Source: Qipengyuania intermedia
GTDB lineage: Bacteria; Pseudomonadota; Alphaproteobacteria; Sphingomonadales; Sphingomonadaceae
Direction: 5' to 3'
DNA length: 64,000 nucleotides
Assembly (NCBI RefSeq): GCF_019711615.1
Contig: NZ_JAIGNS010000002.1
Coordinates: 359,501-423,500 of the forward strand
Below, one piece after another: positions 1-64,000 of the stretch. The translations under genes and the position numbers were made by a program. The notes beneath the pieces are model-generated. The model had not been told where the DNA came from. It worked only from the letters and a program-made list of their open reading frames with translations, and did no database searches. Numbering within the stretch: the stretch's first letter is position 1; every line of letters starts with the position of its first letter.

Positions 1-1327
1 TGGCGGGCATTTCCCGCAGCGCAGGATTCCGACGGAGATAGAACCATTCGGCTCCGAACACTGCGGCAATACCTGCGACCGCATAGGCAACGACCGCAGG
101 GTCGGTTTTGAGCTTGGCGAGGGCAAAAGCCGTCAGGACTACGCCGTCCGCCATGAGCGCCGACCAGAGGATCCAGGCACGCGCGCCTATCTCTTCCCGC
201 AAACCGCGCAGCACGCCCCAATGCACGAGCATGTCCATTACGAGATAGAAGAACGCTCCGAGCGAGGCGATCCGCGAAAGATCGAACAGGACCGCGAGCG
301 TGCCTGCGACAACAACGGTATAGACCAACATGTGACTGCGGATCGGTCCGCTCATGCCAAAATGGCTATGCGGGATCATCTTCATCTCGGTCAGCATGGT
401 CAGCATACGCGAAACGGCGAAAACGCTGGCGATGACACCCGAGGTCGTGGCGGCGATGGCGATTGCCACTGTGAAATAGAAGCCAAGCTCTCCGAGCGCG
501 GGACGCGCAGCCGCCGCAAGCGAATAATCGCGCGCCTCAGCTATTTCTGACGTGCTGAGGCTGGCACCGACCGCCGCCGCGACAAGCAGGTAGACGACCA
601 CGCATATTGCGATCGAGATGATTATGGTTCGACCGACATTCCGGTGCGGATTGATGATTTCACCGCCACTGTTGGTGATGGTGGTGAAACCTTTGAAAGC
701 AAGGATCGAGAAGGCGACCGACGCGAGCAGCGCGTCGAGGCCCGAAAGCACGACCGGCTCTGAGAAGGCACCGTCCGAAAATCCGCTGGCCCAGATCGCC
801 GCAATCGCGAACAGGGCGATGCCGCCGATCTTGATCGCCGACATAATGAGCGAAAATCCGCTGACCGATTTGTTGCCGGCGGCATTCACGAAATAGGCGA
901 AGACGATGAGCGCCAGTGCCGCGACGGAAACCAGAATGCCGCTGCTCTCGAGCCCAAAGGGCCGCAAGGCATAGGTCGCGAAGGTTCGAGCGACCAGGCT
1001 TTCGTTGATGACCATCGACAGCGCCATCAGGAGCGATGCCGAGGCTGCCACGACGCCTGGTCCGTAGGCTTTCTGAAGGATCATCGCGATGCCGCCCGAG
1101 GAGGGCCAGCGGTTCGACATCTTGATGTAGCTGTAGGCGGCGAGCGAAGTAACCAGCGCGCCGGCAATGAACGAAAGCGGAAATAGCGGTCCAGCCAGTT
1201 CGGCAATCTGGCCAGTCAGTGCGAAGATACCGGCGCCGATCATGACGCCGGTTCCCATCGCGACGCCGCCCAGCAATGTTATCGAGGCCGCACTCTCGTT
1301 ATGTTGATCGTCGCCATCTGTCTGCAA
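1..1327 (-). CDS. APC-family amino-acid permease (3' end outside window)
   Basis: Secondary transporter of the inner membrane, probably for amino acids or a related amine. The minus strand reads open from 1327 to the window edge, at least 442 codons. Near the N-terminus it has the APC-type first helix signature GGVAMGTGVMIGAGIFALTG, then a long series of hydrophobic helices and FKGFTTITNSGGEIINPHRN, typical of APC permease helix 6. I chose a TTG start at 1327 because AGGGGA lies six bases upstream and no in-frame ATG fits. A candidate ECF promoter (1378-1402) lies about 50 bases upstream, which would put this transporter under the metal-responsive sigma factor. The substrate cannot be told from the sequence. 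Family call is firm; the start is fairly firm. Confidence 0.85.
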   Translation of the reverse strand, partial: MQTDGDDQHNESAASITLLGGVAMGTGVMIGAGIFALTGQIAELAGPLFPLSFIAGALVTSLAAYSYIKMSNRWPSSGGIAMILQKAYGPGVVAASASLLMALSMVINESLVARTFATYALRPFGLESSGILVSVAALALIVFAYFVNAAGNKSVSGFSLIMSAIKIGGIALFAIAAIWASGFSDGAFSEPVVLSGLDALLASVAFSILAFKGFTTITNSGGEIINPHRNVGRTIIISIAICVVVYLLVAAAVGASLSTSEIAEARDYSLAAAARPALGELGFYFTVAIAIAATTSGVIASVFAVSRMLTMLTEMKMIPHSHFGMSGPIRSHMLVYTVVVAGTLAVLFDLSRIASLGAFFYLVMDMLVHWGVLRGLREEIGARAWILWSALMADGVVLTAFALAKLKTDPAVVAYAVAGIAAVFGAEWFYLRRNPALREMPA

Positions 1328-1377
1328 GTCTTTCCCCTGTCGATGTCCTCCCGTCCGAGAAACATCACGCCAGACAG

Positions 1378-1402
1378 TACGTTGCGTAGCGCCTCACCCC
1401 TC
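1378..1402 (-). promoter_or_regulatory. Putative ECF-sigma promoter of the APC permease
   Basis: On the minus strand GAGGG (1402-1398) is followed after exactly 16 bases by CGTA (1381-1378). This is the same architecture seen upstream of four other genes in the metal island, and it is preceded by a T-run as in the copy at 4198-4222. The box ends 50 bases before the permease start codon. Confidence 0.6.
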
Positions 1403-1609
1403 AAAAAAGTTTCGACATGGTGCGCGCCTGCCCCAGGGGGCGGTTTGGCAAGATAGGGAGTCCGCTTTTCGCGAGGCTTCTCTCAGCACAAGGTGCGTCG
1501 ATAGGAGGCGACGCGTATCGCCAGGGTGGCCCACTGTGAATTTTCTCTAGCAGGTCTCGCGAGAGGTAACTGGCCCTGTTCGACCAATCTGACGTGCCCA
1601 GCAGCCGGA

Positions 1610-2260
1610 TTAAGCTCGACCGGGGGATCGATTGCGCAAATGTGCCTGCGCTTCGCGCACGTCGAGCTCACGCGTGCTGTTTCCGATACGTAACATCAGG
1701 CGCGCGGTACCTCCCTCTACGAGGTAGACAGGATCAGCGCTCCTTTCAGCAATGACCCGGCATACCGTCTTCTCTGTCATTTCGTGAAAACGGCAATGGA
1801 CCAAAGCGCACGCGTGACCGCCGAAACCATCCTTCACGAGGTCCATCACAAGGCGCTCGAACCCATCCCGATTGGCATGTTTGAGTGTCTGCATATCGGC
1901 TTCAATGCCAGTGATGTTCCCATCGTCTCCAACCCCGATAAGCAGTGTTCCGCCCTCATGGTTGAGAAAGCCGGCAACCGTTTTGAGTACGACCTGCTGG
2001 AGTGACCGGTTGACCCGGTTCTCACGCCTGTCCCACCGCAAGGACGATTTGAATTCCAATCGCTCGCCCTCGCCGCGTGCGATAAGAAGCGGCAATTCCT
2101 CGTCGAGTTCGCGTTCGAGAAAAAGTACCTTGGACTGAGCTCGCGCCAACCGCATGTGATACATGCCAAATCCCAGACCAAGGGCGCCGCCGATCACCGC
2201 GTAGATGGCGCTCATGGGAAGCATTTCGAACGCGAAAGCATTTACCAGCCGGCCGATCAT
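1610..2260 (-). CDS. Membrane-anchored Schlafen/AlbA_2 domain protein, probably 5'-frameshifted
   Basis: 216-residue product with a hydrophobic segment near residues 17-35, then an AlbA_2 (Schlafen-type) putative nucleic-acid/ATP-binding domain recognised by GEGERLEFKSSLRWD and GFLNHEGGTLLIGVGDDG. The in-frame ATG at 2260 follows about 50 codons that also look coding (HAVLGAALGITILHPV, then FWYEFG) but have no start codon. An ATG at 2429 begins MRDLQDKAFT in the neighbouring frame and stops at 2397, just where the long frame takes over. A one-base indel near 2400 would join the two into a longer protein with two or more N-terminal membrane segments. Function unknown; the related Schlafen-like fold is found in regulators and nucleases. 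Confidence 0.7.
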   Translation of the reverse strand: MIGRLVNAFAFEMLPMSAIYAVIGGALGLGFGMYHMRLARAQSKVLFLERELDEELPLLIARGEGERLEFKSSLRWDRRENRVNRSLQQVVLKTVAGFLNHEGGTLLIGVGDDGNITGIEADMQTLKHANRDGFERLVMDLVKDGFGGHACALVHCRFHEMTEKTVCRVIAERSADPVYLVEGGTARLMLRIGNSTRELDVREAQAHLRNRSPGRA

Positions 2261-2429
2261 GAACCCAATGGCAGTATTGCTGCCGGTGTCGTGCGACGGA
2301 CCGAACTCGTACCAGAAGACGAGGGTGGTTACCGGATGGAGGATCGTGATGCCGAGGGCAGCACCAAGAACCGCATGGGCGGTTAGCGTTCGAGCGCTAT
2401 GTGAAGGCTTTGTCCTGTAGATCGCGCAT
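2261..2429 (-). pseudogene. Probable 5' part of the Schlafen-domain gene, out of frame
   Basis: Reading from an ATG at 2429 gives MRDLQDKAFT then a stop at 2399-2397. The frame of the downstream gene is open from before this point through ARTLTAHAVLGAALGITIL and TTLVFWYEFG up to the ATG at 2260. The join looks like one protein interrupted by a single-base insertion near 2400, either a real frameshift or a sequencing error. The purine tract before the ATG sits closer than usual for a ribosome-binding site. Confidence 0.45.
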
Positions 2430-2509
2430 TCCCTTTTTTCGTTTTTTCAGGCTACCGGCCTAATGGCTTCGCATGCAAAACGTCTTGTCCCGCGAAGGGC
2501 ATCGGGAAA

Positions 2510-2791
2510 TCAGACCGAATTACCAGTTCGTCTCCGGAAATACCGATAGAGCGGAACCGCGATGAGTGCGATGTACCAGCCATAGAGAAAGCTCCCCACC
2601 GCTCCGGCGAGGAACCCGCGCGGCGTTAGCCATTCGAACCATGGCAGCAACGGAGCCCAGGCTTCATGCATGTGAAAACGCTCGGGCGCGAGGACTCCAA
2701 AGGCGATGCAAAGGAGATAGCTGACAAGCAGGAACACGCTAAGCGTCCAGCCCCATGCGAATATCGAGCTCTTGATTGATCCTTTTACCAT
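2510..2791 (-). CDS. DUF5676-type small membrane protein
   Basis: 93-residue protein with two hydrophobic segments (about residues 8-33 and 58-82) and a basic C-terminus YRYFRRR. It resembles the DUF5676 family of short inner-membrane proteins often found beside copper, silver or mercury resistance genes; its biochemical role is not known. GGGAGAAATGCG precedes the ATG. It lies downstream of the DUF411 gene on the same strand and may share its metal-related context, although a stable hairpin (2836-2871) separates them. Confidence 0.7.
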   Translation of the reverse strand: MVKGSIKSSIFAWGWTLSVFLLVSYLLCIAFGVLAPERFHMHEAWAPLLPWFEWLTPRGFLAGAVGSFLYGWYIALIAVPLYRYFRRRTGNSV

Positions 2792-2835
2792 CGCATTTCT
2801 CCCACTTCGTGCGTGCTGAAATCATGCAATTGGAC

Positions 2836-2871
2836 GGGTCCGGGGCGGTGGGGGCAGCCAGCCCCGGACCC
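2836..2871. terminator. GC-rich 11-bp hairpin between DUF411 and DUF5676 genes
   Basis: GGGTCCGGGGC (2836-2846) pairs perfectly with GCCCCGGACCC (2861-2871) around a 14-base loop. It has no T-run on either strand, so it is either a pause/processing element or an imperfect terminator of the methyltransferase-DUF411 transcript. Confidence 0.45.
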
Positions 2872-2994
2872 TGCGAGAATTCGATAGGCTTCTTACCGCC
2901 TGTCCCGGTTTTACCGGGTTCTGTGTCGCTTCCCGCAAATAATCTTCATCACCTTCATCCCTTTCACGGTGACGCATGGTGTGGTTCCACACAC

Positions 2995-3459
2995 TCACGG
3001 AAAGGACGCGAAGACGCTCCGTCCGGCTGAACCAAAGGCGATGACCTCGAAGGGCTGCACCCGGTCTCCTGCCTCCATGCCGGGAGATCCCAGCGGCATT
3101 CCCGGAACCGCGAGGCCGGCAACGCCGGCGGGCCGTTCGCGCAAAAGCTTGGCGACGGCTTCTGCAGGCACGTGACCTTCGATGATGTATCCATCGACCT
3201 CCATCGTATGGCATGACCATAACTCTTGGGGTACGCCCCGCGCGGTCTTGATCGCCGCCATGTCGTTGCTGTCGACCGATGCCACCTTCGTGTTCATCCC
3301 GTCTTCGACATGGCCTGCCCAGTTGAGACAGCACCCACATCCTGGATCCCGGAACATCGTATAGGTCGCTGCCTGTGCCACGTTCGAACAGGCTGCCAGC
3401 ACGAGCAAGGCCGCGCCGCTAATCGATCGCCGGAACAGGGCAGGCTTTTTCCAGATCAT
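2995..3459 (-). CDS. DUF411 metal-binding periplasmic/lipoprotein
   Basis: 154-residue exported protein of the DUF411 family, associated with copper and other metal resistance. The N-terminus has a basic stretch, a hydrophobic core and LVLAACSN, a plausible lipobox, so the mature protein may be lipid-anchored. The mature part opens with the cysteine cluster FRDPGCGCCLNW, the expected metal-binding site. ELWSCHTMEVDGYIIEGHVP holds a further Cys/His/Met group. I chose the ATG at 3459 because AAGGA lies nine bases upstream and the signal peptide starts there. Its ATG overlaps the stop of the upstream methyltransferase gene (ATGA), so the two are translationally coupled. Confidence 0.85.
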   Translation of the reverse strand: MIWKKPALFRRSISGAALLVLAACSNVAQAATYTMFRDPGCGCCLNWAGHVEDGMNTKVASVDSNDMAAIKTARGVPQELWSCHTMEVDGYIIEGHVPAEAVAKLLRERPAGVAGLAVPGMPLGSPGMEAGDRVQPFEVIAFGSAGRSVFASFP

Positions 3460-4160
3460 TGTGCAATTCCTTTCTTGTATCCGCGCCATAGCGAGATCGT
3501 CCCGGTCACCGTCGGGAACCGGTGGAGCAGGCATGGCTCGGTGAAGATTTCGGCGAATAGTTTTTCGACCTCGCCGTCGGCGCTGGGCTGCGTGTCGCTT
3601 ACGCCGTCAAGCGACTGGACGGTCGCCCGGAAGAGGCTCCGCATGAGTGGGCTATCCTGCTTCATATAATCGGCGATCAAGACGGTTCCGCCTGGCACGA
3701 GCAAGCTTTCGATGGTTTCCAGGATTGCCTGCTTCTTGCGCAAGGGAACCTGGTGAAGGACGAGGCTGCTGACGATCTTGTTCGGCCGCCACCCTGCGGG
3801 CAGCTCGAGGCTTTCGAGAAAGCCATTGTGCCATTTCACGAGATCGGCTCCCGCGCCAAACTTGCGCCGCGCAAGCGCGAGCGCATCCGGGTCGGGTTCG
3901 ACACCGATCAGACCCGCTTCCGGACAATCCGTCATCAAGGCCTTGAGAAGAGTGCCGGTTCCGCTGCCAACATCGATCACCCGGTCGCCGGGGACAAGGT
4001 GCAGCTCTTCGACAATCCTTTGGCGCCAGAGATGTTCGCGGGTGAACAGACCGATCGCCCGGTCGTAAAGCGGCGTCAGAAAGCTCTTGCCAAGAAGAGG
4101 CGTAAATTCGCCGTGATCTTCAGGTGCGGTGATATTGTTCACGAGCTGGTTCCCATTCAT
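3456..4160 (-). CDS. Class I SAM-dependent methyltransferase
   Basis: 234-residue cytosolic protein with a Rossmann-type SAM-binding motif I (VIDVGSGTGTLL), an acidic motif II (GVEPDPDAL) and the later strand VLIADYMKQ. The substrate is unknown. It is the first gene of a two-gene operon with DUF411 and has its own candidate ECF promoter at 4198-4222. It reads away from the sensor/sigma operon and so is probably induced by the same metal signal. A role in modifying a metal or metalloid is possible, but no arsenite-methylase cysteine pattern is evident. Confidence 0.8.
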   Translation of the reverse strand: MNGNQLVNNITAPEDHGEFTPLLGKSFLTPLYDRAIGLFTREHLWRQRIVEELHLVPGDRVIDVGSGTGTLLKALMTDCPEAGLIGVEPDPDALALARRKFGAGADLVKWHNGFLESLELPAGWRPNKIVSSLVLHQVPLRKKQAILETIESLLVPGGTVLIADYMKQDSPLMRSLFRATVQSLDGVSDTQPSADGEVEKLFAEIFTEPCLLHRFPTVTGTISLWRGYKKGIAQ

Positions 4161-4197
4161 CCCGGGTTCGACCCGATTCTGACAGACCCGTCTCGGT

Positions 4198-4222
4198 TAC
4201 GTATGGCGCTGGACATTCCCTC
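4198..4222 (-). promoter_or_regulatory. Putative ECF-sigma promoter of the methyltransferase-DUF411 operon
   Basis: Minus strand: GAGGG (4222-4218), 16 bases, CGTA (4201-4198), preceded by a run of seven T. It stands back to back with the plus-strand copy at 4237-4261, so this intergenic region is a divergent control region. It ends 38 bases before the methyltransferase ATG. Confidence 0.65.
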
Positions 4223-4236
4223 AAAAAAAGAAGTTT

Positions 4237-4261
4237 AAGGGATTGTGCAGGCGAGCGCGTA
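4237..4261 (+). promoter_or_regulatory. Putative autoregulatory ECF-sigma promoter of the cnrYXH-like operon
   Basis: AAGGG (4237-4241), 16 bases, CGTA (4258-4261), 33 bases upstream of the anti-sigma gene ATG. The copy before copA is closely similar: GGGATTG-N10-CGCGTA here, GGGGTTG-N10-CGCGTA there. Positive autoregulation is usual for ECF sigma operons. Confidence 0.65.
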
Positions 4262-4293
4262 TAGGACACGTGCAACCCACAGGAGTTTTTCGG

Positions 4294-4590
4294 ATGCGTG
4301 ACAATCACTCTCTTGATGCGGTGCTCGGAACGCTTTCCACCACCGCCGCCAACGAGGTCCCAGCCGACTTCATGGATGGCGTTTGGCAGCGCGCCGGACA
4401 GCTTGGCGAAATCGCCGACCGACGCCGCCGGACGGCCCTTTTCGTCGGTCTGTTCGTCGTCGGGCTTGGAGCTGGCGCCGGAACGAGCGGTTGGCCCGGC
4501 GGCTATGGCACGTCTTCCGCGTCATTTGGCGAGGGTCTTATCCTCGGCGAACAGCTGTCCCCATCGGCGCTCCTCCATGTGGAGCAATAG
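4294..4590 (+). CDS. CnrY-like membrane anti-sigma factor
   Basis: 98-residue protein with a soluble N-terminal half, a basic stretch EIADRRRR and one transmembrane helix (LFVGLFVVGLGAGAG, about residues 51-65). Size and layout match CnrY (about 95 residues), which holds the sigma factor CnrH at the membrane through its cytosolic N-terminus and contacts the sensor CnrX in the periplasm. Sequence similarity alone would be weak. The call rests on gene order (Y-X-H), length and topology. The ATG at 4294 follows CAGGAG. The next gene starts four bases after its stop codon. A short Gly/Ser-rich periplasmic tail follows the helix. Confidence 0.7.
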   Translation: MRDNHSLDAVLGTLSTTAANEVPADFMDGVWQRAGQLGEIADRRRRTALFVGLFVVGLGAGAGTSGWPGGYGTSSASFGEGLILGEQLSPSALLHVEQ

Positions 4591-4593
4591 GGT

Positions 4594-5028
4594 TTGAAGA
4601 CGACGCATATCGTTCTCGCGGTGCTTCTCGCAGCACTTGCAGGATGCCTCGGCGCGATTGCCGCGGATCGCTGGGCCAATCACGAGGCCGGCTCCGGCCT
4701 CCACGATTTCGTGCACGACGAGCTCACCCTGACGGCCGACCAGGAGCAGCGTCTCGATGCGCTCGAGGCCCGTTTCGCTGTCGAAAGGGCACGGCTCGAA
4801 GGATCGGCGCGCGCAGCCAATGCCCGGCTCGCCCAGGCGATGGAAAACGAGCATGAATACGGCCCCGAGGTCTCGGCCGCGATCGACGAGGTGCATGCAC
4901 GCATGGGCGATCTGCAGAAGGCAACAGTGCGCCATGTCTTCGACATGCGTGAAATTCTCGAACCCGAGCAGCAACGCCAGTTCGACCGCAAGGTCTCCGA
5001 CGCCCTGACCCGCGACCCGCGCGACTGA
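4594..5028 (+). CDS. CnrX-like periplasmic metal sensor
   Basis: 144-residue protein with one N-terminal membrane anchor (residues 6-24) and a helical periplasmic domain of the CnrX/CpxP-like metal-sensor type. The five residues known to bind Ni or Co in Cupriavidus metallidurans CnrX (H42, H46, E63, H119, M123) are all present here at a constant offset of five: H37 and H41 in HDFVH, E58 in ALEARF, H114 and M118 in RHVFDM. Known role: metal binding changes the CnrX-CnrY complex and frees the sigma factor. The start is a TTG placed three bases after the upstream stop. The metal actually sensed here is uncertain because the downstream genes are for copper. Confidence 0.85.
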   Translation: MKTTHIVLAVLLAALAGCLGAIAADRWANHEAGSGLHDFVHDELTLTADQEQRLDALEARFAVERARLEGSARAANARLAQAMENEHEYGPEVSAAIDEVHARMGDLQKATVRHVFDMREILEPEQQRQFDRKVSDALTRDPRD

Positions 5029-5034
5029 AGCGCC

Positions 5035-5595
5035 ATGTCGGGGGCGGGCGACAATCCGGATGAGGCCCTTGTTTCGCAGGCGAGGGCTGGAAACAAGCGG
5101 GCTTTCAGCCAACTCGTCGAGCATGAAACCGGTCGGCTTCTCGCGCTTGCGACACGCATGCTTTCCTCTCCTTCTCAGGCCGAGGACGTTGTTCAGGACA
5201 GCCTCGCTTCGGTGTGGCTGACGCGCCATCGGCTCGATCCGGACAAGCCGATCGGACCCTATCTGACAACCGTCGTCCTCAACCGCTGCCGGGACCGTTT
5301 GCGCAGGCGCAAGGTCGCGGGCTTTTTCGGACTGTCGGGCGATGCCGAACTCCATTCCATCGCCGACGATTTGCCGGGTCCTGAAGCGTTGGCCGTTTCC
5401 AGGGAAGAGCTCAATCTCGTTCAGGCCGAGATCGCGCGAATGCCTGTAAGGCTGCGCGAAGCGCTTGTGCTCGTGACCATCGAGGGGCGTAGCCAGGCCG
5501 AGGCGGCCGATCTTCTCGGAACGACCGAAAAGGCGATCGAAACCCGCGTATATCGCGCGCGCAACAGGCTGAAGGAGCGCTTCGAAAAACTTTGA
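5035..5595 (+). CDS. CnrH-like ECF RNA polymerase sigma factor
   Basis: 186-residue sigma-70 family protein of the extracytoplasmic-function type: region 2 has EDVVQDSLASVWLTRH and region 4 has a helix-turn-helix with EGRSQAEAADLLGTTEKAIE and TRVYRARNRLKERF. It lacks regions 1 and 3. CnrH is about 190 residues. It is the third gene of the cnrYXH-like operon, starting six bases after the sensor gene, and is expected to direct transcription from the RAGGG-N16-CGTA promoters nearby. One of those promoters overlaps its own stop codon. Confidence 0.9.
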   Translation: MSGAGDNPDEALVSQARAGNKRAFSQLVEHETGRLLALATRMLSSPSQAEDVVQDSLASVWLTRHRLDPDKPIGPYLTTVVLNRCRDRLRRRKVAGFFGLSGDAELHSIADDLPGPEALAVSREELNLVQAEIARMPVRLREALVLVTIEGRSQAEAADLLGTTEKAIETRVYRARNRLKERFEKL

Positions 5596-5618
5596 GGGGT
5601 TGGCTGGGCGCGCGCGTA
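5594..5618 (+). promoter_or_regulatory. Putative ECF-sigma promoter of the copAB operon
   Basis: GAGGG (5594-5598) overlaps the sigma-factor stop codon. CGTA follows after 16 bases (5615-5618), and the copA ATG is 33 bases further on. It shares the extended CGCGTA with the copy at 4237-4261. Confidence 0.65.
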
Positions 5619-5650
5619 AGTAACGGTAAACGCCAAGTCAGGAGCCCTTT

Positions 5651-7459
5651 ATGATCGCCGTCAATCGACGCAAGTTTCTCGGAGCCGGAGCAGGAGGAAT
5701 GGGTCTGCTCGGCCTTGCCGGGGCGATGCCTGCCTGGGCACGGGGCGCGGACATCCTCGCCGGTAACGCCCGCAAGGGGCTGGACGAGATATCCGGCCCC
5801 AATATCGACCTCACCGTTGCCCGATCGGCCTTCGCGACCGGCAACAGGCGCGGCGGCGCGATCGCCGTCAATGGCACGATCCCCGGTCCGCTGTTGCGTT
5901 TGCAGGAAGGCACGACCGTCCGGCTCAATGTCCATAACCAGCTCGAGGAAGATACCTCGATACACTGGCACGGTCTGCTCGTGCCGTTCGAGCTAGACGG
6001 CGTACCCGGCGTGAGCTTCCCAGGCGTCAAACCGGGAGAGACCTTCACCGCAGAATTCCCGGTGCGCCAATCGGGCACTTACTGGTGGCACTCGCATAGC
6101 GGCCTCCAGGAACAGGCCGGGCATTACGGCGCGATCGTGATCGATCCCGCGGGACCCGATCCGGTCCAGGCAGACCGCGAATATATCGTGGTGCTGAGCG
6201 AATTCAGCGAAATGTCGCCCCACACGATTTTCGACAAGCTCAAGAAGGGCGAAGGCTACTTCAACTACAACCAGAACACCTGGACCGACGATTACCCGCT
6301 TTCGGGCGAGGATCGCCGGATGTGGGCGAAAATGCGCATGATGCCGACGGACATCCTCGACGTGTCGAGCGCGGCTTATACCTATCTTCTGAACGGCCAT
6401 GGCCCGCTCGACAATCTGGAATACCTCTTCCGCCCGGGCGAACGCGTGCGGCTGCGCTTCATCAATGCCGGCGCCATGACCTTCTTCAATATTCGCATTC
6501 CCGGCCTGCCGATGACCATCGTTCAGGCGGACGGGCAGAACGTCGAGCCGGTGGAGGTCGACGAGTTCCAGATCGGTGTGGCCGAGACATACGACGTCGT
6601 CGTGACGCCGGGCGCGCAACAAGCCTACACGCTGGTCGCGGAGTCGATGGACCGCTCGGGCATGGGTATTGCCACACTCGCGAGCGCACCCGGCGCTCGC
6701 GCCGCCATTCCGCCGCTGCGCGATCCGCCGCTTCTGACCATGGCCGACATGGGCATGAGCGGCATGGACCACGGCTCGTCTGGCGATGCCGGCATGTCGG
6801 GCATGGACCATGGAAGTGGCGGCGACATGGCGGGGATGGATCATGGTTCGTCCGGCCAATCCGAGATGGCAGGCATGGCCGGCATGTCGGGGATGCAGAT
6901 GCGCGACACGTCGCTTCTGCCGCCCGATGTGAAGGTCGGGCCCGGTCTCGACACGGTCTCGATGAACCCGGTCGACCGCATGGGCGATCCCGGCATCGGT
7001 CTCGCCGATGTGCCGCATCGTACGCTCGACTATCGCAAGCTGCGCGCTCTGACTCCACACCGCGAGGGCCGCACGCCGTCCCGGCGAATGGAAATTCATC
7101 TGACCGGCAATATGGAGCGCTACATGTGGTCGTTCGACGGCAAGAAGTTCTCCGCCGTCTCAGACGAGCCGATCCGTTTCGCCTATAACGAGCGCGTGCG
7201 CGTGAAGCTCGTCAACAACACGATGATGGCGCACCCCATTCACTTGCACGGTCATTTCTTCGAGCTGGTCAATGGCGCGCCGGCCGATCGTCAACCGCTC
7301 AAGCACACGGTAAACCTGCAGCCGGGTGGCAGCGCGCAGTTCGACCTGACGGCGGACGAGCCGGGCGACTGGGCCTTCCACTGTCACCTTCTCTACCACA
7401 TGCATGCCGGGATGTTTCAGATCGTCACGGTCGCCAATCCCGACGGGAGCGAAGCATGA
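5651..7459 (+). CDS. copA: Multicopper oxidase CopA, copper resistance
   Basis: 602-residue periplasmic multicopper oxidase, thought to oxidise Cu(I) and sequester copper. The N-terminus NRRKFLGAGAGGMG is a twin-arginine signal. Copper-site motifs appear in the family order: HWHGLL (about residue 104), WWHSHSG (about 146), HPIHLHGHFFEL and the C-terminal HCHLLYHMHAGM that holds the type 1 copper ligands. Residues about 363-418 are a Met/His-rich insert of GMSGMDHGS-type repeats, expected to bind Cu(I). The ATG overlaps nothing and follows AGGAGCCCTTT. Its stop overlaps the copB start (ATGA), so the two form an operon. Confidence 0.95.
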   Translation: MIAVNRRKFLGAGAGGMGLLGLAGAMPAWARGADILAGNARKGLDEISGPNIDLTVARSAFATGNRRGGAIAVNGTIPGPLLRLQEGTTVRLNVHNQLEEDTSIHWHGLLVPFELDGVPGVSFPGVKPGETFTAEFPVRQSGTYWWHSHSGLQEQAGHYGAIVIDPAGPDPVQADREYIVVLSEFSEMSPHTIFDKLKKGEGYFNYNQNTWTDDYPLSGEDRRMWAKMRMMPTDILDVSSAAYTYLLNGHGPLDNLEYLFRPGERVRLRFINAGAMTFFNIRIPGLPMTIVQADGQNVEPVEVDEFQIGVAETYDVVVTPGAQQAYTLVAESMDRSGMGIATLASAPGARAAIPPLRDPPLLTMADMGMSGMDHGSSGDAGMSGMDHGSGGDMAGMDHGSSGQSEMAGMAGMSGMQMRDTSLLPPDVKVGPGLDTVSMNPVDRMGDPGIGLADVPHRTLDYRKLRALTPHREGRTPSRRMEIHLTGNMERYMWSFDGKKFSAVSDEPIRFAYNERVRVKLVNNTMMAHPIHLHGHFFELVNGAPADRQPLKHTVNLQPGGSAQFDLTADEPGDWAFHCHLLYHMHAGMFQIVTVANPDGSEA

Positions 7460-8769
7460 AAATTCGTATTGTCAGCCTGCTCGCATCGGTCGCAGCCGGC
7501 TCAGTTCTCGCCTCCCCCGCGGCGGCGCAGCATGCCGGTCATTCGCCGGCGGAGCCGCAGCAAAGCGCCGAGGCGCAGGCTGACGCGAAGACGAAGTGCG
7601 AGGAAGAAGCCGAGCGCCATCGCGCGATGGGGCATCCGGTTGCAGATGGAGCATGCGAACCGGCTGCTCAACCTGAAGCCGCCATGGACCGCTCGCAGAT
7701 GGATCACTCAACCATGGATCATGGTGCGATGACCGCTCAGGATGGCCATTCTGGCATGACAATGCCTGTGGACGCTGCCCGTCCACAGGCATCGCCCGAA
7801 AGTCATGAAGGAATGGATCACGGCTCGATGCCGCAGGGCAAGCCCGCCGAAGGCGCGATGGATCATTCGCAGATGAATCACGGCGAGATGGGTCAGGCGG
7901 AGGCCAGTTCGTCGATGGACCATGGGCAGATGGATCACAGCCAGATGAACCATGGGGAGACGCCTTCGCAGGACAGGCAGGGCATGGACCATTCGGCGAT
8001 GCAGATGGGCTCGGACGATGATATCCCGCTGCTGCCGCCTCCTCCAGAAGGAGGGAGCGGCCCAGCGCGCGCGGCGGTCGCCATCTGGGGCGAGGAAGCC
8101 ATGAACGAAGCGCGCCGCGAGCTTGTCCGCGAGACCGACGGAGGAATGCGCTTCTGGTTTCAGGGCGACCGGCTCGAGTACCGCGCCCGCGAGGGGAAGG
8201 ATGGATATCTGTGGGACATCCAGGGATATTATGGCGGCGACATCGACAAATTCTGGTTCAAGTCCGAGGGTGAGGGCAGCTTCGGCGAACCCATAGAAGG
8301 CGCCGATGTCCAGGCGCTCTGGAGCCGCGCCATTGCGCCCTTCTTCGATTTCCAGGCGGGTGTTCGCCAGGACCTGACCGGTCCGGAACGCACGCACGCG
8401 GTTATCGGTATCCAAGGGATCGCGCCTTACCAGTTCGAGGTCGATGCCGCGGCCTTCGTCTCCACCAAGGGCGATGTGACGGCGCGTTTTGAGGGCGAAC
8501 TTGATCAGCGCATCACGCAGCGGCTGATCCTTCAACCGCGTGCCGAAATCGCACTTTCCGCTCAGGATATTCCCGAACTCGGCATTGGCGCTGGCCTCGA
8601 CCGGATCGAGGCAGGTCTGCGTCTTCGCTACGAGTTCGCACGCGAATTCGCGCCCTATGTCGGCGTTTCCCAGGAATGGCGCATCGGCGACAGCGCGGAT
8701 TTTGCGCGGGCCGCCGGAGAGGATCCGAGCGTCACCAATTATGTCGTCGGTGTGCGATTCTGGTTCTGA
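7456..8769 (+). CDS. copB: Copper resistance protein CopB, outer-membrane beta-barrel
   Basis: 437-residue exported protein. A signal peptide ends near AAAQHAGHSP. The segment from about residue 25 to 190 is low-complexity and rich in MDHSQM/MDHGQM repeats, a likely copper-binding region. The remaining half is the CopB outer-membrane domain with alternating beta strands and a terminal aromatic residue (GVRFWF), as expected for a barrel assembled by BAM. Its start overlaps the copA stop. Known role in the family: copper binding and tolerance together with CopA. Confidence 0.92.
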   Translation: MKIRIVSLLASVAAGSVLASPAAAQHAGHSPAEPQQSAEAQADAKTKCEEEAERHRAMGHPVADGACEPAAQPEAAMDRSQMDHSTMDHGAMTAQDGHSGMTMPVDAARPQASPESHEGMDHGSMPQGKPAEGAMDHSQMNHGEMGQAEASSSMDHGQMDHSQMNHGETPSQDRQGMDHSAMQMGSDDDIPLLPPPPEGGSGPARAAVAIWGEEAMNEARRELVRETDGGMRFWFQGDRLEYRAREGKDGYLWDIQGYYGGDIDKFWFKSEGEGSFGEPIEGADVQALWSRAIAPFFDFQAGVRQDLTGPERTHAVIGIQGIAPYQFEVDAAAFVSTKGDVTARFEGELDQRITQRLILQPRAEIALSAQDIPELGIGAGLDRIEAGLRLRYEFAREFAPYVGVSQEWRIGDSADFARAAGEDPSVTNYVVGVRFWF

Positions 8770-8793
8770 AATCTCAAAAAGGATAGAACTTCC

Positions 8794-9312
8794 ATGACCA
8801 AGACTTTGACACGCATCGCGGCGACTGCGCTTGTTGCCACGCTGATACCGCTGCCAGCCTTCGCGCAGCAGATGGACCACTCTTCCCATGCGAACCATCA
8901 GATGCACGCGATGGACGCTTCGGCGGACGATGTCGCGGGCGCTGAAGAAACCCTCAAGGCCTATCGCACCGCTCTTGAAGCGCGCGACGCGCAGGCAATG
9001 CGCGCGCTCTTCGCCGAGGACTCGGCGATCTTCGAGAATGGCAAGGCCGAAGGAAGCTTTGCCAATTACATGGAGCACCATTTGGGCCCCGAGCTCGACG
9101 CGATTGTGAGCTTCACCTTTACCGACCCCACGCTGACCGTCACCCGGATGGGGCACATGGCCCATGCCTATGAGACGTATGGCTATCGCATCGAACTTAG
9201 CGATGGCCGGGTGATCGAGCGCGACGGCGTGGCGACATCGGTGCTTGCTCACGATGCGGACGGGTGGAGAATCGTCCAGTACCATTCCTCGTCGCGCGCG
9301 CCGCGCAACTGA
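8794..9312 (+). CDS. Exported NTF2/SnoaL-like protein of copper locus
   Basis: 172-residue protein with a signal peptide (cleavage likely after PAFAQ), a short Met/His patch (MDHSSHANHQMHAMD) and an NTF2-like (DUF4440/SnoaL) fold indicated by ETLKAYRTALEARDAQAMRALFAEDSA-like and WRIVQYHSS segments. No enzymatic activity can be assigned. The Met/His patch right after the signal peptide resembles the repeats in CopA and CopB, which suggests periplasmic copper handling. It lies 24 bases after copB in the same operon. Confidence 0.75.
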   Translation: MTKTLTRIAATALVATLIPLPAFAQQMDHSSHANHQMHAMDASADDVAGAEETLKAYRTALEARDAQAMRALFAEDSAIFENGKAEGSFANYMEHHLGPELDAIVSFTFTDPTLTVTRMGHMAHAYETYGYRIELSDGRVIERDGVATSVLAHDADGWRIVQYHSSSRAPRN

Positions 9313-9339
9313 TTACGGCTTTCGAAGAGGTAGCACCGG

Positions 9340-10071
9340 TTGGCAACGCCGTCGCTGAAGCTGCGCCTGCATGTGCTCGGCAGCAAGATCCACAAATGGC
9401 TGGCGATTTTCGTCGGTGTCCAGGTTCTCTTTTGGATGGGAACCGGCGCCCTCATGTCGTTTCTCGACCTGGAAGAAGTTCGCTCCGAACATGTCGTTTC
9501 GCGTGAACAAGAGGCGCTGCCCGCCGATGCCCCGCTCCCGGCCTGGGTCGCAAACGACGGTACTCTTGCAGCGGTAACGACACGTTCGCTCGACGGCGAT
9601 GCCGTGACCGAGGTCCGCAAGGTTGACGGTAGCGTGAGCCTCCACGATCCGGTGACTGGGCGTAAACTCTCCCCCATCTCGGCGGCAACGGCAAAATCCA
9701 TCGCCTTGCGCGCATGGACCGGGCCGCGCACGACCATCGAGGCCGCACGGATCGTCGATGACCCCATCGGAACCGAGTTTCGCGGCCCTTTTCCGGCCTG
9801 GCAGGTCACCTATGCTGACGAGGCTTCGACGCGCATCTACATCGATGCCGCCAGCGGCACGCTCGGGGCGGCGCGCAGCGATACATGGCGCCTGTTCGAT
9901 TTCATCTGGGGCCTCCACATCATGGACTGGACCGAGCGCGACCGCATCAACAGTTGGTGGCTGCTGCTGTTCGGCATTGGCGGCACGATCATAGCCCTGT
10001 CGGGTTTCGTCCTGCTGGCGAACCGGATGCCGAGGCTGCGCCGCCGCGCAAAGAAGAGCAAGCTCGCCTGA
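9340..10071 (+). CDS. PepSY-domain inner-membrane protein
   Basis: 243-residue protein with an N-terminal membrane helix (about residues 20-42), a periplasmic PepSY-like domain with WQVTYADEASTRIYIDAASG, the motif RLFDFIWGLHIMDW and a second helix near residues 205-228, then a basic tail. PepSY-TM proteins occur in iron and copper loci; their exact role is unclear. The start is a TTG after AAGAGGTAGCACCGG, since no ATG is available upstream of the first helix. It is probably the last gene of the copAB transcript. Confidence 0.75.
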   Translation: MATPSLKLRLHVLGSKIHKWLAIFVGVQVLFWMGTGALMSFLDLEEVRSEHVVSREQEALPADAPLPAWVANDGTLAAVTTRSLDGDAVTEVRKVDGSVSLHDPVTGRKLSPISAATAKSIALRAWTGPRTTIEAARIVDDPIGTEFRGPFPAWQVTYADEASTRIYIDAASGTLGAARSDTWRLFDFIWGLHIMDWTERDRINSWWLLLFGIGGTIIALSGFVLLANRMPRLRRRAKKSKLA

Positions 10072-10226
10072 GCCCATGGGGCTTATTCGCGTGGGCGAAC
10101 GCCTTACCCTCGTTCGCCAGGCCGAACGCGGCCAGGAGCCGAATGCGTTCGACGATCGCGGTGATGCCGCCAGCAAGCGTGACCACCCGGGCGCACTTCA
10201 GTCGCGCTGAACTATCAAATTAATGC
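10072..10226. other. Intergenic region without a convincing gene
   Basis: It holds a 44-codon plus-strand frame (ATG 10076 to a stop near 10207) and an overlapping minus-strand frame. Neither has a ribosome-binding site or recognisable domain. Its end carries the ECF box for the next operon. Confidence 0.5.
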
Positions 10227-10251
10227 GAGGGGCACGCGGCTGCCGTGCGTA
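10227..10251 (+). promoter_or_regulatory. Putative ECF-sigma promoter of the DUF2231 operon
   Basis: GAGGG (10227-10231), 16 bases, CGTA (10248-10251), with the start codon 50 bases downstream. It is the fifth copy of the motif and the most diverged in the bases after GAGGG. Confidence 0.55.
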
Positions 10252-10301
10252 TCAGGCACATAGGTCGCACTTTAACTGCAGGGTCGGGAGACATACGAGA
10301 C

Positions 10302-10973
10302 ATGAAAGCCCCCTCATTTCTGGCGCTGCTCGCCGCAAGCCTGCTCTTCGTCGGACCCGTTCAGGCTCATGGCGACGAAAAGCACGGCGAAGAGGCGAGC
10401 GCCGCGCCTGCTGCCACCAATGGCGATGTGCACGACCAGGCGGCCATGGCACAGATGGGCGAGACTGCGGATGCTGGCGAGTCCTCCGGCGCGCACGATG
10501 AAGCGGGCGCAGCCCATGATGAGGCCGGTGGCCATGCGGATGAGAGCGAAACCGGCGTCATGGCCGTACTGAAAAAGCTGCATCCGGCAACGATCCACTT
10601 CCCGATCGCCTTGTTTTTCATGGCTGCGGCCACCGAATTGTTCGTGATGCGCCGGAAAGGAGCGGGCCTGGAAAGTGCGGTGCGCGTACTCGTCTACGGC
10701 GGAGCAATCGGCGCAGTCGTCGCAGTTCTGTTCGGATGGATTCACACCGGTCTGTGGTTCGGCGGCGATACTGTCATGCAAGTCCATCGATGGACCGGTA
10801 TGCTGATCGCGGTTCTCGGTATTGCGATGGCATACCTCGCGAGCAGGCCGAGCCAGAGCCGCGCATGGTTGCGCGCGTCGATCTTCTCCATGGCGGCACT
10901 CGTTCTCATCCAGGGGTTCCTTGGCGGCGAGCTCGCGCACGGACCGGACCATCTTGGCGTTTCGTGGCTCTGA
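10302..10973 (+). CDS. DUF2231 membrane protein with His-rich periplasmic segment
   Basis: 223-residue protein with a signal peptide (ending near VQAHGDEKH), a His/Asp/Glu-rich linker with HDEAGAAHDEAGGHADE, and a four-helix membrane domain opening with LHPATIHFPIALFF, the DUF2231 signature. The histidines of that motif suggest heme or metal binding, but the function is unproven. I chose the ATG at 10302, which begins a standard signal peptide, over an upstream ATG without one. It is the first gene of a two-gene unit with its own ECF box. Confidence 0.8.
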   Translation: MKAPSFLALLAASLLFVGPVQAHGDEKHGEEASAAPAATNGDVHDQAAMAQMGETADAGESSGAHDEAGAAHDEAGGHADESETGVMAVLKKLHPATIHFPIALFFMAAATELFVMRRKGAGLESAVRVLVYGGAIGAVVAVLFGWIHTGLWFGGDTVMQVHRWTGMLIAVLGIAMAYLASRPSQSRAWLRASIFSMAALVLIQGFLGGELAHGPDHLGVSWL

Positions 10974-10987
10974 AGGAGTTGAATAAC

Positions 10988-11395
10988 ATGCGAATTCTGA
11001 AATCGAACACCGCGATAGCATTTCTCGCGACCGCGCCATTGACGTTCGCTCTCGCCGCTTGTGACCAAGCGCAGGAGAGCACACCGGCTGCTGAGGTTTC
11101 GCCTATGGGCGGAACTGCGGTGATGCCTGGCACGGCACCCGAGGCGGGTCTTGCAGACCCGGCAACCTCTCCCTCCGAAAATGAGGCAGCGGCCGCACGT
11201 CAGGACGCTCTTTCGACAATTGGCGCCGCCACGCCTGCGTCACGGCGCGCTGTCCCGCCCGCATCACGCGCAACTGCCACACCCGCAGCGCCAGCAACGC
11301 GCACGCAACCCGCGAGCGAGGCGACCCCGCCCGCCGATCCCCATGCGGGCCATGACATGTCCTCGATGGCCGATCACGACATGGACAGCATGTGA
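10988..11395 (+). CDS. Met/His-tailed lipoprotein
   Basis: 135-residue protein with a lipoprotein signal (FALAACDQ, lipobox Cys near residue 25), a Pro/Ala/Thr-rich disordered middle and a C-terminal tail DPHAGHDMSSMADHDMDSM that mirrors the copper-binding repeats of CopA and CopB. Likely a membrane-anchored copper chelator or chaperone; this is inferred from composition only. GAAGGAG lies 8 bases before the ATG. It follows the DUF2231 gene by 14 bases. Confidence 0.75.
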   Translation: MRILKSNTAIAFLATAPLTFALAACDQAQESTPAAEVSPMGGTAVMPGTAPEAGLADPATSPSENEAAAARQDALSTIGAATPASRRAVPPASRATATPAAPATRTQPASEATPPADPHAGHDMSSMADHDMDSM

Positions 11396-11476
11396 TCGGG
11401 CGCGTTCCCCGGTGACACGGCTATTCAGGAGATACCCTGGGCAGGAAACCGCAACGAACATCGCAAGATCAGGAAA

Positions 11477-11575
11477 GGACGGCCCCGCCTCCCCCCGAAG
11501 CCCTGCGGGTTGCAGGTGCCCCCAAGGGGCCGTCCAGGAACCCCGCGTGAAGCCCAACCCGACTCGCGGGGTTCC
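11477..11575. repeat. Two adjacent long inverted repeats
   Basis: First hairpin: GGACGGCCCC (11477-11486) pairs with GGGGCCGTCC (11526-11535) and encloses a smaller stem CCTGC (11502-11506)/GCAGG (11512-11516). One base later a second hairpin begins: GGAACCCCGCG (11537-11547) with CGCGGGGTTCC (11565-11575). All stems are perfect. There is no T-run, so this is not a classic terminator. Confidence 0.75.
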
Positions 11576-11915
11576 GCTTGCCCGGCTTTGCTGTCCCCGT
11601 GCCAGGCGCTTGCCGGCATGGCATTGTGCTATGTGAGCAGCGCGCAGAAAATCGCCTCGATGATTATGAAAGCAACCGCATCTGTCGGAATCGGGAAAAG
11701 CCGGAGCGTTGTCGGCTTGGGAGGACGAAGGTAAGCGGTTCACTTAGCGTCTATGGATTGAGCCCGAAGTAGAACGGCCGCATTCGTCCAATCGACGAGC
11801 AGAGTATTTCATTCGATCTCAGACGCAAAACCAGCGCGGAAATAGACGGATATCCGCCAAAAAGGGCTGCTAGTCGCTGCCAATCGCAGATCCGTAGGCG
11901 GAGACCTAAACTGCT

Positions 11916-11940
11916 AGCGATTGGTGATTGATCGCTTTTT
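11916..11940 (+). terminator. Weak intrinsic terminator candidate
   Basis: AGCGAT (11916-11921) and ATCGCT (11931-11936) form a 6-bp stem followed by T's to 11940. No gene is recognised directly upstream on this strand. Confidence 0.4.
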
Positions 11941-12113
11941 GCCGTGGATTGAGAGTTTGGCCGAACGGCTTGTCTGCTTGAGAACAACACTAATAGCCGA
12001 CTGACCGCTAGCGGCCCCTTTCCAGTCAGCGATGGTGAACGAATACGCTACTAAATTTCTACGATGGCCCTTGTGTTACACCGTCCGATGCGAGCCCCCG
12101 CAACCATGAAAGA

Positions 12114-12146
12114 GGCCGCTTACCCCTTGAGGGTGGCGGCCTTTTT
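12114..12146 (+). terminator. Intrinsic terminator
   Basis: GGCCGC (12114-12119) pairs with GCGGCC (12136-12141), with further pairing inside, followed by TTTTT. It is oriented for plus-strand transcription, although no plus-strand gene is recognised for 700 bases upstream. This suggests a transcript in the gene-free region. Confidence 0.65.
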
Positions 12147-12277
12147 GCTGTTTACGGCCCGGTTGGAACTTCGACCACACGGTGTGGTCAAGAAAACTTC
12201 CCCTCAAAGCCGGTGCATTGCTTCAATCTTCAGCTTCCCGAACGGGGCTTCAGTAGCCATCGCTCGCTGGACCGTGG

Positions 12278-15200
12278 TTACTTCCGGGCCGAAGCAACAT
12301 TCCCTGCGCATGTGCGGATATCCAGATCGCGCTGGATGACGTCGCCAGTGTAGGACACGGTGATGGACTCGGCTCCAATCGGGCACAGACGCAGACGTTC
12401 GACCTGGCCGGGATCGATCTGGAGCTGGTATCGCCCGGGCTTGACGCGCTCGAAGAAGTAATAGCCGTCGAGCTCGGTCTTTGCGTAGCTGACGATTTCG
12501 CCCGCCTCGTCGAGCAGCCTCAGCCGGACACCGGAAACTCCCTTGTCGCGTCCTTCATCGACGAAGCGCGCGGTCCCTTCGATCTCGCTGAGCGCGACGA
12601 TCGGATAATCGATCGCATGGATGCGGCCCGACCTCGGGACAACATCGATGCCGCGTTTCGAGGGAGCGAGATCGATGTCCGGCAAGGTGCTGCTGTCGAC
12701 CTGGATTCCGACACGCTGCCCGATGCCCAGCCCGACGAGGCGGGCCACGCCCTCATCGTCGGACGTGGCGGTCTGGTTATACGCCACGAAGTCCACGCCC
12801 TCGATGGTTTCGTCGCGAGGACCGTAGATGCCGTCTCCATCCATGTCGCGGAAAGCCCTCAACGTGGCGCCGCCCGAGCTGGCCATCCCGGGGCGGGCCA
12901 GGAACAGGCTGCGTTTCAGCGGATCGCGCCCGAGGCTGAAGCCGAGCCGCAAGCCGACGAAATAGGATTGGTCGACAAACGAATAATTCGCATCGAGCGC
13001 CAGGCTGAATTCCTCGAACTCCCTGATGCCCGATGCGCCGAAGAAGGGCTTGGCCTCTTCGAAGACATAGCCCGCCTGGCCCCTGATCGAAGTTCGCTCG
13101 TCAAGCGCGTGATCGATCTGGACGCTGGTACTCAGGATATCGGTATCGGGCATGAGAGAGTAGCCCAGCGACAAGCGCCCGCGCGTCTTCGACCGACCGA
13201 GGGTTGCAAGGTCGAAGTTGCCGAAGAGCCGGTTGGTCGCTTCGAGACCGGCGCCGCTGATGCGGGAAAATTCCATGCTGTTCGAGACGAGGAGACCGCC
13301 CGCGCGGGTCGAGGCGCGAAGGCCGGTGGCAAGCGTATTGCGGCCATCGACCGTCTCGTAGGTGCGGAACCGGGCGCTAACCGGGATGGCTAGCCCCGCG
13401 CCTTCGCTGCCAAGTCCGAGAGTGGTATTGAAATCCACCTCGGTTGCCCGGCGCAGGTATTCGGTGCCCAATGCGACCGTCTCGTCCGGAAATTCACCGG
13501 TATATTCGGTATGGTTGACCGTAAGTGCGGAGCGTCCGAACCGTCCCCCGAGCCCGGCTGTCAGCGCCAGGGCTCCGCCATCGGCAATCCCGGCGTCGGC
13601 GCGCACGGCGATACCATCGAAGCCGGTCCGGATGCCTGCGGTGCCCAACCAGCGCTGTTCCCCATCGCGTTCGAACCATGCGCCGCCCAGGACCGTCGTC
13701 ACGTCGGAGGTGAGGCCAAAGGAGAGCTGGGCCGATGTGCGGAGCGAACCGTAGTCCCGCGGTTCGAAGAAGTTGGGTGCCTTGACGCCGAGGAGGTTCT
13801 TTTCGCGCTGCGTGGCGTCGAAGCTGTAGACCAGCTTGCCCTTGGCGAGGCGTCCGTCGCCCACGCTGATGCGTTCGACTTTCTCGCTGCGCTGCCCTTG
13901 GGGACCGAAAAATACCAGCCGGAACACGTTGAGACCGAAATCGACCGGAACCTGCAGGAATTCGTACTGGCCATTGACCGCTTCGCGGGTCGAGCCGATC
14001 AAAATGTCGTTGCGGTAGAGTTCCACTTCATACCCGGCGGGCAGAATGCCGCGCAGGTCGATCTGGTCGAACACCGAGCCCACGTCGGAAGGGGCGTTGG
14101 TGACCGTGAAGCCGCGCCCCGCAACGCTGCGCAGGCCGAGCGGCATCGTGTTCGAACTGACATCCCCGATCGCAAAGGACGTCGCATTCAGCGGTCCGAG
14201 CAGGTCAGCATCGGGATCCATGCGCCCGACCTTGAACAGCGATGCCGTCAATCCGTTGACGGTGTCGCCACTGAGATAGCTTTCCGCAGTCAGGTACCCG
14301 AGATCTCCGGCAAAGAGCATGTCGGCTTCCGCGCGCGTTCCGTAGGTTTGATCGGAAACCGCGCGCAGTTCGATATCCGCACTGGGAAAGGAAATCGGTT
14401 CATAGGCAAGGTCCAGCCGCTCGAAGTCCTTCGCTAGTGCCTTACCCTGCCGCGCTTCCAGCCGGGCGCGGCGGGCTTCGCGCGCGGATCGCTCTTCGAA
14501 GGGGAAGCGCTCGAGCGTGGTTATGTGGACCGTCTGTGTGCGCAGGTCGGGCTTCACCTCGAGCGGGAACAGGCTCTCGAACTGGTCGAGGCGGAGGAAC
14601 ATTTCCCCGTCGAAATCCGCCGCAAGGATCCCGTCTATCGCGATTGTCTTGTCGCCGGCCTGGATCGTGCCGTCGCGCAGGTCGATCGTCAGCGTACGGT
14701 CTTCGCTGAGGATCCAGCCATGCGCATAGCGGCCTTCGTCCGTGACGGTAATCGCGAGATCGAGAATACGCGCGATGCTGCCGAGGGGCAGGTATAGGCC
14801 CTGACGGGTGCCGTAAGCGATGATCGTGTCGCTTTCCTGCGCATTGTTGACGCGGACCTCCAGGATCAATTCGTCCTGGTACGAGATCAGGGGGCCGTCA
14901 TCGCCCAGATTTCCGCCGAGGCCCGGCGCAGATGCGAAAGCGGTGTTGGCAGTCGAAGCGGGCGACGCGGCTTCGTCGACCCCGGGAAGAACTGGCCCGC
15001 TTTTCGCCTGGGCTGCAGGCCTTTTGACGAGCGCAGCCGTCAGCGGCGCGTAAGATGCGACGGCTGCGGCAGAAAGAGCTGCCGGCTGTGGCTCCAGCCG
15101 AGCGGTATTCGTGCTCGTGACCGGCACACTCGGGCTTTCGCTCAACGGCTGAGTGACCGATGCCGGGCTGGACGGCGCGGCAATTACCCCGGCCTCGTCG

Positions 15201-16243
15201 ACACGTTCTGGCGACGTAGGCGCTAAGTTCGGAAGGAGGGCGGCAGAGGAACTGCCGGGGCGTGCGGCCAAGGCAGGCGAGGCCGGTTTCGCGCTTCCGC
15301 TCGCGGCCACCGGAGAGGCAGGCTCTTCAAGCGGCGCGATGGAGAGAAGTTCTTCCGCCTGCGGCCCGGGAAGCTCGGCGCCGGTAATGGGTGAGGCCGC
15401 CAGTTCCCGATCCCCGACAATCAGCCCTTCCTCGCCCCAGACCGCGCCCGTTCCGGTTGGAGCTGAGGTGTGCATATCCACCTGGAGGGGGGTGATCTGG
15501 CTCGATGCGAGCGGACTTGGCGAGGGGAGTAAACCGTCGCCGATCGTCCCGTCATCGCTCGGCGCGGAAACCTCGGCCAGTTTCGTCGGCCCGGCATCTA
15601 TTTCCGGCAAGGCATCGAGTGTGAGCGGGGCAAGTGCGGAGGTCAGCTCGAGCCGCGCGGTGCCGATCGAGATCGCGGGCCGCTGATCGCTGCCGAGAAG
15701 TATGGGTTCGTCGTCTGGTGATGCCAGAGTTGCAGGAGCAAGCGCCGGCTCGCCTACCGTCGCGGTTCCGACGGACACGACACTGGCCGTAAGAGGATCG
15801 TCGCCAACTTTTGCGGCATCGGTATTCGCCAGTTCTGCAGGCGCCGTCGACGCGGAACCGGGGACCAGCGGTGTGTAGTGCTCGATGGTCTCCGGCAGGG
15901 TAAGGTCGGCGAGTTCGCTCGCTGCATTCGGCAGCACGGATTTGGGTGCGCCGCCACCTTTCGCTTCCGGACTTTTAGCAACGGTTGGCAGCGCGCTGGC
16001 CGAGCCCAAAAGGCGAGGTCGCGTTGGAACAGCTTTCTCGGCTGCTGCCGCAGCCGGGCCGAAGCTCGGCGTGGGCAAGGGCTTGCGGAGACTGACCGAA
16101 GGGGCGTCCGCCTCGGCATCCTGCTTTTTGGGTTGGGGTAGTTTCGTGCGTTGCTGGTCCTGGCCCGGCCAGAGGCCGAAACCGACGGCTGCCGTAATCA
16201 GGCAAGCGGTTCCGGCACCACCAACGATAATCCGCTTGTTCAC
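12278..16243 (-). CDS. Outer-membrane usher-like protein with long Ala/Pro-rich N-terminal insert
   Basis: 1321-residue protein, the likely outer-membrane pore and assembly platform for the neighbouring pilins. Layout: an N-terminal hydrophobic segment (residues about 4-24, signal or anchor), about 420 residues rich in Ala, Pro and Ser with no fold signal, then from about residue 453 an usher-type N-terminal domain (SYQDELILEVRVNNAQ). It continues with a long beta-barrel region containing the plug/loop segment GRGFTVTNAPSDVGSVFDQ and ELYRNDILIG. The C-terminus is a Cna-B/SdrD-like domain (SGVRLRLLDEAGEI, then ELDGYYFFERVKPGRYQL). The start is GTG, overlapping the chaperone stop (GTGA). Ordinary ushers are 750-850 residues, so the insert and tail are unusual. 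It resembles alternate (TcfC-like) ushers more than PapC. Confidence 0.75.
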   Translation of the reverse strand: MNKRIIVGGAGTACLITAAVGFGLWPGQDQQRTKLPQPKKQDAEADAPSVSLRKPLPTPSFGPAAAAAEKAVPTRPRLLGSASALPTVAKSPEAKGGGAPKSVLPNAASELADLTLPETIEHYTPLVPGSASTAPAELANTDAAKVGDDPLTASVVSVGTATVGEPALAPATLASPDDEPILLGSDQRPAISIGTARLELTSALAPLTLDALPEIDAGPTKLAEVSAPSDDGTIGDGLLPSPSPLASSQITPLQVDMHTSAPTGTGAVWGEEGLIVGDRELAASPITGAELPGPQAEELLSIAPLEEPASPVAASGSAKPASPALAARPGSSSAALLPNLAPTSPERVDEAGVIAAPSSPASVTQPLSESPSVPVTSTNTARLEPQPAALSAAAVASYAPLTAALVKRPAAQAKSGPVLPGVDEAASPASTANTAFASAPGLGGNLGDDGPLISYQDELILEVRVNNAQESDTIIAYGTRQGLYLPLGSIARILDLAITVTDEGRYAHGWILSEDRTLTIDLRDGTIQAGDKTIAIDGILAADFDGEMFLRLDQFESLFPLEVKPDLRTQTVHITTLERFPFEERSAREARRARLEARQGKALAKDFERLDLAYEPISFPSADIELRAVSDQTYGTRAEADMLFAGDLGYLTAESYLSGDTVNGLTASLFKVGRMDPDADLLGPLNATSFAIGDVSSNTMPLGLRSVAGRGFTVTNAPSDVGSVFDQIDLRGILPAGYEVELYRNDILIGSTREAVNGQYEFLQVPVDFGLNVFRLVFFGPQGQRSEKVERISVGDGRLAKGKLVYSFDATQREKNLLGVKAPNFFEPRDYGSLRTSAQLSFGLTSDVTTVLGGAWFERDGEQRWLGTAGIRTGFDGIAVRADAGIADGGALALTAGLGGRFGRSALTVNHTEYTGEFPDETVALGTEYLRRATEVDFNTTLGLGSEGAGLAIPVSARFRTYETVDGRNTLATGLRASTRAGGLLVSNSMEFSRISGAGLEATNRLFGNFDLATLGRSKTRGRLSLGYSLMPDTDILSTSVQIDHALDERTSIRGQAGYVFEEAKPFFGASGIREFEEFSLALDANYSFVDQSYFVGLRLGFSLGRDPLKRSLFLARPGMASSGGATLRAFRDMDGDGIYGPRDETIEGVDFVAYNQTATSDDEGVARLVGLGIGQRVGIQVDSSTLPDIDLAPSKRGIDVVPRSGRIHAIDYPIVALSEIEGTARFVDEGRDKGVSGVRLRLLDEAGEIVSYAKTELDGYYFFERVKPGRYQLQIDPGQVERLRLCPIGAESITVSYTGDVIQRDLDIRTCAGNVASARK

Positions 16244-17160
16244 GGCACTACGAAACTATGCTCGGCAAGTTTGCTACCGGGGGCGAAGTCGTCGTCGATG
16301 AATTCGATCGACAGGCGAGCTCCCGAAGCCAGCAAGCTGGGATCGGTTTCCGGATCGATCGGCACAATGACCTGCCGCGCGTCGATTTCGGGATAGATGC
16401 CGACCCCGCGCGAGAAAGCGATCGGCTCCGAGCGCCCGGCTGCCTTGATCACGACATCCCCGAAAGCGGAGCGCGTGCCGCTGCGATTGAGGACAAAGCC
16501 CACCGCCTGCGTTCCGTCGCGCGCCGTGAGCAGGGTGGCGCCGGTAATCCCGACATTCAGCGTGGTTTCGCCTACGCGGACGATAACCGGGATCGCGATG
16601 CCGAAGCGCGGACGGATGCTGACACCGATCCCGTCTGCCTGTCCGGCGCCGGTCGCTTCCTCGATACTGAAACCTTCGGACTCCGGGACGGAGGTGACCA
16701 TGAAATGCGATCGGTATTCGCCGTCGGGCAAGTCGCTCGAACCGCGCGCCATGACGCGGATCAGCTGCGATTCAGACGAGCCAAGGCGTACCCGGCGCGG
16801 CGAATAGCGCAGCATCTGGCTGGCCGTGCTGACCTTGGCCTTCGTAGCTTCGTCGAGGCCGTTGTCGAAAGAGATCAGCTGGCCTTCCGGCGTCATCGCC
16901 ATGTCGACGATCTTGATCTCGTAATCGCCCGCGTCGACCGTCTTGTTGTAAAGCCCGACGGTCGCGATCGCGCGGCGTCCATCGATCACCACGCGCTTGG
17001 GAAAGAGGTTCACGTCCCCCAATCCGCCAACCGATCCGGCAGGCGCGGACGGGGGAGGCGGGGCTGAAGCTTCCTGCGCTGTAGAACTGCCAGCGCCCAT
17101 CGCCAGCACCAGTGCTGCGCCGGTAATCATCGATGCGAGGAATTTAGACCCGGATTTCAT
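16240..17160 (-). CDS. Periplasmic pilus chaperone-like protein
   Basis: 306-residue exported protein with a signal peptide ending near SSTAQEAS and two immunoglobulin-like halves. YSPRRVRLGSSESQLIRVMARG matches the conserved chaperone strand G1 region that donates a strand to pilin subunits. The basic residues nearby fit the subunit-carboxylate anchor. I chose the ATG at 17160 because AAGGG lies nine bases upstream. It is coupled to the usher gene by overlap. Role inferred: folding and delivery of the DUF4402-type subunits. Confidence 0.75.
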   Translation of the reverse strand: MKSGSKFLASMITGAALVLAMGAGSSTAQEASAPPPPSAPAGSVGGLGDVNLFPKRVVIDGRRAIATVGLYNKTVDAGDYEIKIVDMAMTPEGQLISFDNGLDEATKAKVSTASQMLRYSPRRVRLGSSESQLIRVMARGSSDLPDGEYRSHFMVTSVPESEGFSIEEATGAGQADGIGVSIRPRFGIAIPVIVRVGETTLNVGITGATLLTARDGTQAVGFVLNRSGTRSAFGDVVIKAAGRSEPIAFSRGVGIYPEIDARQVIVPIDPETDPSLLASGARLSIEFIDDDFAPGSKLAEHSFVVP

Positions 17161-17223
17161 TATCTTGCCCTTGAAAACATGGGCGTTAAGCCCAGTCCGG
17201 GTCATATCCTAGGCATGGTTAAT

Positions 17224-17748
17224 TTACAGATAAAGAACGGCGACCTCGAAAGTCCCCGAATAAGTTCCGGGTTCCTGGTTCGCATTCACCTGCAAGCGTC
17301 CGCCCACATAAAGGTCGTAGCTTCCCACGGCATCGAACCGGCCGAACCCCAGGTCGAGATTGGTACGGAAACGATCGACGCGCATGGTGGATGTGCCGTT
17401 GGAGATATCAATCCGGTTCGGCACGAAAATGATGAACCGCCGACGCGATTCCCCGAGAACGGTAAAACGGGCGGGTGCCCTGCCGTTGGGAAAGGTCGAA
17501 AGGTCCAGGTTGCTCGAGACCGAGCCATCGGGATTGACGTCGACGATGCCCGCGGCAGCCGGTTGCATCAGGGCGCCGAACCTGAGGTCGGAAATGTTGA
17601 CGATCGAGATCGGCTCGACCACGCGTACCTGCGAACTGCCCGATACCGTCATGGTATCGCTGGACTGCGCAAGCGCCTGGGGAGCCAGGAGGCCGGCAAA
17701 GAGGGCCAGGAACCCCGAAAGATATGTCCTGAACATGCGCCGGCTCAT
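17224..17748 (-). CDS. DUF4402 pilin-like subunit (distal gene)
   Basis: 174-residue exported protein: signal peptide (cleavage near LAQSS), then a beta-rich DUF4402 domain with RVVEPISIVNISDLRFGAL at its start and the closing segment GGRLQVNANQEPGTYSGTFE, the pattern G-x-L-x-V-x2-N-Q-x3-G-x-Y shared with the neighbouring pilins. It could be a minor or terminal pilus subunit. No clear ribosome-binding site precedes the ATG, so translation may depend on the upstream gene. Confidence 0.75.
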   Translation of the reverse strand: MSRRMFRTYLSGFLALFAGLLAPQALAQSSDTMTVSGSSQVRVVEPISIVNISDLRFGALMQPAAAGIVDVNPDGSVSSNLDLSTFPNGRAPARFTVLGESRRRFIIFVPNRIDISNGTSTMRVDRFRTNLDLGFGRFDAVGSYDLYVGGRLQVNANQEPGTYSGTFEVAVLYL

Positions 17749-17765
17749 CGGTCAGGAAAGTTCGG

Positions 17766-17800
17766 CGGGCAGCCGCTGGCACCATGCCGGCGGCTGCCCG
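17766..17800. terminator. 11-bp hairpin just after the main pilin gene
   Basis: CGGGCAGCCGC (17766-17776) pairs perfectly with GCGGCTGCCCG (17790-17800), starting six bases past the pilin stop. It lacks a T-run. It probably protects the pilin mRNA end or partly terminates it, so that pilin is made in excess over chaperone and usher. Confidence 0.55.
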
Positions 17801-17806
17801 ATCCGA

Positions 17807-18298
17807 TTAGTTGTAGCTGACCGTTGCGTCGTAGCTGCCGCTGTAGGAGCCAGCAGCCTGGTTCGCACCAACGTTCAGCGTACCGCCGACGGAGAAGTTG
17901 TCGCTACCGGTAGCCGACAGCGTGCCCGAAGCCGGGGCGTCGGTAGTGAAGGTCATCGAGTTGCCACCCGAGGTAACCGAACCGCCGGTCGTCACGATGC
18001 TGTACGCACGGCCTGCGTCACCGGTCACGGTGAAGCTGTCGGCTGCGTTCGTGCTGCCCGATACGAACAGCGTGTCGCCGGTCACGGAGCCAGCGCCGCC
18101 CTGCGTCACGACAACCGTGCCGGCAGTGGTGGCGGGAATGATGATACCGAAATCGAGTGCGCCGCCATCGTGGGTGATAGCGATCGGAGCAACGATTTCA
18201 GCAACTGCGGTACCCGAATCCTGAGCGGTGTCGCCCGGAGCAGCCATCGCAGGAGTTGCGAATGCGACTGCGGCAGCCGCGAGGATGATCTTCTTCAT
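17807..18298 (-). CDS. DUF4402 pilin, probable major subunit
   Basis: 163-residue exported protein. A signal peptide ends near AMAAPGD and is followed by a Gly/Ser/Thr-rich DUF4402 domain: EIVAPIAITHDGGALDFG early and FSVGGTLNVGANQAAGSYSG at the end. Shortness, low charge, a strong ribosome-binding site (AGGGG), its own 138-base leader and a downstream hairpin all suggest it is the most highly expressed subunit. Surface assembly by the adjacent chaperone and usher is inferred. Confidence 0.8.
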   Translation of the reverse strand: MKKIILAAAAVAFATPAMAAPGDTAQDSGTAVAEIVAPIAITHDGGALDFGIIIPATTAGTVVVTQGGAGSVTGDTLFVSGSTNAADSFTVTGDAGRAYSIVTTGGSVTSGGNSMTFTTDAPASGTLSATGSDNFSVGGTLNVGANQAAGSYSGSYDATVSYN

Positions 18299-18318
18299 TA
18301 GGTGTCCCCTGGTTCGTA

Positions 18319-18339
18319 CAATAGCGCGCCCAGCTATTG
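18319..18339. promoter_or_regulatory. Leader hairpin upstream of main pilin gene
   Basis: CAATAGC (18319-18325) pairs with GCTATTG (18333-18339), just upstream of the ribosome-binding site of the pilin gene. A 5' stem here could stabilise the message. Confidence 0.4.
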
Positions 18340-18436
18340 CCGGTGCGACCTAAGGGATAGAACCTAGGCTTTAAGGAAAGATTACCGGGAAAACAACGCG
18401 GAACTACGTGATCTTACGGGGCACCTTTACCTCGGG

Positions 18437-18997
18437 TTAGTCATAAGAGACTACCATCTCCATCTCCGCGACGTAGGTCCCGGCTGCCGTGCCGGGCGAC
18501 ACCTGGAGCGTACCACCCACCTTGAAACTGTCGGTGCCCGCGTCGTCGAGCACACCGCGCAAGCCCGTGCCGGGAATACTCTGCGTAGCGACGGTGATCT
18601 CCGAGACGGTCAGCATGCCGCCGCCACCTGTCCGCGCGGCAAGCGCCTGCCCCGGGGCGGAAATACGGTAGCTGCGCCCCGCTTCTCCCCGGACCGCAAA
18701 GGTGCCGGCCTGCGCCGTGCAACTGCTTCCTGCGGGACACAGGCTGCGCAGCGATCCCGTCACGCTCGTGGCGCCGTTCGCAGGCGAAAGCGTCAGTGTG
18801 CCACCCGTATCGCCGGTGGCCACGGTTCCGAATCGCAGGGCTTCGACCTGCCGCACGGTGATCGGCGCCACGACGCTTGCCGTCGCAGTGCCGGATGCCT
18901 GGGCGCGTTCCTGTGCCAGCGCAAGGCCCGAGGGGGCAACGGCAGCAGCGGTTGCAACGAACAGGACGGAAAGGAGGCGGGGAGAGAGCTGTCTCAT
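18437..18997 (-). CDS. DUF4402 pilin-like subunit
   Basis: 186-residue exported protein. A signal peptide ends near LALAQERA; the mature protein starts with a DUF4402-like strand (VVAPITVRQVEALRFGTV) and ends with FKVGGTLQVSPGTAAGTYVAE, the same closing pattern as the main pilin. It contains a Cys pair (LCPAGSSCTAQ) that may form a disulfide. The ATG at 18997 overlaps the upstream stop (ATGA). Confidence 0.78.
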   Translation of the reverse strand: MRQLSPRLLSVLFVATAAAVAPSGLALAQERAQASGTATASVVAPITVRQVEALRFGTVATGDTGGTLTLSPANGATSVTGSLRSLCPAGSSCTAQAGTFAVRGEAGRSYRISAPGQALAARTGGGGMLTVSEITVATQSIPGTGLRGVLDDAGTDSFKVGGTLQVSPGTAAGTYVAEMEMVVSYD

Positions 18998-19557
18998 TTG
19001 ACCGAAATCACGGCTGCGTCGACGATGATCGGTATTTCCACCAGCCCGCCGCCGAAATTGCGATCGACATCGATACGGCCGCCCAGATTGAACGAGCGCG
19101 AACACACGCGTTGCCGGCAATTGGACAGTTCGATCCGGATTACCTGGCCGGGCTGTACGGCACCATAGCCGGGGAGATCGATCTGGTAGCGGGAGAGGCG
19201 GGCGGTCAGGCCGCCCTGCGCGAAGGTTGCGGGTGCCGAAAAGACGATCTCGATCACGAGATTGAGTTCGCGCCTACCGTTGTTTCCGCGATCGTATTGT
19301 ACGACGAATTGCGCGGGGCCGACGCCTGTATTGTCGAGCGCGAAGATCCCGCCGCTCGATATTCCGCCTCTGGGGGACACTTCGCGAAAGCCGGACGTCG
19401 GCACTGCGAAAGTGCCGAAGCGCAGGGCCGCCGGATTCTGCACCGAAACCTGGGGGCTGTTGCTCGCGACAGGGGATGCTGCGAACAAGCACATGAGCGC
19501 GCAAGCCGCTGAAACAGCGGTTTTTCTTCGTGCAAGATTGAAGCGGCTCATGCCCAT
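18994..19557 (-). CDS. DUF4402-related pilin-like protein, first gene of pilus operon
   Basis: 187-residue exported protein with a signal peptide (ending near PVASNSPQ). VQNPAALRFGTFAVPTSGF resembles the start of the DUF4402 domain in the next three genes, but the closing motif is changed (GGRIDVDRNFGGGLVE). It has a Cys pair (LSNCRQRVCSRS). It may be the tip or adhesin subunit; that is inference from its position and divergence. The start could be ATG 19557 or ATG 19551; neither has a clear ribosome-binding site. Confidence 0.65.
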   Translation of the reverse strand: MGMSRFNLARRKTAVSAACALMCLFAASPVASNSPQVSVQNPAALRFGTFAVPTSGFREVSPRGGISSGGIFALDNTGVGPAQFVVQYDRGNNGRRELNLVIEIVFSAPATFAQGGLTARLSRYQIDLPGYGAVQPGQVIRIELSNCRQRVCSRSFNLGGRIDVDRNFGGGLVEIPIIVDAAVISVK

Positions 19558-19722
19558 AAAAACACTTGCAGGAACGTCGCCGTTCCGGATTTCCTAACAA
19601 TTTCAAGCAGTCGTCAACGCCGGATTGACGCTGATTACCGTCTACGCTGCAACACGATGGTAAATAGAAGGTTTGCTTGCAAGCCTATTAACCCTGAGTG
19701 GATGCTTGCAGAACTGCCTTGT
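19558..19722 (-). promoter_or_regulatory. Presumed promoter region of the pilus operon
   Basis: AT-richer leader of 165 bases between hemN and the first pilin-like gene. It contains a 10-bp palindrome, GCTTGCAAGC, near 19674-19683, a possible regulator site. No clear promoter hexamers were assigned. Confidence 0.35.
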
Positions 19723-21036
19723 TCAGACAGCCGAGCTGAATTGGCGTGTGCTGATAGAACGGTAGGAATCGAATAGGGCAGCGATCGTGCGCGCATAAGG
19801 AAGCCCGTCGGGCTGGATCGTCAGCCGATCCTCATCGAGCGATGCGAGACCGCGCTCGAGAAACGGCAGCAGGGCGCCGCGCACCTCTGTCATCAGCCTC
19901 GCCCCTATCCGCGCGCGGCCCTCGCACAGCAGCCCCTCGATGACGCTTGCCCGGTAGCGGTCCTCGGCAGAACGGTGGATCCCCCGGTCGGCGCACAGCA
20001 GGCCCTGCGAAGCCCGCATTCGATACCGGCCCGAGTTCTTCTCGTTCTGCGCGAGCAGTCCGGGAAAGGATGAAATCGCGGATGCGCCCAGACCGATGAG
20101 ATTCTGAGCCCTATCGTCGGTGAAACCCTGGAAATTCCGTCGCAGGGTTCCGGCGAGTGCGGCTGAAGCCAACGGGTCGCCTCCCGGCTTGGCGAAGTGA
20201 TCGAAGCCGACGGGCGTATACCCATGCGTGACCAGGTAGCGATATCCTAGGGCGGCCATGGTAAAGCGCTCTTCCTGTCCGGGCAGGTCTGACGCGTCGA
20301 TCGCGCGCTGGCGCGGGACGATATGCGGGACATGGGCATAGCCGAACAGCGCTACACGGTCGGCTCCGAGGGCGCGCGTGCGCTGGAGGCTGTCCAGCAA
20401 GTCGTTTTCGCTCTGCCCCGGAAGCCCGTACATCAGGTCGAAATTGATCGATGTGACCCCGGCCTCTCTCAGCCAGTCTACCGAGCGCACGATGAGATCT
20501 TCGTCCTGCACCCGCCCGATCGCTTCCTGGCAGTGGCTGGCGAAGGTCTGGACCCCGAGGCTTGCCCGGTCGAAGCCTGCTTGCTTGATGCCGTCGGCCC
20601 AGTCCTGCGACATCGTGCGCGGGTCGAGCTCTGTCGAAAGCACCGGTGTGTCGAGATCGAAATGCGATGCAACGGCATCGAAAAGGCGGAGCATCTCGGC
20701 CGGTGCAATGGCGTTGGGGCTGCCTCCGCCAAAGGAAATGCGGCGCACGCGCGCATCGCTCGGCAACAGGGCGCCGACGGCCGCGATTTCCGCATGCAAG
20801 GCATCGAGATAGCTGGCGAGCCGGTGCTGCCGGTTGGCGCGCCCCGTATTGCAACCGCAGTAGAAGCAAATCTGCTCGCAGAACGGGATGTGCAGGTAAA
20901 GCGACACATCGCCATGCGCACTTTCGAGCGCCTCGCGATAGGCATCGCCGGGAAGGTCGCCGAAATCGGCGGCGGTCGGATAGCTCGTATAGCGCGGCAC
21001 GGGCGTGGCGAGCAGCTCGGGATAATAGGTCCACAT
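19723..21036 (-). CDS. hemN: Oxygen-independent coproporphyrinogen III oxidase HemN
   Basis: 437-residue radical SAM enzyme that makes protoporphyrinogen IX for heme when oxygen is low. The N-terminus has the HemN lead PRYTSYPTA, then the Fe-S/SAM cluster motif CEQICFYCGC (C-x3-C-x2-C-x-C). GGGSPNAI and YGLPGQ, with later heme-pathway motifs, complete the family pattern. I chose ATG 21036 rather than an in-frame GTG seven codons upstream. It lies downstream of the cco genes and has a degenerate FNR box at 21071-21084. Confidence 0.93.
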   Translation of the reverse strand: MWTYYPELLATPVPRYTSYPTAADFGDLPGDAYREALESAHGDVSLYLHIPFCEQICFYCGCNTGRANRQHRLASYLDALHAEIAAVGALLPSDARVRRISFGGGSPNAIAPAEMLRLFDAVASHFDLDTPVLSTELDPRTMSQDWADGIKQAGFDRASLGVQTFASHCQEAIGRVQDEDLIVRSVDWLREAGVTSINFDLMYGLPGQSENDLLDSLQRTRALGADRVALFGYAHVPHIVPRQRAIDASDLPGQEERFTMAALGYRYLVTHGYTPVGFDHFAKPGGDPLASAALAGTLRRNFQGFTDDRAQNLIGLGASAISSFPGLLAQNEKNSGRYRMRASQGLLCADRGIHRSAEDRYRASVIEGLLCEGRARIGARLMTEVRGALLPFLERGLASLDEDRLTIQPDGLPYARTIAALFDSYRSISTRQFSSAV

Positions 21037-21070
21037 GACACCCGATTGCCGAACCACGGACCGAGCGTCT

Positions 21071-21084
21071 TTGCGTCAGATCAA
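21071..21084 (-). promoter_or_regulatory. Degenerate FNR box upstream of hemN
   Basis: TTGCG-TCAG-ATCAA: one half-site is perfect, the other has two mismatches to TTGAT-N4-ATCAA. It overlaps the end of the small gene 21076-21285 and lies about 40 bases before the hemN start. Confidence 0.45.
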
Positions 21085-21285
21085 ATTGTGCTTGCGGGAA
21101 GTGCTGCGGCATCCCTTCGCATGGCACGGCTGGTTCAGGGGGGATTTCCTTGGCGGCAGGGGAATATCGATCTGCACTGCATCACCATTGCCGCAAATGC
21201 GCGCGGAGATGACCTGCTGCTCCTCTGGCAGTGGGCCTAGAATCGCAGGCACCAGCGCCAGCAAGCCAAGCGCCGCGCCGTTCAC
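21076..21285 (-). CDS. Small uncharacterised protein coupled to ccoS
   Basis: 69-residue protein whose ATG overlaps the ccoS stop (ATGA). It starts with a hydrophobic segment (GAALGLLALVPAILG), then ISARICGNGDAVQIDIPLPP, a Cys pair CHAKGC and a basic end. I do not recognise the family. Coupling to ccoS suggests a role in cytochrome oxidase or copper handling at the membrane. The reading frame could be fortuitous, so confidence is moderate. Confidence 0.5.
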   Translation of the reverse strand: MNGAALGLLALVPAILGPLPEEQQVISARICGNGDAVQIDIPLPPRKSPLNQPCHAKGCRSTSRKHNLI

Positions 21286-21431
21286 TCTTCCTCCTCCTCG
21301 TCGATGAGGATGCGCTGTGCGGCCCCGTCGAGGTCTTCGAACTGGCCGTCGCGCATCGCCCAGAAGAACATCGCAAGGCCCAGCAGGCCGAGGCCCAGCG
21401 CAATGGGTATCAGGACCAAGAGGCCGCTCAT
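21282..21431 (-). CDS. ccoS: Cytochrome oxidase maturation protein CcoS
   Basis: 49-residue single-helix protein (MSGLLVLIPIALGLGLLGLA, then FFWAMRDGQFEDLDG) ending in a run of acidic residues. Size and the motif W-x5-GQFEDL are typical of CcoS, needed for maturation of cbb3 oxidase. Its ATG overlaps the ccoI stop. Confidence 0.9.
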   Translation of the reverse strand: MSGLLVLIPIALGLGLLGLAMFFWAMRDGQFEDLDGAAQRILIDEEEEE

Positions 21432-23551
21432 TGCTTGACCCTCGCCAGTCTCAGCGAGTTGCCAACCACGATTAGCGAACTGCCCGACATCGCAATGGCC
21501 GCAATCAGAGGCGTCACCACCCCTGCAAGGGCGAGCGGCACGGCGCAGATGTTGTAGACCACCGCAAGGCCGAAATTCTGGCGCACAATCGTCATGCACC
21601 GCCGCGCGTGGGCCACAGCGAGAGCTACAGGCATCAGCGCTTTGCCGGTAAACACCGCGTCCGCCGCCTGCTGGCTGACGTCGCTGGCACTACCCGGCGC
21701 AATCGAGGCATGCGCTGCGGCAAGCGCGGGACCGTCATTGATGCCGTCTCCCACCATCAGGACCTTACGCCCCTGAGACTGCAGGTCTTCGAGAAGGGAT
21801 AGCTTGTCCTGCGGCTTGGCCTCGGCGGTCGCGGGGACATCGAGAGCCTTCGCGACCGCTTCGACCGCTCTTTGGCGATCCCCCGATAGGATGCGGCTCG
21901 CAATGCCCTGTTCCGCCAGTTTGGCGAGTGCTTGCTTCGCATCGGCGCGCAGGCCGTCTGCGAAGGTGATGATCGTTTGTGCGGGGCCGATGCGGAGGAG
22001 GGAGGCCATGCCGGTGATCTCCTCCTCGGGGCGACCGAGCGCCACCGGCATGCCCTGCCATGTGCCTGCAAGACCCTGACCCTCGGCTTCGGTAATGTCC
22101 TCGACCTGTGCAGGCCGCGCACCCTCGCCCTGAAGAGCATTTGCGAGGCTGCGGCTAAGCGGGTGGCGGCTGGCCTGTGCGAGCGCCAAGGCTACTTCAC
22201 GCTGCTTTTCGCCGAGAATGGAAATGTCGGCCTGAGGTTCGCCGAGCGTCAGGGTGCCGGTCTTGTCGAAGATCGCGATATCCACCTCTGCCAGGCGTTC
22301 CAGCGCACTCCCGTCCTTGACCAGCAAGCCACGCTTGATGAGCGCGCCGGAGGTCACGACCTGCGCCGCCGGTACCGCCAGGCCCATTGCGCAGGGGCAG
22401 GTGATGATCAGTACGGCTATCGCGATGACCAGCGACTGGTACCAGCCTGCGCCAGCCAGCATCCAGCCAAGGAATGCCAGCAGGGCGAGCGAATGGACGG
22501 CGGGTGCATAAAGCCGCGATGCGCGGTCCGCGATACGGGTATAGCGGCTGCGGCTCTGGCCCGCTTCGTCCATGAGGCGGGCGATCTCGGCAATCACCGT
22601 ATCGGAGGATGCTGCGGTCACGCGCACTTCCATCGGCCCGGACAAGGCGATGGCGCCGGCATGAACGACGGACCCGGTCTCGACGTGTTCCGGATCGCTC
22701 TCGCCGGTCAGCATCGAGTTGTCGAGCGACCCGCGCCCTTTCTCGATCACCCCATCGGCGGCCAGTGCATCGCCGGAAGCGACGAGCATGACCATCCCCG
22801 GCTGGAGGTCTTCCGCCTTGATCTCGGAAGTGCCGCCATCGCGGCCGAGCACGCGCGCACTCTTGCCCATCTTCGACAAAAGCGCGCCGATGCCTGCGCG
22901 GGTCTTGGTACGCATGGTCGCATCAAGCGCCCGGCCGGCGAGCAGGAAGAACAGCAGCATGACGGCGCTGTCGAAATAGGCGTGCCCGTCGCCCGCGAAG
23001 GTTTCGTATACGCTCAGCCCCGTCGCAAGCAGCACGCCGATCGAAATCGGCACGTCCATGTTCGTGCGCCCGTAGCGCAGCGCCATCCAGGCAGAAGCAA
23101 AGAAGGGGCGGCCCGAATAGGCCACGACGGGCAGCGCGATGATTGCCGACAGCCAGTGGAACAGGTCGCGGGTGACGCCGCCCGCCCCCGACCAGACGCT
23201 GACCGAAAGCAGCATGATATTCATCATGCCGAACCCGGCGACCGCGAGCGCGCGGAGCAGGGCCTTGCTTTCCTTGTCGTCACTGCCGAGCGGATTATCG
23301 GCGAGAGCCTGCGCTTCGAAGCCAAGATGGCGCAGCGCCTCGACCAGATCGCCCTGATCCAGCCGCGGGCTGTGCCGCACCGCAACGCGCTTGGCCGAAA
23401 AGTTCACGCGGGCGGCGTCGATACCCTCGATCTCGGCAAGGCCGCGCTCGATCTTGGCAATGCATCCTGCACAGCGCATACCCGGGACGGTCAGGCGCGT
23501 GTCGGCGAGCGCGCTATCCTTGAGATCTTGCTGGCGGAATGGCGCGGTCAC
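21428..23551 (-). CDS. ccoI: Copper-transporting P1B-type ATPase CcoI
   Basis: 707-residue ATPase that delivers copper for cbb3 oxidase assembly. It has an N-terminal heavy-metal-associated domain with GMRCAGC (Cys 27 and 30), transmembrane helices including the CPC motif (ITCPCAMGLAVP), the phosphorylation motif DKTGTLT, and the hinge GDGINDGPALAAA. Start is GTG overlapping the ccoH stop (GTGA). Its location in a ccoGHIS set separates it from a detoxifying CopA-type ATPase. Confidence 0.93.
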   Translation of the reverse strand: MTAPFRQQDLKDSALADTRLTVPGMRCAGCIAKIERGLAEIEGIDAARVNFSAKRVAVRHSPRLDQGDLVEALRHLGFEAQALADNPLGSDDKESKALLRALAVAGFGMMNIMLLSVSVWSGAGGVTRDLFHWLSAIIALPVVAYSGRPFFASAWMALRYGRTNMDVPISIGVLLATGLSVYETFAGDGHAYFDSAVMLLFFLLAGRALDATMRTKTRAGIGALLSKMGKSARVLGRDGGTSEIKAEDLQPGMVMLVASGDALAADGVIEKGRGSLDNSMLTGESDPEHVETGSVVHAGAIALSGPMEVRVTAASSDTVIAEIARLMDEAGQSRSRYTRIADRASRLYAPAVHSLALLAFLGWMLAGAGWYQSLVIAIAVLIITCPCAMGLAVPAAQVVTSGALIKRGLLVKDGSALERLAEVDIAIFDKTGTLTLGEPQADISILGEKQREVALALAQASRHPLSRSLANALQGEGARPAQVEDITEAEGQGLAGTWQGMPVALGRPEEEITGMASLLRIGPAQTIITFADGLRADAKQALAKLAEQGIASRILSGDRQRAVEAVAKALDVPATAEAKPQDKLSLLEDLQSQGRKVLMVGDGINDGPALAAAHASIAPGSASDVSQQAADAVFTGKALMPVALAVAHARRCMTIVRQNFGLAVVYNICAVPLALAGVVTPLIAAIAMSGSSLIVVGNSLRLARVKQ

Positions 23552-23994
23552 CCGATCTGCTCCTCCGAAACCCAGCGGTCATCGCCCCGTTCGATCGAAA
23601 CGCGCACGATCCAGCGACCTGCGGGCAGGGCTTCGCTCGACAGCAGCCGCGCTTCGCCGGTGTGCACGAAGGTAAGCTCGCGCGTGTCGGCCTGGCCGAG
23701 CGGACGGCGCACCTGTGCGGATACCGTTGCGCTGGCGGGCACGTTTGCGAGGTCGAGTGCCAAGCGATCGCCCGAACGGCTGGCTTCGGCATTCCAACCC
23801 AGCGCTTCCTGCCGCTCTGCCTGGTCGAGCCAGCCGTTGAACTTCTGGCTGGCCACATAGGAGTTCTCGACCACGACGCCGCTGAAGCTGCCCGAGGCGA
23901 TGGCGGCCATGGTGAAGTTGACCGCTACCACCACGCCAAAGCCCGCCACAAGGATTGCGGCCATTTTCCTGCCTGTGAATTCCTTCTGCATCAT
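23548..23994 (-). CDS. ccoH: Cytochrome oxidase assembly protein CcoH/FixH
   Basis: 148-residue protein with one membrane helix (about residues 11-32) followed by a periplasmic FixH domain (ENSYVASQKFNGWL). It helps assemble the cbb3 oxidase. Start overlaps the ccoG stop. Confidence 0.88.
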   Translation of the reverse strand: MMQKEFTGRKMAAILVAGFGVVVAVNFTMAAIASGSFSGVVVENSYVASQKFNGWLDQAERQEALGWNAEASRSGDRLALDLANVPASATVSAQVRRPLGQADTRELTFVHTGEARLLSSEALPAGRWIVRVSIERGDDRWVSEEQIG

Positions 23995-25571
23995 GGGGTC
24001 TCCGGTGCATCGAAGCGGGTCTCGACACGGTCGCTTTCGCGCTGTTCGTCGAGCGAGGTGACGGTGAAGGCAAAGTCTTGGGTCCGGGCATCGCGGGGCG
24101 CCATGACATAGGCCCTGATGGTGCGAACCTGGTCGGCAGCGACCGTTATGGTCTGCGTGGCGGCTGCCTCGTCACGGCCGATGGCATCGGTCCACATGAC
24201 GCCGCCCTCCAGCCCATCGAGCGCGATTTCCATGTCGCGCGGACGGCTTTCCATGTTGCGGATTTTTAGCGTGAAGGAATTGCGGATCGATCCGTCGCTC
24301 ATCAGCATGAATGGCGGATTGCGGTCGGGCGCGACGGTCATTTCCGTATGCGTGCGCACGCCTAGTGCGAACAGCAGGGCCGCGCCGATGCCTGCCCAGA
24401 TCGTGAAATAGACCATCGTCCTCGGGCGGAGCAGGGCACGCCACGCAGGCTTGGGGTTCTCGCCTGCCGCTTCCCGCTCGCAATCCTCGAGCGTGGCATA
24501 GTCGATCAGACCGCGCGGCCTGCCGATATCCTTCATGACCTTGTCGCAGGCATCGATGCACAAGGCGCAGGTGATGCAGCCGATTTGCGGACCTTCGCGG
24601 ATATCGATGCCCGTCGGGCAGACCTGGACGCATTGCGTGCAGTCGATGCAATCGCCGAACTGGCCGGGATTCTTGGCGGCTTTCTTCACGCTGCCTCGCG
24701 GTTCGCCGCGCCAGTCCTTGTAGGTCACCATCAGCGATTTCTCGTCCATCATCGCAGTCTGGATGCGCGGCCAGGGGCACATATAGATGCAGACCTGCTC
24801 GCGCATGAAGCCGCCCAGAGTGACGGTGGTCAGCGTCAGGATCGCCACGGTGGCGTACGCAACCGGCGCTGCTTCCAGCGCGAAGAAGTCGCGAAACAGC
24901 GTGGGCGCATCGGCGAAATAGAGGATCCATGCACCGCCGGTCACGAAACCGATGGCGAGATAGATCGACCATTTGAAGCCGCGCCGGAAGACCTTGCCCC
25001 AGGTCCAGGGCGCATTCTCGAGCCGGATGCGCGCATTGCGATCCCCGTCGACGAAGCGGTCGATATGCTGGAACAGGTCGGTCCAGACCGTCTGCGGGCA
25101 GGCATAGCCGCACCAGGCACGGCCAACGGCGCTCGTGATCACGAACAGGCCGATGCCCGCCATGATCAGCAGGCCCGCGACGAAATAGAATTCGTGCGGC
25201 CAGATCTCGATACCGAACATGTAGAACCGCCGGTTAGCGAGATCTACAAGCACCGCCTGGTCGGGTGCGTAAGGCCCGCGATCCCAGCGCAGCCACGGGG
25301 TGACGTAATAGATACCCAGCGTGACCAGCATCACGAACCATTTGAAGCGCCTGAAAGGCCCGTCGATACGCTTGTTATGGATCGACTTGCGCGCTTCGTA
25401 GAGTTTTTCCGGCAGCGTTTCGCGCGGCGGTTCGTGCGGTTCGTGGCGCCGCGTGGCTGCCGCCGGATCGGCAACCGCGCTGGATACGGGCTCGTTCGAC
25501 TTGGCGATGCCGTCCTCGACGGTCACCGCCCAGTCGCGTTTCGCATCGTCCGGTTGGTCAGGGTTGCCCAT
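23991..25571 (-). CDS. ccoG: Cytochrome oxidase accessory protein CcoG (ferredoxin-like)
   Basis: 526-residue membrane protein with several helices and two 4Fe-4S binding motifs, CIDCTQCVQVCP and CITCALCIDACD, plus YACPQTVW and MCPWPRIQ Cys motifs. CcoG is a cupric reductase that supports copper insertion into cbb3 oxidase. I chose ATG 25571 (MGNPDQPDD), which overlaps the ccoP end by 14 bases. An upstream frame start would overlap ccoP far more. Confidence 0.92.
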   Translation of the reverse strand: MGNPDQPDDAKRDWAVTVEDGIAKSNEPVSSAVADPAAATRRHEPHEPPRETLPEKLYEARKSIHNKRIDGPFRRFKWFVMLVTLGIYYVTPWLRWDRGPYAPDQAVLVDLANRRFYMFGIEIWPHEFYFVAGLLIMAGIGLFVITSAVGRAWCGYACPQTVWTDLFQHIDRFVDGDRNARIRLENAPWTWGKVFRRGFKWSIYLAIGFVTGGAWILYFADAPTLFRDFFALEAAPVAYATVAILTLTTVTLGGFMREQVCIYMCPWPRIQTAMMDEKSLMVTYKDWRGEPRGSVKKAAKNPGQFGDCIDCTQCVQVCPTGIDIREGPQIGCITCALCIDACDKVMKDIGRPRGLIDYATLEDCEREAAGENPKPAWRALLRPRTMVYFTIWAGIGAALLFALGVRTHTEMTVAPDRNPPFMLMSDGSIRNSFTLKIRNMESRPRDMEIALDGLEGGVMWTDAIGRDEAAATQTITVAADQVRTIRAYVMAPRDARTQDFAFTVTSLDEQRESDRVETRFDAPETP

Positions 25572-26490
25572 CGTTTCCGGCTTCCGCTTCGGGTTGGGTT
25601 TCGGCGCTGTCGGAAATCTCCGCTTGCGCCTCTTCGCCTCCCCCGAGCGAATAGACATAGGCTGTCAGCATCTTGACCGTCACCGGGTCCAGCCTCTCGC
25701 CCCATGCGGGCATTGCGCCCATCCTGGGGTTGAGGATCTGGCGTTTGATGTCGGCAGCGGTTCCGCCACGAAGCCAGATCTGGTCGTTGAGGCGCGGCGC
25801 GCCTTGTGCACGGTCGCCCTGTCCGGCCGGGCCGTGGCAGGCCGCGCAATTGTCGGCATAGATCTGCGCGCCCGCCGCGCTGGCATCCGCATTGCCGCTT
25901 AGCGACAGGACGTGCTGCGTCACGGCTTCGAGCTGCGCGCTGTCGAATGCGCCGTCGAACGATGGCATGACGCTCTGGCGTTTCTCGTTATCGTCCGGCT
26001 GGCGAATGCCGCGGTCGATCGAATAGTGGATCGCCGCAAGATCGCCGCCCCACAGCCAGTCGTCATCGTTGAGGTTGGGATAGCCCAATGTCTGGCTGCC
26101 CGCCGCGCCGGATCCGTGGCATTGCGAACAGTTCACCTTGAACGCCGCTGCGCCGCCCGCGACGGCGCGCTGCATGAGTTCCGGATTGTCGCGCAGTTTC
26201 ACCACGTCGATCGCGGCAAGCTGTTCGCGGAAGCTCTGCTGGGCACGGTCGGCGGCGGTCATCTCCTGAGCCAGCGCGCCGCGGCTGGACCAGCCCAGCA
26301 TGCCTGCGGTCGCCCGGTCGATCATCGGCCATGCCGGATACGCGATGACATAGCCGATGGCGAAGATGATGGTGAGGTAGAAGGTCCACAGCCACCAGCG
26401 CGGCAGCGGGGTGTTGAGCTCTTCGATGCCGTCCCATTCATGGCCGACGGTCTCGGTGCCCGTGGGCTGGTCGATGCGCTTATTCGCCAT
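25558..26490 (-). CDS. ccoP: cbb3-type cytochrome c oxidase subunit CcoP
   Basis: 310-residue diheme cytochrome c subunit that feeds electrons to CcoN. An N-terminal helix (PRWWLWTFYLTIIFAIGYV) is followed by two heme-binding motifs, CSQCH and CAACH. The ATG at 26490 has AAGGA eight bases upstream and overlaps the ccoQ end by 11 bases. Confidence 0.95.
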   Translation of the reverse strand: MANKRIDQPTGTETVGHEWDGIEELNTPLPRWWLWTFYLTIIFAIGYVIAYPAWPMIDRATAGMLGWSSRGALAQEMTAADRAQQSFREQLAAIDVVKLRDNPELMQRAVAGGAAAFKVNCSQCHGSGAAGSQTLGYPNLNDDDWLWGGDLAAIHYSIDRGIRQPDDNEKRQSVMPSFDGAFDSAQLEAVTQHVLSLSGNADASAAGAQIYADNCAACHGPAGQGDRAQGAPRLNDQIWLRGGTAADIKRQILNPRMGAMPAWGERLDPVTVKMLTAYVYSLGGGEEAQAEISDSAETQPEAEAGNDGQP

Positions 26491-26644
26491 CGTCGTTTCC
26501 TTCAAAGATCGAATTGGCTGCCTCTTCGTTGCGCTTGCCGGCGCCTGGGCGGAACGGCCACAGGCACAGCAACAGGAAGAGCGCGACCGTGGCGATCAGC
26601 GCATAGCTGTCGGCGAAGTGGCGCAGGCTTTCGTAGGAGGTCAT
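26480..26644 (-). CDS. ccoQ: cbb3-type oxidase small subunit CcoQ
   Basis: 54-residue protein with one helix ([19 protein letters not shown]) and a polar C-terminus, typical of CcoQ/FixQ, which stabilises the oxidase. It lies between ccoO and ccoP and overlaps both: ATGA with the ccoO stop, 11 bases with ccoP. Confidence 0.88.
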
Positions 26645-27393
26645 CGGCCTTTCTCCTGCGCGAGTTCCTGCTGTGCGGCGGCGCTGTCGACATCGACCAG
26701 CGTGCCCAGCATCTGGAGATAGGCGACCAGCGCATCCATCTCCGTGATGCGCGAGGGATCGCCGTCGTAATCGCGCACCTGTGCCTTGGGATAGCGGCGC
26801 TGGAAGTCTTCCAAATCGCCTTCCGCATCCGGATCGGCTTGCAGGAAGAGGTCCATCAGGGCGTTGTCGATGTCTTCCTGCGAATAGGGCACGCCGACGC
26901 GGCTGAGTGCGGTGAGGGTCGCAGAAGGGTCGCCCACGGCCAGCTCGGTTTCGGCGAGGAAGCCGTATTGCGGCATGACGCTTTCGGGCACCACGGCTTG
27001 CGGATTGACGAGGTGCTGGACGTGCCATTCATCCGAATAGCGGCCGCCGACGCGGGCAAGATCAGGCCCCGTGCGCTTGGAGCCCCACTGGAAGGGGTGG
27101 TCGTACATACTTTCCGCAGCGAGGCTGTATGCGCCGTAGCGTTCCACTTCGTCGCGGAACGGGCGGATCATCTGGCTATGGCAGACATAGCAGCCTTCAC
27201 GGATGTAGATGTCGCGCCCGGCCTGTTCCAGCGGGGTATAGGGCCGCATCCCGTCGACTTTCTCGATCGTGTTGTCGAGATAGAAGAGCGGTGTGATCTG
27301 CACCAGGCCGCCGATGGCAACCGTGATCAGCGTGCACACCGCCAGCAGCGTGATGTTGCGTTCTAGTTTCTTGTGGCGTTCGGTCATGCTCAT
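26641..27393 (-). CDS. ccoO: cbb3-type cytochrome c oxidase subunit CcoO
   Basis: 250-residue monoheme cytochrome c subunit, anchored by an N-terminal helix ([18 protein letters not shown]), with the heme motif CYVCHS and the typical [21 protein letters not shown] lies nine bases upstream of the first ATG; a second ATG two codons later is also possible. Confidence 0.95.
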
Positions 27394-27405
27394 GGCAGTC
27401 AGCCC

Positions 27406-29082
27406 TTATTCGGCCGGAACGGCGCTGGTGGGAGTCTCGACGATCGGACGGTCTTTCTCCGCGTCGTAGGCGGCGTCGCGCATCGGCGCTTCGTCGCGCA
27501 GCTTCCCGGCGAGCGTCATCCAGATGTTGTAGGTCATCACGAAGGCGCCCGAGAGGTAGAGCAGGCCGCCAAAGGCGCGCAGCACGTACATCGGGAACAT
27601 CGCGGCGACGCTGTCGGCGAAGGACCAGACGAGGTATCCGTCGGGGCCGTATTCGCGCCACATCAGGCCCTGCTGGATCCCGGCGACCCACATGGTGGCA
27701 GCGTAGAAAACGATGCCCAGCGTCGCGAGCCAGAAGTGCCAGTTGATCATCCGCAGCGAATACATCCGTTCCCGGCCCCACAGGCGCGGCACGAGGAAAT
27801 ACACGCAGGCGAAGGTAATCATGCCGTTCCATCCAAGCGCGCCAGAATGGACGTGGCCGATGGTCCAGTCGGTATAGTGCGACAGGCTGTTCACGCTCTT
27901 GATCGAGAGCATGGGCCCTTCGAACGTGCTCATCCCGTAGAAGGCGAGCGCCATGACCATCATGCGGATGATCGGGTCGGTGCGGATCTTGTCCCATGCC
28001 CCGTTGAGGGTCATCAACCCGTTGATCATGCCGCCCCAGCTGGGCATCCACAGCATGATCGAGAACACCATGCCCAGCGTCTGCGCCCAGTCAGGCAGCG
28101 CGGTGTAGTGCAGGTGGTGCGGACCCGCCCAGATGTAGAGGAAGATCAGCGACCAGAAGTGGATGATCGACAGGCGGTAGCTGTAGACCGGGCGTTCGGC
28201 CTGTTTCGGCACGAAGTAGTACATCATCGCCAGGAAGCCCGCCGTCAGGAAGAAACCGACAGCGTTGTGCCCGTACCACCACTGCGTCAGCGCATCCTGC
28301 ACCCCGGCAAAGGCGCTGTAGCTTTTCGCGCCAAGCAGGCTCACCGGCATGGCGAGGTTGTTGACGATGTGCAGCATCGCAACGGTCACGATGAAGGCGA
28401 GGTAGAACCAGTTCGCGACGTAGATATGCGGTTCGCGGCGGCGGACGATGGTGCCGACGAAGACGATGAAATAGGCGACCCACACGATGGTCAGCCACAG
28501 GTCGACGTACCATTCGGGCTCTGCATATTCGCGCGATTGCGTGACGCCAAGGAGGTAACCCGTCGCCGCCAGAACGATGAATAGCTGGTAGCCCCAGAAA
28601 ACGAAGCGGGCGAGGCCGGGGAAGGCCAGCTGCGCGCGGCAGGTGCGCTGGACGACATAGAAGCTCGTCGCGATCAGGGCATTGCCGCCGAATGCGAAGA
28701 TGACTGCACTGGTATGGAGCGGGCGAACCCTGCCGAAATTGAAATAGGGCTCGAAGTTGAGCTGCGGGAAGGCCAGCTGCAAGGCGATGAAAAGGCCTGC
28801 GGCAAGGCCCGCAATGCCCCAGAACATGGTCGCCAGCACGCCCCAGCGGATGGGGTCGTCGTCGTATTTCGACGGCGTATCGGGCATCTTGAAGAAGCTG
28901 TTGAGCTTGCCTGCGGGGTCGTATCGCGATGCGCTCATCCACATCAGGACGAAGCACACCAGTGCCACGATTACCGCGTGTGCGGCAAAGCCCCCGTCGG
29001 CCGCCGTGGCAACAACCACGATCGAGACCAGGAACAGGACAAACCACAGCATTGTGCGGCCTAGTGCGGTTTCCGCTTGCAT
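27406..29082 (-). CDS. ccoN: cbb3-type cytochrome c oxidase catalytic subunit CcoN
   Basis: 558-residue integral membrane catalytic subunit of the high-affinity oxidase, reducing oxygen to water at low oxygen tension. Twelve or more helices; heme/CuB ligand motifs include [32 protein letters not shown] and [12 protein letters not shown] strong GGGAGGTAAT site precedes the ATG, and a perfect FNR box lies about 55 bases upstream. Confidence 0.96.
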
Positions 29083-29134
29083 ATTACCTCCCGTGCAATC
29101 CCTGCGCGCCTAACGCGGCCACCGGGATCCGGCA

Positions 29135-29148
29135 TTGATGTGGATCAA
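29135..29148. promoter_or_regulatory. Perfect FNR box upstream of ccoN
   Basis: TTGAT-GTGG-ATCAA matches the FNR/FixK consensus exactly. If it sits at -41.5 relative to the ccoN start of transcription, that start falls near 29100, 18 bases before the ATG, fitting a class II activated promoter. Confidence 0.85.
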
Positions 29149-29162
29149 ATTTGATGGATTTT

Positions 29163-29864
29163 TCACGCAGCGACCCTGAGGTGGCCTGCGCGGCGATCGA
29201 GTTCGTCGACGCGTAGCAGCGTCACTCCGGAGCGGCCCTGGGTCCGGATCAGCCCCTGGTCTCGCAGCAAGGTGAACTGGCGGCTGACGGTCTCTATGGT
29301 GAGGCCGAGGCTGTCGGCGATATCCCTGCGCGACATGGGCAGGTCCAGCTTCACCTCGGACCCATCACCGCGCCCAATCCGCTCTGCCATGGAGAGCAGG
29401 AAGCTGGACACGCGTTCGAGCGCCGACTTGCGCCCGAGGGTGAGTGTCTTCTCTCGGCTGCGCTGCAGCGAGACGGTGCTGCGCTCCAGCAGTTGGGTGA
29501 GGACCTGCTGGTGCTTTTCGGCAGCTTGCAGGAACTGTGCGTAGGGGAAAGTCATGAGGTCGCACTCGATCAGTGCTTCGAGCGTGTAGCTGTGCGCGCC
29601 ATGGGCGGGCAGTGTCAGCAGGTCTCCGGTGAAATGGAAGGCGAGCACCTGTTCGCGATGGTCCGAAGCATGGGCGACCAGTTTCGTCGCACCGTCGCAC
29701 AGGAAGACGAGGGTCGGCTCGTCCTCGGGGTAGTGGAGCTGACGGTCCGCTTTGAGGTGGACGTGCGAACCGAGCGTGCGGAACAGGCGCACGGTCTCCG
29801 GCCCTGTGCGCTTGGGCAGAACGCGGCTTACGAAGCAGTCGAAGGCGTCGGTGCAAGTGTGCAT
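29163..29864 (-). CDS. CRP/FNR-family oxygen-responsive regulator
   Basis: 233-residue regulator with an N-terminal cyclic-nucleotide-binding-like beta-roll and a C-terminal winged helix. Its recognition helix IETVSRQF has the E-x2-SR pattern of FNR, which reads TTGAT half-sites. N-terminal cysteines are C4 and C10; C101 (IECDLMTF) aligns with FNR C122. The fourth usual cluster ligand is missing inside the protein: a TGC codon lies just before the ATG, but no start codon is available further upstream before a stop. AGGG lies five bases upstream of the ATG. Probably activates the cco operon and ompW. Confidence 0.85.
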   Translation of the reverse strand: MHTCTDAFDCFVSRVLPKRTGPETVRLFRTLGSHVHLKADRQLHYPEDEPTLVFLCDGATKLVAHASDHREQVLAFHFTGDLLTLPAHGAHSYTLEALIECDLMTFPYAQFLQAAEKHQQVLTQLLERSTVSLQRSREKTLTLGRKSALERVSSFLLSMAERIGRGDGSEVKLDLPMSRRDIADSLGLTIETVSRQFTLLRDQGLIRTQGRSGVTLLRVDELDRRAGHLRVAA

Positions 29865-29898
29865 GCACGCCCTATCGCGCGGCTAAAAGCGTATCTCA

Positions 29899-29912
29899 TT
29901 GATCCAGATCAA
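29899..29912. promoter_or_regulatory. Perfect FNR box between the fnr-like gene and ompW
   Basis: TTGAT-CCAG-ATCAA, exact consensus. It is centred 41 bases before the regulator ATG and about 102 bases before the ompW ATG, so it can serve ompW activation, autoregulation, or both. Confidence 0.8.
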
Positions 29913-30007
29913 GGAGCGCCTTGGAAAGGTGGTGCAGTTGCCTTGCCACGCGATGCAACAACCTGGGCCGCATGGGGTGGCCGCTGCACCGCGCCAAGGA
30001 ATGCGAA

Positions 30008-30682
30008 ATGAAGAAACTGCTTGCCGGAACCGTCGCGGGGCTCGCGATGCTTGCCATCCCCGCCCAGGCGCAGGCACAGGACGCCAAGGGCGCCATCCAG
30101 GTGAAGCTGCTGGGCACGGCCGTGCTCCCCGATGGCAAGATCACCGAGGTGAAAACCGATATCGTCGGACTGCCCGCCGGGACGCAGACCGAGGCCAACG
30201 ACAATGTCGTGCCGACGCTCGCGATCGAATATTTCGTCTCGCCCAATTTCTCGCTGGAGACGATCTGCTGCATGACGCAGCACGATGTCGACTCCGTCTC
30301 GGGCCTGACGGGTGCCGAGCTGGTGTCGGATGCCAAGCTCATCCCGGCGACCGTCACCGCGAAATACCACTTCGATCTCGGCGGTGCGAAGCCCTACCTC
30401 GGCGCCGGCGCGACCTATTTCCTCTGGGTGGATGTGGACCCCGGCGAAGCGACCCTGCCGCTGGGTGTGACCAGGACCGACCTCTCGGACGAATTCGGCT
30501 TCGTGTTGCAGGCCGGTTTCGATGTCCCGGTCAATGACAGTGGCCTCGCCTTCAGCGTTGATGCGAAGCGCTATTTCGTCGGTACCACGGCGAGCTGGTA
30601 TGCGGGTGACACGCTGGCGATCCAGACCGAACACGATCTCGACCCATGGGTGCTGAGCGCTGGCGTCGCCTACCGCTTTTGA
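30008..30682 (+). CDS. ompW: OmpW-family outer-membrane porin
   Basis: 224-residue small outer-membrane barrel. A signal peptide ends at AQAQAQDAKG; the mature protein shows VVPTLAIEYFVSPNFSLE and ends in aromatic VAYRF. OmpW is often controlled by oxygen regulators, which fits the FNR box upstream. The ATG at 30008 has AAGGAA nine bases upstream. It is followed by a strong terminator. Confidence 0.92.
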   Translation: MKKLLAGTVAGLAMLAIPAQAQAQDAKGAIQVKLLGTAVLPDGKITEVKTDIVGLPAGTQTEANDNVVPTLAIEYFVSPNFSLETICCMTQHDVDSVSGLTGAELVSDAKLIPATVTAKYHFDLGGAKPYLGAGATYFLWVDVDPGEATLPLGVTRTDLSDEFGFVLQAGFDVPVNDSGLAFSVDAKRYFVGTTASWYAGDTLAIQTEHDLDPWVLSAGVAYRF

Positions 30683-30722
30683 CGGGATCGGCCGGCTCTC
30701 GCACGCCAGCCGGCCCGCCTTG

Positions 30723-30760
30723 CGCGGCCTTGCGGGAAGTCCCGCAGGGCCGCGTTTTTT
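30723..30760 (+). terminator. Strong intrinsic terminator of ompW
   Basis: CGCGGCC-t-TGCGGG pairs with CCCGCA-g-GGCCGCG around an AAGT loop (30723-30754), followed by TTTTTT. Confidence 0.92.
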
Positions 30761-30829
30761 ATGCTAGGTCCAAACCTGCGATTTCCGCAGCACCTTGAAG
30801 CGTGTGCCATGAGTGTTAGGGGCGATTCG

Positions 30830-32050
30830 ATGTTATCTTCGGCCCTTCCGATCCGGTCCCTCTTGTTCGCCATCTTCATCCTGATGGCGGGAAGCGGTTT
30901 CCTCTCGACCCTCATCGCCATCCGGCTGGAAGAGGCGGGTGCGGCTGCGCTGCTGATCGGTATCGTGGGTACAGGCTATTTCGCGGGGCTCACCTGGGGG
31001 TCGCTCAAAGTGGAAGCCCTGATTGCCCGCATCGGCCATATCCGCGCCTTCGCCGCCTTTGTCACCGTATTCTCGGCAAGCAGCCTGACCTATGCGATCG
31101 TGGACTTCCCTTATCTGTGGATCGCGCTGCGGCTGGTGGACGGTTTTGCGATGGCGGGCGTCTTCGTGTGCCTCGAAAGCTGGCTCAACAAGCAAGCCCA
31201 GCCGCACAACCGCAGCACGATCCTCGCGGCCTATATGATCGCGCTGTATTGCGGACAGGCCGGGGGACAGTTCCTGCTGAACCTGGGCGACAATTCGCCG
31301 GACCTGCCCTTCATGGTTTCGGCCGTGCTGCTGTCGCTTGCGCTGCTACCGGTCTTGCTGACCCGGATGGAGCAGCCGCATATCGAACGCACCGTGCCGT
31401 TCTCGCTGAAGCGCCTGTATACCGCATCGCCGCTCGGCATCGTCGGCACGCTGACGACCGGCGCAATGCTGGGCGCATTCTACGCCATGGGTGCGGTCTA
31501 CGTACAGCGCATCGGTATGGACCTCTCGCAGGTCGCCTTCTTCACCTTCAGCGTGATCGCGGGCGGCGTGCTGCTGCAATACCCGCTCGGATTGCTGTCC
31601 GACCGGTTCGACCGGCGTAAGGTGATCGTGTGGTGCAGCCTCATTGCGGCGGCGATCTGTGCGGGGCTTGCCGTGCTCGAACTGCCAAACGAGGGGACGA
31701 TCCTGCTCGGTGCGATGTTCGGCGGCTTCGCCTTCGCGCTCTATCCCCTGTGCGTGGCACATACCAACGACCACCTCGAAGAAGACGAGCGGATCGGGGC
31801 GAGCAGCGGACTGGTACTGACCTATTCGGCAGGCGCGGTAGCAGGGCCGCTGATCGGGTCGACCGCGATGAGCCTTGCCGGACCGGCCGGCCTGTTCTTT
31901 GCCATCGGTTCCATGGCGCTGCTCGGCGGTCTGTTCGGCCTTTGGCGTATGGCGGCGGCTCCGCCCGTCGCAGCCGACGACCAGCAACCTTTCCAAAGCC
32001 TACCGCGCACCTCGCCGATGGCGGCGGTCCTCGAATCGGACGAAGACTGA
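30830..32050 (+). CDS. MFS transporter (YcaD-like)
   Basis: 406-residue major-facilitator transporter with twelve predicted helices. It shows FVCLESWLNKQAQPHNRS and the inter-domain LSDRFDRRKVI, typical of the YcaD/MFS_1 group. The substrate is unknown. ATG 30830 has TAGGGG eight bases upstream and is preferred over ATG 30809, which has no ribosome-binding site. Confidence 0.85.
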   Translation: MLSSALPIRSLLFAIFILMAGSGFLSTLIAIRLEEAGAAALLIGIVGTGYFAGLTWGSLKVEALIARIGHIRAFAAFVTVFSASSLTYAIVDFPYLWIALRLVDGFAMAGVFVCLESWLNKQAQPHNRSTILAAYMIALYCGQAGGQFLLNLGDNSPDLPFMVSAVLLSLALLPVLLTRMEQPHIERTVPFSLKRLYTASPLGIVGTLTTGAMLGAFYAMGAVYVQRIGMDLSQVAFFTFSVIAGGVLLQYPLGLLSDRFDRRKVIVWCSLIAAAICAGLAVLELPNEGTILLGAMFGGFAFALYPLCVAHTNDHLEEDERIGASSGLVLTYSAGAVAGPLIGSTAMSLAGPAGLFFAIGSMALLGGLFGLWRMAAAPPVAADDQQPFQSLPRTSPMAAVLESDED

Positions 32051-32096
32051 GAGCATTGCCTTGACCCGCTGGCGAGGGTCCCCGAAAGCACCGCCG

Positions 32097-34118
32097 ATGA
32101 AATTGCTCGCTCCAGCTTCTCTCCCGCTACGTGCAGGCCTTTTCGTGGCGGCAGCCGCTGCCGCATCGCCTGCAATCGCACAGGATGCCGAGGAACCTGT
32201 GATCGTAGTCACCGGCGAAGGCCTGGAGGAAACGCCTGCCAGCCCAGCCTACGACACGCAGACCATCAAGCGCGAGCAGATCGTCTCGGCGCCCTCGGGT
32301 CGGATAGAGGACGTGCTGTCTTCGGTCGCGGGGTTCCAGCAATTCCGCCGGTCCGACAGCCGCTCGTCCAATCCCAGCGCACAGGGCGCGACCTTGCGTG
32401 CCCTCGGCGGCAATGCGACCAGTCGCGCGCTGGTGCTGCTCGACGGCGTGCCGATGGCCGACCCTTTCTTCGGCTTCATCCCTTTCACGGCCATCGCCCC
32501 CGAACGCCTGGGCGAAATCAGGGTGACGCGCGGGGGCGGTGCCGGCTCCTTCGGTGCAGGCGCGCTGGCTGGGACGATCGAACTGGTGAGCGCGGGCGGT
32601 GCCGATCTCGACGGCTTCGGCGGCCAGGTCCTCGTCAATGATCGCGGCGGTACGGAAAGCGCAATCCACGGATCTTCACAATTGTCTGACGGGTTCGCGG
32701 TGATCTCGGCGCGGTGGGACCGGGGTCCGGGCTTCTTCACTACGCCGGAGGCCGACCGCGTCGATGCCAGCGCCAAATCGGCTTACGACAGCTGGTCCAC
32801 GCAGCTTCGCGGCGTAATCCCCGCGGGTGAGGACGCAGAGCTGCAGGTGCGCGGCCTTGTCTATGACGACCGCCGCACTTTGCGCTTCGATGGCGCGGAC
32901 AGTTCCAGCTCCGGCCAGGATGCGAGCATTCGCCTCGTCGGGCGGGGCGACTGGCAGTATGAAGCGCTCGCCTATGTGCAGGCGCGCAATTTCACCAATA
33001 CGGTCATCAGCTCGACGCGGTTCGTGCCGGTCCTCGACCAGCGTAACACGCCCTCGACCGGGCTGGGCGGCAAGCTGGAAGTGCGTCCGCCGGTCCAGGA
33101 GGACCAGGTGCTGCGTCTGGGGGTGGATTACCGCCGCTCCGACGGGGAGTTGTTCGAAACCGCGATCAGTGCCTTCAGTGGCAGGGTCAACGAGCGGCGC
33201 AATGCCGGCGGGACCAATTCCGATCTCGGCTTCTTTGTGGAGCATGAATGGCTGCTCGGCCCCGTCACGCTGACAGGCGGTGCGCGGGTGGACCGTTATG
33301 CGATTTCGGACGGCTTCTACGAGGCGCGCGATGCTTCGGGCAATATTATCCGTTCGGACCGCTTCGAGGATCGCTCCGGATGGCAGGATTCCTATCGCGG
33401 CGGCGTGTTGTTCAAGGCCTCAGATGCCTTGCGCCTGCGCGCAGCGGCCTACACCGGCCTGCGCCTGCCCACGCTGAACGAACTTTACCGGCCCTTCGTC
33501 GTGTTTCCGGTCACGACGAATGCCAATGCCTCGCTACGTAACGAGCGGCTGGAAGGCGTCGAGGCCGGCTTCGACCTGACCCCGGCGGAAGGCGTGGAAT
33601 TGTCGGCCACGGTTTTCGACAACAAGGTGGAAGGGGCTATCGCGAACGTCACGCTTGATGCCACTACCCGCCAGCGCCAGAATATCGACGAGATCAGGGC
33701 GCGCGGCGTTGAAGTCTCCGCTGGCCTTTCCCTCGACACGCTGCGCTTCGATCTCTCGCTCGCCTATACCGATGCCGAGGCACGCGATGCAGGCGCCGCT
33801 TTCGACGGCAACCGGCCTGCGCAAACGCCGCGCTGGGCGGGCGGGGCGACGCTAAGCTGGCGGCCCGCGACGGACTGGCTGCTGGCAGCATCACTGCGCC
33901 ACACCGGCGACCAGTTCGAGGACGATCTCGAGACCGATGTGCTGCCGGCCACGACCACCTTCGGCGTTTACGCACAGGTGCCCGTGACCAGGCGCCTTAC
34001 CGTGGTGCTGCGCGGCGAAAACCTGTTCGACGAGGAAATCGTGACCCGAAACCAGAGCGGCTCCATCGACCTCGGTGTGCCGCGGACCGTCTGGGCCGGC
34101 ATCAAGCTGGGCCTGTAG
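32097..34118 (+). CDS. TonB-dependent outer-membrane receptor
   Basis: 673-residue receptor. A signal peptide ends near PAIAQDAEE, then a TonB-box-like stretch (PVIVVTGEG), a plug domain (SRALVLLDGVPMADPFFG, then RVTRGGGAGSFGAGALAG) and a 22-strand barrel with terminal aromatic/Leu residues. Ligand unknown. It starts 46 bases after the MFS gene on the same strand, so the two may form an operon for uptake of the same compound. Confidence 0.9.
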   Translation: MKLLAPASLPLRAGLFVAAAAAASPAIAQDAEEPVIVVTGEGLEETPASPAYDTQTIKREQIVSAPSGRIEDVLSSVAGFQQFRRSDSRSSNPSAQGATLRALGGNATSRALVLLDGVPMADPFFGFIPFTAIAPERLGEIRVTRGGGAGSFGAGALAGTIELVSAGGADLDGFGGQVLVNDRGGTESAIHGSSQLSDGFAVISARWDRGPGFFTTPEADRVDASAKSAYDSWSTQLRGVIPAGEDAELQVRGLVYDDRRTLRFDGADSSSSGQDASIRLVGRGDWQYEALAYVQARNFTNTVISSTRFVPVLDQRNTPSTGLGGKLEVRPPVQEDQVLRLGVDYRRSDGELFETAISAFSGRVNERRNAGGTNSDLGFFVEHEWLLGPVTLTGGARVDRYAISDGFYEARDASGNIIRSDRFEDRSGWQDSYRGGVLFKASDALRLRAAAYTGLRLPTLNELYRPFVVFPVTTNANASLRNERLEGVEAGFDLTPAEGVELSATVFDNKVEGAIANVTLDATTRQRQNIDEIRARGVEVSAGLSLDTLRFDLSLAYTDAEARDAGAAFDGNRPAQTPRWAGGATLSWRPATDWLLAASLRHTGDQFEDDLETDVLPATTTFGVYAQVPVTRRLTVVLRGENLFDEEIVTRNQSGSIDLGVPRTVWAGIKLGL

Positions 34119-34148
34119 AACGACGATCGAAATGAGAGGTTTGCCCAA

Positions 34149-35042
34149 GTGACCACCCAGCCATCGCTTCCCAACCGCTTCCGCTCCTGGCTCTTCGCGC
34201 CCGGCGATAGCGAGCGCAAGATGACCAAGGCGGCAGAGGCCGAGGCGGACATTGTCATCTTCGATATCGAGGACGCTGTTGCCGAGGACGCTAAGCCCGC
34301 CGCGCGCGAGGCAATTCGCGCTTTCCTGCTGGCGCGCAGCGAAGAGGAGCGCTCGCGCCTGTGGGTGCGGGTCAACCCGCTCGACGGACCGCATACGGCA
34401 GACGACATTGCCTCAATCCTGCCGGGCAGGCCGGGCGGGATCATGCTGCCGAAATCGCGCGGGCGGCACGATGTGGAGGCGCTCGATGCGCTGATGACGC
34501 CGCTGGAAATGGAACTGGGGATCGAACCGGGCTCGACCCCTGTAATCGCTCTCGTGACCGAAGTGGCCGCTGCCATGTTCACTACCGGCGATTATTCCGG
34601 AGCCCCGCGGCTCGCAGCGATGACCTGGGGGGCAGAGGACCTTGCCGATTCCATCGGCGCCATGTCGAACCTTGGCGAGGACGGTGCCTATACCTTCACC
34701 TATGAACTGGCGCGCAGCCTCACGCTGCTCGGCGCTGCGGCGGCCGGGGTCCCGGCCATCGAGACCATCGACGGGGATTTCCGCAACCTCGAAGGACTGA
34801 AGGACCGCGCGCAGAAAGTGCGCCGCGACGGCTATCGCGGCATGCTGGCGATCCACCCGGCGCAGGTGCCGGTGATCAACGAGGCATTCTCGCCCAGCGC
34901 CGAGGAAATCGCCGAGGCACGCGAAATTGTAGCGCTGTTCGAAGCGAACCCGGGAGCAGGGACCATCGGCCATAACGGCAAGATGCTGGATCGTCCGCAC
35001 CTCTCCCGCGCGCGCCAGTTGTTGGCGCAGGTGGAGGGTTAG
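34149..35042 (+). CDS. CitE-like CoA-ester lyase (HpcH/HpaI aldolase family)
   Basis: 297-residue TIM-barrel lyase. FAPGDSERKMTKA, DIVIFDIEDAVAEDAK and the LPKSRG segment are typical of CitE-like enzymes and related malyl/citramalyl-CoA lyases. The exact substrate is undetermined. The start is GTG after AGAGG. Its stop codon overlaps the stop of the convergent gene by two bases. Confidence 0.82.
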   Translation: MTTQPSLPNRFRSWLFAPGDSERKMTKAAEAEADIVIFDIEDAVAEDAKPAAREAIRAFLLARSEEERSRLWVRVNPLDGPHTADDIASILPGRPGGIMLPKSRGRHDVEALDALMTPLEMELGIEPGSTPVIALVTEVAAAMFTTGDYSGAPRLAAMTWGAEDLADSIGAMSNLGEDGAYTFTYELARSLTLLGAAAAGVPAIETIDGDFRNLEGLKDRAQKVRRDGYRGMLAIHPAQVPVINEAFSPSAEEIAEAREIVALFEANPGAGTIGHNGKMLDRPHLSRARQLLAQVEG

Positions 35043-35773
35043 GCGGAAAGCTTCGCCACTTCGGAAAGCACGGTTTCGGCATATTCCGCACGGCAGATGA
35101 GCAGGTCGGGCATGTAGGTGTCCGCCTGGTTATAGACGAGCGGACTGCCGTCGATCCGGCTGGCGTGGAGGCCATGGGCGAGGGCGACCGCGACAGGTGC
35201 CGCGCTGTCCCATTCGTACTGGCCGCCGGTGTGAAGATAGATTTCCGCTTCGCCGCGCACGACGGACATCGCCTTGGCTCCGGCAGACCCCATCGGCACA
35301 AGTTCCGCGCCAAGCGCTTCGGCTACGGCAACTGCCTCCGCTGCCGGGCGCGTGCGGCTGACGACCATGCGGGGCTTTGCAGCCATTTCGGGCAGTTCGC
35401 CCGGTTCGCCGGTGCAGAGCACCTTGCCAAGGCCGGGAAGGGCGACCGCGCCCACTTCCGGCCTGCCACCCACGCACAGCGCGACGTGGACTGCCCAGTC
35501 GCTGCGCTCTTCGCCATATTCGCGGGTGCCGTCCACGGGGTCCACAATCCACACGCGCTCCTTGGACAAGCGGTCGCTGGTGTCCTTGCTCTCTTCCGAA
35601 AGGAGGCCGTCGTCGGGGCGCTGGTGGCGCAGGGCGTGGCACAGGAACTGGTTCGCGGTTTCGTCGCCCGCAGTGCCCAGTGCCTTTCCCTCGAACATGC
35701 CGCTCGCCCGAACTTCCAGCAGGATCTTGCCTGCGCATTCGGCGAGGTGGGCTGCCAGTTCGGCGTCGGTCAT
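35039..35773 (-). CDS. cysQ: CysQ-like inositol-monophosphatase-family phosphatase
   Basis: 244-residue cytosolic Mg-dependent phosphatase of the inositol monophosphatase fold, most likely the 3'(2'),5'-bisphosphate nucleotidase that removes PAP during sulfate assimilation. Motifs: LLSEESKD, the metal-binding WIVDPVDGTREYG and the C-terminal YEWDSAAPVAVA. I chose the ATG at 35773; an earlier ATG would add an atypical 13-residue leader. Confidence 0.82.
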   Translation of the reverse strand: MTDAELAAHLAECAGKILLEVRASGMFEGKALGTAGDETANQFLCHALRHQRPDDGLLSEESKDTSDRLSKERVWIVDPVDGTREYGEERSDWAVHVALCVGGRPEVGAVALPGLGKVLCTGEPGELPEMAAKPRMVVSRTRPAAEAVAVAEALGAELVPMGSAGAKAMSVVRGEAEIYLHTGGQYEWDSAAPVAVALAHGLHASRIDGSPLVYNQADTYMPDLLICRAEYAETVLSEVAKLSA

Positions 35774-35864
35774 GCGAAATCCCGTCAGTAAAAACCAGTT
35801 CGGGGGCCGCATGGCAGACCGAAGCCTCCATGCGAACCCCCGATTGTTCCGGTCATGGCCGGTA

Positions 35865-37295
35865 TCAGGCTACGGCAGGCCTTCTTGCGAAGATGCCGAA
35901 GGCTGCGATGATGGCGTAGCAGATGATCGGGATGATCATGGCAAAGGCCAGGTCGCCGCCGGTGGCATCGGCCACCACACCGTAGAGCAGCGGAACCACC
36001 GCGCCGCCGAAGATCGCGACATTGATGATGCCCGAGCCGTCTGCCGCACGCGGGCCGAGCTTTTCGCAGGCCAGCGAGAAGATGGTCGGGAACATGATCG
36101 AGTTCATCAGGCCGACTGCAAGCAGGCTGTAAGCTGCCACTTCGCCGGCGGTCATCGCGCTGATGATGATCAGCAGGATCGAACCCGTCGCATTGAAGGC
36201 CAGGATTTTGCCCGGGCTGAAGATGCGCAGGAAATAAGAGCCGATGAAGCGGCCCACCATTGCACCGCCCCAGTAAAGGCCGATCATCCAGCCGATTACG
36301 CTTTCCGGCTCACCCAGAACGCGCTCCTGCGACAGGTAATTGATGATCACCGACCCGATCGAAACCTCGGCGCCGACATACAGGAAGATGCACAGCGCGC
36401 CGAAGCTGAAACGGGTGCGGGTCAGCAGCGGGTTGTCATAGAGCCACACGGCAGGTGCCGCCAGGATGAGCGCCATGCCGAGCCAGGGGCTGATCTGGAT
36501 GGCCGAGAAAGCGCCGGCAATGACGAGGGCGAGGCCGACGAGGTAACGGCCCCAGGTGACCAGCTCCCCGTCGCCCATGATTTTGGAATCGTGCGGCAGG
36601 CGGTTGCGGAAAAGCCAGACTGCGATGGCCACGACGGCGATCAGGGCTGCGAGGCCGAGATAGCCCTGCCAGATCGCTTCGCTTTCCGCCTGGCGATATT
36701 CCATCAGCGCCTGTCCCGACAATTCGTCGGCGCTCACGGTTGCAAGGCTGCCGAGGATCACCACCGCACCCACGATCGGGAAGACGGTCGTGCCGAGCGA
36801 GTTGAACGCCTGGGCGAAAGTAAGACGGCTATGCGTCGTGCTGGGCGGGCCGAGCAGAGAGATGAGCGGATTGGCCACGACCTGTACGATCACGACCCCG
36901 CTGGCGAGGACAAACAGCGCGCCAAGGAAAACGATATAGGTCGCTGTCTGGCTGGCGGGGATGAAGAGCAGGCAGCCGACCATCATGGTCAGGAGGCCCG
37001 CCACCGCGCCGCGCATATAGCCCAATTTCTTGACCAGCTTTGCACCGGGAATGCCGATGATGAGGTAAGCTGCGAAGAAGCAGAACTGCACCAGCATCGC
37101 TTCGGTCCAGCTGAGCGTGAAAAGCTCTTTCAGCTTCGGAATGATGACGTCGTTGAGGGACGTGATCCCGCCGAAGATGAAAAACAGTCCGAAGACGAAA
37201 TATTGCAGCCCCGGTGCGTTTACCGGGGGAGTGTCGTCGTCGATTTCGATCGGATTTGGATCGGTGCTTGACGCAACGTCAGGTGCCAAAGCCAT
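35865..37295 (-). CDS. FucP-type sugar MFS transporter
   Basis: 476-residue transporter of the fucose/glucose/galactose:H+ symporter group: FFIFGGITSLNDVIIPKLK in helix 1 and QVVANPLISLLGPPSTTHSRL, a FucP signature, in helix 4. It has twelve helices. Function inferred: uptake of the monosaccharide released by the GH3 enzyme encoded just upstream. GGGGAGA precedes the ATG. Confidence 0.9.
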   Translation of the reverse strand: MALAPDVASSTDPNPIEIDDDTPPVNAPGLQYFVFGLFFIFGGITSLNDVIIPKLKELFTLSWTEAMLVQFCFFAAYLIIGIPGAKLVKKLGYMRGAVAGLLTMMVGCLLFIPASQTATYIVFLGALFVLASGVVIVQVVANPLISLLGPPSTTHSRLTFAQAFNSLGTTVFPIVGAVVILGSLATVSADELSGQALMEYRQAESEAIWQGYLGLAALIAVVAIAVWLFRNRLPHDSKIMGDGELVTWGRYLVGLALVIAGAFSAIQISPWLGMALILAAPAVWLYDNPLLTRTRFSFGALCIFLYVGAEVSIGSVIINYLSQERVLGEPESVIGWMIGLYWGGAMVGRFIGSYFLRIFSPGKILAFNATGSILLIIISAMTAGEVAAYSLLAVGLMNSIMFPTIFSLACEKLGPRAADGSGIINVAIFGGAVVPLLYGVVADATGGDLAFAMIIPIICYAIIAAFGIFARRPAVA

Positions 37296-37397
37296 TCAAT
37301 TTTCTCCCCAATGATCGCCGGTCAAACGCCGTGCGACCCGTTATCCCTATCGGTGTGCCAGCACAGCGCCGCTGCGCAAAGCAAATACGAATGCCCG

Positions 37398-39776
37398 TCA
37401 GAACGAGCAGTCGGTCCCCTCTGCAAATTCTTCGCGCACGATCGATCCGATATTGATCGTGAAATCGCCTTCGGAACCCAGTGCCAGCGTCGGGCCGAGG
37501 TCCGTTGCGCAGGCCGAAGTGATGATCATCTCGCGATAACCCTTGCCCGCAGCGACAGCCAGTTGCTGCGTGATGTCGAGGGGCTCACCCGAGCCGACCT
37601 TTACGAAGAAAGGCGCAAGCGGACGGTTTTCGACCTCGTAGACGATGCGGTAGCCATAGCCATCATCGCCATCGCCCTGGACGAGTTCGAGGGTCGATCC
37701 GGCTTCGAAAGTCAATTCGCGCGCATCTTCCTGCGCGGTGCGGTCGATCCCGCGTGCGGTGATGCCGCCGGCCGAGCCGCGCAGGTTGTCGAGCTTGCCT
37801 GTTGCCGTGTTGGCGAGCACGCCGTCGGCCAGGCGGCCGCTGACGTACCAGTCCTTCGCAGCGCCCTGTTCGAGCGGAGCGCAGCTTTCATCGAGGGTCG
37901 GCAGTGCGCTGGTGTCTGCCAGCGTGCGCCCATAGCCCACGGTGAACAGCGCTCCGTCAGGCCCGTTGAGCGGACCGAAATCGCACGTGGCGGGCCAGCT
38001 GAAACCGAGCTTGCCGGTGGCCGGCATCGCGCCGGTCAGCACGTCGGCGATACCCGCGCCTTCGCCGCCCGGCAGCCACGAGGCCACGAAGGCATCGGCG
38101 ATGTTGAGTTCGCGGTTCATCCACATGGGACGCCCCGAAAGGAACACGGCCACGGTGGGCACGCCTTCGGCCTTGAACTTGCGCAGCAGTTCGAGCCCTT
38201 CGGTGTCCGGAAAGCCGAGGTGCTTACGGTCGCCTGCGAATTCCGCATAGGGTTCTTCACCGAAGACCACGACTGCAACGTCGGGCTTAGCCGTGTAGCT
38301 GCCGTCCTGCGACAGCGTGGCGTTGCCACCGCTTGCTTCGACAGCGCTTTCGAGACCCGACCAGATCGAGGTCGCGCCCGGGAAGTTCGCGTTGGTAAGG
38401 TCCCCGCCGCCCTGCCAGGTCAGCGTCCAGCCGCCCGAAGCCTGCGCGATGCTGTCGGCGGCGCTACCGGCGACGAGGACATTCGCCCCTTCCTTGATGG
38501 GCAGCACGCCGTTGTTGGTCAGGATGACCTGCGACTTGGCGACTGCTTCGCGCGCGATGGCACGATGTTCGGCAGAGCCCAGAAGCGCGTAATTGCCTGC
38601 GTTCGGACGGTCGGACGGCTTCACGAACTCGTCCAGCAGCCCCGCGCGCATCTTCATGCGCAGCACGCGGCCGACAGCCTCGTCGAGGCGCGCCATCGGG
38701 ATCGTGCCGTCCTCGACCTGTGCAACCAGCGTTTCGAGCAGGCCCTTCCAGTCGTCGGGAACCATGTAGATGTCGAGCCCGGCAAGCAGCGACTGCGGGC
38801 AGTCGGTGTTGGTGCAGCCCTTGACCTGCCCGTGGCCGTTCCAGTCGCCCACCACCAGGCCATCGAAGCCCAGCTCACCGCGCAGGAAATCGGTCAGCAG
38901 CGGCTCGTTACCGTGCATCTTGCGGCCATTGACCGAATTGAAGCTGGCCATGATCGTTTCGACACCGGCCGCGATCGTCGCCGGATAGGGATAGGCGTGC
39001 AGCGCCTTCAGCTCCTCGATATCGCCGTTGACCTCGCCCTGGTCGACGCCCTGGTCGGTCCCGCCGTCGCCGAAGAAATGCTTGGCGGTGGCGATGACGT
39101 GGCCCGCGCCGAGCCGGTTCGGATCGCCCTTGGCGCCCTGCAGACCCTCCACCAGTGCCGCGCCGAGCGGGGCGACGATCTTCGGATCTTCGGAATAGCT
39201 TTCATATGTGCGGCCCCAACGGTCGTCGCGCGCGACGGCCACGGTGGGCGAGAAGTTCCAGTCGATGCCGGTTACCTCGATCTCGACTGCGGTGGCATGG
39301 CCGATCCGACGCAGCAGGTCGGCATCGCGGGTCGCGCCAAGGCCGATATTGTGCGGGAAGATGGTCGCCTGCACGATATTGGTATGTCCGTGGACCGCGT
39401 CGGTGCCCCAGATGGTCGGGATGACCGGTTCGCCGTTTTCCTGCGGCTGTACGGAAGCGAGGTACATTTCGTCCGCGTAACGAAGCCATTCGGATGCCGG
39501 GGCAAGCTCGTCGCCATAGGGGCCGCCATTGCCGCCATTGAGGTAGCTGCCGAAGCGATAGCGGCGCATGTCTTCGGGCGTGAAGGAGTTGATCTGCGGC
39601 TGGATAAGCTGGGCGACCTTTCGCTCCAGGCTCATGCGGGAAATCAGGTCGGCGACGCGCGCGTCTTCCGACATGTCCGCGCTTGCAACCGGGGTGGTTG
39701 CGACCTCTGCCGGAATTGCCGAGCAACCTGCCAGGGCAAGGGCCGCCGCCGATGCCGTCCAAAACGCCTTCTTCAT
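37398..39776 (-). CDS. GH3 beta-glucosidase-like exo-hydrolase, lipoprotein signal
   Basis: 792-residue glycoside hydrolase family 3 enzyme. LALAGCSA is a lipobox, so the enzyme is likely anchored in the periplasm or outer membrane. The (alpha/beta)8 domain has the nucleophile segment GLVVGDWNGHGQ (Asp near residue 310) and the substrate-binding KHFFGDGGTDQGVDQG; a second domain (VLVAGSAADSIAQASGGW) and a C-terminal CBM-like part (AGSTLELVQGDGDDG) follow. This resembles ExoP-type glucan glucohydrolases. GGAGGG precedes the ATG, and a palindromic operator (39802-39817) lies just upstream. Confidence 0.92.
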   Translation of the reverse strand: MKKAFWTASAAALALAGCSAIPAEVATTPVASADMSEDARVADLISRMSLERKVAQLIQPQINSFTPEDMRRYRFGSYLNGGNGGPYGDELAPASEWLRYADEMYLASVQPQENGEPVIPTIWGTDAVHGHTNIVQATIFPHNIGLGATRDADLLRRIGHATAVEIEVTGIDWNFSPTVAVARDDRWGRTYESYSEDPKIVAPLGAALVEGLQGAKGDPNRLGAGHVIATAKHFFGDGGTDQGVDQGEVNGDIEELKALHAYPYPATIAAGVETIMASFNSVNGRKMHGNEPLLTDFLRGELGFDGLVVGDWNGHGQVKGCTNTDCPQSLLAGLDIYMVPDDWKGLLETLVAQVEDGTIPMARLDEAVGRVLRMKMRAGLLDEFVKPSDRPNAGNYALLGSAEHRAIAREAVAKSQVILTNNGVLPIKEGANVLVAGSAADSIAQASGGWTLTWQGGGDLTNANFPGATSIWSGLESAVEASGGNATLSQDGSYTAKPDVAVVVFGEEPYAEFAGDRKHLGFPDTEGLELLRKFKAEGVPTVAVFLSGRPMWMNRELNIADAFVASWLPGGEGAGIADVLTGAMPATGKLGFSWPATCDFGPLNGPDGALFTVGYGRTLADTSALPTLDESCAPLEQGAAKDWYVSGRLADGVLANTATGKLDNLRGSAGGITARGIDRTAQEDARELTFEAGSTLELVQGDGDDGYGYRIVYEVENRPLAPFFVKVGSGEPLDITQQLAVAAGKGYREMIITSACATDLGPTLALGSEGDFTINIGSIVREEFAEGTDCSF

Positions 39777-39801
39777 TGTGTCCCTCCGCGCTCCCATTGG
39801 A

Positions 39802-39817
39802 TTGAGAACGTTATCAA
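39802..39817. promoter_or_regulatory. LacI-type palindromic operator upstream of GH3 gene
   Basis: TTGAGAAC-GTTATCAA is a palindrome with one mismatched pair and a central CG, as in LacI-family operators. It lies 26-41 bases upstream of the GH3 start codon, close to where a promoter would be. Confidence 0.6.
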
Positions 39818-39856
39818 CTGCGAGAAGTGACACGACTTCTACGTAAAATCAAGCCG

Positions 39857-41059
39857 TCAGATGTGGCGTTTTGCCGTCACCAGGAGGAGCATCGCGATGG
39901 CGGCCAAGGCGGCAAGGACGAAGAACAGGGCCTCGAAGCCGAAGAGCGGTACGAGGGCAACGATCAGCCAGGGCATGATCAGGCTCGGCACGGTGTTGGT
40001 GAGGTTGAAAATGCCAAGGTCCCGGCCACGCGTTGCAGGCTTCGGCAGGAAGCGCAGCGTCTGGCTCGTATGCAGGGCCAGGAACACGCTGGTGGCAAGC
40101 CCGAAGACGACATAGCCGACGATGGCGCTTGTCAGCGTGTCGGCAAGGCCCATCACGACGAGGCCGACCGCGCCGATGCCTGACCCGATCGACAGCGGCA
40201 GCAGCGGCCTGTCGTTCCTGTCGGACCAGCGCCCTGCCAGCATGGCCAGCGGGATCGACAGGGCCAGGACGACGGTGAAGACGGTGGCGGTCCGGTTGTC
40301 GCCGAAATCGGGGTCTATCGTGGCAAACCAGATCAGGAGGTAGGCGAACAGCGCCGCCTCCGCGATCTGGACCAGGAGGCGGGCCAGCCACATGCGCGCA
40401 ACGGTGGTGCGCGGCTGCCTCCCGGCATCCTGCGCGGTATCGGTGGCCGCATCCGCGCTCCCCATCAGGTGGGGCATCGGGACGGGTTTGCCGAACAGCA
40501 CTACGGGAAGAACACAGCCGGCGACGATTAACGCCACCAGGACGAGGCGCGTGTCTGCATCCGCGACACCGGGGATCGTGATCAGCGCACCTGACAAGGC
40601 GCCCAGCGCGGGAGCGAAGGCGAGCAGCCCGCCGAGCTTGCCCTTCTGTCGGTCGGGTACGCAATCGCCTGCCCATGCCGCCAGCGGGGCCAGCATCATG
40701 TTGAGACCGATCTGCCAGACGACGATAAGGCCGAGCAGCTGCGCCGCATCGTCGGTCGCCCGCACGCCGATCAGCAGGACCGAAGAAAGCGCGAGGCCGG
40801 CGAGAATCCAGCCGCGGCGGCTGCGGGTCAGGTCGCTGAGCCAGCCGAAGAGGATATTCGAGATGCTGGCCGAAATGGCTCCGGCAAAGGCGATATAGGC
40901 GAGGGCGCCGATCGTATCGGTCGCCTCCAGTTCGCCGACCCGGACCGGGAGCAACAGTGTCAGGAAGGGCACATAGGCGACGGCGCCGCCTGCTACGGCC
41001 AGCGCATAAAGCCACAGGAAGCGTTCGGTCTGGGCGACCTGCGGTTGGCTAGGCTGCAT
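39857..41059 (-). CDS. MFS transporter of carbohydrate locus
   Basis: 400-residue transporter with twelve helices. YVPFLTLLLPVRVGELEATD at the start and GWLSDLTRSRRGWIL in the first inter-helix loop resemble MFS sugar transporters found in sphingomonad and Caulobacter TonB-receptor loci. The ATG lies inside the end of the LacI gene (11-base overlap), so it is transcribed with the regulator. Probably an inner-membrane oligosaccharide carrier. Confidence 0.82.
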   Translation of the reverse strand: MQPSQPQVAQTERFLWLYALAVAGGAVAYVPFLTLLLPVRVGELEATDTIGALAYIAFAGAISASISNILFGWLSDLTRSRRGWILAGLALSSVLLIGVRATDDAAQLLGLIVVWQIGLNMMLAPLAAWAGDCVPDRQKGKLGGLLAFAPALGALSGALITIPGVADADTRLVLVALIVAGCVLPVVLFGKPVPMPHLMGSADAATDTAQDAGRQPRTTVARMWLARLLVQIAEAALFAYLLIWFATIDPDFGDNRTATVFTVVLALSIPLAMLAGRWSDRNDRPLLPLSIGSGIGAVGLVVMGLADTLTSAIVGYVVFGLATSVFLALHTSQTLRFLPKPATRGRDLGIFNLTNTVPSLIMPWLIVALVPLFGFEALFFVLAALAAIAMLLLVTAKRHI

Positions 41060-42113
41060 TCGTTGCCGCAGGAGCCGGTCCGGTCGATCCGCGCACGACC
41101 AGTTCGCCTTTCACGCGTACGGGTTCGGTCGGGACCTTGCCCTTCTTGGCGTCGATCAGCAGTTCCACCGCGCGCGAAGCCGTGGCCGCGATCGGCTGGT
41201 CGACGGCGGTCAGCGGCGGCTGCGTGAAGCGAACGATCGGCGAGTTGTCGAAGCTGACGACCGAGAGGTCTTCGGGAACGCGCAGGCCCTTGTCCTTCGC
41301 GACTTGCAGGACCGCGAAGGTCATCTGGTCGCTGCTGGCAATGATCGCGGTCGGCCTTTCGGGCAGCGAAAGCAGTTTCTCGGCCGCCTCTAAGCCGCTA
41401 TCGAAGCCGAAGTCACCGCGTTCGCACAAGCCCTTCGTGGGATTGTCCGCCGCAAACATCGCCTCTTTCCATCCGGCGATACGCCAGTCGCTGAGGCTGA
41501 ATTCCTCGGGGCCGGCGATGAAGCCGATCCTTTCGTGGCCCAGGTCGAGCAGGTGCTCGGTCGCGATCCGTGCGTTGTGCGTATCGCCCATGGTCATGGG
41601 GATGCCCGGACCCGGGTCGGTCGAGCCGATCCGCGCAAACGGTATGCCGCGTTCGGCAAGAAGGCCCGTGATGAGCGGGTTGCCCGAGTGGGGCGGGGTA
41701 AGGATCACGCCGTCGGGCTGGAGGGCCGCGATGGCGGCACCCAGCTCGCGTTCCACATGGTCGTTGTGCGTATCGACCAGCTCGATCAGCATGCGGTAGC
41801 CGTGTTCTGCACAGGTGAGCATCCCGCCAAGCAGCATCTGGTCGACCCAGTCACGCCCTTCGCGTGCGCGCCAGTCGGCGATGGTCAGGTCGCGGTCGTT
41901 GATCGCTAGGATGAGGTAGGACCGCGAGCCGCTCATCCGCTGCGCCGCGATCGAGGGGACGTAGCCGAGCTTGTCGATGCTCGCCTGCACCCGCTCTTTC
42001 ATGGCGGGGCGGACATTGGGCTCGTTGTTGATGACGCGGCTGACGGTCTGGAGCGAAACCCCAGCGTCTGCTGCCACGTGCTTGATGGTCACGGCCTGAC
42101 GGCGCCTGCCCAT
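41049..42113 (-). CDS. LacI-family transcriptional regulator
   Basis: 354-residue regulator: N-terminal helix-turn-helix (TIKHVAADAGVSLQTVSRVI) with the hinge LGYVPSIAAQRM, and a periplasmic-binding-protein-like sugar-sensing domain (DTHNARIATEHLLDLGHERI). It is expected to repress the TonB receptor, GH3 and transporter genes until its sugar ligand binds. Palindromes of the matching type lie at 45736-45772 and 39802-39817. Confidence 0.93.
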   Translation of the reverse strand: MGRRRQAVTIKHVAADAGVSLQTVSRVINNEPNVRPAMKERVQASIDKLGYVPSIAAQRMSGSRSYLILAINDRDLTIADWRAREGRDWVDQMLLGGMLTCAEHGYRMLIELVDTHNDHVERELGAAIAALQPDGVILTPPHSGNPLITGLLAERGIPFARIGSTDPGPGIPMTMGDTHNARIATEHLLDLGHERIGFIAGPEEFSLSDWRIAGWKEAMFAADNPTKGLCERGDFGFDSGLEAAEKLLSLPERPTAIIASSDQMTFAVLQVAKDKGLRVPEDLSVVSFDNSPIVRFTQPPLTAVDQPIAATASRAVELLIDAKKGKVPTEPVRVKGELVVRGSTGPAPAATNAA

Positions 42114-42223
42114 AACAAAACCCCCGAATGGTCAACTCGATATCGACCGGTCCACCGCCAACCTAATCGCGAGGATCACGATTGGGAATGCACCGGGCAT
42201 TCTTTTCAAGAGGTGGAAGGCAA

Positions 42224-42253
42224 ACGGGCCCCGGTCTTGCAACCGGGGCCCGT
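42224..42253 (-). terminator. Intrinsic terminator of the TonB receptor gene
   Basis: Perfect 12-bp stem ACGGGCCCCGGT/ACCGGGGCCCGT around a 6-base loop. On the minus strand it is followed by TTT, about 28 bases after the receptor stop codon. Confidence 0.8.
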
Positions 42254-42281
42254 CTTCATTTCCAGCCTTCTTCCCCGGAGC

Positions 42282-45200
42282 TTAGAAGTTGAACCGGGCG
42301 AGGAAGGTGTAACGGCGGTCGTTACGGAAGGCGTTGCTGATGAAGCGCGTGCCGTCGTAATCGACCACGGTCGAGAGCTTGGTAACCTCGTCGAGCAGGT
42401 TCACGCCCTGCACGCCAAGCTTCAGGTTCTCGTTGACCGTGTAGAAGATCGACGCGTCAAGCTGACCGCCAGCTTCCTGGAAGGTCGGCGAGAACGGGAA
42501 GAGATCGTCCCGCGGCGTGACCAGGAACTCGCTGCGCCAGTTGTAGGCTGCACGGGCCGAGAACGGACCCTTCTCGTAGAACACGACACCGTTGATGGTG
42601 TGCTCGGAGAAGCCGCGCAGCGGAAGCTGTGCCTGGAACGGTCCGACATTCTGCGGCGAGGCACCGTCGGCGACCGACGGGTTGCCGATGTCCGACAGGG
42701 TCGGGTTCGTGAAGTCGTTAGCGTCGATATAGGTGTAGGATGCCTGCACCCCGAAGCCGTCGAGCGGACCCGGCAGGAAGTCGAACTTGTGCTGGTAAGC
42801 CAGTTCGAAGCCCTTGAGCGTGCCGTCGTAATCGTTGGCGGGACCGCGAACGATTACGTCGGCAGTCGTGCCGCTATCCGCGGTATAGGTCTGCAGACCC
42901 GTACCCTGGTCGATCAGGCCGGTAATATCCTTGAGGAAGAAGGCCGCGGTGAGCGAGCCGACTTCGGCAAAGTACCATTCCGCCGAGATATCGTAGTTCC
43001 ACGATTCCACCGGACGAACGCCGCGGTTACCCGTGGTGATCGAGAGCAGCGGACCGCTGTCGACACGGCCGCTGAAGCCGAACACGCCGCCTGCACTGAA
43101 GTTATTCAGGTCAGGCCGCACGATACCCTTCGAAACCGCGCCGCGCAGGACGAAGCCGGTTCCGGTGTCGAGCCTTATGTTGAAGCTCGGCAGCCAGTGA
43201 TCGAATGTGATGTCGCGGTTGTCGCGGATGACCTCGCCGGTGAACAGCGAAGCGTATTCGGCCAGGCGCGCGCCTTCCAGATCGCAATAGAGGATCTGCG
43301 GACCGAACGCCGATCCGGTGTCCGGATCGACCGGAGCATCCGGCGGGAGGACCGGGCAGGAGCCCGAGATTTCGTCCGGCTGGACGACCCCGTCGCCATT
43401 GCCGCCGTTGGCCACTGCATCGAACTGTGCCGGATCGGGGAATGCGACCAGCGAGTCGGTCCGAACCAGCGTGTCCGCATAACGAAGGCCGATGTTACCG
43501 CCAATCGACCAACCGTTGTCGAAGTCCATGCCGTAATCGACACGGGCATAGGCAGCGGTGGTGGTTTCGGCGACGTCGGAAATTTCCGAGGGGCAGAACG
43601 GATCGCAATCGACGACCGTGCCGTCGAGCAGCGTGCGCTGGCGACCGTTGACGCCGAGATTGAAGCGTTCCGGCGTCTGCGAGAAGGTCGTAATTTCGTC
43701 CCACTGGCCGTCGATCACGCCGTCGAGGTAATCCTGCAGGAAGTCGTCGCCGCCGTAGAACCAGGCTTCGCCGCCCGGGATCGGGGTCGCGACTTCGCCG
43801 CGCTGGAAACCGTCCGCGAAGGGCGAACGCAGCTGCGAGTAGTTCGGGAATTCATCCGTGAACGCACCGCCGGCGATGGCGAATTCCTGGCCCGGAAGCC
43901 CGGTGTAGAAACGACCCGGAGTGAAGCCCGACCAGTCGGCCGTCCACGGCTGGGGACCGGTAAAGCAGCCCGGACCTTCGCCCCACGGCGCACAGCCGCC
44001 ACGGCCGGCCCACGGTGCGGACAAATTGCCCCAGGTGCTGAAATTCGTGTTGCGCGTCGTACGGTCGCGAGCGGCCCAGCGTGCACCGAAGCGGGCTTTC
44101 TTGAAGAAGCCGTCTTCGCTGATGTCGTATTCGAAATCGCCGCGCAGGCTGAACATGTCGGCATCGTTGTCTTCACGGCTGTCGAGGCCGAACCAGTAAT
44201 AGGTGTAGAAGCCCGAGCTGAAATAGTCTGCCGGTGCGCCGAGCGGAGCGATGAACTGGACGTTCGGGGTTTCGCCCGAGAGGTCGAGGTCGATGTCGGC
44301 CCAGGTGCTCATCGCGCCGAAGACGGAATCGCGGGTCAGGTCCGACTTGATGTACTGCGCTTCGAAGTTACCCCGGAAGCGATCCGAGAAGATCGTGTCG
44401 ATGTCGAACGAGATGTCCTGGGTGACGCTCTTGGTGTCACGCAGGAAGCGCAGGCTGTCGAGCGGGATGCCGCCGAGGCCGAAGGGCGTTGCATAGGCAT
44501 CGCCGACATTGTCGGTGAGGATGCCGCTGACGAACTTGCCGTCTGCGAACTGCCAGGTGCTGTCCGAACGCGGTTCGGGCGAGGATACGCCGTCGTCCAT
44601 GCGGCCGATGAGCGCGAATTCCTCGGTCGAGAAAGTCGTTTCCGAACGCAGGTATTCCAGCGTCATCAAGAGGCCGCCGTCGACGGATTCGAACTGGGCG
44701 ACGCCCGAGATCGCTTCGCGGTCACGGTCGAGGTCGGTGGTGCGAACACCGGCATACTGCGGCACGAGAACCGAGCCGGAGGGCGGGAATTCGCTCGGCT
44801 GGTAGTTCGGCTCGTCACCGAAGCCGCCGGAGTTGAGGTCGAATACGCGCTGGCATCCGCCGCTCAGGTCTGCCGGACGATAGCAGGGGTCGATCGCCTG
44901 CGAGGAGTCCGTGCGGCTCTTGAGCTTCGAGTTCGAGTAGCTCAGCTGGACGCCGAAGGTGCCCTGCGCGCTGTCAAACGTGTCGGATACGAGGAGGTTG
45001 TAGGTCGGCGACCACTTTTCGCGCAGGTCGCCGTAGTTTGCCTCGATCGAGCCGGCGATGTTGAGGCCGGGCTTGTCCAGCGGCTTGCGGGTCACGAGGT
45101 TGACGAGGCCCGAGATCTGGCCCTCGATCATGTCCGCGGTGACGTTCTTGAAGACTTCGACGCGGCCGACGAGTTCGGGAGAGACGTCTTCGAAGCTCAG

Positions 45201-45668
45201 GCTGCGACCGCCGGTGGCGGAGAAGATGTCACGGCCGTTCAGTTCGGAACGACCGAAATTGTCGGGCAGGCCGCGGATGATGACGCCGGTGCCTTCCACC
45301 GAGAAACGGGTCGGGTCCGAGGTCTTCTCAAAGCGGCCGATGTTGACGCCCGGGACACGCTGCAGCGCTTCGGCGACCGAACGGTCGGCCAGTGCGCCGA
45401 TGTCTTCTGCGGTAATCACGTCGACGACGGTGTCGGCGCGTTCCTTGAAGTCCTGCGCACTGCTGAGCGATGCGGAAATACCCGTCACGATGATGACGTT
45501 TTCCTGGTCGAGCTCTTCCGGAGTGCCGCCGGCACTTTCTTCGGTGAGATCTTCATCGGCGTCCTGCGCGAACGCGGGCTGCGCGGCGACGAGCGCAAGG
45601 CTCGACGCGGTCGTCAGTGCGGCAATCCGGCGCCCGAACGTGGCGCCACCTGATTTGGTGCGAGACAT
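42282..45668 (-). CDS. Large TonB-dependent receptor, carbohydrate type
   Basis: 1128-residue outer-membrane receptor. Signal peptide ends near PAFAQDADE; a TonB-box-like segment (ENVIIVTGI) and a plug domain (LADRSVAEALQRVPGVNIGRF) follow, then a barrel ending in RYTFLARFNF. Length and sequence style match oligosaccharide-import receptors of sphingomonads and Caulobacter. Context (GH3, sugar transporters, LacI) supports a glucan or similar oligosaccharide as ligand. AGGGAGG precedes the ATG. Confidence 0.92.
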   Translation of the reverse strand: MSRTKSGGATFGRRIAALTTASSLALVAAQPAFAQDADEDLTEESAGGTPEELDQENVIIVTGISASLSSAQDFKERADTVVDVITAEDIGALADRSVAEALQRVPGVNIGRFEKTSDPTRFSVEGTGVIIRGLPDNFGRSELNGRDIFSATGGRSLSFEDVSPELVGRVEVFKNVTADMIEGQISGLVNLVTRKPLDKPGLNIAGSIEANYGDLREKWSPTYNLLVSDTFDSAQGTFGVQLSYSNSKLKSRTDSSQAIDPCYRPADLSGGCQRVFDLNSGGFGDEPNYQPSEFPPSGSVLVPQYAGVRTTDLDRDREAISGVAQFESVDGGLLMTLEYLRSETTFSTEEFALIGRMDDGVSSPEPRSDSTWQFADGKFVSGILTDNVGDAYATPFGLGGIPLDSLRFLRDTKSVTQDISFDIDTIFSDRFRGNFEAQYIKSDLTRDSVFGAMSTWADIDLDLSGETPNVQFIAPLGAPADYFSSGFYTYYWFGLDSREDNDADMFSLRGDFEYDISEDGFFKKARFGARWAARDRTTRNTNFSTWGNLSAPWAGRGGCAPWGEGPGCFTGPQPWTADWSGFTPGRFYTGLPGQEFAIAGGAFTDEFPNYSQLRSPFADGFQRGEVATPIPGGEAWFYGGDDFLQDYLDGVIDGQWDEITTFSQTPERFNLGVNGRQRTLLDGTVVDCDPFCPSEISDVAETTTAAYARVDYGMDFDNGWSIGGNIGLRYADTLVRTDSLVAFPDPAQFDAVANGGNGDGVVQPDEISGSCPVLPPDAPVDPDTGSAFGPQILYCDLEGARLAEYASLFTGEVIRDNRDITFDHWLPSFNIRLDTGTGFVLRGAVSKGIVRPDLNNFSAGGVFGFSGRVDSGPLLSITTGNRGVRPVESWNYDISAEWYFAEVGSLTAAFFLKDITGLIDQGTGLQTYTADSGTTADVIVRGPANDYDGTLKGFELAYQHKFDFLPGPLDGFGVQASYTYIDANDFTNPTLSDIGNPSVADGASPQNVGPFQAQLPLRGFSEHTINGVVFYEKGPFSARAAYNWRSEFLVTPRDDLFPFSPTFQEAGGQLDASIFYTVNENLKLGVQGVNLLDEVTKLSTVVDYDGTRFISNAFRNDRRYTFLARFNF

Positions 45669-45735
45669 GTATCCTCCCTGGTCCCAAGCGATATGTCAGG
45701 ACGAATCCTGCATTCATTTTGTCATATATCGTTAC

Positions 45736-45751
45736 TTGTGAGCGTTCACAA
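45736..45751. promoter_or_regulatory. LacI-type operator O1 in divergent promoter
   Basis: TTGTGAGC-GTTCACAA, a palindrome with one mismatched pair and a central CG. Confidence 0.7.
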
Positions 45752-45758
45752 CATGCAA

Positions 45759-45772
45759 TATGAACGTTCACA
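45759..45772. promoter_or_regulatory. LacI-type operator O2 in divergent promoter
   Basis: TATGAAC-GTTCACA, a palindrome with one mismatched pair. Its centre is 22 bases from O1, about two helical turns, so both sites lie on the same face of the DNA. Confidence 0.7.
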
Positions 45773-45822
45773 TCATCCGTGGCAGACTGGCAACAGCTGC
45801 CCTTTGGTGGCATGGGGTTTCA

Positions 45823-47325
45823 ATGGCTATCGAACATATCGTCATCGTCGGTGGTGGTACGGCTGGCTGGATGGCTGCCGCCGCCCTTTCGCGCATCCGC
45901 GAGGGGCGCAACCTGAAGATCACGCTGATCGAATCGGAGCAGATCGGCACCGTCGGCGTGGGCGAGGCGACGATCCCGCCATTCGTCGAATTCAACCAGG
46001 CGCTGGAAATCGACGAACGCGAGATGCTTTCGGCGACGCAGGGTACTTTCAAGCTGGGGATCCAGTTCAGCAACTGGGGCCAGGTCGGCGAAAGCTACAT
46101 CCACCCCTTCGGCAATTACGGTTACGATATCGGCGGGATCAATTTCCACCAGGTCTGGCATGCCATGCGCCAGCGGGGGGACAAGCGCCCGATCCAGGCC
46201 TTCAACCTCGAAACCATGGCCGCCTATTTCGGCCGGTTCTCGCGCACGCAGGATTACAATCGCGACGACCTGCCGCCGATGAACTATGCCTATCATATCG
46301 ACGCCTCGCGCTATGCGGGCTTCCTGCGCCAGTACGCCGAGAAATACGGCGTCGTGCGCCAGGAAGGCCGGGTCGATGACGTCGCGCTCCATCCCGAAAC
46401 CGGCTTCGTCACTTCCGTCACCCTTCAGAGCGGAGAGAAGATCGAAGGCGATTTCTTCGTCGACTGTTCGGGCTTTCGCGGCCTCCTGATCGAGCAGGCC
46501 CTGGAGACGGGGTACGAGGAATGGACGCATCTCCTGCCGTGCGATCGCGCAGTGGCACTGCCGTGCAATCGCGACGACGGGTCCCCGCCGCCTCCGTTCA
46601 CCAAGGCGACCGCGCATTCGGCTGGGTGGCAGTGGCAGGTCCCCTTGCAGCACCGCAACGGCAACGGCCATGTCTATTGCAGCCAATTCATGTCCGACGA
46701 CGAGGCGCACGATATCCTGGTCAGGAACCTCGCCGGAAAACCTACCGCGGAGCCCAACTTCCTGCGTTTCGTGACCGGGCGTCGCAAGAAGTTCTGGAAC
46801 AAGAACGTGGTCGCGCTGGGCCTTGCTTCGGGCTTCATGGAGCCGCTGGAATCGACCTCGATCCACCTCATCAACACCGGCGTGAACAAGCTGATCGCCC
46901 TCCTTTCGCTCGACGGGGTGAACGAGGCCCAGATCAGCACCTACAACCGCCTCACCCGCAAGGAATACGAGCGGATCCGCGATTTCCTCGTACTGCATTA
47001 CAACGCCACCCGCCGGACCGATTCCCCCTTCTGGGATTACGTGCGGACGATGGAAGTGCCGGAAACGCTCACCGAGAAGGTGGAGATCTTCAAGGCCAAC
47101 GGGCAGGTCTTCCGCGAAGAGGACGAGCTGTTCACCACTACCAGCTGGGCGGCGGTCATGATGGGGCAGGGCATCGCGATGGAAGGCAACAGCCCGATGG
47201 CCGACAATGTCGCAACGCATATGGCGGGCGAGGTCGACGAAATGGAAAAATCCATCCGCTGGCTGGTCGAAAGAATGCCCGGACACGGCCAGTACCTTCA
47301 GAAATACAGCCCGGCTCCGGCGTAA
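45823..47325 (+). CDS. Flavin-dependent tryptophan-halogenase-like protein
   Basis: 500-residue protein of the tryptophan halogenase family. The FAD-binding GGGTAGWM is at residues 10-17. The halogenase W-x-W-x-I-P motif is present as WQWQVP (residues 269-274). K77 in TFKLGI and E343 in EPLEST correspond to the catalytic Lys79 and Glu346 of PrnA. The enzyme thus looks active. I chose ATG 45823; an earlier ATG at 45760 lies inside operator O2. Genes of this type are known beside TonB receptors in sphingomonads (for example BrvH of Brevundimonas), where their true substrate is unclear. Confidence 0.9.
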   Translation: MAIEHIVIVGGGTAGWMAAAALSRIREGRNLKITLIESEQIGTVGVGEATIPPFVEFNQALEIDEREMLSATQGTFKLGIQFSNWGQVGESYIHPFGNYGYDIGGINFHQVWHAMRQRGDKRPIQAFNLETMAAYFGRFSRTQDYNRDDLPPMNYAYHIDASRYAGFLRQYAEKYGVVRQEGRVDDVALHPETGFVTSVTLQSGEKIEGDFFVDCSGFRGLLIEQALETGYEEWTHLLPCDRAVALPCNRDDGSPPPPFTKATAHSAGWQWQVPLQHRNGNGHVYCSQFMSDDEAHDILVRNLAGKPTAEPNFLRFVTGRRKKFWNKNVVALGLASGFMEPLESTSIHLINTGVNKLIALLSLDGVNEAQISTYNRLTRKEYERIRDFLVLHYNATRRTDSPFWDYVRTMEVPETLTEKVEIFKANGQVFREEDELFTTTSWAAVMMGQGIAMEGNSPMADNVATHMAGEVDEMEKSIRWLVERMPGHGQYLQKYSPAPA

Positions 47326-47366
47326 TCCTTGCCCTTGGCCACGACGCGGGTTAGCGCTCACCGGCA

Positions 47367-47957
47367 ATGTTCGACCCGCAGGCTTTCCGCAGCGCTCTCG
47401 GCTCCTTCGTAACCGGCGTCACCATCGTGACGACGCGGGGCGAGGACGGGCGCCCCATCGGACTGACGGCGAACAGCTTCAATTCGGTCAGCCTCGATCC
47501 GCCGATGGTGCTGTGGAGCCTGTCGCTGCATTCCGGCAGCCTGCCGGTATTCCGCGAAGCGAAGAGCTGGGCGGTGCATGTGCTCGCCGCAGACCAGCAA
47601 CCGATGTCCGACCGCTTCGCCCGGCCGGGGCAGGACAAGTTCGACGGGCTGGACGCGGCAGACGGGCCGGAAGGCGCCCCGCTCATCGAAGGCTATGCCG
47701 CGCGCTTCGGATGCCGGGCCAGGTTCGAATACGAAGGCGGAGACCATGCCATCTTCCTTGGCGAAGTGGTCGATTTCGAACGCCGCGATGCGGAACCGCT
47801 GATCTATCATTCGGGCAGCTACGGGCGCGTGATGCGCTCGCCCACCGGCGAAGACCTCGAGCATGAAGGCCTGGCCGAGAAAACTTCCGGCGGCCTTGCC
47901 CTTACGGAACGCGGGCGCGAATTGATGGAAGCGCTCCAGCGCCTGTCGAAGCGCTAG
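47367..47957 (+). CDS. Flavin reductase family protein
   Basis: 196-residue FMN-binding split-barrel protein. ALGSFVTGVTIVTTRGEDG, then LTANSFNSVSLDPPMV are the typical flavin reductase strands. It starts 41 bases after the halogenase stop on the same strand, so it is a likely source of reduced flavin for that enzyme. A separate role with an oxygenase cannot be excluded. Confidence 0.88.
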   Translation: MFDPQAFRSALGSFVTGVTIVTTRGEDGRPIGLTANSFNSVSLDPPMVLWSLSLHSGSLPVFREAKSWAVHVLAADQQPMSDRFARPGQDKFDGLDAADGPEGAPLIEGYAARFGCRARFEYEGGDHAIFLGEVVDFERRDAEPLIYHSGSYGRVMRSPTGEDLEHEGLAEKTSGGLALTERGRELMEALQRLSKR

Positions 47958-48017
47958 ACTCGGCTCCCTTGCCCCGATACCGGTTGCGAAAAGCAACCAG
48001 CAGGAGAGGCAGCCATC

Positions 48018-48995
48018 ATGAAAACGCGCATCACCGAAATGTTCGGCATCGAGCATCCGATCATCCAGGGCGGCATGCATTACGTCGGCTTTGCGGAAAT
48101 GGCGGCGGCGGTTTCCAATGCGGGCGGCCTCGGCATCATCACCGCGCTGACGCAGGGCACGCCCGAAAAGCTGGCTAACGAGATCGCGCGCTGCAAGGAC
48201 ATGACCGACAAGCCGATCGGCGTGAACCTGACCTTCCTGCCGACGGTCAATGCGCCCGATTATCCCGGCCTCGTGCGCACGATCATCGAAGGCGGCGTGA
48301 AGATCGTGGAGACGGCCGGCAACAACCCGGCACAGGTCCTGCCCTTCTTCAAGGATGCAGGCGTCAAGGTGATCCACAAATGCACCAGCGTGCGCCACAG
48401 CCTCAAAGCCCAGTCGATCGGCTGTGACGCGGTCAGCGTCGACGGCTTCGAATGCGGCGGCCACCCGGGCGAAGACGATGTCCCGAACATGATCCTGCTC
48501 CCGCGTGCGGCGGACGAGCTGGAAATCCCCTTCGTCGCCAGCGGCGGCCAGGCCGATGCGCGCAGCCTCGTCGCCAGCCTCGCGATGGGCGCGGACGGCA
48601 TCAACATGGGCACGCGCTTCATCGCCACCAAGGAAGCGCCGGTGCACGAGAACGTGAAGAAGGCTATCGTCGCGGCGAGCGAGCTCGACACCCGCCTCGT
48701 CATGCGCCCGCTGCGCAATACCGAGCGCGTGATGACCAACGACGCGGTCGAGGAATTGCTCGAGATCGAGAAGCAGAAGGGCGACGATCTCAAGTTCGAG
48801 GACATCATCGAACAGGTCGCGGGCGTCTATCCGCGGATCATGACCGAAGGCGACATGGATGCAGGCGCATGGTCGTGCGGCATGGTGGCAGGGCTCATCA
48901 ACGACATCCCGACCTGCAAGGAACTGATCGACGGCATCATGGCCGATGCGGACAAGATCATCCGTCAGCGCCTCGCCGGTTTCGTCGACGCCTAG
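48018..48995 (+). CDS. Nitronate monooxygenase-like flavoprotein
   Basis: 325-residue TIM-barrel FMN enzyme of the nitronate monooxygenase (2-nitropropane dioxygenase) family: HPIIQGGMHYVGFAEMAAAV at the start, CDAVSVDGFECGGHPG and later ASGGQADARSL. Members oxidise alkyl nitronates or act as enoyl-type reductases. It stands first in a run with an acyl-CoA dehydrogenase and an SDR, so a role in acyl-chain catabolism is possible. AGGAGAGG precedes the ATG. Confidence 0.88.
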   Translation: MKTRITEMFGIEHPIIQGGMHYVGFAEMAAAVSNAGGLGIITALTQGTPEKLANEIARCKDMTDKPIGVNLTFLPTVNAPDYPGLVRTIIEGGVKIVETAGNNPAQVLPFFKDAGVKVIHKCTSVRHSLKAQSIGCDAVSVDGFECGGHPGEDDVPNMILLPRAADELEIPFVASGGQADARSLVASLAMGADGINMGTRFIATKEAPVHENVKKAIVAASELDTRLVMRPLRNTERVMTNDAVEELLEIEKQKGDDLKFEDIIEQVAGVYPRIMTEGDMDAGAWSCGMVAGLINDIPTCKELIDGIMADADKIIRQRLAGFVDA

Positions 48996-49007
48996 GAGCC
49001 TCTCGCC

Positions 49008-50150
49008 ATGCTCGATACCGCCAAACGCTTCGCCTATAACGAGGACCACGAGGCTTTCCGCGACACGGTTCGCAGGGTCTTTGCCGAGCACATGACCCCC
49101 TTCCTCGACAAGCACGAGGAAGAGGGCATCGTGGGGCGCGAAGCATGGAAGGCCCTGGGCGAGGCAGGAATGCTGTGCCCAACGGTGGCCGAAGAGAACG
49201 GCGGCCTTGGCCTCGACTTCGGCTTCAACTGCGTGATTGCCGAGGAATTAAGCTACCTCGGCTCGTCCGCGGGCTTCACGCTGCAGAACGACATTACCGT
49301 CAATTACTTCGAACGGCTCGGCACGGACGAGCAGAAGAAGAAGTACCTGCCCGGCATGGTCTCGGGCGACATCATCACCGCCATCGCCATGACCGAGCCG
49401 GGTGCAGGCAGCGATTTGCAAGGCGTGCGCACCACCGCGGTCCTCGACGGCGACGAATGGGTCATCAACGGGTCGAAGACCTACATCACCAACGGCCAGA
49501 ATGCCGATGTCGTGATCGTGGTCGCCAAGACCGATCCTTCGCAAGGCGCCAAAGGCACCTCACTGATCCTGGTGGATGCCGATACTCCCGGTTTCGAACG
49601 CGGGCGCAATCTCGACAAGATCGGCCAGCACGCTGCCGATACCTCGGAACTGTTCTTCCAGGACTGCCGTGTGCCAAGGGACAATCTGCTCGGCGGCGAA
49701 GGGCGCGGCTTCATCCACCTGATGGAGGAATTGCCGCAGGAACGCCTTTCCATCGCGGTCGGCGCGCAGGCCGGTGCCCAGCGCGCCTTCGACGAAGCGG
49801 TGGCTTTCACCAAGGACCGCAAGGCGTTCGGCAAGACGGTATTCGAATTCCAGAACACGAAATTCGTGCTCGCAGATCTCGCTGCCAAGCTGCAGGTCGG
49901 CTGGGCCCATCTCGACTGGGCGATACTGCGCCATCTCGAAGGGAAGCTGACCACGGACGAAGCCAGCGCGGCGAAGCTGTGGCACACGGACCTGCAATGG
50001 GAATGCTGCGACAAGGCACTGCAACTGCATGGCGGCGCCGGCTACATGAACGAATATCCCATTGCCCGCCTGTGGCGCGATGCCCGCGTCCAGCGCATTT
50101 ACGGCGGCACGAACGAAATCATGAAGGAAGTCGTCAGCCGCGCGATCTGA
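49008..50150 (+). CDS. Acyl-CoA dehydrogenase
   Basis: 380-residue FAD enzyme of the acyl-CoA dehydrogenase family. AMTEPGAGSDLQGVRTTA and the C-terminal LHGGAGYMNEYPIARLWRDA are the two family signatures; RIYGGTNEIMKE closes the protein. It introduces the first double bond in beta-oxidation-type pathways; chain length and branching preference are not predictable. It lies 12 bases after the nitronate monooxygenase gene. Confidence 0.93.
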   Translation: MLDTAKRFAYNEDHEAFRDTVRRVFAEHMTPFLDKHEEEGIVGREAWKALGEAGMLCPTVAEENGGLGLDFGFNCVIAEELSYLGSSAGFTLQNDITVNYFERLGTDEQKKKYLPGMVSGDIITAIAMTEPGAGSDLQGVRTTAVLDGDEWVINGSKTYITNGQNADVVIVVAKTDPSQGAKGTSLILVDADTPGFERGRNLDKIGQHAADTSELFFQDCRVPRDNLLGGEGRGFIHLMEELPQERLSIAVGAQAGAQRAFDEAVAFTKDRKAFGKTVFEFQNTKFVLADLAAKLQVGWAHLDWAILRHLEGKLTTDEASAAKLWHTDLQWECCDKALQLHGGAGYMNEYPIARLWRDARVQRIYGGTNEIMKEVVSRAI

Positions 50151-50160
50151 GGAGAATAGC

Positions 50161-50898
50161 ATGACCGACCCGCTGGATTTTTCAGGCAAGAGCGTCCTCG
50201 TGATCGGGGGGACGAGCGGGATTGGCAACGGTATCGCGCACGGCTTTCGCGATCACGGCGCGGACGTCCATGTGACTGGCACCCGCGCCAAGGCAGACGA
50301 TTATGCAGAGGCTGACGGCAGCGTGATGGAAGGGCTGACCTTCCATTCGCTCGACGTCAGCGACCGCGCTGCGGTCGATGCCTTCGAATGGCCGGAGCGG
50401 CTCGACGTGGTAGTACTGTGCCAGGGCATCGCCCGCTACAATCGCGAGGAATTCACCCGCGAAGGCTGGGACGCCGTGATGGCGGTCAATCTCGATTCCC
50501 TGCTCGACTGCGCCAATGCGGTGCGCATGAAGCTGGCCGATACGGGCGGCTCGCTCCTCATCGTCAGCTCCATCGGAGGCTATCGCGGACTGATCGGCAA
50601 TCCGGCTTACGGAGCCAGCAAGGCGGCTGCGATCAGCATGGTCAAATCGCTGGGCGTGGCGTTCGCTGCAGAGGGTATCCGCGTGAACGGCATTGCTCCG
50701 GGCTATGTCCATACCAAGATCAACGATGCTTTCCTCGGCAACGAGAAGTTCCGCGACGCCACTATCAAAAGCACGCCGCGGGGCCGCCTGGGCCTGCCGC
50801 AGGACATGGCGGGGGTGGCCCTGTTCCTTTCCTCGCCGCTTGCCGATTACGTCGTCGGCCAGACGATCAGCGTCGATGGCGGATTGTCGCTGGCCTGA
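50161..50898 (+). CDS. Short-chain dehydrogenase/reductase (SDR)
   Basis: 245-residue NAD(P)-dependent oxidoreductase. The cofactor motif is VIGGTSGIGNGIAHGF, with the catalytic Ser in IVSSIGGYRG and the Y-x3-K in YGASKAA. It ends in YVVGQTISVDGGLSLA. GAGGAG precedes the ATG, ten bases after the acyl-CoA dehydrogenase stop; same operon. Likely 3-hydroxyacyl or alcohol oxidation in the same pathway. Confidence 0.92.
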   Translation: MTDPLDFSGKSVLVIGGTSGIGNGIAHGFRDHGADVHVTGTRAKADDYAEADGSVMEGLTFHSLDVSDRAAVDAFEWPERLDVVVLCQGIARYNREEFTREGWDAVMAVNLDSLLDCANAVRMKLADTGGSLLIVSSIGGYRGLIGNPAYGASKAAAISMVKSLGVAFAAEGIRVNGIAPGYVHTKINDAFLGNEKFRDATIKSTPRGRLGLPQDMAGVALFLSSPLADYVVGQTISVDGGLSLA

Positions 50899-51084
50899 CC
50901 GCGCCGACGCTTCGCCTTTCCTACTCGGGGGGTAGATGGCAGTCCTGATGAGTGGGGATGGACGAAAGGGTTCATCGAGGTGTCAACTGGTCGAAGTGTT
51001 GAAAATGCGTTTTAAAACAGGGATTAAAGGCCGATTTGCAAAGGCGACACAGTGTCGCCTTCGTCACCCGGCGAGGATGTGAAC

Positions 51085-52110
51085 ATGGAATACGTCAATC
51101 TCGGCCGCTCCGGCCTCAAGGTCTCCCGCCTGTGCCTTGGCTGCATGAGCTATGGCGACACCAGCAGGGGCTGGCACGGCGACTGGGTGTTGTCCGAAAA
51201 GGAGAGCCGCCCCTTCATCCGCGAGGCGGTGGAGGCGGGGATCAACTTCTTCGACACGGCCAACATGTATTCGATGGGCGCGTCCGAAGAGGTGGTCGGC
51301 AGGCTGCTGCCCGAATTTGCCAAGCGTGACGAGATCGTCGTGGCGACCAAGGCCTTCCTGCCATGGCGGCAGGCACCGAATGCCGGCGGGCTTTCGCGCA
51401 AGAGCCTGATGCAGGCGATCGACGACAGCCTCGACCGGTTGGGAATGGATTATGTCGATCTCTACCAGATCCATCGCTGGGACGAGACGACGCCGATCGA
51501 GGAAACGATGGAGGCGCTGCACGACATCGTGAAAGCGGGCAAGGCGCGTTACATCGGCGCATCCTCCATGGCGGCATGGCAATTCGCCAAGGCGCAGGAG
51601 GTGGCGCGCGCGAACGGCTGGACGCCGTTCATTTCGATGCAGAACCACGTGAACCTGCTTTACCGCGAAGAAGAGCGCGAGATGATCCCGCTATGCCGGG
51701 ACCAGGGCGTCGGGATCATTCCGTGGTCGCCGCTGGCACGCGGAAAGCTGGCAAGGGCGTGGGACGAAAGCACCGTGCGTAGCGAGACCGATGGTTTCGG
51801 CAAGATGCTCTACACGCAGAACGTCGATGCCGATCGCGCGATTGTAGAGGCGGTCGGCAAGATCGCCGAGGCGCGGGGCGTGTCGCGGGCGACCGTGGCG
51901 CTCGCATGGCATTTCGCAGTCGACGGGATCACAGCGCCGATTATCGGGGCGACCAAGGATGGTCACATCGCAGCGGCAGTCGCAGCGATGTCGCTCGACC
52001 TGACGCAGGAAGAGGTAGAAAGCCTCGAAAATCCCTACTCGCCGAAAACGCCGGTCGGTGTCGCCTCGACCGCTCCGCAGAACTGGTCACTGACGCTCAG
52101 GGGCAAATAA
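51085..52110 (+). CDS. Aldo/keto reductase
   Basis: 341-residue NADPH-dependent oxidoreductase of the AKR superfamily, YajO/YdjG-like group. FFDTANMYSMGASEE carries the catalytic Asp and Tyr, and DYVDLYQIHRWDETTP the conserved His. GAGGA lies eight bases before the ATG. A 186-base gap separates it from the SDR gene, so it probably has its own promoter. Confidence 0.92.
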   Translation: MEYVNLGRSGLKVSRLCLGCMSYGDTSRGWHGDWVLSEKESRPFIREAVEAGINFFDTANMYSMGASEEVVGRLLPEFAKRDEIVVATKAFLPWRQAPNAGGLSRKSLMQAIDDSLDRLGMDYVDLYQIHRWDETTPIEETMEALHDIVKAGKARYIGASSMAAWQFAKAQEVARANGWTPFISMQNHVNLLYREEEREMIPLCRDQGVGIIPWSPLARGKLARAWDESTVRSETDGFGKMLYTQNVDADRAIVEAVGKIAEARGVSRATVALAWHFAVDGITAPIIGATKDGHIAAAVAAMSLDLTQEEVESLENPYSPKTPVGVASTAPQNWSLTLRGK

Positions 52111-52146
52111 AAGTCCCGCCCGGCGCTTTGCGGAACCGGGCGGGAC
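52106..52146 (-). terminator. Bidirectional terminator between AKR and fasciclin genes
   Basis: Perfect 11-bp stem GTCCCGCCCGG (52113-52123)/CCGGGCGGGAC (52136-52146). On the minus strand it is followed by TTTTATTT, so it terminates the fasciclin gene. Confidence 0.82.
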
Positions 52147-52203
52147 AGTCGGCACTGGGCGCGAAGGGGATGCAACGCTCTCGGCAGTGCCGGGAGCTTT
52201 GCC

Positions 52204-52767
52204 TTAACCGGGCAGGAAGACGCTATCCGTGACGTGGATGACACCGTTGGTGGTCTTCACGTCGGCCTGGATGACTTCGGCTTCGCGGCCCGCGGCATCC
52301 GTGACAACGATTGCGCTGCCATCGAAGCTGGCAGTCAGCGTTTCGCCGGCCAGCGTCTCGAATTCATAGCTTCCGCCAGCCTGGCGGATGGCCTGCGACA
52401 GGCGTGCTGCCGGGATGCGGCCAGCCACCACGTGATAGGTCAGGACGGTGGTGAGCGTGTCGCGGTTTTCGGGAAGCAGCAGGCTTTCGACCGTGCCGTC
52501 CGGCAGTTCGCCGAATGCATCGTCGGTGGGCGCGAAGACGGTGTAGGGCCCGGGCGACGACAGCGTCTCGACGAGACCGGCAGTGTCGACCGCGGTGACC
52601 AGCGTCTCATGGATGCCGGTGCTCATAGCGGCTTCTACGATGTTGGGCTGGGATTTCTTCGCGCCGTGATTGTGGGCGAGGGCCGGCGCGCCGGCGGCAA
52701 GGGCGAGACCGCCCATCGCGAGGACCGAAGCAGCAGCAGCGGCTTTGACTTTCTTAGTAATAGGCAT
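52204..52767 (-). CDS. Fasciclin-domain secreted protein
   Basis: 187-residue exported protein: signal peptide (ends near PALAHNHG) and one fasciclin (FAS1) domain, with TVFAPTDDAFGELP and LTYHVVAGRIPA as the H1 and H2 signatures. FAS1 proteins mediate adhesion or surface interactions; no specific partner is known here. GGAGAG precedes the ATG at 52767. Confidence 0.92.
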   Translation of the reverse strand: MPITKKVKAAAAASVLAMGGLALAAGAPALAHNHGAKKSQPNIVEAAMSTGIHETLVTAVDTAGLVETLSSPGPYTVFAPTDDAFGELPDGTVESLLLPENRDTLTTVLTYHVVAGRIPAARLSQAIRQAGGSYEFETLAGETLTASFDGSAIVVTDAAGREAEVIQADVKTTNGVIHVTDSVFLPG

Positions 52768-52855
52768 GGAAACTCTCCGAATTTTCTGCCCGTCCAGTGA
52801 CACAAGCACCCGGCAGGACTGACGTTCCGGAGAAACGGCTAAATTCTGCGGTTTT

Positions 52856-53794
52856 CTAGGCGCAGAAATTCGATCTCTGTGACCGTGTTTTCTCGATCTG
52901 GATAGTGGCGTGGTGAATCCGGTGGTGATGTTCCAGTTCGTCCGCGACTTCTGAGAGGAACTCATCGCCTGGATGGCCAGCCGGCATTACAAGGTGCGCC
53001 GTCAGTGCTGTCTCGGTGGTCGACATCGGCCAGATATGGAGGTCGTGGACAGCCTCAACCCCGTCGAGCGAGGCGAGGTAGGTACGTACGGACTTTTCGG
53101 AGATGTTTTTGGGCACCGCCAGCAGGCTCATCGCAACGCTGTCCTTAAGGAGACCCCAGGTACCCCAGGCGATGACCGCGACGATGAGCAGGCTGACCGC
53201 AGGATCGATCCACAGCGCTCCGGTGAGAAGGATTGCGATCCCGGCAAGGACCACGCCCAGGCTCACCAGCGCATCGGCTGCCATGTGCAAGAACGCGCCG
53301 CGAATGTTGAGGTCGTGCTCCCGCCCGCGCAGGAAGAGGAGAGCAGTGCCGGTGTTGATGGCAATGCCGATACCCGCGACAATGACCATGGTCATGCCCT
53401 GGACCGGCTGGGGATTGGAAATGCGGTGCGCCGTCTCGAACGCAATCGCGCCGATCGCGACCAGCAGCAGTGCGGCATTTGCAAGGGCTGCCAGGATGGT
53501 CGAGCTCTTGTAACCATAAGTGAACCGCTCGTTCGGAGGGCGCTTTGCGGCAACGCTCGCACCCCAGGCCAGTAGCAGGGCCAGCACGTCGGAGAGGTTG
53601 TGCCCGGCATCCGCGATCAGGGCCATCGAGCCGGAGATCCATCCGTATACCGCCTCGACTATGACGAAGCCGGTGTTGAGGACGATGCCGATCAGGAATG
53701 CGCGGCCGAAATCCTTAGGCGCGTGGGAATGCCCGTGCCCCGAATGGTCGTGGTCGTGTCCGCTTGCGTGATCGTGGCTGTGGCCGATGCCCAA
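52856..53794 (-). CDS. Cation diffusion facilitator metal exporter (CzcD/ZitB-like)
   Basis: 312-residue inner-membrane Zn/Co/Cd efflux protein: a His-rich N-terminus (HDHDHSGHGHSH), six helices with ADAGHNLSDVLAL (metal-site H-x3-D) and HMAADALVSLG, and a C-terminal cytoplasmic domain with VHDLHIWPMS. The start is a TTG after AAGGAAGG. Probably keeps cytosolic zinc or cobalt low. Confidence 0.92.
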   Translation of the reverse strand: MGIGHSHDHASGHDHDHSGHGHSHAPKDFGRAFLIGIVLNTGFVIVEAVYGWISGSMALIADAGHNLSDVLALLLAWGASVAAKRPPNERFTYGYKSSTILAALANAALLLVAIGAIAFETAHRISNPQPVQGMTMVIVAGIGIAINTGTALLFLRGREHDLNIRGAFLHMAADALVSLGVVLAGIAILLTGALWIDPAVSLLIVAVIAWGTWGLLKDSVAMSLLAVPKNISEKSVRTYLASLDGVEAVHDLHIWPMSTTETALTAHLVMPAGHPGDEFLSEVADELEHHHRIHHATIQIEKTRSQRSNFCA

Positions 53795-53890
53795 GTGCCG
53801 GTGCCTTCCTTCCGTTGCTTCCCGCCTTCAGACCATCACCGGCCTCGAAAGGCAAACAATACAGCGAGATATCCTGTCAGGAGAAGGGGT

Positions 53891-54559
53891 CTATTCGTAG
53901 ATACAGCTGTCGAGCCCGTCCCGCGCCACCACACCAATGCGCGCCGAGATCGTGTTCCCGTGCCTGCGCAGCCAGCCGCCGGGATTTGTCACGGAGCGCT
54001 CCTGCGGCAGCGGAAGGGCTGCGGCCATGCGTGCTGCCTCGAGCGGCGTGAGGCTCGCCGCCGACTTCTGGAAATAGCGCTGCGCCCCGGCTTCTGCGCC
54101 ATAGGTGCCGATGCCCGTCTCCGCGACATTAAGGTAGACTTCCATGATCCGCCGCTTGTCCCAGATATTCTCGATCAGGACGGTGAACCAGGCTTCCAGC
54201 CCTTTGCGGAAATAGCCGCCGCCCTGCCACAGGAAGACGTTTTTCGCGGTCTGCTGGCTGATCGTCGATCCGCCGCGAATCCGGCCACCCTTGGCGTTCT
54301 GTTCGATGGCATTTTCGATAGCCTCGCGGTCGAAGCCGTCATGCGTACAGAACTTGCCGTCCTCCGCCGCGATGACGGCCCTCACAAGGTTCCGGTCGAT
54401 ATTCGACAGCGGCTCCCAATCCTTGGTAATCCCGTCGCCGTTCATCACCATGGTCGCCGTCACCGGAACGGGCACGAACTTGAACGTCAGCACCAGCAGC
54501 AGGCTGAGGGCGACGAAGCCGAGCAGGAACTTGAACAGGAAGCGGACGAGAAAACGCAT
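53891..54559 (-). CDS. mtgA: Monofunctional peptidoglycan transglycosylase MtgA
   Basis: 222-residue membrane-anchored GT51 enzyme that polymerises lipid II glycan chains. One N-terminal helix (about residues 5-24), then the catalytic-Glu motif AAEDGKFCTHDGFD and RGGSTISQQTAKNVFLW, both GT51 signatures. There is no transpeptidase domain, which distinguishes it from class A PBPs. Confidence 0.93.
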   Translation of the reverse strand: MRFLVRFLFKFLLGFVALSLLLVLTFKFVPVPVTATMVMNGDGITKDWEPLSNIDRNLVRAVIAAEDGKFCTHDGFDREAIENAIEQNAKGGRIRGGSTISQQTAKNVFLWQGGGYFRKGLEAWFTVLIENIWDKRRIMEVYLNVAETGIGTYGAEAGAQRYFQKSAASLTPLEAARMAAALPLPQERSVTNPGGWLRRHGNTISARIGVVARDGLDSCIYE

Positions 54560-54574
54560 GGATTGCCCTTGGAT

Positions 54575-54606
54575 AAAAAAACGGCGCGAGGAAAGCCCCG
54601 CGCCGT
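54575..54606 (-). terminator. Intrinsic terminator of rpoH
   Basis: On the minus strand, the stem ACGGCGCG/CGCGCCGT (plus-strand 54581-54588 and 54599-54606) is followed by seven T's. Confidence 0.9.
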
Positions 54607-54628
54607 TTCGATGTCGTTTGTTCCCGCT

Positions 54629-55534
54629 TTAAGCAGCGCCCGGCAGAAGCCTCTCGCCGGCAATGGCCTTCATCGCCTTCTGCAGCTTTTCGAAAGCGCG
54701 CACCTCGATCTGGCGGATGCGTTCGCGGCTGACCGAGTAGACCTGGCTCAATTCCTCGAGCGTCTGCGGATTGTCCGTCAGACGACGCTCGGTGAGAATG
54801 TGCTTTTCGCGATCGTTGAGGCTGTCCATCGCTTCCACGAGCATTTCGTGGCGGACTTCCTTTTCTTCCGCGTCGGCGACCGTCTCGTCCTGGAGCGGAC
54901 GATCATCGGTAAGCCAGTCGAGCCATTCGCCCGAGCCTTCTTCACCGTTGCGCATGGAGACGTTGAGCGAACCGTCGCCGCCCATCATCATCCGGCGGTT
55001 CATGTTGATCACTTCCTGCTCGGGCACGCCGAGATCGGTCGCGATCTTGTTCACATCGTCGGGATGAAGATCCGTATCCTCATAAGCGTCGAGGTTCTTC
55101 TTCATGCGGCGCAGGTTGAAGAACAGCTTCTTCTGCGCGGCGGTGGTACCCATTTTCACGAGCGACCAGCTGCGCAGGATATATTCCTGGATGCTCGCCT
55201 TGATCCACCACATCGCATAGGTCGCGAGGCGGAAGCCACGGTCGGCTTCGAACTTCTTGACGCCCTGCATGAGGCCGACGTTACCTTCGGAAATGAGATC
55301 GGAAACCGGCAGGCCGTAGCCACGGTAACCCATCGCGATTTTCGAGACGAGTCGCAGGTGCGAGGTCACGAGCTGCGCCGCCGCGTCGGGATCGTCGTGT
55401 TCCTCGTAGCGCTTCGCGAGCATGTATTCCTGCTCTTGCGTAAGCACCGGGAACTTCTTGATTTCGGAAAGATAGCGGTTGAGGCTCTGCTCCCCGCCGA
55501 GCGCCGGGACGCTCAAAGATTTGGTGTTGCTCAC
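54629..55534 (-). CDS. rpoH: Heat-shock sigma factor RpoH
   Basis: 301-residue group 3 sigma factor. Region 2 has DLISEGNVGLMQGVKKFE and YAMWWIKASIQEY. The RpoH-box AAQKKLFFNLRRMKK lies just after it and separates it from RpoD. Region 4 has LSQVYSVSRERIRQIE. It directs heat-shock chaperone and protease genes. The start is GTG with AGGA six bases upstream. A candidate promoter lies within 55535-55656, with TTGCGG and TATAAG elements close together. Confidence 0.93.
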   Translation of the reverse strand: MSNTKSLSVPALGGEQSLNRYLSEIKKFPVLTQEQEYMLAKRYEEHDDPDAAAQLVTSHLRLVSKIAMGYRGYGLPVSDLISEGNVGLMQGVKKFEADRGFRLATYAMWWIKASIQEYILRSWSLVKMGTTAAQKKLFFNLRRMKKNLDAYEDTDLHPDDVNKIATDLGVPEQEVINMNRRMMMGGDGSLNVSMRNGEEGSGEWLDWLTDDRPLQDETVADAEEKEVRHEMLVEAMDSLNDREKHILTERRLTDNPQTLEELSQVYSVSRERIRQIEVRAFEKLQKAMKAIAGERLLPGAA

Positions 55535-55656
55535 GTATTCCTGACCTTTCTAGCGTCGACCTCGTTTGCCAGACCCCTGATGGGCATCCGGTCTATCGGG
55601 CCACTGGGTTACTTATACCGCAATCCGCGGAAAAATGCATCTGTCTTTCGTCGATT

Positions 55657-56613
55657 TCAACGTGCGGTTTCGTCGATAAGTTCCCGCATATCGGCAGGCA
55701 ATTCGGCGCAGAAATCCAGGGTTTCACCGCTGATAGGATGCCTGAATCCCAGGCGTGCCGCATGGAGGGCCTGGCGTTCGAAATGCAGCTCGTCGAGCAA
55801 GCCTCGCAGGGGCTTTGGAGTGCGACCGTAGACAGGGTCTCCTAATAGCGCGTGACCGATTGATGCACAGTGAACGCGGACCTGGTGTGTGCGCCCTGTC
55901 TCGAGCCTGCATTCGATCAGCGCGCAGTGGGTGAGCAGGCGCTGCGTCTCGTAATGCGTGACCGCGTGTTTCCCGCGCGGAGAGGTGTCGGGCAGCACAG
56001 CCATCTTCTTGCGGTCACGGTCGGAGCGGCCAATTCGGCCCGATACGGTACCCGAGGGAGGGTTGGGGTGGCCTGCGCATATCGCGAGGTAGCGGCGGGT
56101 GATAGAGTGATCGGCGAATTGCGCGGCAAGCCCTTCGTGGGCGGCATTCGACTTGGCGACGACTAGCAGTCCGCTCGTATCCTTGTCGATCCGGTGGACG
56201 ATACCCGGCCGCTCGACACCATTGATTCCCGATAGCCTGCCCCTGCAATGATGGAGCAGCGCGTTGACCAGCGTCCCGTCCTGGTTTCCCGCGGCGGGAT
56301 GGACGACCATTCCGGCGGGCTTGTCGACGACCAGCAGGTCGTCATCCTCGTAGACGACCACCAGCGGAATATCCTGCGCGGGCGTGTCGAGCGGCGTCGG
56401 GGCGGGCAGGGCGATGCGCCAGTTCTCCTCGCCCTGTACCTTGGCGGACGCCGATTTCGCCACGGTCTTGCCGATCGTCACCGCGCCTTCGGCGATAAGC
56501 GCCTTGATCCTCTCGCGCGACAGGCCGGACGCTTCGGCCAGCGACTTGTCGAGCCTTCCGGGCGAGGTCAGCACTCCAGTAAGGATTTCCGGCGAAGACA
56601 TGCTATCGGCCAT
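55657..56613 (-). CDS. RluD-type 23S rRNA pseudouridine synthase
   Basis: 318-residue RNA modification enzyme. N-terminal S4 RNA-binding domain (RLDKSLAEASGLSRERIKAL), then the catalytic-Asp motif HRIDKDTSGLLVVAKS and the C-terminal motif LETGRTHQVRVH. RluD isomerises uridines in 23S helix 69; RluC/RluA-type specificity cannot be ruled out. ATG 56613 is chosen. Its divergent neighbour begins five bases away. Confidence 0.9.
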   Translation of the reverse strand: MADSMSSPEILTGVLTSPGRLDKSLAEASGLSRERIKALIAEGAVTIGKTVAKSASAKVQGEENWRIALPAPTPLDTPAQDIPLVVVYEDDDLLVVDKPAGMVVHPAAGNQDGTLVNALLHHCRGRLSGINGVERPGIVHRIDKDTSGLLVVAKSNAAHEGLAAQFADHSITRRYLAICAGHPNPPSGTVSGRIGRSDRDRKKMAVLPDTSPRGKHAVTHYETQRLLTHCALIECRLETGRTHQVRVHCASIGHALLGDPVYGRTPKPLRGLLDELHFERQALHAARLGFRHPISGETLDFCAELPADMRELIDETAR

Positions 56614-56618
56614 GGGCG

Positions 56619-57014
56619 ATGACGCTCGAACTCTCAAGCCGCCTTGTCGAGGCCATGCTATCCGAGGCCGCCGGGGCGCACCCGCGCGAATGCTGCGGGT
56701 TGCTGTTGGGCGAGGGCAGAACGATCGTCGACATCCGCCCCGCGGCTAACGTCCATCCGAATCCCGAAAAGCATTTTGAGATCGACCCGCAACACCTAAT
56801 CGACGCGCACCGCGATGCCCGTGGTGGCGGCCCGCAAGTGATGGGGTATTATCACTCCCACCCCAATGGCCGCGAAGGTCCTTCACCCGAAGACGCGGCC
56901 ATGGCTGCAGGCGACGGGGCGGTATGGGGGATAATCGCGCTGGATCGAGTCACCTTCTGGCGGGCAGGGGATGGCGGCTTCACAGCGCTTCCCTATGTGG
57001 TTCGCGAACGCTAG
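56619..57014 (+). CDS. JAMM/MPN+ metallopeptidase (M67 family)
   Basis: 131-residue Zn-dependent isopeptidase-like protein. The JAMM motif is complete: a Glu in HPRECCGLLLG, then YYHSHPNGREGPSPED (H-x-H-x10-D). Bacterial members remove C-terminal extensions, for example in ThiS/MoaD-type pathways; the partner here is unknown. The start sits five bases from the divergent rluD-type gene. Confidence 0.9.
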   Translation: MTLELSSRLVEAMLSEAAGAHPRECCGLLLGEGRTIVDIRPAANVHPNPEKHFEIDPQHLIDAHRDARGGGPQVMGYYHSHPNGREGPSPEDAAMAAGDGAVWGIIALDRVTFWRAGDGGFTALPYVVRER

Positions 57015-57051
57015 AAGACCGCAACCGATTTCCACTCCCGACGGGGCTTTA

Positions 57052-57711
57052 ATGACCGACAGCAATCCCACCGATCTTGCGGCAATGCTTTGCTCGCGCC
57101 TTTGCCACGACATGTTGAGCCCGGTGGGGGCCCTCAGCAACGGGCTCGAATTGCTGGCGATGGAAACCGATCCGGAAATGCGCAAGAGCGTGATGGAACT
57201 GCTCGAACAGAGCGCGACGATTTCCACCAATAAGCTCAAGTTCTTCCGCCTCGCATTCGGTGCGGCAGGCGGCTTCGGCGACCGCGTCGATGTGGCGGAA
57301 CCGCGCTCGCTTATCGAGGCGCTGGCGGGCGATAACGACAAGATCCGGATCAACTGGGCGATCGAGACCGCCAATCTTTCCAAGCCTTCCGTGAAAGTCC
57401 TGCTCAACTTCGCCCAGATCGCGATCGATGCGCTGGTGCGCGGCGGCACGCTGGATGTCGGCGCGGAAGTCCGCGACGGCAATTGCGAGATCGTGGTCCG
57501 CGCCACCGGACCCAAGATCGCCTTCGACGAAACCATCGGAAAGGCGATCGAAGGCAGCCTGCCTTCTTCCGAACTGTCGAGCCGCACTGCCGCAGCGCAC
57601 ATGATTGCACTGCTCGCCGAGGAATCGGGCGGCGGTCTGCAATATGCGCGTACCGACGAGGCCTTGGTGCTTGGTGCTGTCCTGCCGGAACCGGAAGGGC
57701 TGATCGGTTGA
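57052..57711 (+). CDS. chpT: Histidine phosphotransferase ChpT
   Basis: 219-residue alphaproteobacterial phosphotransferase of the CckA-ChpT-CtrA/CpdR cell-cycle relay. The phospho-accepting His lies in SRLCHDMLSPVGALSNGLEL; the rest is a degenerate histidine-kinase-like domain (DGNCEIVVRATGP) without ATP-binding motifs, as in ChpT. ATG 57052 is chosen; the frame opens earlier without homology. This gene marks the organism as an alphaproteobacterium. Confidence 0.9.
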   Translation: MTDSNPTDLAAMLCSRLCHDMLSPVGALSNGLELLAMETDPEMRKSVMELLEQSATISTNKLKFFRLAFGAAGGFGDRVDVAEPRSLIEALAGDNDKIRINWAIETANLSKPSVKVLLNFAQIAIDALVRGGTLDVGAEVRDGNCEIVVRATGPKIAFDETIGKAIEGSLPSSELSSRTAAAHMIALLAEESGGGLQYARTDEALVLGAVLPEPEGLIG

Positions 57712-58433
57712 GCGGCAAGGGCGGCTCGACCGGAGACGAACTCGTCCATCGCGAGCGTCTCTCGCCCAATTTCGACGAGCGCACCCTGCCGGTCTCGATG
57801 GTGGTCATCCACTATACCGAGATGACCGGCCCCGATGTCGCGCTGGAGCGTATGTGCGATCCGGAAGCCAAGGTTTCCGCGCATTACCTCATTTCCGAAG
57901 CGGGCGAGGTGACCCGTCTCGTCCCTGAAGAAAAGCGCGCGTGGCACGCAGGCCTGTCATACTGGCGCGGCCACAAGGACGTGAATTCCGCCAGCATCGG
58001 CATCGAACTGGATCATCCCGGCCATTTGCACGGATACAGGGATTTCAGCGAAGCGCAGTTCGAAGCCCTCGTCCCGCTGGTCGCGCGGATGGTGAAAGAG
58101 CACAACATTCCCCGCGCCAATGTGGTCGGCCATTCCGACGTGGCTCCGGCGCGCAAGATCGATCCGGGCGAGCTCTTCCCGTGGGAAAGGCTGGCCGAAT
58201 ATGGACTGTGCCTGCCCACGCCCAAGATCGAACTGGGCGACCCGTTCGACAACGACGGCGCGTTCTATCTCGCGCTCGAACGGTTCGGTTACGACATCAC
58301 CGATGGGCACAAGGCGGTCGAAGCCTTCCAGCGTCGCTGGCGTCCGCGCAAGATCGACGGAGAGATCGACGGCGAAGTGCGTGCGATCCTCTTCCAGCTC
58401 CTGCTCGACCGCGACCGGGGCGTGACGCGCTAA
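57708..58433 (+). CDS. N-acetylmuramoyl-L-alanine amidase (AmpD-type)
   Basis: 241-residue Zn-dependent amidase of the Amidase_2 family that splits the stem peptide from muramic acid. VVIHYTEM carries the first Zn His; AHYLISEAGEVTRLVPE, GIELDHPG and VVGHSDVAPARKIDPGELF the others. A C-terminal peptidoglycan-binding-like segment (AVEAFQRRWRP) follows. The start is TTG overlapping the chpT stop (TTGA), with GGAAGGG upstream. No signal peptide is evident, so it may act in the cytoplasm in cell-wall recycling. Confidence 0.9.
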   Translation: MSGKGGSTGDELVHRERLSPNFDERTLPVSMVVIHYTEMTGPDVALERMCDPEAKVSAHYLISEAGEVTRLVPEEKRAWHAGLSYWRGHKDVNSASIGIELDHPGHLHGYRDFSEAQFEALVPLVARMVKEHNIPRANVVGHSDVAPARKIDPGELFPWERLAEYGLCLPTPKIELGDPFDNDGAFYLALERFGYDITDGHKAVEAFQRRWRPRKIDGEIDGEVRAILFQLLLDRDRGVTR

Positions 58434-58460
58434 GACGCTTCCCCTTCGAGCCGTCCCGCC

Positions 58461-58468
58461 TTATATAG
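58461..58468 (+). promoter_or_regulatory. Candidate -10 element of rnpB
   Basis: TTATATAG lies about five bases before the first paired base of RNase P RNA, a position fitting a -10 hexamer. Confidence 0.5.
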
Positions 58469-58470
58469 CC

Positions 58471-58895
58471 GCTTGCCAGGGGGCCGGGCAGCCGCGGGTG
58501 CTTGCATCCGAGGAAAGTCCGGGCTCCACGAAACGAGGGTGGCGGGTAACGCCCGCCGCGGGCAACCGTAGGGAAAGTGCCGCAGAGAGTAGACCGCCGA
58601 TGGCTTCTTCGGAAGATCAGGCAAGGCTGAAAGGGTGCGGTAAGAGCGCACCGGGGTTCTGGTAACAGCGCCCGCATGGCAAACCCCACCCGGAGCAAGG
58701 CCGAATAGGGGTGGCGCGCTCTCGCAAGAGGGCCGGGGTGTTTCGCCCCGAGTGTAACAGCTGCGACCGCCCGGGTTGGCTGCTTGAGCCGCGGAGCGAT
58801 CCGCGGCCCAGACGAATGGCTGCCGCCGCGGATACGGTCCGGTTTCGGATACCGTCTGCGGAGACAGAACCCGGCTTACAGGCCCCCTGGCAATT
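58471..58895 (+). ncRNA. rnpB: RNase P RNA
   Basis: Catalytic RNA of RNase P, which trims tRNA 5' ends. The conserved core GAGGAAAGTCCGGGCTCC follows the start and AGAGTAGACCGCC the middle. The ends TTGCCAGGGGGCC (58473-58485) and GGCCCCCTGGCAA (58881-58893) form the closing P1 helix. Length about 420 nt and layout fit the alphaproteobacterial A-type RNA. Reading frames that cross it are not genes. End positions are judged from P1 pairing and may be off by a few bases. Confidence 0.95.
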
Positions 58896-58912
58896 TAATC
58901 GAGTAACGCGTG

Positions 58913-59704
58913 TTACGAGGTGGTGATACTGCCGTCTTCGGCCTGCGCGGCCTGGATCGTGCGCCTGCTATCGCCCTCCAGCACCAGTGCCGTCAGGCGC
59001 CCGGTGCGAAAAGCACCGGTGTCGATCCCCACTCGGTTGCCGTTGTCCTCGACATCCTCGAAGATGGTGTGGCCGTGAACCACGACATGGCTCAGCGGTT
59101 CTTCGTGGGACAGGAAGCGGTCGCGGATCCACAGCAGGTCCTTGCGCTTCTGGTCGTCCACAGCGCGCTTGGGATTGATCCCGGCATGGGCGAGGACATA
59201 ATCGCCGACCACGATGATCTCTTCGAAGCTTTCGAGGAATTCGCGGTCCTTGACAGGCACGGCTTTTTGCATCGCCTTCTGCACCTCCTCGAGCTGCATG
59301 CGATTGTATTCTTTCTTCTTCACCCCGTAGCTGAGCACCGTCTCGCGCCCACCATGGCGCAGGAAGTGGCGCAGCGTTTCCTTGTCGGTGAAGCTGTCGA
59401 GGAACATTTCCTCGTGGTTGCCCGCAAGATAGCGGACCTTGCGCTTCTTGCCCCACTTGCGGGCGAGCTTGATGACGCCTGCACTGTCGGGGCCGCGATC
59501 GACCAGGTCGCCAAGGAAGACGACCGTTGTGTCTGCCGCACCAGCATTCGCGTCGTCTTCCTCGATGGCAACCTGCAAGGCTTCGAGCAGGTCGAGCCTG
59601 CCGTGAATGTCACCGATCACATACCAGCGCTCGCCATCGGGCACGCGCGCGATGCGGCGGGCCTTTTCGGATTTGCGGAAGATATTGCGTAGGGACTGGA
59701 TCAT
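58913..59704 (-). CDS. Metallophosphoesterase (PPP family)
   Basis: 263-residue calcineurin-like phosphatase with the three PPP signatures: GDIHGRLDLL, GDLVDRGPDSAG and GNHEEM, plus a metal-binding VVHGHTIF. Bacterial relatives are protein or diadenosine-polyphosphate phosphatases; the substrate here is unknown. ATG 59704 gives the usual short N-terminus; upstream frame sequence lacks homology. Its end overlaps a small palindrome after rnpB. Confidence 0.88.
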   Translation of the reverse strand: MIQSLRNIFRKSEKARRIARVPDGERWYVIGDIHGRLDLLEALQVAIEEDDANAGAADTTVVFLGDLVDRGPDSAGVIKLARKWGKKRKVRYLAGNHEEMFLDSFTDKETLRHFLRHGGRETVLSYGVKKKEYNRMQLEEVQKAMQKAVPVKDREFLESFEEIIVVGDYVLAHAGINPKRAVDDQKRKDLLWIRDRFLSHEEPLSHVVVHGHTIFEDVEDNGNRVGIDTGAFRTGRLTALVLEGDSRRTIQAAQAEDGSITTS

Positions 59705-59973
59705 GATTTCTCGGGAGGGGCACTGTCGGCAGTGCGCATCTAGTGCACAGCCGATATAGCGGCAAGCGCTGAGCGCCAGCTTAACGCCTTCGCAGTTGCA
59801 CAATAGCCACGCTTGATGTTGCGATAGCTAAAACTAGCCCAAGTAATCTTGCGCCGAATCAAGCGTTGCTGCACGATCATTGCGATTTCGACCGAGGAGC
59901 CCTTTCTAAAAACCGGGACCCGGCGAGTACGCAGGTGGGACGAAGCACCAAACCGAACCCAAGGAGTTCGAAT
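59705..59973. promoter_or_regulatory. Divergent control region between phosphoesterase and TorF porin
   Basis: About 270 bases without a gene, AT-richer than the flanks. No repeats or operator sites were found beyond presumed promoters. Confidence 0.4.
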
Positions 59974-60723
59974 ATGCTCACGTCCTTTCGCGGCCGACTG
60001 GCCGTTTCGCTCGCCGCTCTTGCATGCGGCCTTTCTTCCCCCGCTCTTGCGCAGGACGAAACCGATGCCGACGGCGTAACCGTTTCGGCAAATGTGTCGC
60101 TGGTGACGGATTACCGTTTCCGCGGCGTATCGTTGTCCGGCGGCGATCCGGCTATCCAGGGCGGGCTCGATATCGCGCATGATAGCGGCTTTTATGCCGG
60201 CGTCTGGGCGTCATCGATCGATGGTGGCCCGTCCTACGGCGAAATGGAATTCGATATTTACGGCGGGTGGTCAGGCCAGCTCAGCGAAGGCGTAAGCGTC
60301 GATGTCGGCCTGCTCTATTATCTCTACCCGTCCGAAGAACTCGGCCTCGATACCGATTACTGGGAGCCCTATGCTTCTATCGGCTTCAACCTCGGTCCGG
60401 CAGAAGCAACCGTCGGCGCAGCCTATGCCTGGGAACAGGATTCGCTCGGCGGGGACGACAACCTTTACATCTATACCGACCTCAGCACCGGTCTGCCCGG
60501 CACGCCGCTGACCGTGACCGGCCATCTCGGCTACACCGACGGCGTTCTTGCGCCGCCGCTGCTCGCTGGGGATACGGACGAAACCGGTATCGATTGGTCG
60601 ATCGGTGCCAGCTATGCGGCGGGCCCGCTCGAAGTCGGCATTTCCTATGTCGGCGTCGAAGGACCTTCGATCGACGGCTTTACCGACGATGCGATTGTGG
60701 GAACCGTGACCGCCAGTTTCTAG
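59974..60723 (+). CDS. TorF-family putative porin
   Basis: 249-residue outer-membrane beta-barrel protein. The signal peptide ends at SPALAQDET; the mature protein begins with SANVSLVTDYRFRGVSLSGG, the hallmark of this family, and ends in VGTVTASF. Channel substrate unknown. AAGGAG precedes the ATG. Its message ends in a terminator with a GAAA tetraloop. Confidence 0.9.
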   Translation: MLTSFRGRLAVSLAALACGLSSPALAQDETDADGVTVSANVSLVTDYRFRGVSLSGGDPAIQGGLDIAHDSGFYAGVWASSIDGGPSYGEMEFDIYGGWSGQLSEGVSVDVGLLYYLYPSEELGLDTDYWEPYASIGFNLGPAEATVGAAYAWEQDSLGGDDNLYIYTDLSTGLPGTPLTVTGHLGYTDGVLAPPLLAGDTDETGIDWSIGASYAAGPLEVGISYVGVEGPSIDGFTDDAIVGTVTASF

Positions 60724-60746
60724 AACTCGCTGGCGGGAAACGGCAC

Positions 60747-60776
60747 GGGGCGTATTCGAAAGAATGCGCCCCTTTT
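60747..60776 (+). terminator. Intrinsic terminator of the TorF porin
   Basis: GGGGCGTATTC and GAATGCGCCCC pair with one G-T around a GAAA loop, followed by TTTT. Confidence 0.85.
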
Positions 60777-60807
60777 CCTTGCTCGGGACATCACCTATCT
60801 GGCGCCC

Positions 60808-61245
60808 ATGACACAGTATCTGCATTCAATGATCCGCGTCAGCGATCCTGACGCCACCGTCGCTTTTTTCGGCCTGATCGGCCTGAAGGAAGTCCGCCGC
60901 AAGGAAAGCGAGACGGGACGGTTTACCCTCATCTTCCTCGCAGCACCCGGAGAAGAAGGCATCGCCGAGGTCGAATTGACCTATAACTGGCCCCCCGAGG
61001 ACGGCAGCGATCCGGAAGAATATGACGGTGGCCGCAATTTCGGCCACCTCGCCTACCGCGTCGACGATATCTACGAGACCTGCCAGCGGCTGGTCGATGC
61101 GGGGTACACGATCAACCGTCCTCCGCGCGACGGGCACATGGCCTTCGTCCGCACGCCCGACGGTATCTCCATCGAGCTGCTGCAGGACGGTTACCTCGAT
61201 CCCGCCGAACCCTGGGTCAGCATGCCAAATACCGGCAGCTGGTGA
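60808..61245 (+). CDS. VOC-family glyoxalase-like protein
   Basis: 145-residue vicinal-oxygen-chelate protein: SMIRVSDPDATVAFFGLIGL at the start, GRNFGHLAYRVDDIYETC with the metal His, and DGISIELLQ with the metal Glu. The length and pattern match lactoylglutathione lyase (glyoxalase I), which converts the methylglyoxal-glutathione adduct, but the VOC fold is shared by other enzymes. Confidence 0.87.
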   Translation: MTQYLHSMIRVSDPDATVAFFGLIGLKEVRRKESETGRFTLIFLAAPGEEGIAEVELTYNWPPEDGSDPEEYDGGRNFGHLAYRVDDIYETCQRLVDAGYTINRPPRDGHMAFVRTPDGISIELLQDGYLDPAEPWVSMPNTGSW

Positions 61246-61255
61246 GCCTCCTGGC

Positions 61256-62485
61256 TCAGAGGTCTTCCTTATCGAGATATGGCGACTTCTCGTCGTCGGG
61301 ATGGTCGGTGGTCATCCGCAGGATGGTGTAGCCGACCACCGCCGACACGAAGGAGCCCATCAGGATGCCGATCTTGGCTTCCTCGATCAGTAGCGCGTTT
61401 CCGGCGAAGGCAAGGCCGGAGATGAACAGCGACATCGTGAAGCCGATCCCGCAGAGGATCGAGACGCCCCAGATTTCGGTCCAGCTGGCGCCATCCGGTC
61501 GCGGCGCGAAGCCGAGGCGATCGGCGGCATAGATGGCCGACAGGATGCCGACCTGCTTGCCGAAGAAGAGGCCTGCGGCAATCGCCAGCGGCAGCGGTGC
61601 GATAATGCCTTCCATGCCGAGATTGCCGATTTCGACACCCGCATTTGCAAAACCGAAAACCGGCACGATGAGATAGGCGCTCCACGGCGCGAGACCGTGC
61701 TCGAGATGTTCGAGCATGGTGTCGTCGTCCTTGCCGCGCATCGGGATCGTCAGCGCCGCCACGACCCCGGCGATGGTGGCGTGGACGCCCGAATTCAGCA
61801 CCAGGAACCACAGCACGACCGCCATCAGGATAAACGGCGTATAAGCCGAAACGCGCGCACGGTTCATCGCCAGCATGATACCAACGACGACTGCCGCGGC
61901 TAGCAGCCACATGACCTTGAGATTGGCGGTATAGAACAGCGCGATGACCAGCACCGCACCGATGTCGTCGACGATTGCGACCGTCAGCAGGAAGAGGCGC
62001 AGGGAGGCGGGCACCCGGCTGCCCAGCAGGCCCAGCACGCCCATGGCGAAGGCGATGTCGGTAGCTGCCGGAATTGCCCAGCCGCGCGTCAGTTCACCGG
62101 CGCCTTCTGCGTTGACAAAGAACAGGTAGACCAGAGCCGGGAAAACCATCCCTGCCGCGGCGGCCAGGACCGGCATCTTGCGCTGGTCATTGTCGGACAG
62201 CTGGCCTTCGATCCACTCGCGCTTCACCTCAAGGCCGACGACGAAGAAGAAGATCGCCATAAGCCCGTCGTTGATCCACAGGTGCAGCGTGTTCAGTTTG
62301 AACACGTCGGCACTGAACAATTCGCCATGGAACAGGTGGTGGTAATCTTCGGCCAGCGCAGAGTTCGCCGCCAGCATTGCGGCTATGGCGACCAGGATCA
62401 GCAGGATGCCCGCTGATGCATCGCTGACGAACAGCGCGCGGACAGGAGCAAATACGAGGCGGATCGGTGAAGGGCGGTTACTCAT
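61256..62485 (-). CDS. nhaA: Na+/H+ antiporter NhaA
   Basis: 409-residue inner-membrane antiporter that expels sodium and regulates pH. FFFVVGLEVKREW, IPAATDIAFAMGVLGLLG and the ion-binding Asp pair in VAIVDDIGAVLVIALFY are NhaA signatures. ATG 62485 is preferred to a TTG seven codons upstream. It diverges from the glycosyltransferase gene. Confidence 0.95.
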   Translation of the reverse strand: MSNRPSPIRLVFAPVRALFVSDASAGILLILVAIAAMLAANSALAEDYHHLFHGELFSADVFKLNTLHLWINDGLMAIFFFVVGLEVKREWIEGQLSDNDQRKMPVLAAAAGMVFPALVYLFFVNAEGAGELTRGWAIPAATDIAFAMGVLGLLGSRVPASLRLFLLTVAIVDDIGAVLVIALFYTANLKVMWLLAAAVVVGIMLAMNRARVSAYTPFILMAVVLWFLVLNSGVHATIAGVVAALTIPMRGKDDDTMLEHLEHGLAPWSAYLIVPVFGFANAGVEIGNLGMEGIIAPLPLAIAAGLFFGKQVGILSAIYAADRLGFAPRPDGASWTEIWGVSILCGIGFTMSLFISGLAFAGNALLIEEAKIGILMGSFVSAVVGYTILRMTTDHPDDEKSPYLDKEDL

Positions 62486-62566
62486 AGCGCCTGCTCTCTT
62501 TCGCAAAGCATCGTGCGTTGCAAGGGGCGAATGTGCAGGTTAGGAACGCGACAGGGGGATAAAGGG

Positions 62567-63967
62567 TTGCCGGTCGCACAATTTACGTCTGCCGAATGGC
62601 TTGCGTTGCTTCAGCACGAGCTGCTGCTGCTTGCCGCGGTATTCTTCACAATCGGACTGATCGACGAACTCGCGATCGACCTCACCTATGGCTGGCTGAG
62701 GCTTACGGGAAGAGCGAAACCGGTGGAGGTGGGGAGCAGCGGATATGCTCGCCAGGACCTTTCCGGAATGGCTGCCGTGTTCATTCCCGCATGGGAAGAA
62801 GATGCCGTGATCGGGCCGACCCTAGCCCATGCGCTCGCAGCCTGGCCGCAGGACGATGTGCGCATATATGTCGGTTGTTATCGCAACGACCCGGCGACGA
62901 TCGCCTCCGTGGCGGTCGCAGCGCGTCAGGACAATCGGATCCGCGTCGTGATCGTCGGTGACGACGGGCCGACCAGCAAGGCGCACTGCCTCAACCGTCT
63001 CTATCAGGCGCTATGCGATGACGAGGCGCGGCTGCGGACCAAGGCGCATATGGTCGTGCTCCACGATGCGGAGGATATGGTCGATCCTGTCGCGCTTGTC
63101 CTGCTCGACAGGGCGATCTGGCAGGACGACTTCGTGCAATTGCCGGTCATGGCGCTGCCGCAATCCGATTCACCCTGGATCGCGGGCCATTATTCGGACG
63201 AATTCGCGGAATCTCATGCCAAAGCCATGGTCGTACGAGATGCTCTCGGCGTTTCTGTGCCGGGGGCAGGCGTCGGTTCGGCGATCAGACGCTCGATGCT
63301 CGCTCGCCTGGCGCAGAGACATGAAGGCGGACCCTTCGCGGCCGCATCGCTGACGGAAGACTACGAGCTGGGCCAGCGGATCGGAGCGCTCGGCGGCACG
63401 GGCCGTTTCCTGCGTGCACGGACCGCCCACGGCAGGCTGGTGGCGACACGGGCGTTTTTCCCGTCCGACCTGTCTGCGGCCGTCCGGCAGAAAACCCGCT
63501 GGACCCACGGAATTGCTCTACAGGGATGGGACCGGCTCGGCTGGCGCGGCTCGTTGATGGAACGCTGGATGACCCTGCGCGACAGGCGCGGGCCGATGGC
63601 AGCGCTGGTTCTCGCCGTCGCCTACTTGCTGGTGCTGGTGTCCGTGATCTCGCAGGTTTCCGCGGCCGCCGGACTGATCGCACCCATCGAACCGTCACCG
63701 CTACTGCAGGCATTGCTCGTCTTTACAATGTTGGGCCTGTTCTGGCGATTGGCCATGCGGGCGCTTTTCACCGGACGCGAGTACGGGTTGAAGCAGGGAC
63801 TGCTCGCGATACCGCGGGTCGTCGTCTCCAACGTGATCGCCATCATGAGCGGACGCCGCGCGCTCGTGGCATATTGGCGCAGCCTGCGCGGGGCGCCGAT
63901 CGTGTGGGACAAGACCCAGCATCACGACCATCCCTCTCTCGCGGCTCCATCGGCAGCCTACGCATGA
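62567..63967 (+). CDS. NfrB-like membrane glycosyltransferase
   Basis: 466-residue family 2 glycosyltransferase. One N-terminal helix, then the GT domain: VFIPAWEEDAVIGPTL (GT-A start), DDGPTSKAHCLNRLYQAL and the metal-binding VVLHDAEDMVDP, then LTEDYELGQRIGALGG and the acceptor-site QKTRWTHGIALQGW. Several C-terminal helices follow. The closest family is NfrB, the phage N4 adsorption protein that makes a surface polysaccharide. The start is TTG 62567 with AGGGGG upstream; a GTG at 62513 is the alternative. The stop overlaps the next start. Confidence 0.85.
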   Translation: MPVAQFTSAEWLALLQHELLLLAAVFFTIGLIDELAIDLTYGWLRLTGRAKPVEVGSSGYARQDLSGMAAVFIPAWEEDAVIGPTLAHALAAWPQDDVRIYVGCYRNDPATIASVAVAARQDNRIRVVIVGDDGPTSKAHCLNRLYQALCDDEARLRTKAHMVVLHDAEDMVDPVALVLLDRAIWQDDFVQLPVMALPQSDSPWIAGHYSDEFAESHAKAMVVRDALGVSVPGAGVGSAIRRSMLARLAQRHEGGPFAAASLTEDYELGQRIGALGGTGRFLRARTAHGRLVATRAFFPSDLSAAVRQKTRWTHGIALQGWDRLGWRGSLMERWMTLRDRRGPMAALVLAVAYLLVLVSVISQVSAAAGLIAPIEPSPLLQALLVFTMLGLFWRLAMRALFTGREYGLKQGLLAIPRVVVSNVIAIMSGRRALVAYWRSLRGAPIVWDKTQHHDHPSLAAPSAAYA

Positions 63968-64000
63968 GTCATTCTGCCACGACAAGGCGCGGACAGCCGC
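63964..64000 (+). CDS. Start of a gene cut by the window end
   Basis: An ATG overlaps the glycosyltransferase stop (ATGA) and opens MSHSATTRRGQP to the edge. Translational coupling suggests a partner of the NfrB-like enzyme. Too short to identify. Confidence 0.5.
   Translation, partial: MSHSATTRRGQP

Follow-up and report, generated by a model that had tools for sequence, protein, structure and literature searches.

A candidate five-unit ECF regulon under CnrH-type control around copper genes of Qipengyuania intermedia

Five copies of a gapped motif, RAGGG-N16-CGTA, lie between the genes of a copper cluster in Qipengyuania intermedia, raising the question of whether they are promoters and, if so, which sigma factor reads them. 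An exact pattern search of the window, the whole 64,000-nucleotide stretch of DNA that we analysed, returned these five sites and no others: P1 (1378-1402, minus strand), P2 (4198-4222, minus), P3 (4237-4261, plus), P4 (5594-5618, plus) and P5 (10227-10251, plus). This confirmed the coordinates and strands given in a preliminary description, as well as its claim that every copy points towards the gene downstream. By comparison, 100 dinucleotide shuffles of the window held 0.39 matches on average and 2 at most. The -35 part is AAGGG in P3 and GAGGG in the others, and the spacer is 16 bases in all five. EcfG-like and RpoE-like promoters have a GGAAC -35, and none of the five sites carries it. 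From CGTA to the start codon the distances are 50, 37, 32, 32 and 50 bases for P1 to P5, so the range of 33-50 first proposed holds at its upper end but has to be widened to 32-50. The TTT described directly before several copies is present in four of the five; P5 has TGC there instead. P2 and P3 stand back to back, with 14 bases separating their -35 elements. P4 overlaps the TGA stop of the sigma gene, and this overlap alone would conserve part of its -35.

The sites precede five units, with predicted transcription starts at 1369, 4189, 4270, 5627 and 10260 for P1 to P5. The first gene of unit 1 encodes an APC-family amino acid permease with a TTG start (2-1327, minus) and runs beyond the window edge; the same-strand gene chain leaves the window and reaches a cusCBA-like pump. 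Unit 2 begins with a SAM-dependent methyltransferase (3456-4160, minus), followed by a DUF411 protein (2995-3459, minus) and, as a possible distal gene, a DUF5676 two-TM protein (2510-2791, minus). P3 would drive a trio made up of a predicted anti-sigma factor of 98 aa in the CnrY position (4294-4590, plus), a CnrX-type periplasmic metal sensor (4594-5028, plus) and a CnrH-type ECF sigma factor (5035-5595, plus). Behind P4 come a CopA-type multicopper oxidase (5651-7459, plus; TIGR01480, 776.5 bits), CopB (7456-8769, plus; PF05275), a SnoaL/DUF4440 protein (8794-9312, plus) and a PepSY-TM protein (9340-10071, plus). The gene 3' of P5 encodes a DUF2231 membrane protein (10302-10973, plus). A sixth candidate site, before a second multicopper oxidase (match L013), was rejected as lying inside a CusF gene.

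The gene order of the trio is CnrY-CnrX-CnrH-like, and the five sites are grouped around it. The best PDB match of the sigma factor is CnrH (4CXF, E 4e-30), the next being at 7.6e-15. Two residues of its region 4, K166 and E169, are invariant in the family: of 79 aligned sequences, 77 are not gapped at these positions, and all 77 carry them. Region 4 extends to residue 179 of 186, and there is no CorE-like cysteine-rich C-terminal extension. The nearest PDB match of the sensor is CnrX/NccX (E 4e-22). CnrX binds its metal through H42, H46, E63, H119 and M123, and the sensor residues that align with these five ligands, H37, H41, E58, H114 and M118, are invariant in 10 of 10 sequences. The available part of PMC7689651 likewise gives Met123 of CnrX as a ligand. 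The product of 4294-4590 fits CnrY in position, size and its single hydrophobic stretch (residues 47-66 approximately), and it ends in a C-terminal SPxxLL. BLASTP gave no alignment between this protein and CnrY, and the profile match probability was 0.3%; we predict it to be the anti-sigma factor, although homology to CnrY was not found by sequence.

We conclude, with high confidence, that the five sites are promoters, with RAGGG and its T-rich 5' flank as the -35 and CGTA as the -10, read by the CnrH-type sigma factor. Very probably, one dedicated ECF sigma of the same cluster, a copper-linked counterpart of the nickel/cobalt-responsive CnrH, turns on all five switches, although sigma dependence is for now an inference. 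By analogy with CnrYXH, the membrane protein encoded at 4294-4590 would hold the sigma factor at the membrane; the sensor, on binding a periplasmic metal ion, would make the anti-sigma factor let it go; and the freed sigma would bring RNA polymerase to P1-P5. The output would be raised expression of the sigma factor's own trio from P3, of copAB and its followers from P4, of the methyltransferase-DUF411 unit from P2, of the DUF2231 unit from P5 and of the APC-permease unit from P1, perhaps on to the cusCBA-like efflux pump.

Because these outputs are copper genes, copper is likely to be the signal. It need not be, since the copA, copB and copC genes of Sphingobium sp. ba1 are reported, in the accessible text of PMC5557971, to be nickel-inducible. 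The same promoters and sigma factor could serve a sensor that, like CnrX, responds chiefly to nickel or cobalt, a reading that retention of all five Ni/Co ligands also favours. We nevertheless consider it rather unlikely, given the copper outputs in the window and the presence of a copper oxidase gene 3' of sigma in seven of eight sphingomonad or Caulobacter plasmid loci, the exception being the Caulobacter locus.

The assignment of the sites to this sigma factor was examined in other genomes. Since the pattern had been picked after the sites were seen, it was tested on loci selected for the similarity of their sigma factor. Among 58 of these, x=16 accounted for 79 distinct RAGGG-Nx-CGTA sites, whereas each of the other spacings in the range x=8 to 25 had 0-8; in 37 control loci with unrelated ECF sigmas the profile was flat, with 4 sites at x=16 and 0-8 elsewhere. 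Positions outside the pattern are conserved as well: among 58 non-redundant sites, T occupies -1 in 54, G stands just 5' of CGTA in 45 and T occupies +6 in 41. Allowing spacers of 15 to 18 bases, RAGGG-N15..18-CGTA occurs before the Y gene in 74 of 79 distinct trio loci and around or after the sigma stop in 66; the strict pattern is absent from these two places in 5 and 13 of the 79, respectively.

Across genomes, TTTGAGGG-N16-CGTA was found in 41 of 49 with a close sigma factor (E<=1e-40) as against 44 of 249 others. Two of the 41 (G115 and G133) have their listed matches away from the sigma locus. In the eight close-sigma genomes that lack it, the trio nevertheless has GAGGG-N16-CGTA, and it is the T-tract that is altered. 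At the copA loci of relatives without the sigma factor, no site was found (0/22). CGTA resembles ECF -10 elements generally, and the sites might on that ground be read by a different sigma factor, whether EcfG-like, RpoE-like or housekeeping, with the neighbouring sigma incidental. That is very improbable: the presence of the site tracks the CnrH-type sigma factor, and GGAAC-N16-CGT[AT] was not enriched in the 58 sigma-similar loci (3 distinct sites). Still less credible is an operator for a repressor or activator, or a repeat, as the back-to-back pair at 4198 and 4237 might suggest, because the orientation towards genes is fixed, the spacing is promoter-like and the motif matches both mapped start sites of the Cupriavidus cnr genes, each 9 bases 3' of CGTA in a RAGGG-N17-CGTA promoter (PMC9045368; its Table 4 puts the cnrY start site in the RpoD column, while its text credits CnrH). 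Least probable of all is that a single block, recently transferred between hosts, accounts for the whole of the conservation. The right-hand part of the block does share mostly 92-97% DNA identity between genera, and 4227-12017 is 99.1% identical to Sphingobium soli, but the sites are kept in diverged loci, where the sigma factors are 42-75% identical and the spacer sequence is randomised.

The bare pattern is a poor guide on a genomic scale. RAGGG-N16-CGTA was not enriched genome-wide, with 27 matches against 50 for the reversed control. The other 22 matches, away from the cluster, have the appearance of background: by a crude test 13 lie within long ORFs, and only 5 have T at -1. A matrix built from diverged loci ranked the five sites first among all window positions, with scores of 29.6, 20.3, 28.0, 29.0 and 24.7 for P1 to P5 and 12.5 for the next. 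All of its training sites fit the strict pattern, so only the margin over other exact matches, which reach 14.3 at best outside the cluster, is independent evidence. The claim that a whole regulon can be read from the sequence thus fails for the bare pattern and requires context or the extended matrix. The matches elsewhere do look random, which the preliminary description had named as a refuting outcome; the claim is saved by the clustering of the five sites and by their conservation. Together, the spacing peak, the conservation and the co-occurrence of site and sigma factor strongly support, at the level of sequence, the proposed shared ECF promoter and five-unit regulon.

Judged from these genome comparisons, a complete regulon kit is common to related bacteria, and the module appears to spread between genera with its own promoters. 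A fuller reading, to which we give about even weight, is a mobile, self-contained copper regulon in which the sigma factor reads GAGGG through the invariant Lys-Glu pair of its region-4 helix, the promoters travel between genera, and either a CnrX Ni/Co-type site has been retuned to copper or copper output is coupled to Ni/Co sensing. The analysis makes a readable regulon of an anonymous copper cluster that occurs on sphingomonad chromosomes and plasmids, predicting its sigma factor, its sensor, the promoter code and the start sites. The sigma factor and its promoter offer a compact ECF pair whose -35 does not resemble GGAAC, and which metal a conserved CnrX-type site selects can be tested directly. 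A literature search found, among the matches listed, no paper on copper genes of sphingomonads under a CnrH-type sigma; as the listing was partial and subscription journals lay mostly outside its coverage, this is weak evidence of novelty.

The CorE group of ECF sigma factors is ECF44. CorE of Myxococcus xanthus is likewise tied to copper genes but, in the accessible text of PMC10141476, a cysteine-rich extension at its own C terminus controls it, where the present cluster has a separate sensor and candidate anti-sigma factor. SigF-NrsF of Caulobacter crescentus also involves an alphaproteobacterial ECF sigma and is induced by copper stress, but has another anti-sigma factor and other target genes; neither 'CnrX' nor 'heavy metal sensor' appears anywhere in the main text of PMC8224329.

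The closest relative is CnrYXH/cnrCBAT of Cupriavidus metallidurans CH34 pMOL28, together with NccYXH. The order of anti-sigma (here a candidate), sensor and sigma is the same, one promoter likewise precedes Y and another directly follows the sigma gene to serve resistance genes (P3 and P4 here), and the RAGGG -35, the CGTA -10 and the CnrX ligands are common to both. GAGGG does differ from the usual GGAAC, as first described, but it is no new specificity, which we reject: it is already the -35 at the mapped cnr start sites and so marks the CnrH kind. The cnr spacer is 17 bases, against 16 here, and the sigma linker is 29 residues in CnrH, against 25. Spacers of 17 were seen in the two Cupriavidus loci as well as in L206, from a genome of another class. 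As to whether the spacer follows the length of the sigma linker, linker 29 goes with spacer 17 in L138, L147 and L206, but loci with linker 28 are mixed in spacer. We take the spacer as a variant trait, because some loci of the sigma factor's own family (L179) also use 17. The CnrY protein and the Y protein here cannot be aligned. In cnr a Ni/Co efflux pump follows the sigma gene, whereas here copper genes do, and three promoters (P1, P2 and P5) are additional. Relative to cnr, the cluster adds an output of copper genes, a set of five units, a spacer of 16 and a spread between genera, besides the invariant K166/E169 pair; this suggests that CnrYXH-type control is not limited to Ni/Co efflux in Cupriavidus.

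The five RAGGG-N16-CGTA sites claimed in the preliminary description are present where it placed them, P1 at 1378-1402 (-), P2 at 4198-4222 (-), P3 at 4237-4261 (+), P4 at 5594-5618 (+) and P5 at 10227-10251 (+), and the window holds no other exact match; 100 shuffles of the sequence gave a mean of 0.39 and a maximum of 2. All lie upstream of a start codon, as described, at 32-50 rather than 33-50 bases, and P4, predicted to drive copA, shares bases with the stop codon of the sigma gene. Because the 2.70 Mb genome (99.98% complete) yielded 27 matches versus 50 for the reversed pattern, there is no overall enrichment, but 5 of the 27 fall within 8.9 kb. The 22 matches outside the cluster look like background; 13 are within long ORFs by a crude test, and 5 have T at -1. 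One, near a second multicopper oxidase, was rejected as lying within a CusF gene.

A matrix built from 49 sites in diverged loci, with the window and its close kin excluded, scored the five sites at 29.6, 29.0, 28.0, 24.7 and 20.3. The next-ranked window position scored 12.5, and the best of the other exact genome matches 14.3; because the training sites were chosen by the strict pattern, it is the margin over those exact matches that is informative. At 2912-2936 (-), about 120 bases before a DUF5676 ORF, GCGGG-N16-GGTA with a T-rich lead (score 12.5) is a weak sixth candidate.

The motif was tested independently in relatives selected by sigma similarity. Loci L060-L098 and L128 contain 2-6 copies each, versus 0-1 of the reversed pattern; downstream genes were read in 17 loci (15 relatives with the anti-sigma candidate-sensor-sigma trio, the window and one distant locus). 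Across 58 sigma-similar loci, 79 distinct sites have spacing 16, and every other spacing from 8 to 25 has 0-8. Eight sphingomonad/Caulobacter plasmid loci gave 18 sites at 16 and 0-4 elsewhere, and two Cupriavidus loci gave 4 at 17 and 0-1 at others; 37 control loci with unrelated ECF sigmas had flat counts and no spacing peak. Removal of near-identical spacers left 58 sites, including those of the window and plasmid loci, in which positions beyond the search pattern are conserved and the spacer is almost random. Among 79 distinct trio loci, RAGGG-N15..18-CGTA occurs ahead of the sensor, in the stretch holding the Y gene and promoter, in 74, and near the sigma gene end in 66. In one locus of the window's own family (L179, genome G280, 1451-2800), all three trio GAGGG...CGTA sites have a 17-base spacer.

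Site and sigma also co-occur. TTTGAGGG-N16-CGTA is present in 85/298 family genomes, and TTTGAGGG-N17-CGTA in 15/298. The N16 form is found somewhere in 41 of the 49 genomes with the sigma at E<=1e-40 (at least two copies in 36) versus 44 of the 249 others, some of which have more distant sigmas (Fisher p 7e-19, related genomes not being independent). In two of the 41, G115 and G133, the listed matches are distant from the sigma gene. The 8 genomes without this form, together with 4 further loci, all have GAGGG-N16 or -N17-CGTA at the trio (12/12). The sensor profile matched in 5/385 class and 17/398 phylum genomes, own genome counted. Twenty of the 129 sigma-less family genomes were examined; copA is present in 14, and none of 22 copA loci (some being two pieces of one gene) has the site within 400 bases upstream. 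In sigma-less relatives (L148-L151, L157-L160) a near-palindrome, ATAC(C)...GGGGTAT, often precedes copA; it may be a CsoR- or CueR-type operator, which would suggest that one regulator has been exchanged for another at this gene.

Pfam and NCBIfam identify the Metal_resist sensor (4594-5028, +), the ECF sigma (5035-5595, +), CopB, SnoaL/DUF4440, PepSY-TM, DUF2231, DUF411 and a methyltransferase, and TIGR01480 identifies the CopA oxidase; DUF5676, an AlbA_2 protein and an APC permease were also assigned. The top PDB match of the sigma is CnrH (4e-30; runner-up 7.6e-15), and those of the sensor are CnrX and NccX (4e-22). Sensor residues H37, H41, E58, H114 and M118, unchanged across ten sensors, align with CnrX H42, H46, E63, H119 and M123, which we take to be its five metal ligands. 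Met123 is described in PMC7689651. The 98-aa protein at the CnrY position (4294-4590, +) has a single hydrophobic stretch and, compared by sequence, nothing in common with CnrY beyond a C-terminal SPxxLL, so its candidacy as anti-sigma factor rests on position and size. Downstream of unit 1, the predicted P1 output, same-strand genes, possibly on one transcript with it, reach as far as a cusCBA-like pump. On the 3' side of the DUF2231 gene, an ORF at 10988-11395 (+) for a small lipoprotein-like product, His/Met-rich in its tail and unmatched in Pfam, is possibly a second gene of unit 5. As to the inducing metal, PMC5557971 reports nickel induction of cop genes in Sphingobium sp. ba1, which may or may not be under such a sigma.

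The right-hand part of the block mostly has 92-97% DNA identity in close relatives of several genera, with 79-88% in parts of some (for example L077, L081 and L095), and Sphingobium soli matches window 4227-12017 at 99.1%. This high cross-genus identity suggests that promoters and sigma travel together. In many relatives the blastn match skips window 1413-2536, which looks like frequent insertion or loss; units 1 and 2 flank an SLFN_AlbA_2 ORF (1610-2260, -). On its right-hand side the common copper block has its edge near 11731-12023, and a 1321-aa ORF (12278-16243, -) stands directly past it.

The closest comparison is with cnr of Cupriavidus pMOL28, where AAGGG-N17-CGTA precedes cnrY and GAGGG-N17-CGTA precedes cnrC, whereas the window sites have N16. 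Both start sites are printed in PMC9045368, each exactly 9 bases 3' of CGTA; its text, with reference to Grass 2000, assigns cnrYp and cnrCp to CnrH, but its Table 4 has the start of cnrY under RpoD. Since RAGGG-N17-CGTA stands at both cnr starts, the GAGGG of the window sites is, judged by sequence, a CnrH-type -35. Region 4 of the sigma family has an invariant K166 and an invariant E169 (77/77 with a residue there, 79 aligned). Among 38 other ECF sigmas, position 166 is G in 18, with K outside the five commonest residues, and position 169 is K or R in 28 and E in 4; we infer that this helix change accompanies the GAGGG -35. What is new here is the predicted copper output with five units, the spacing of 16 and the spread between genera.
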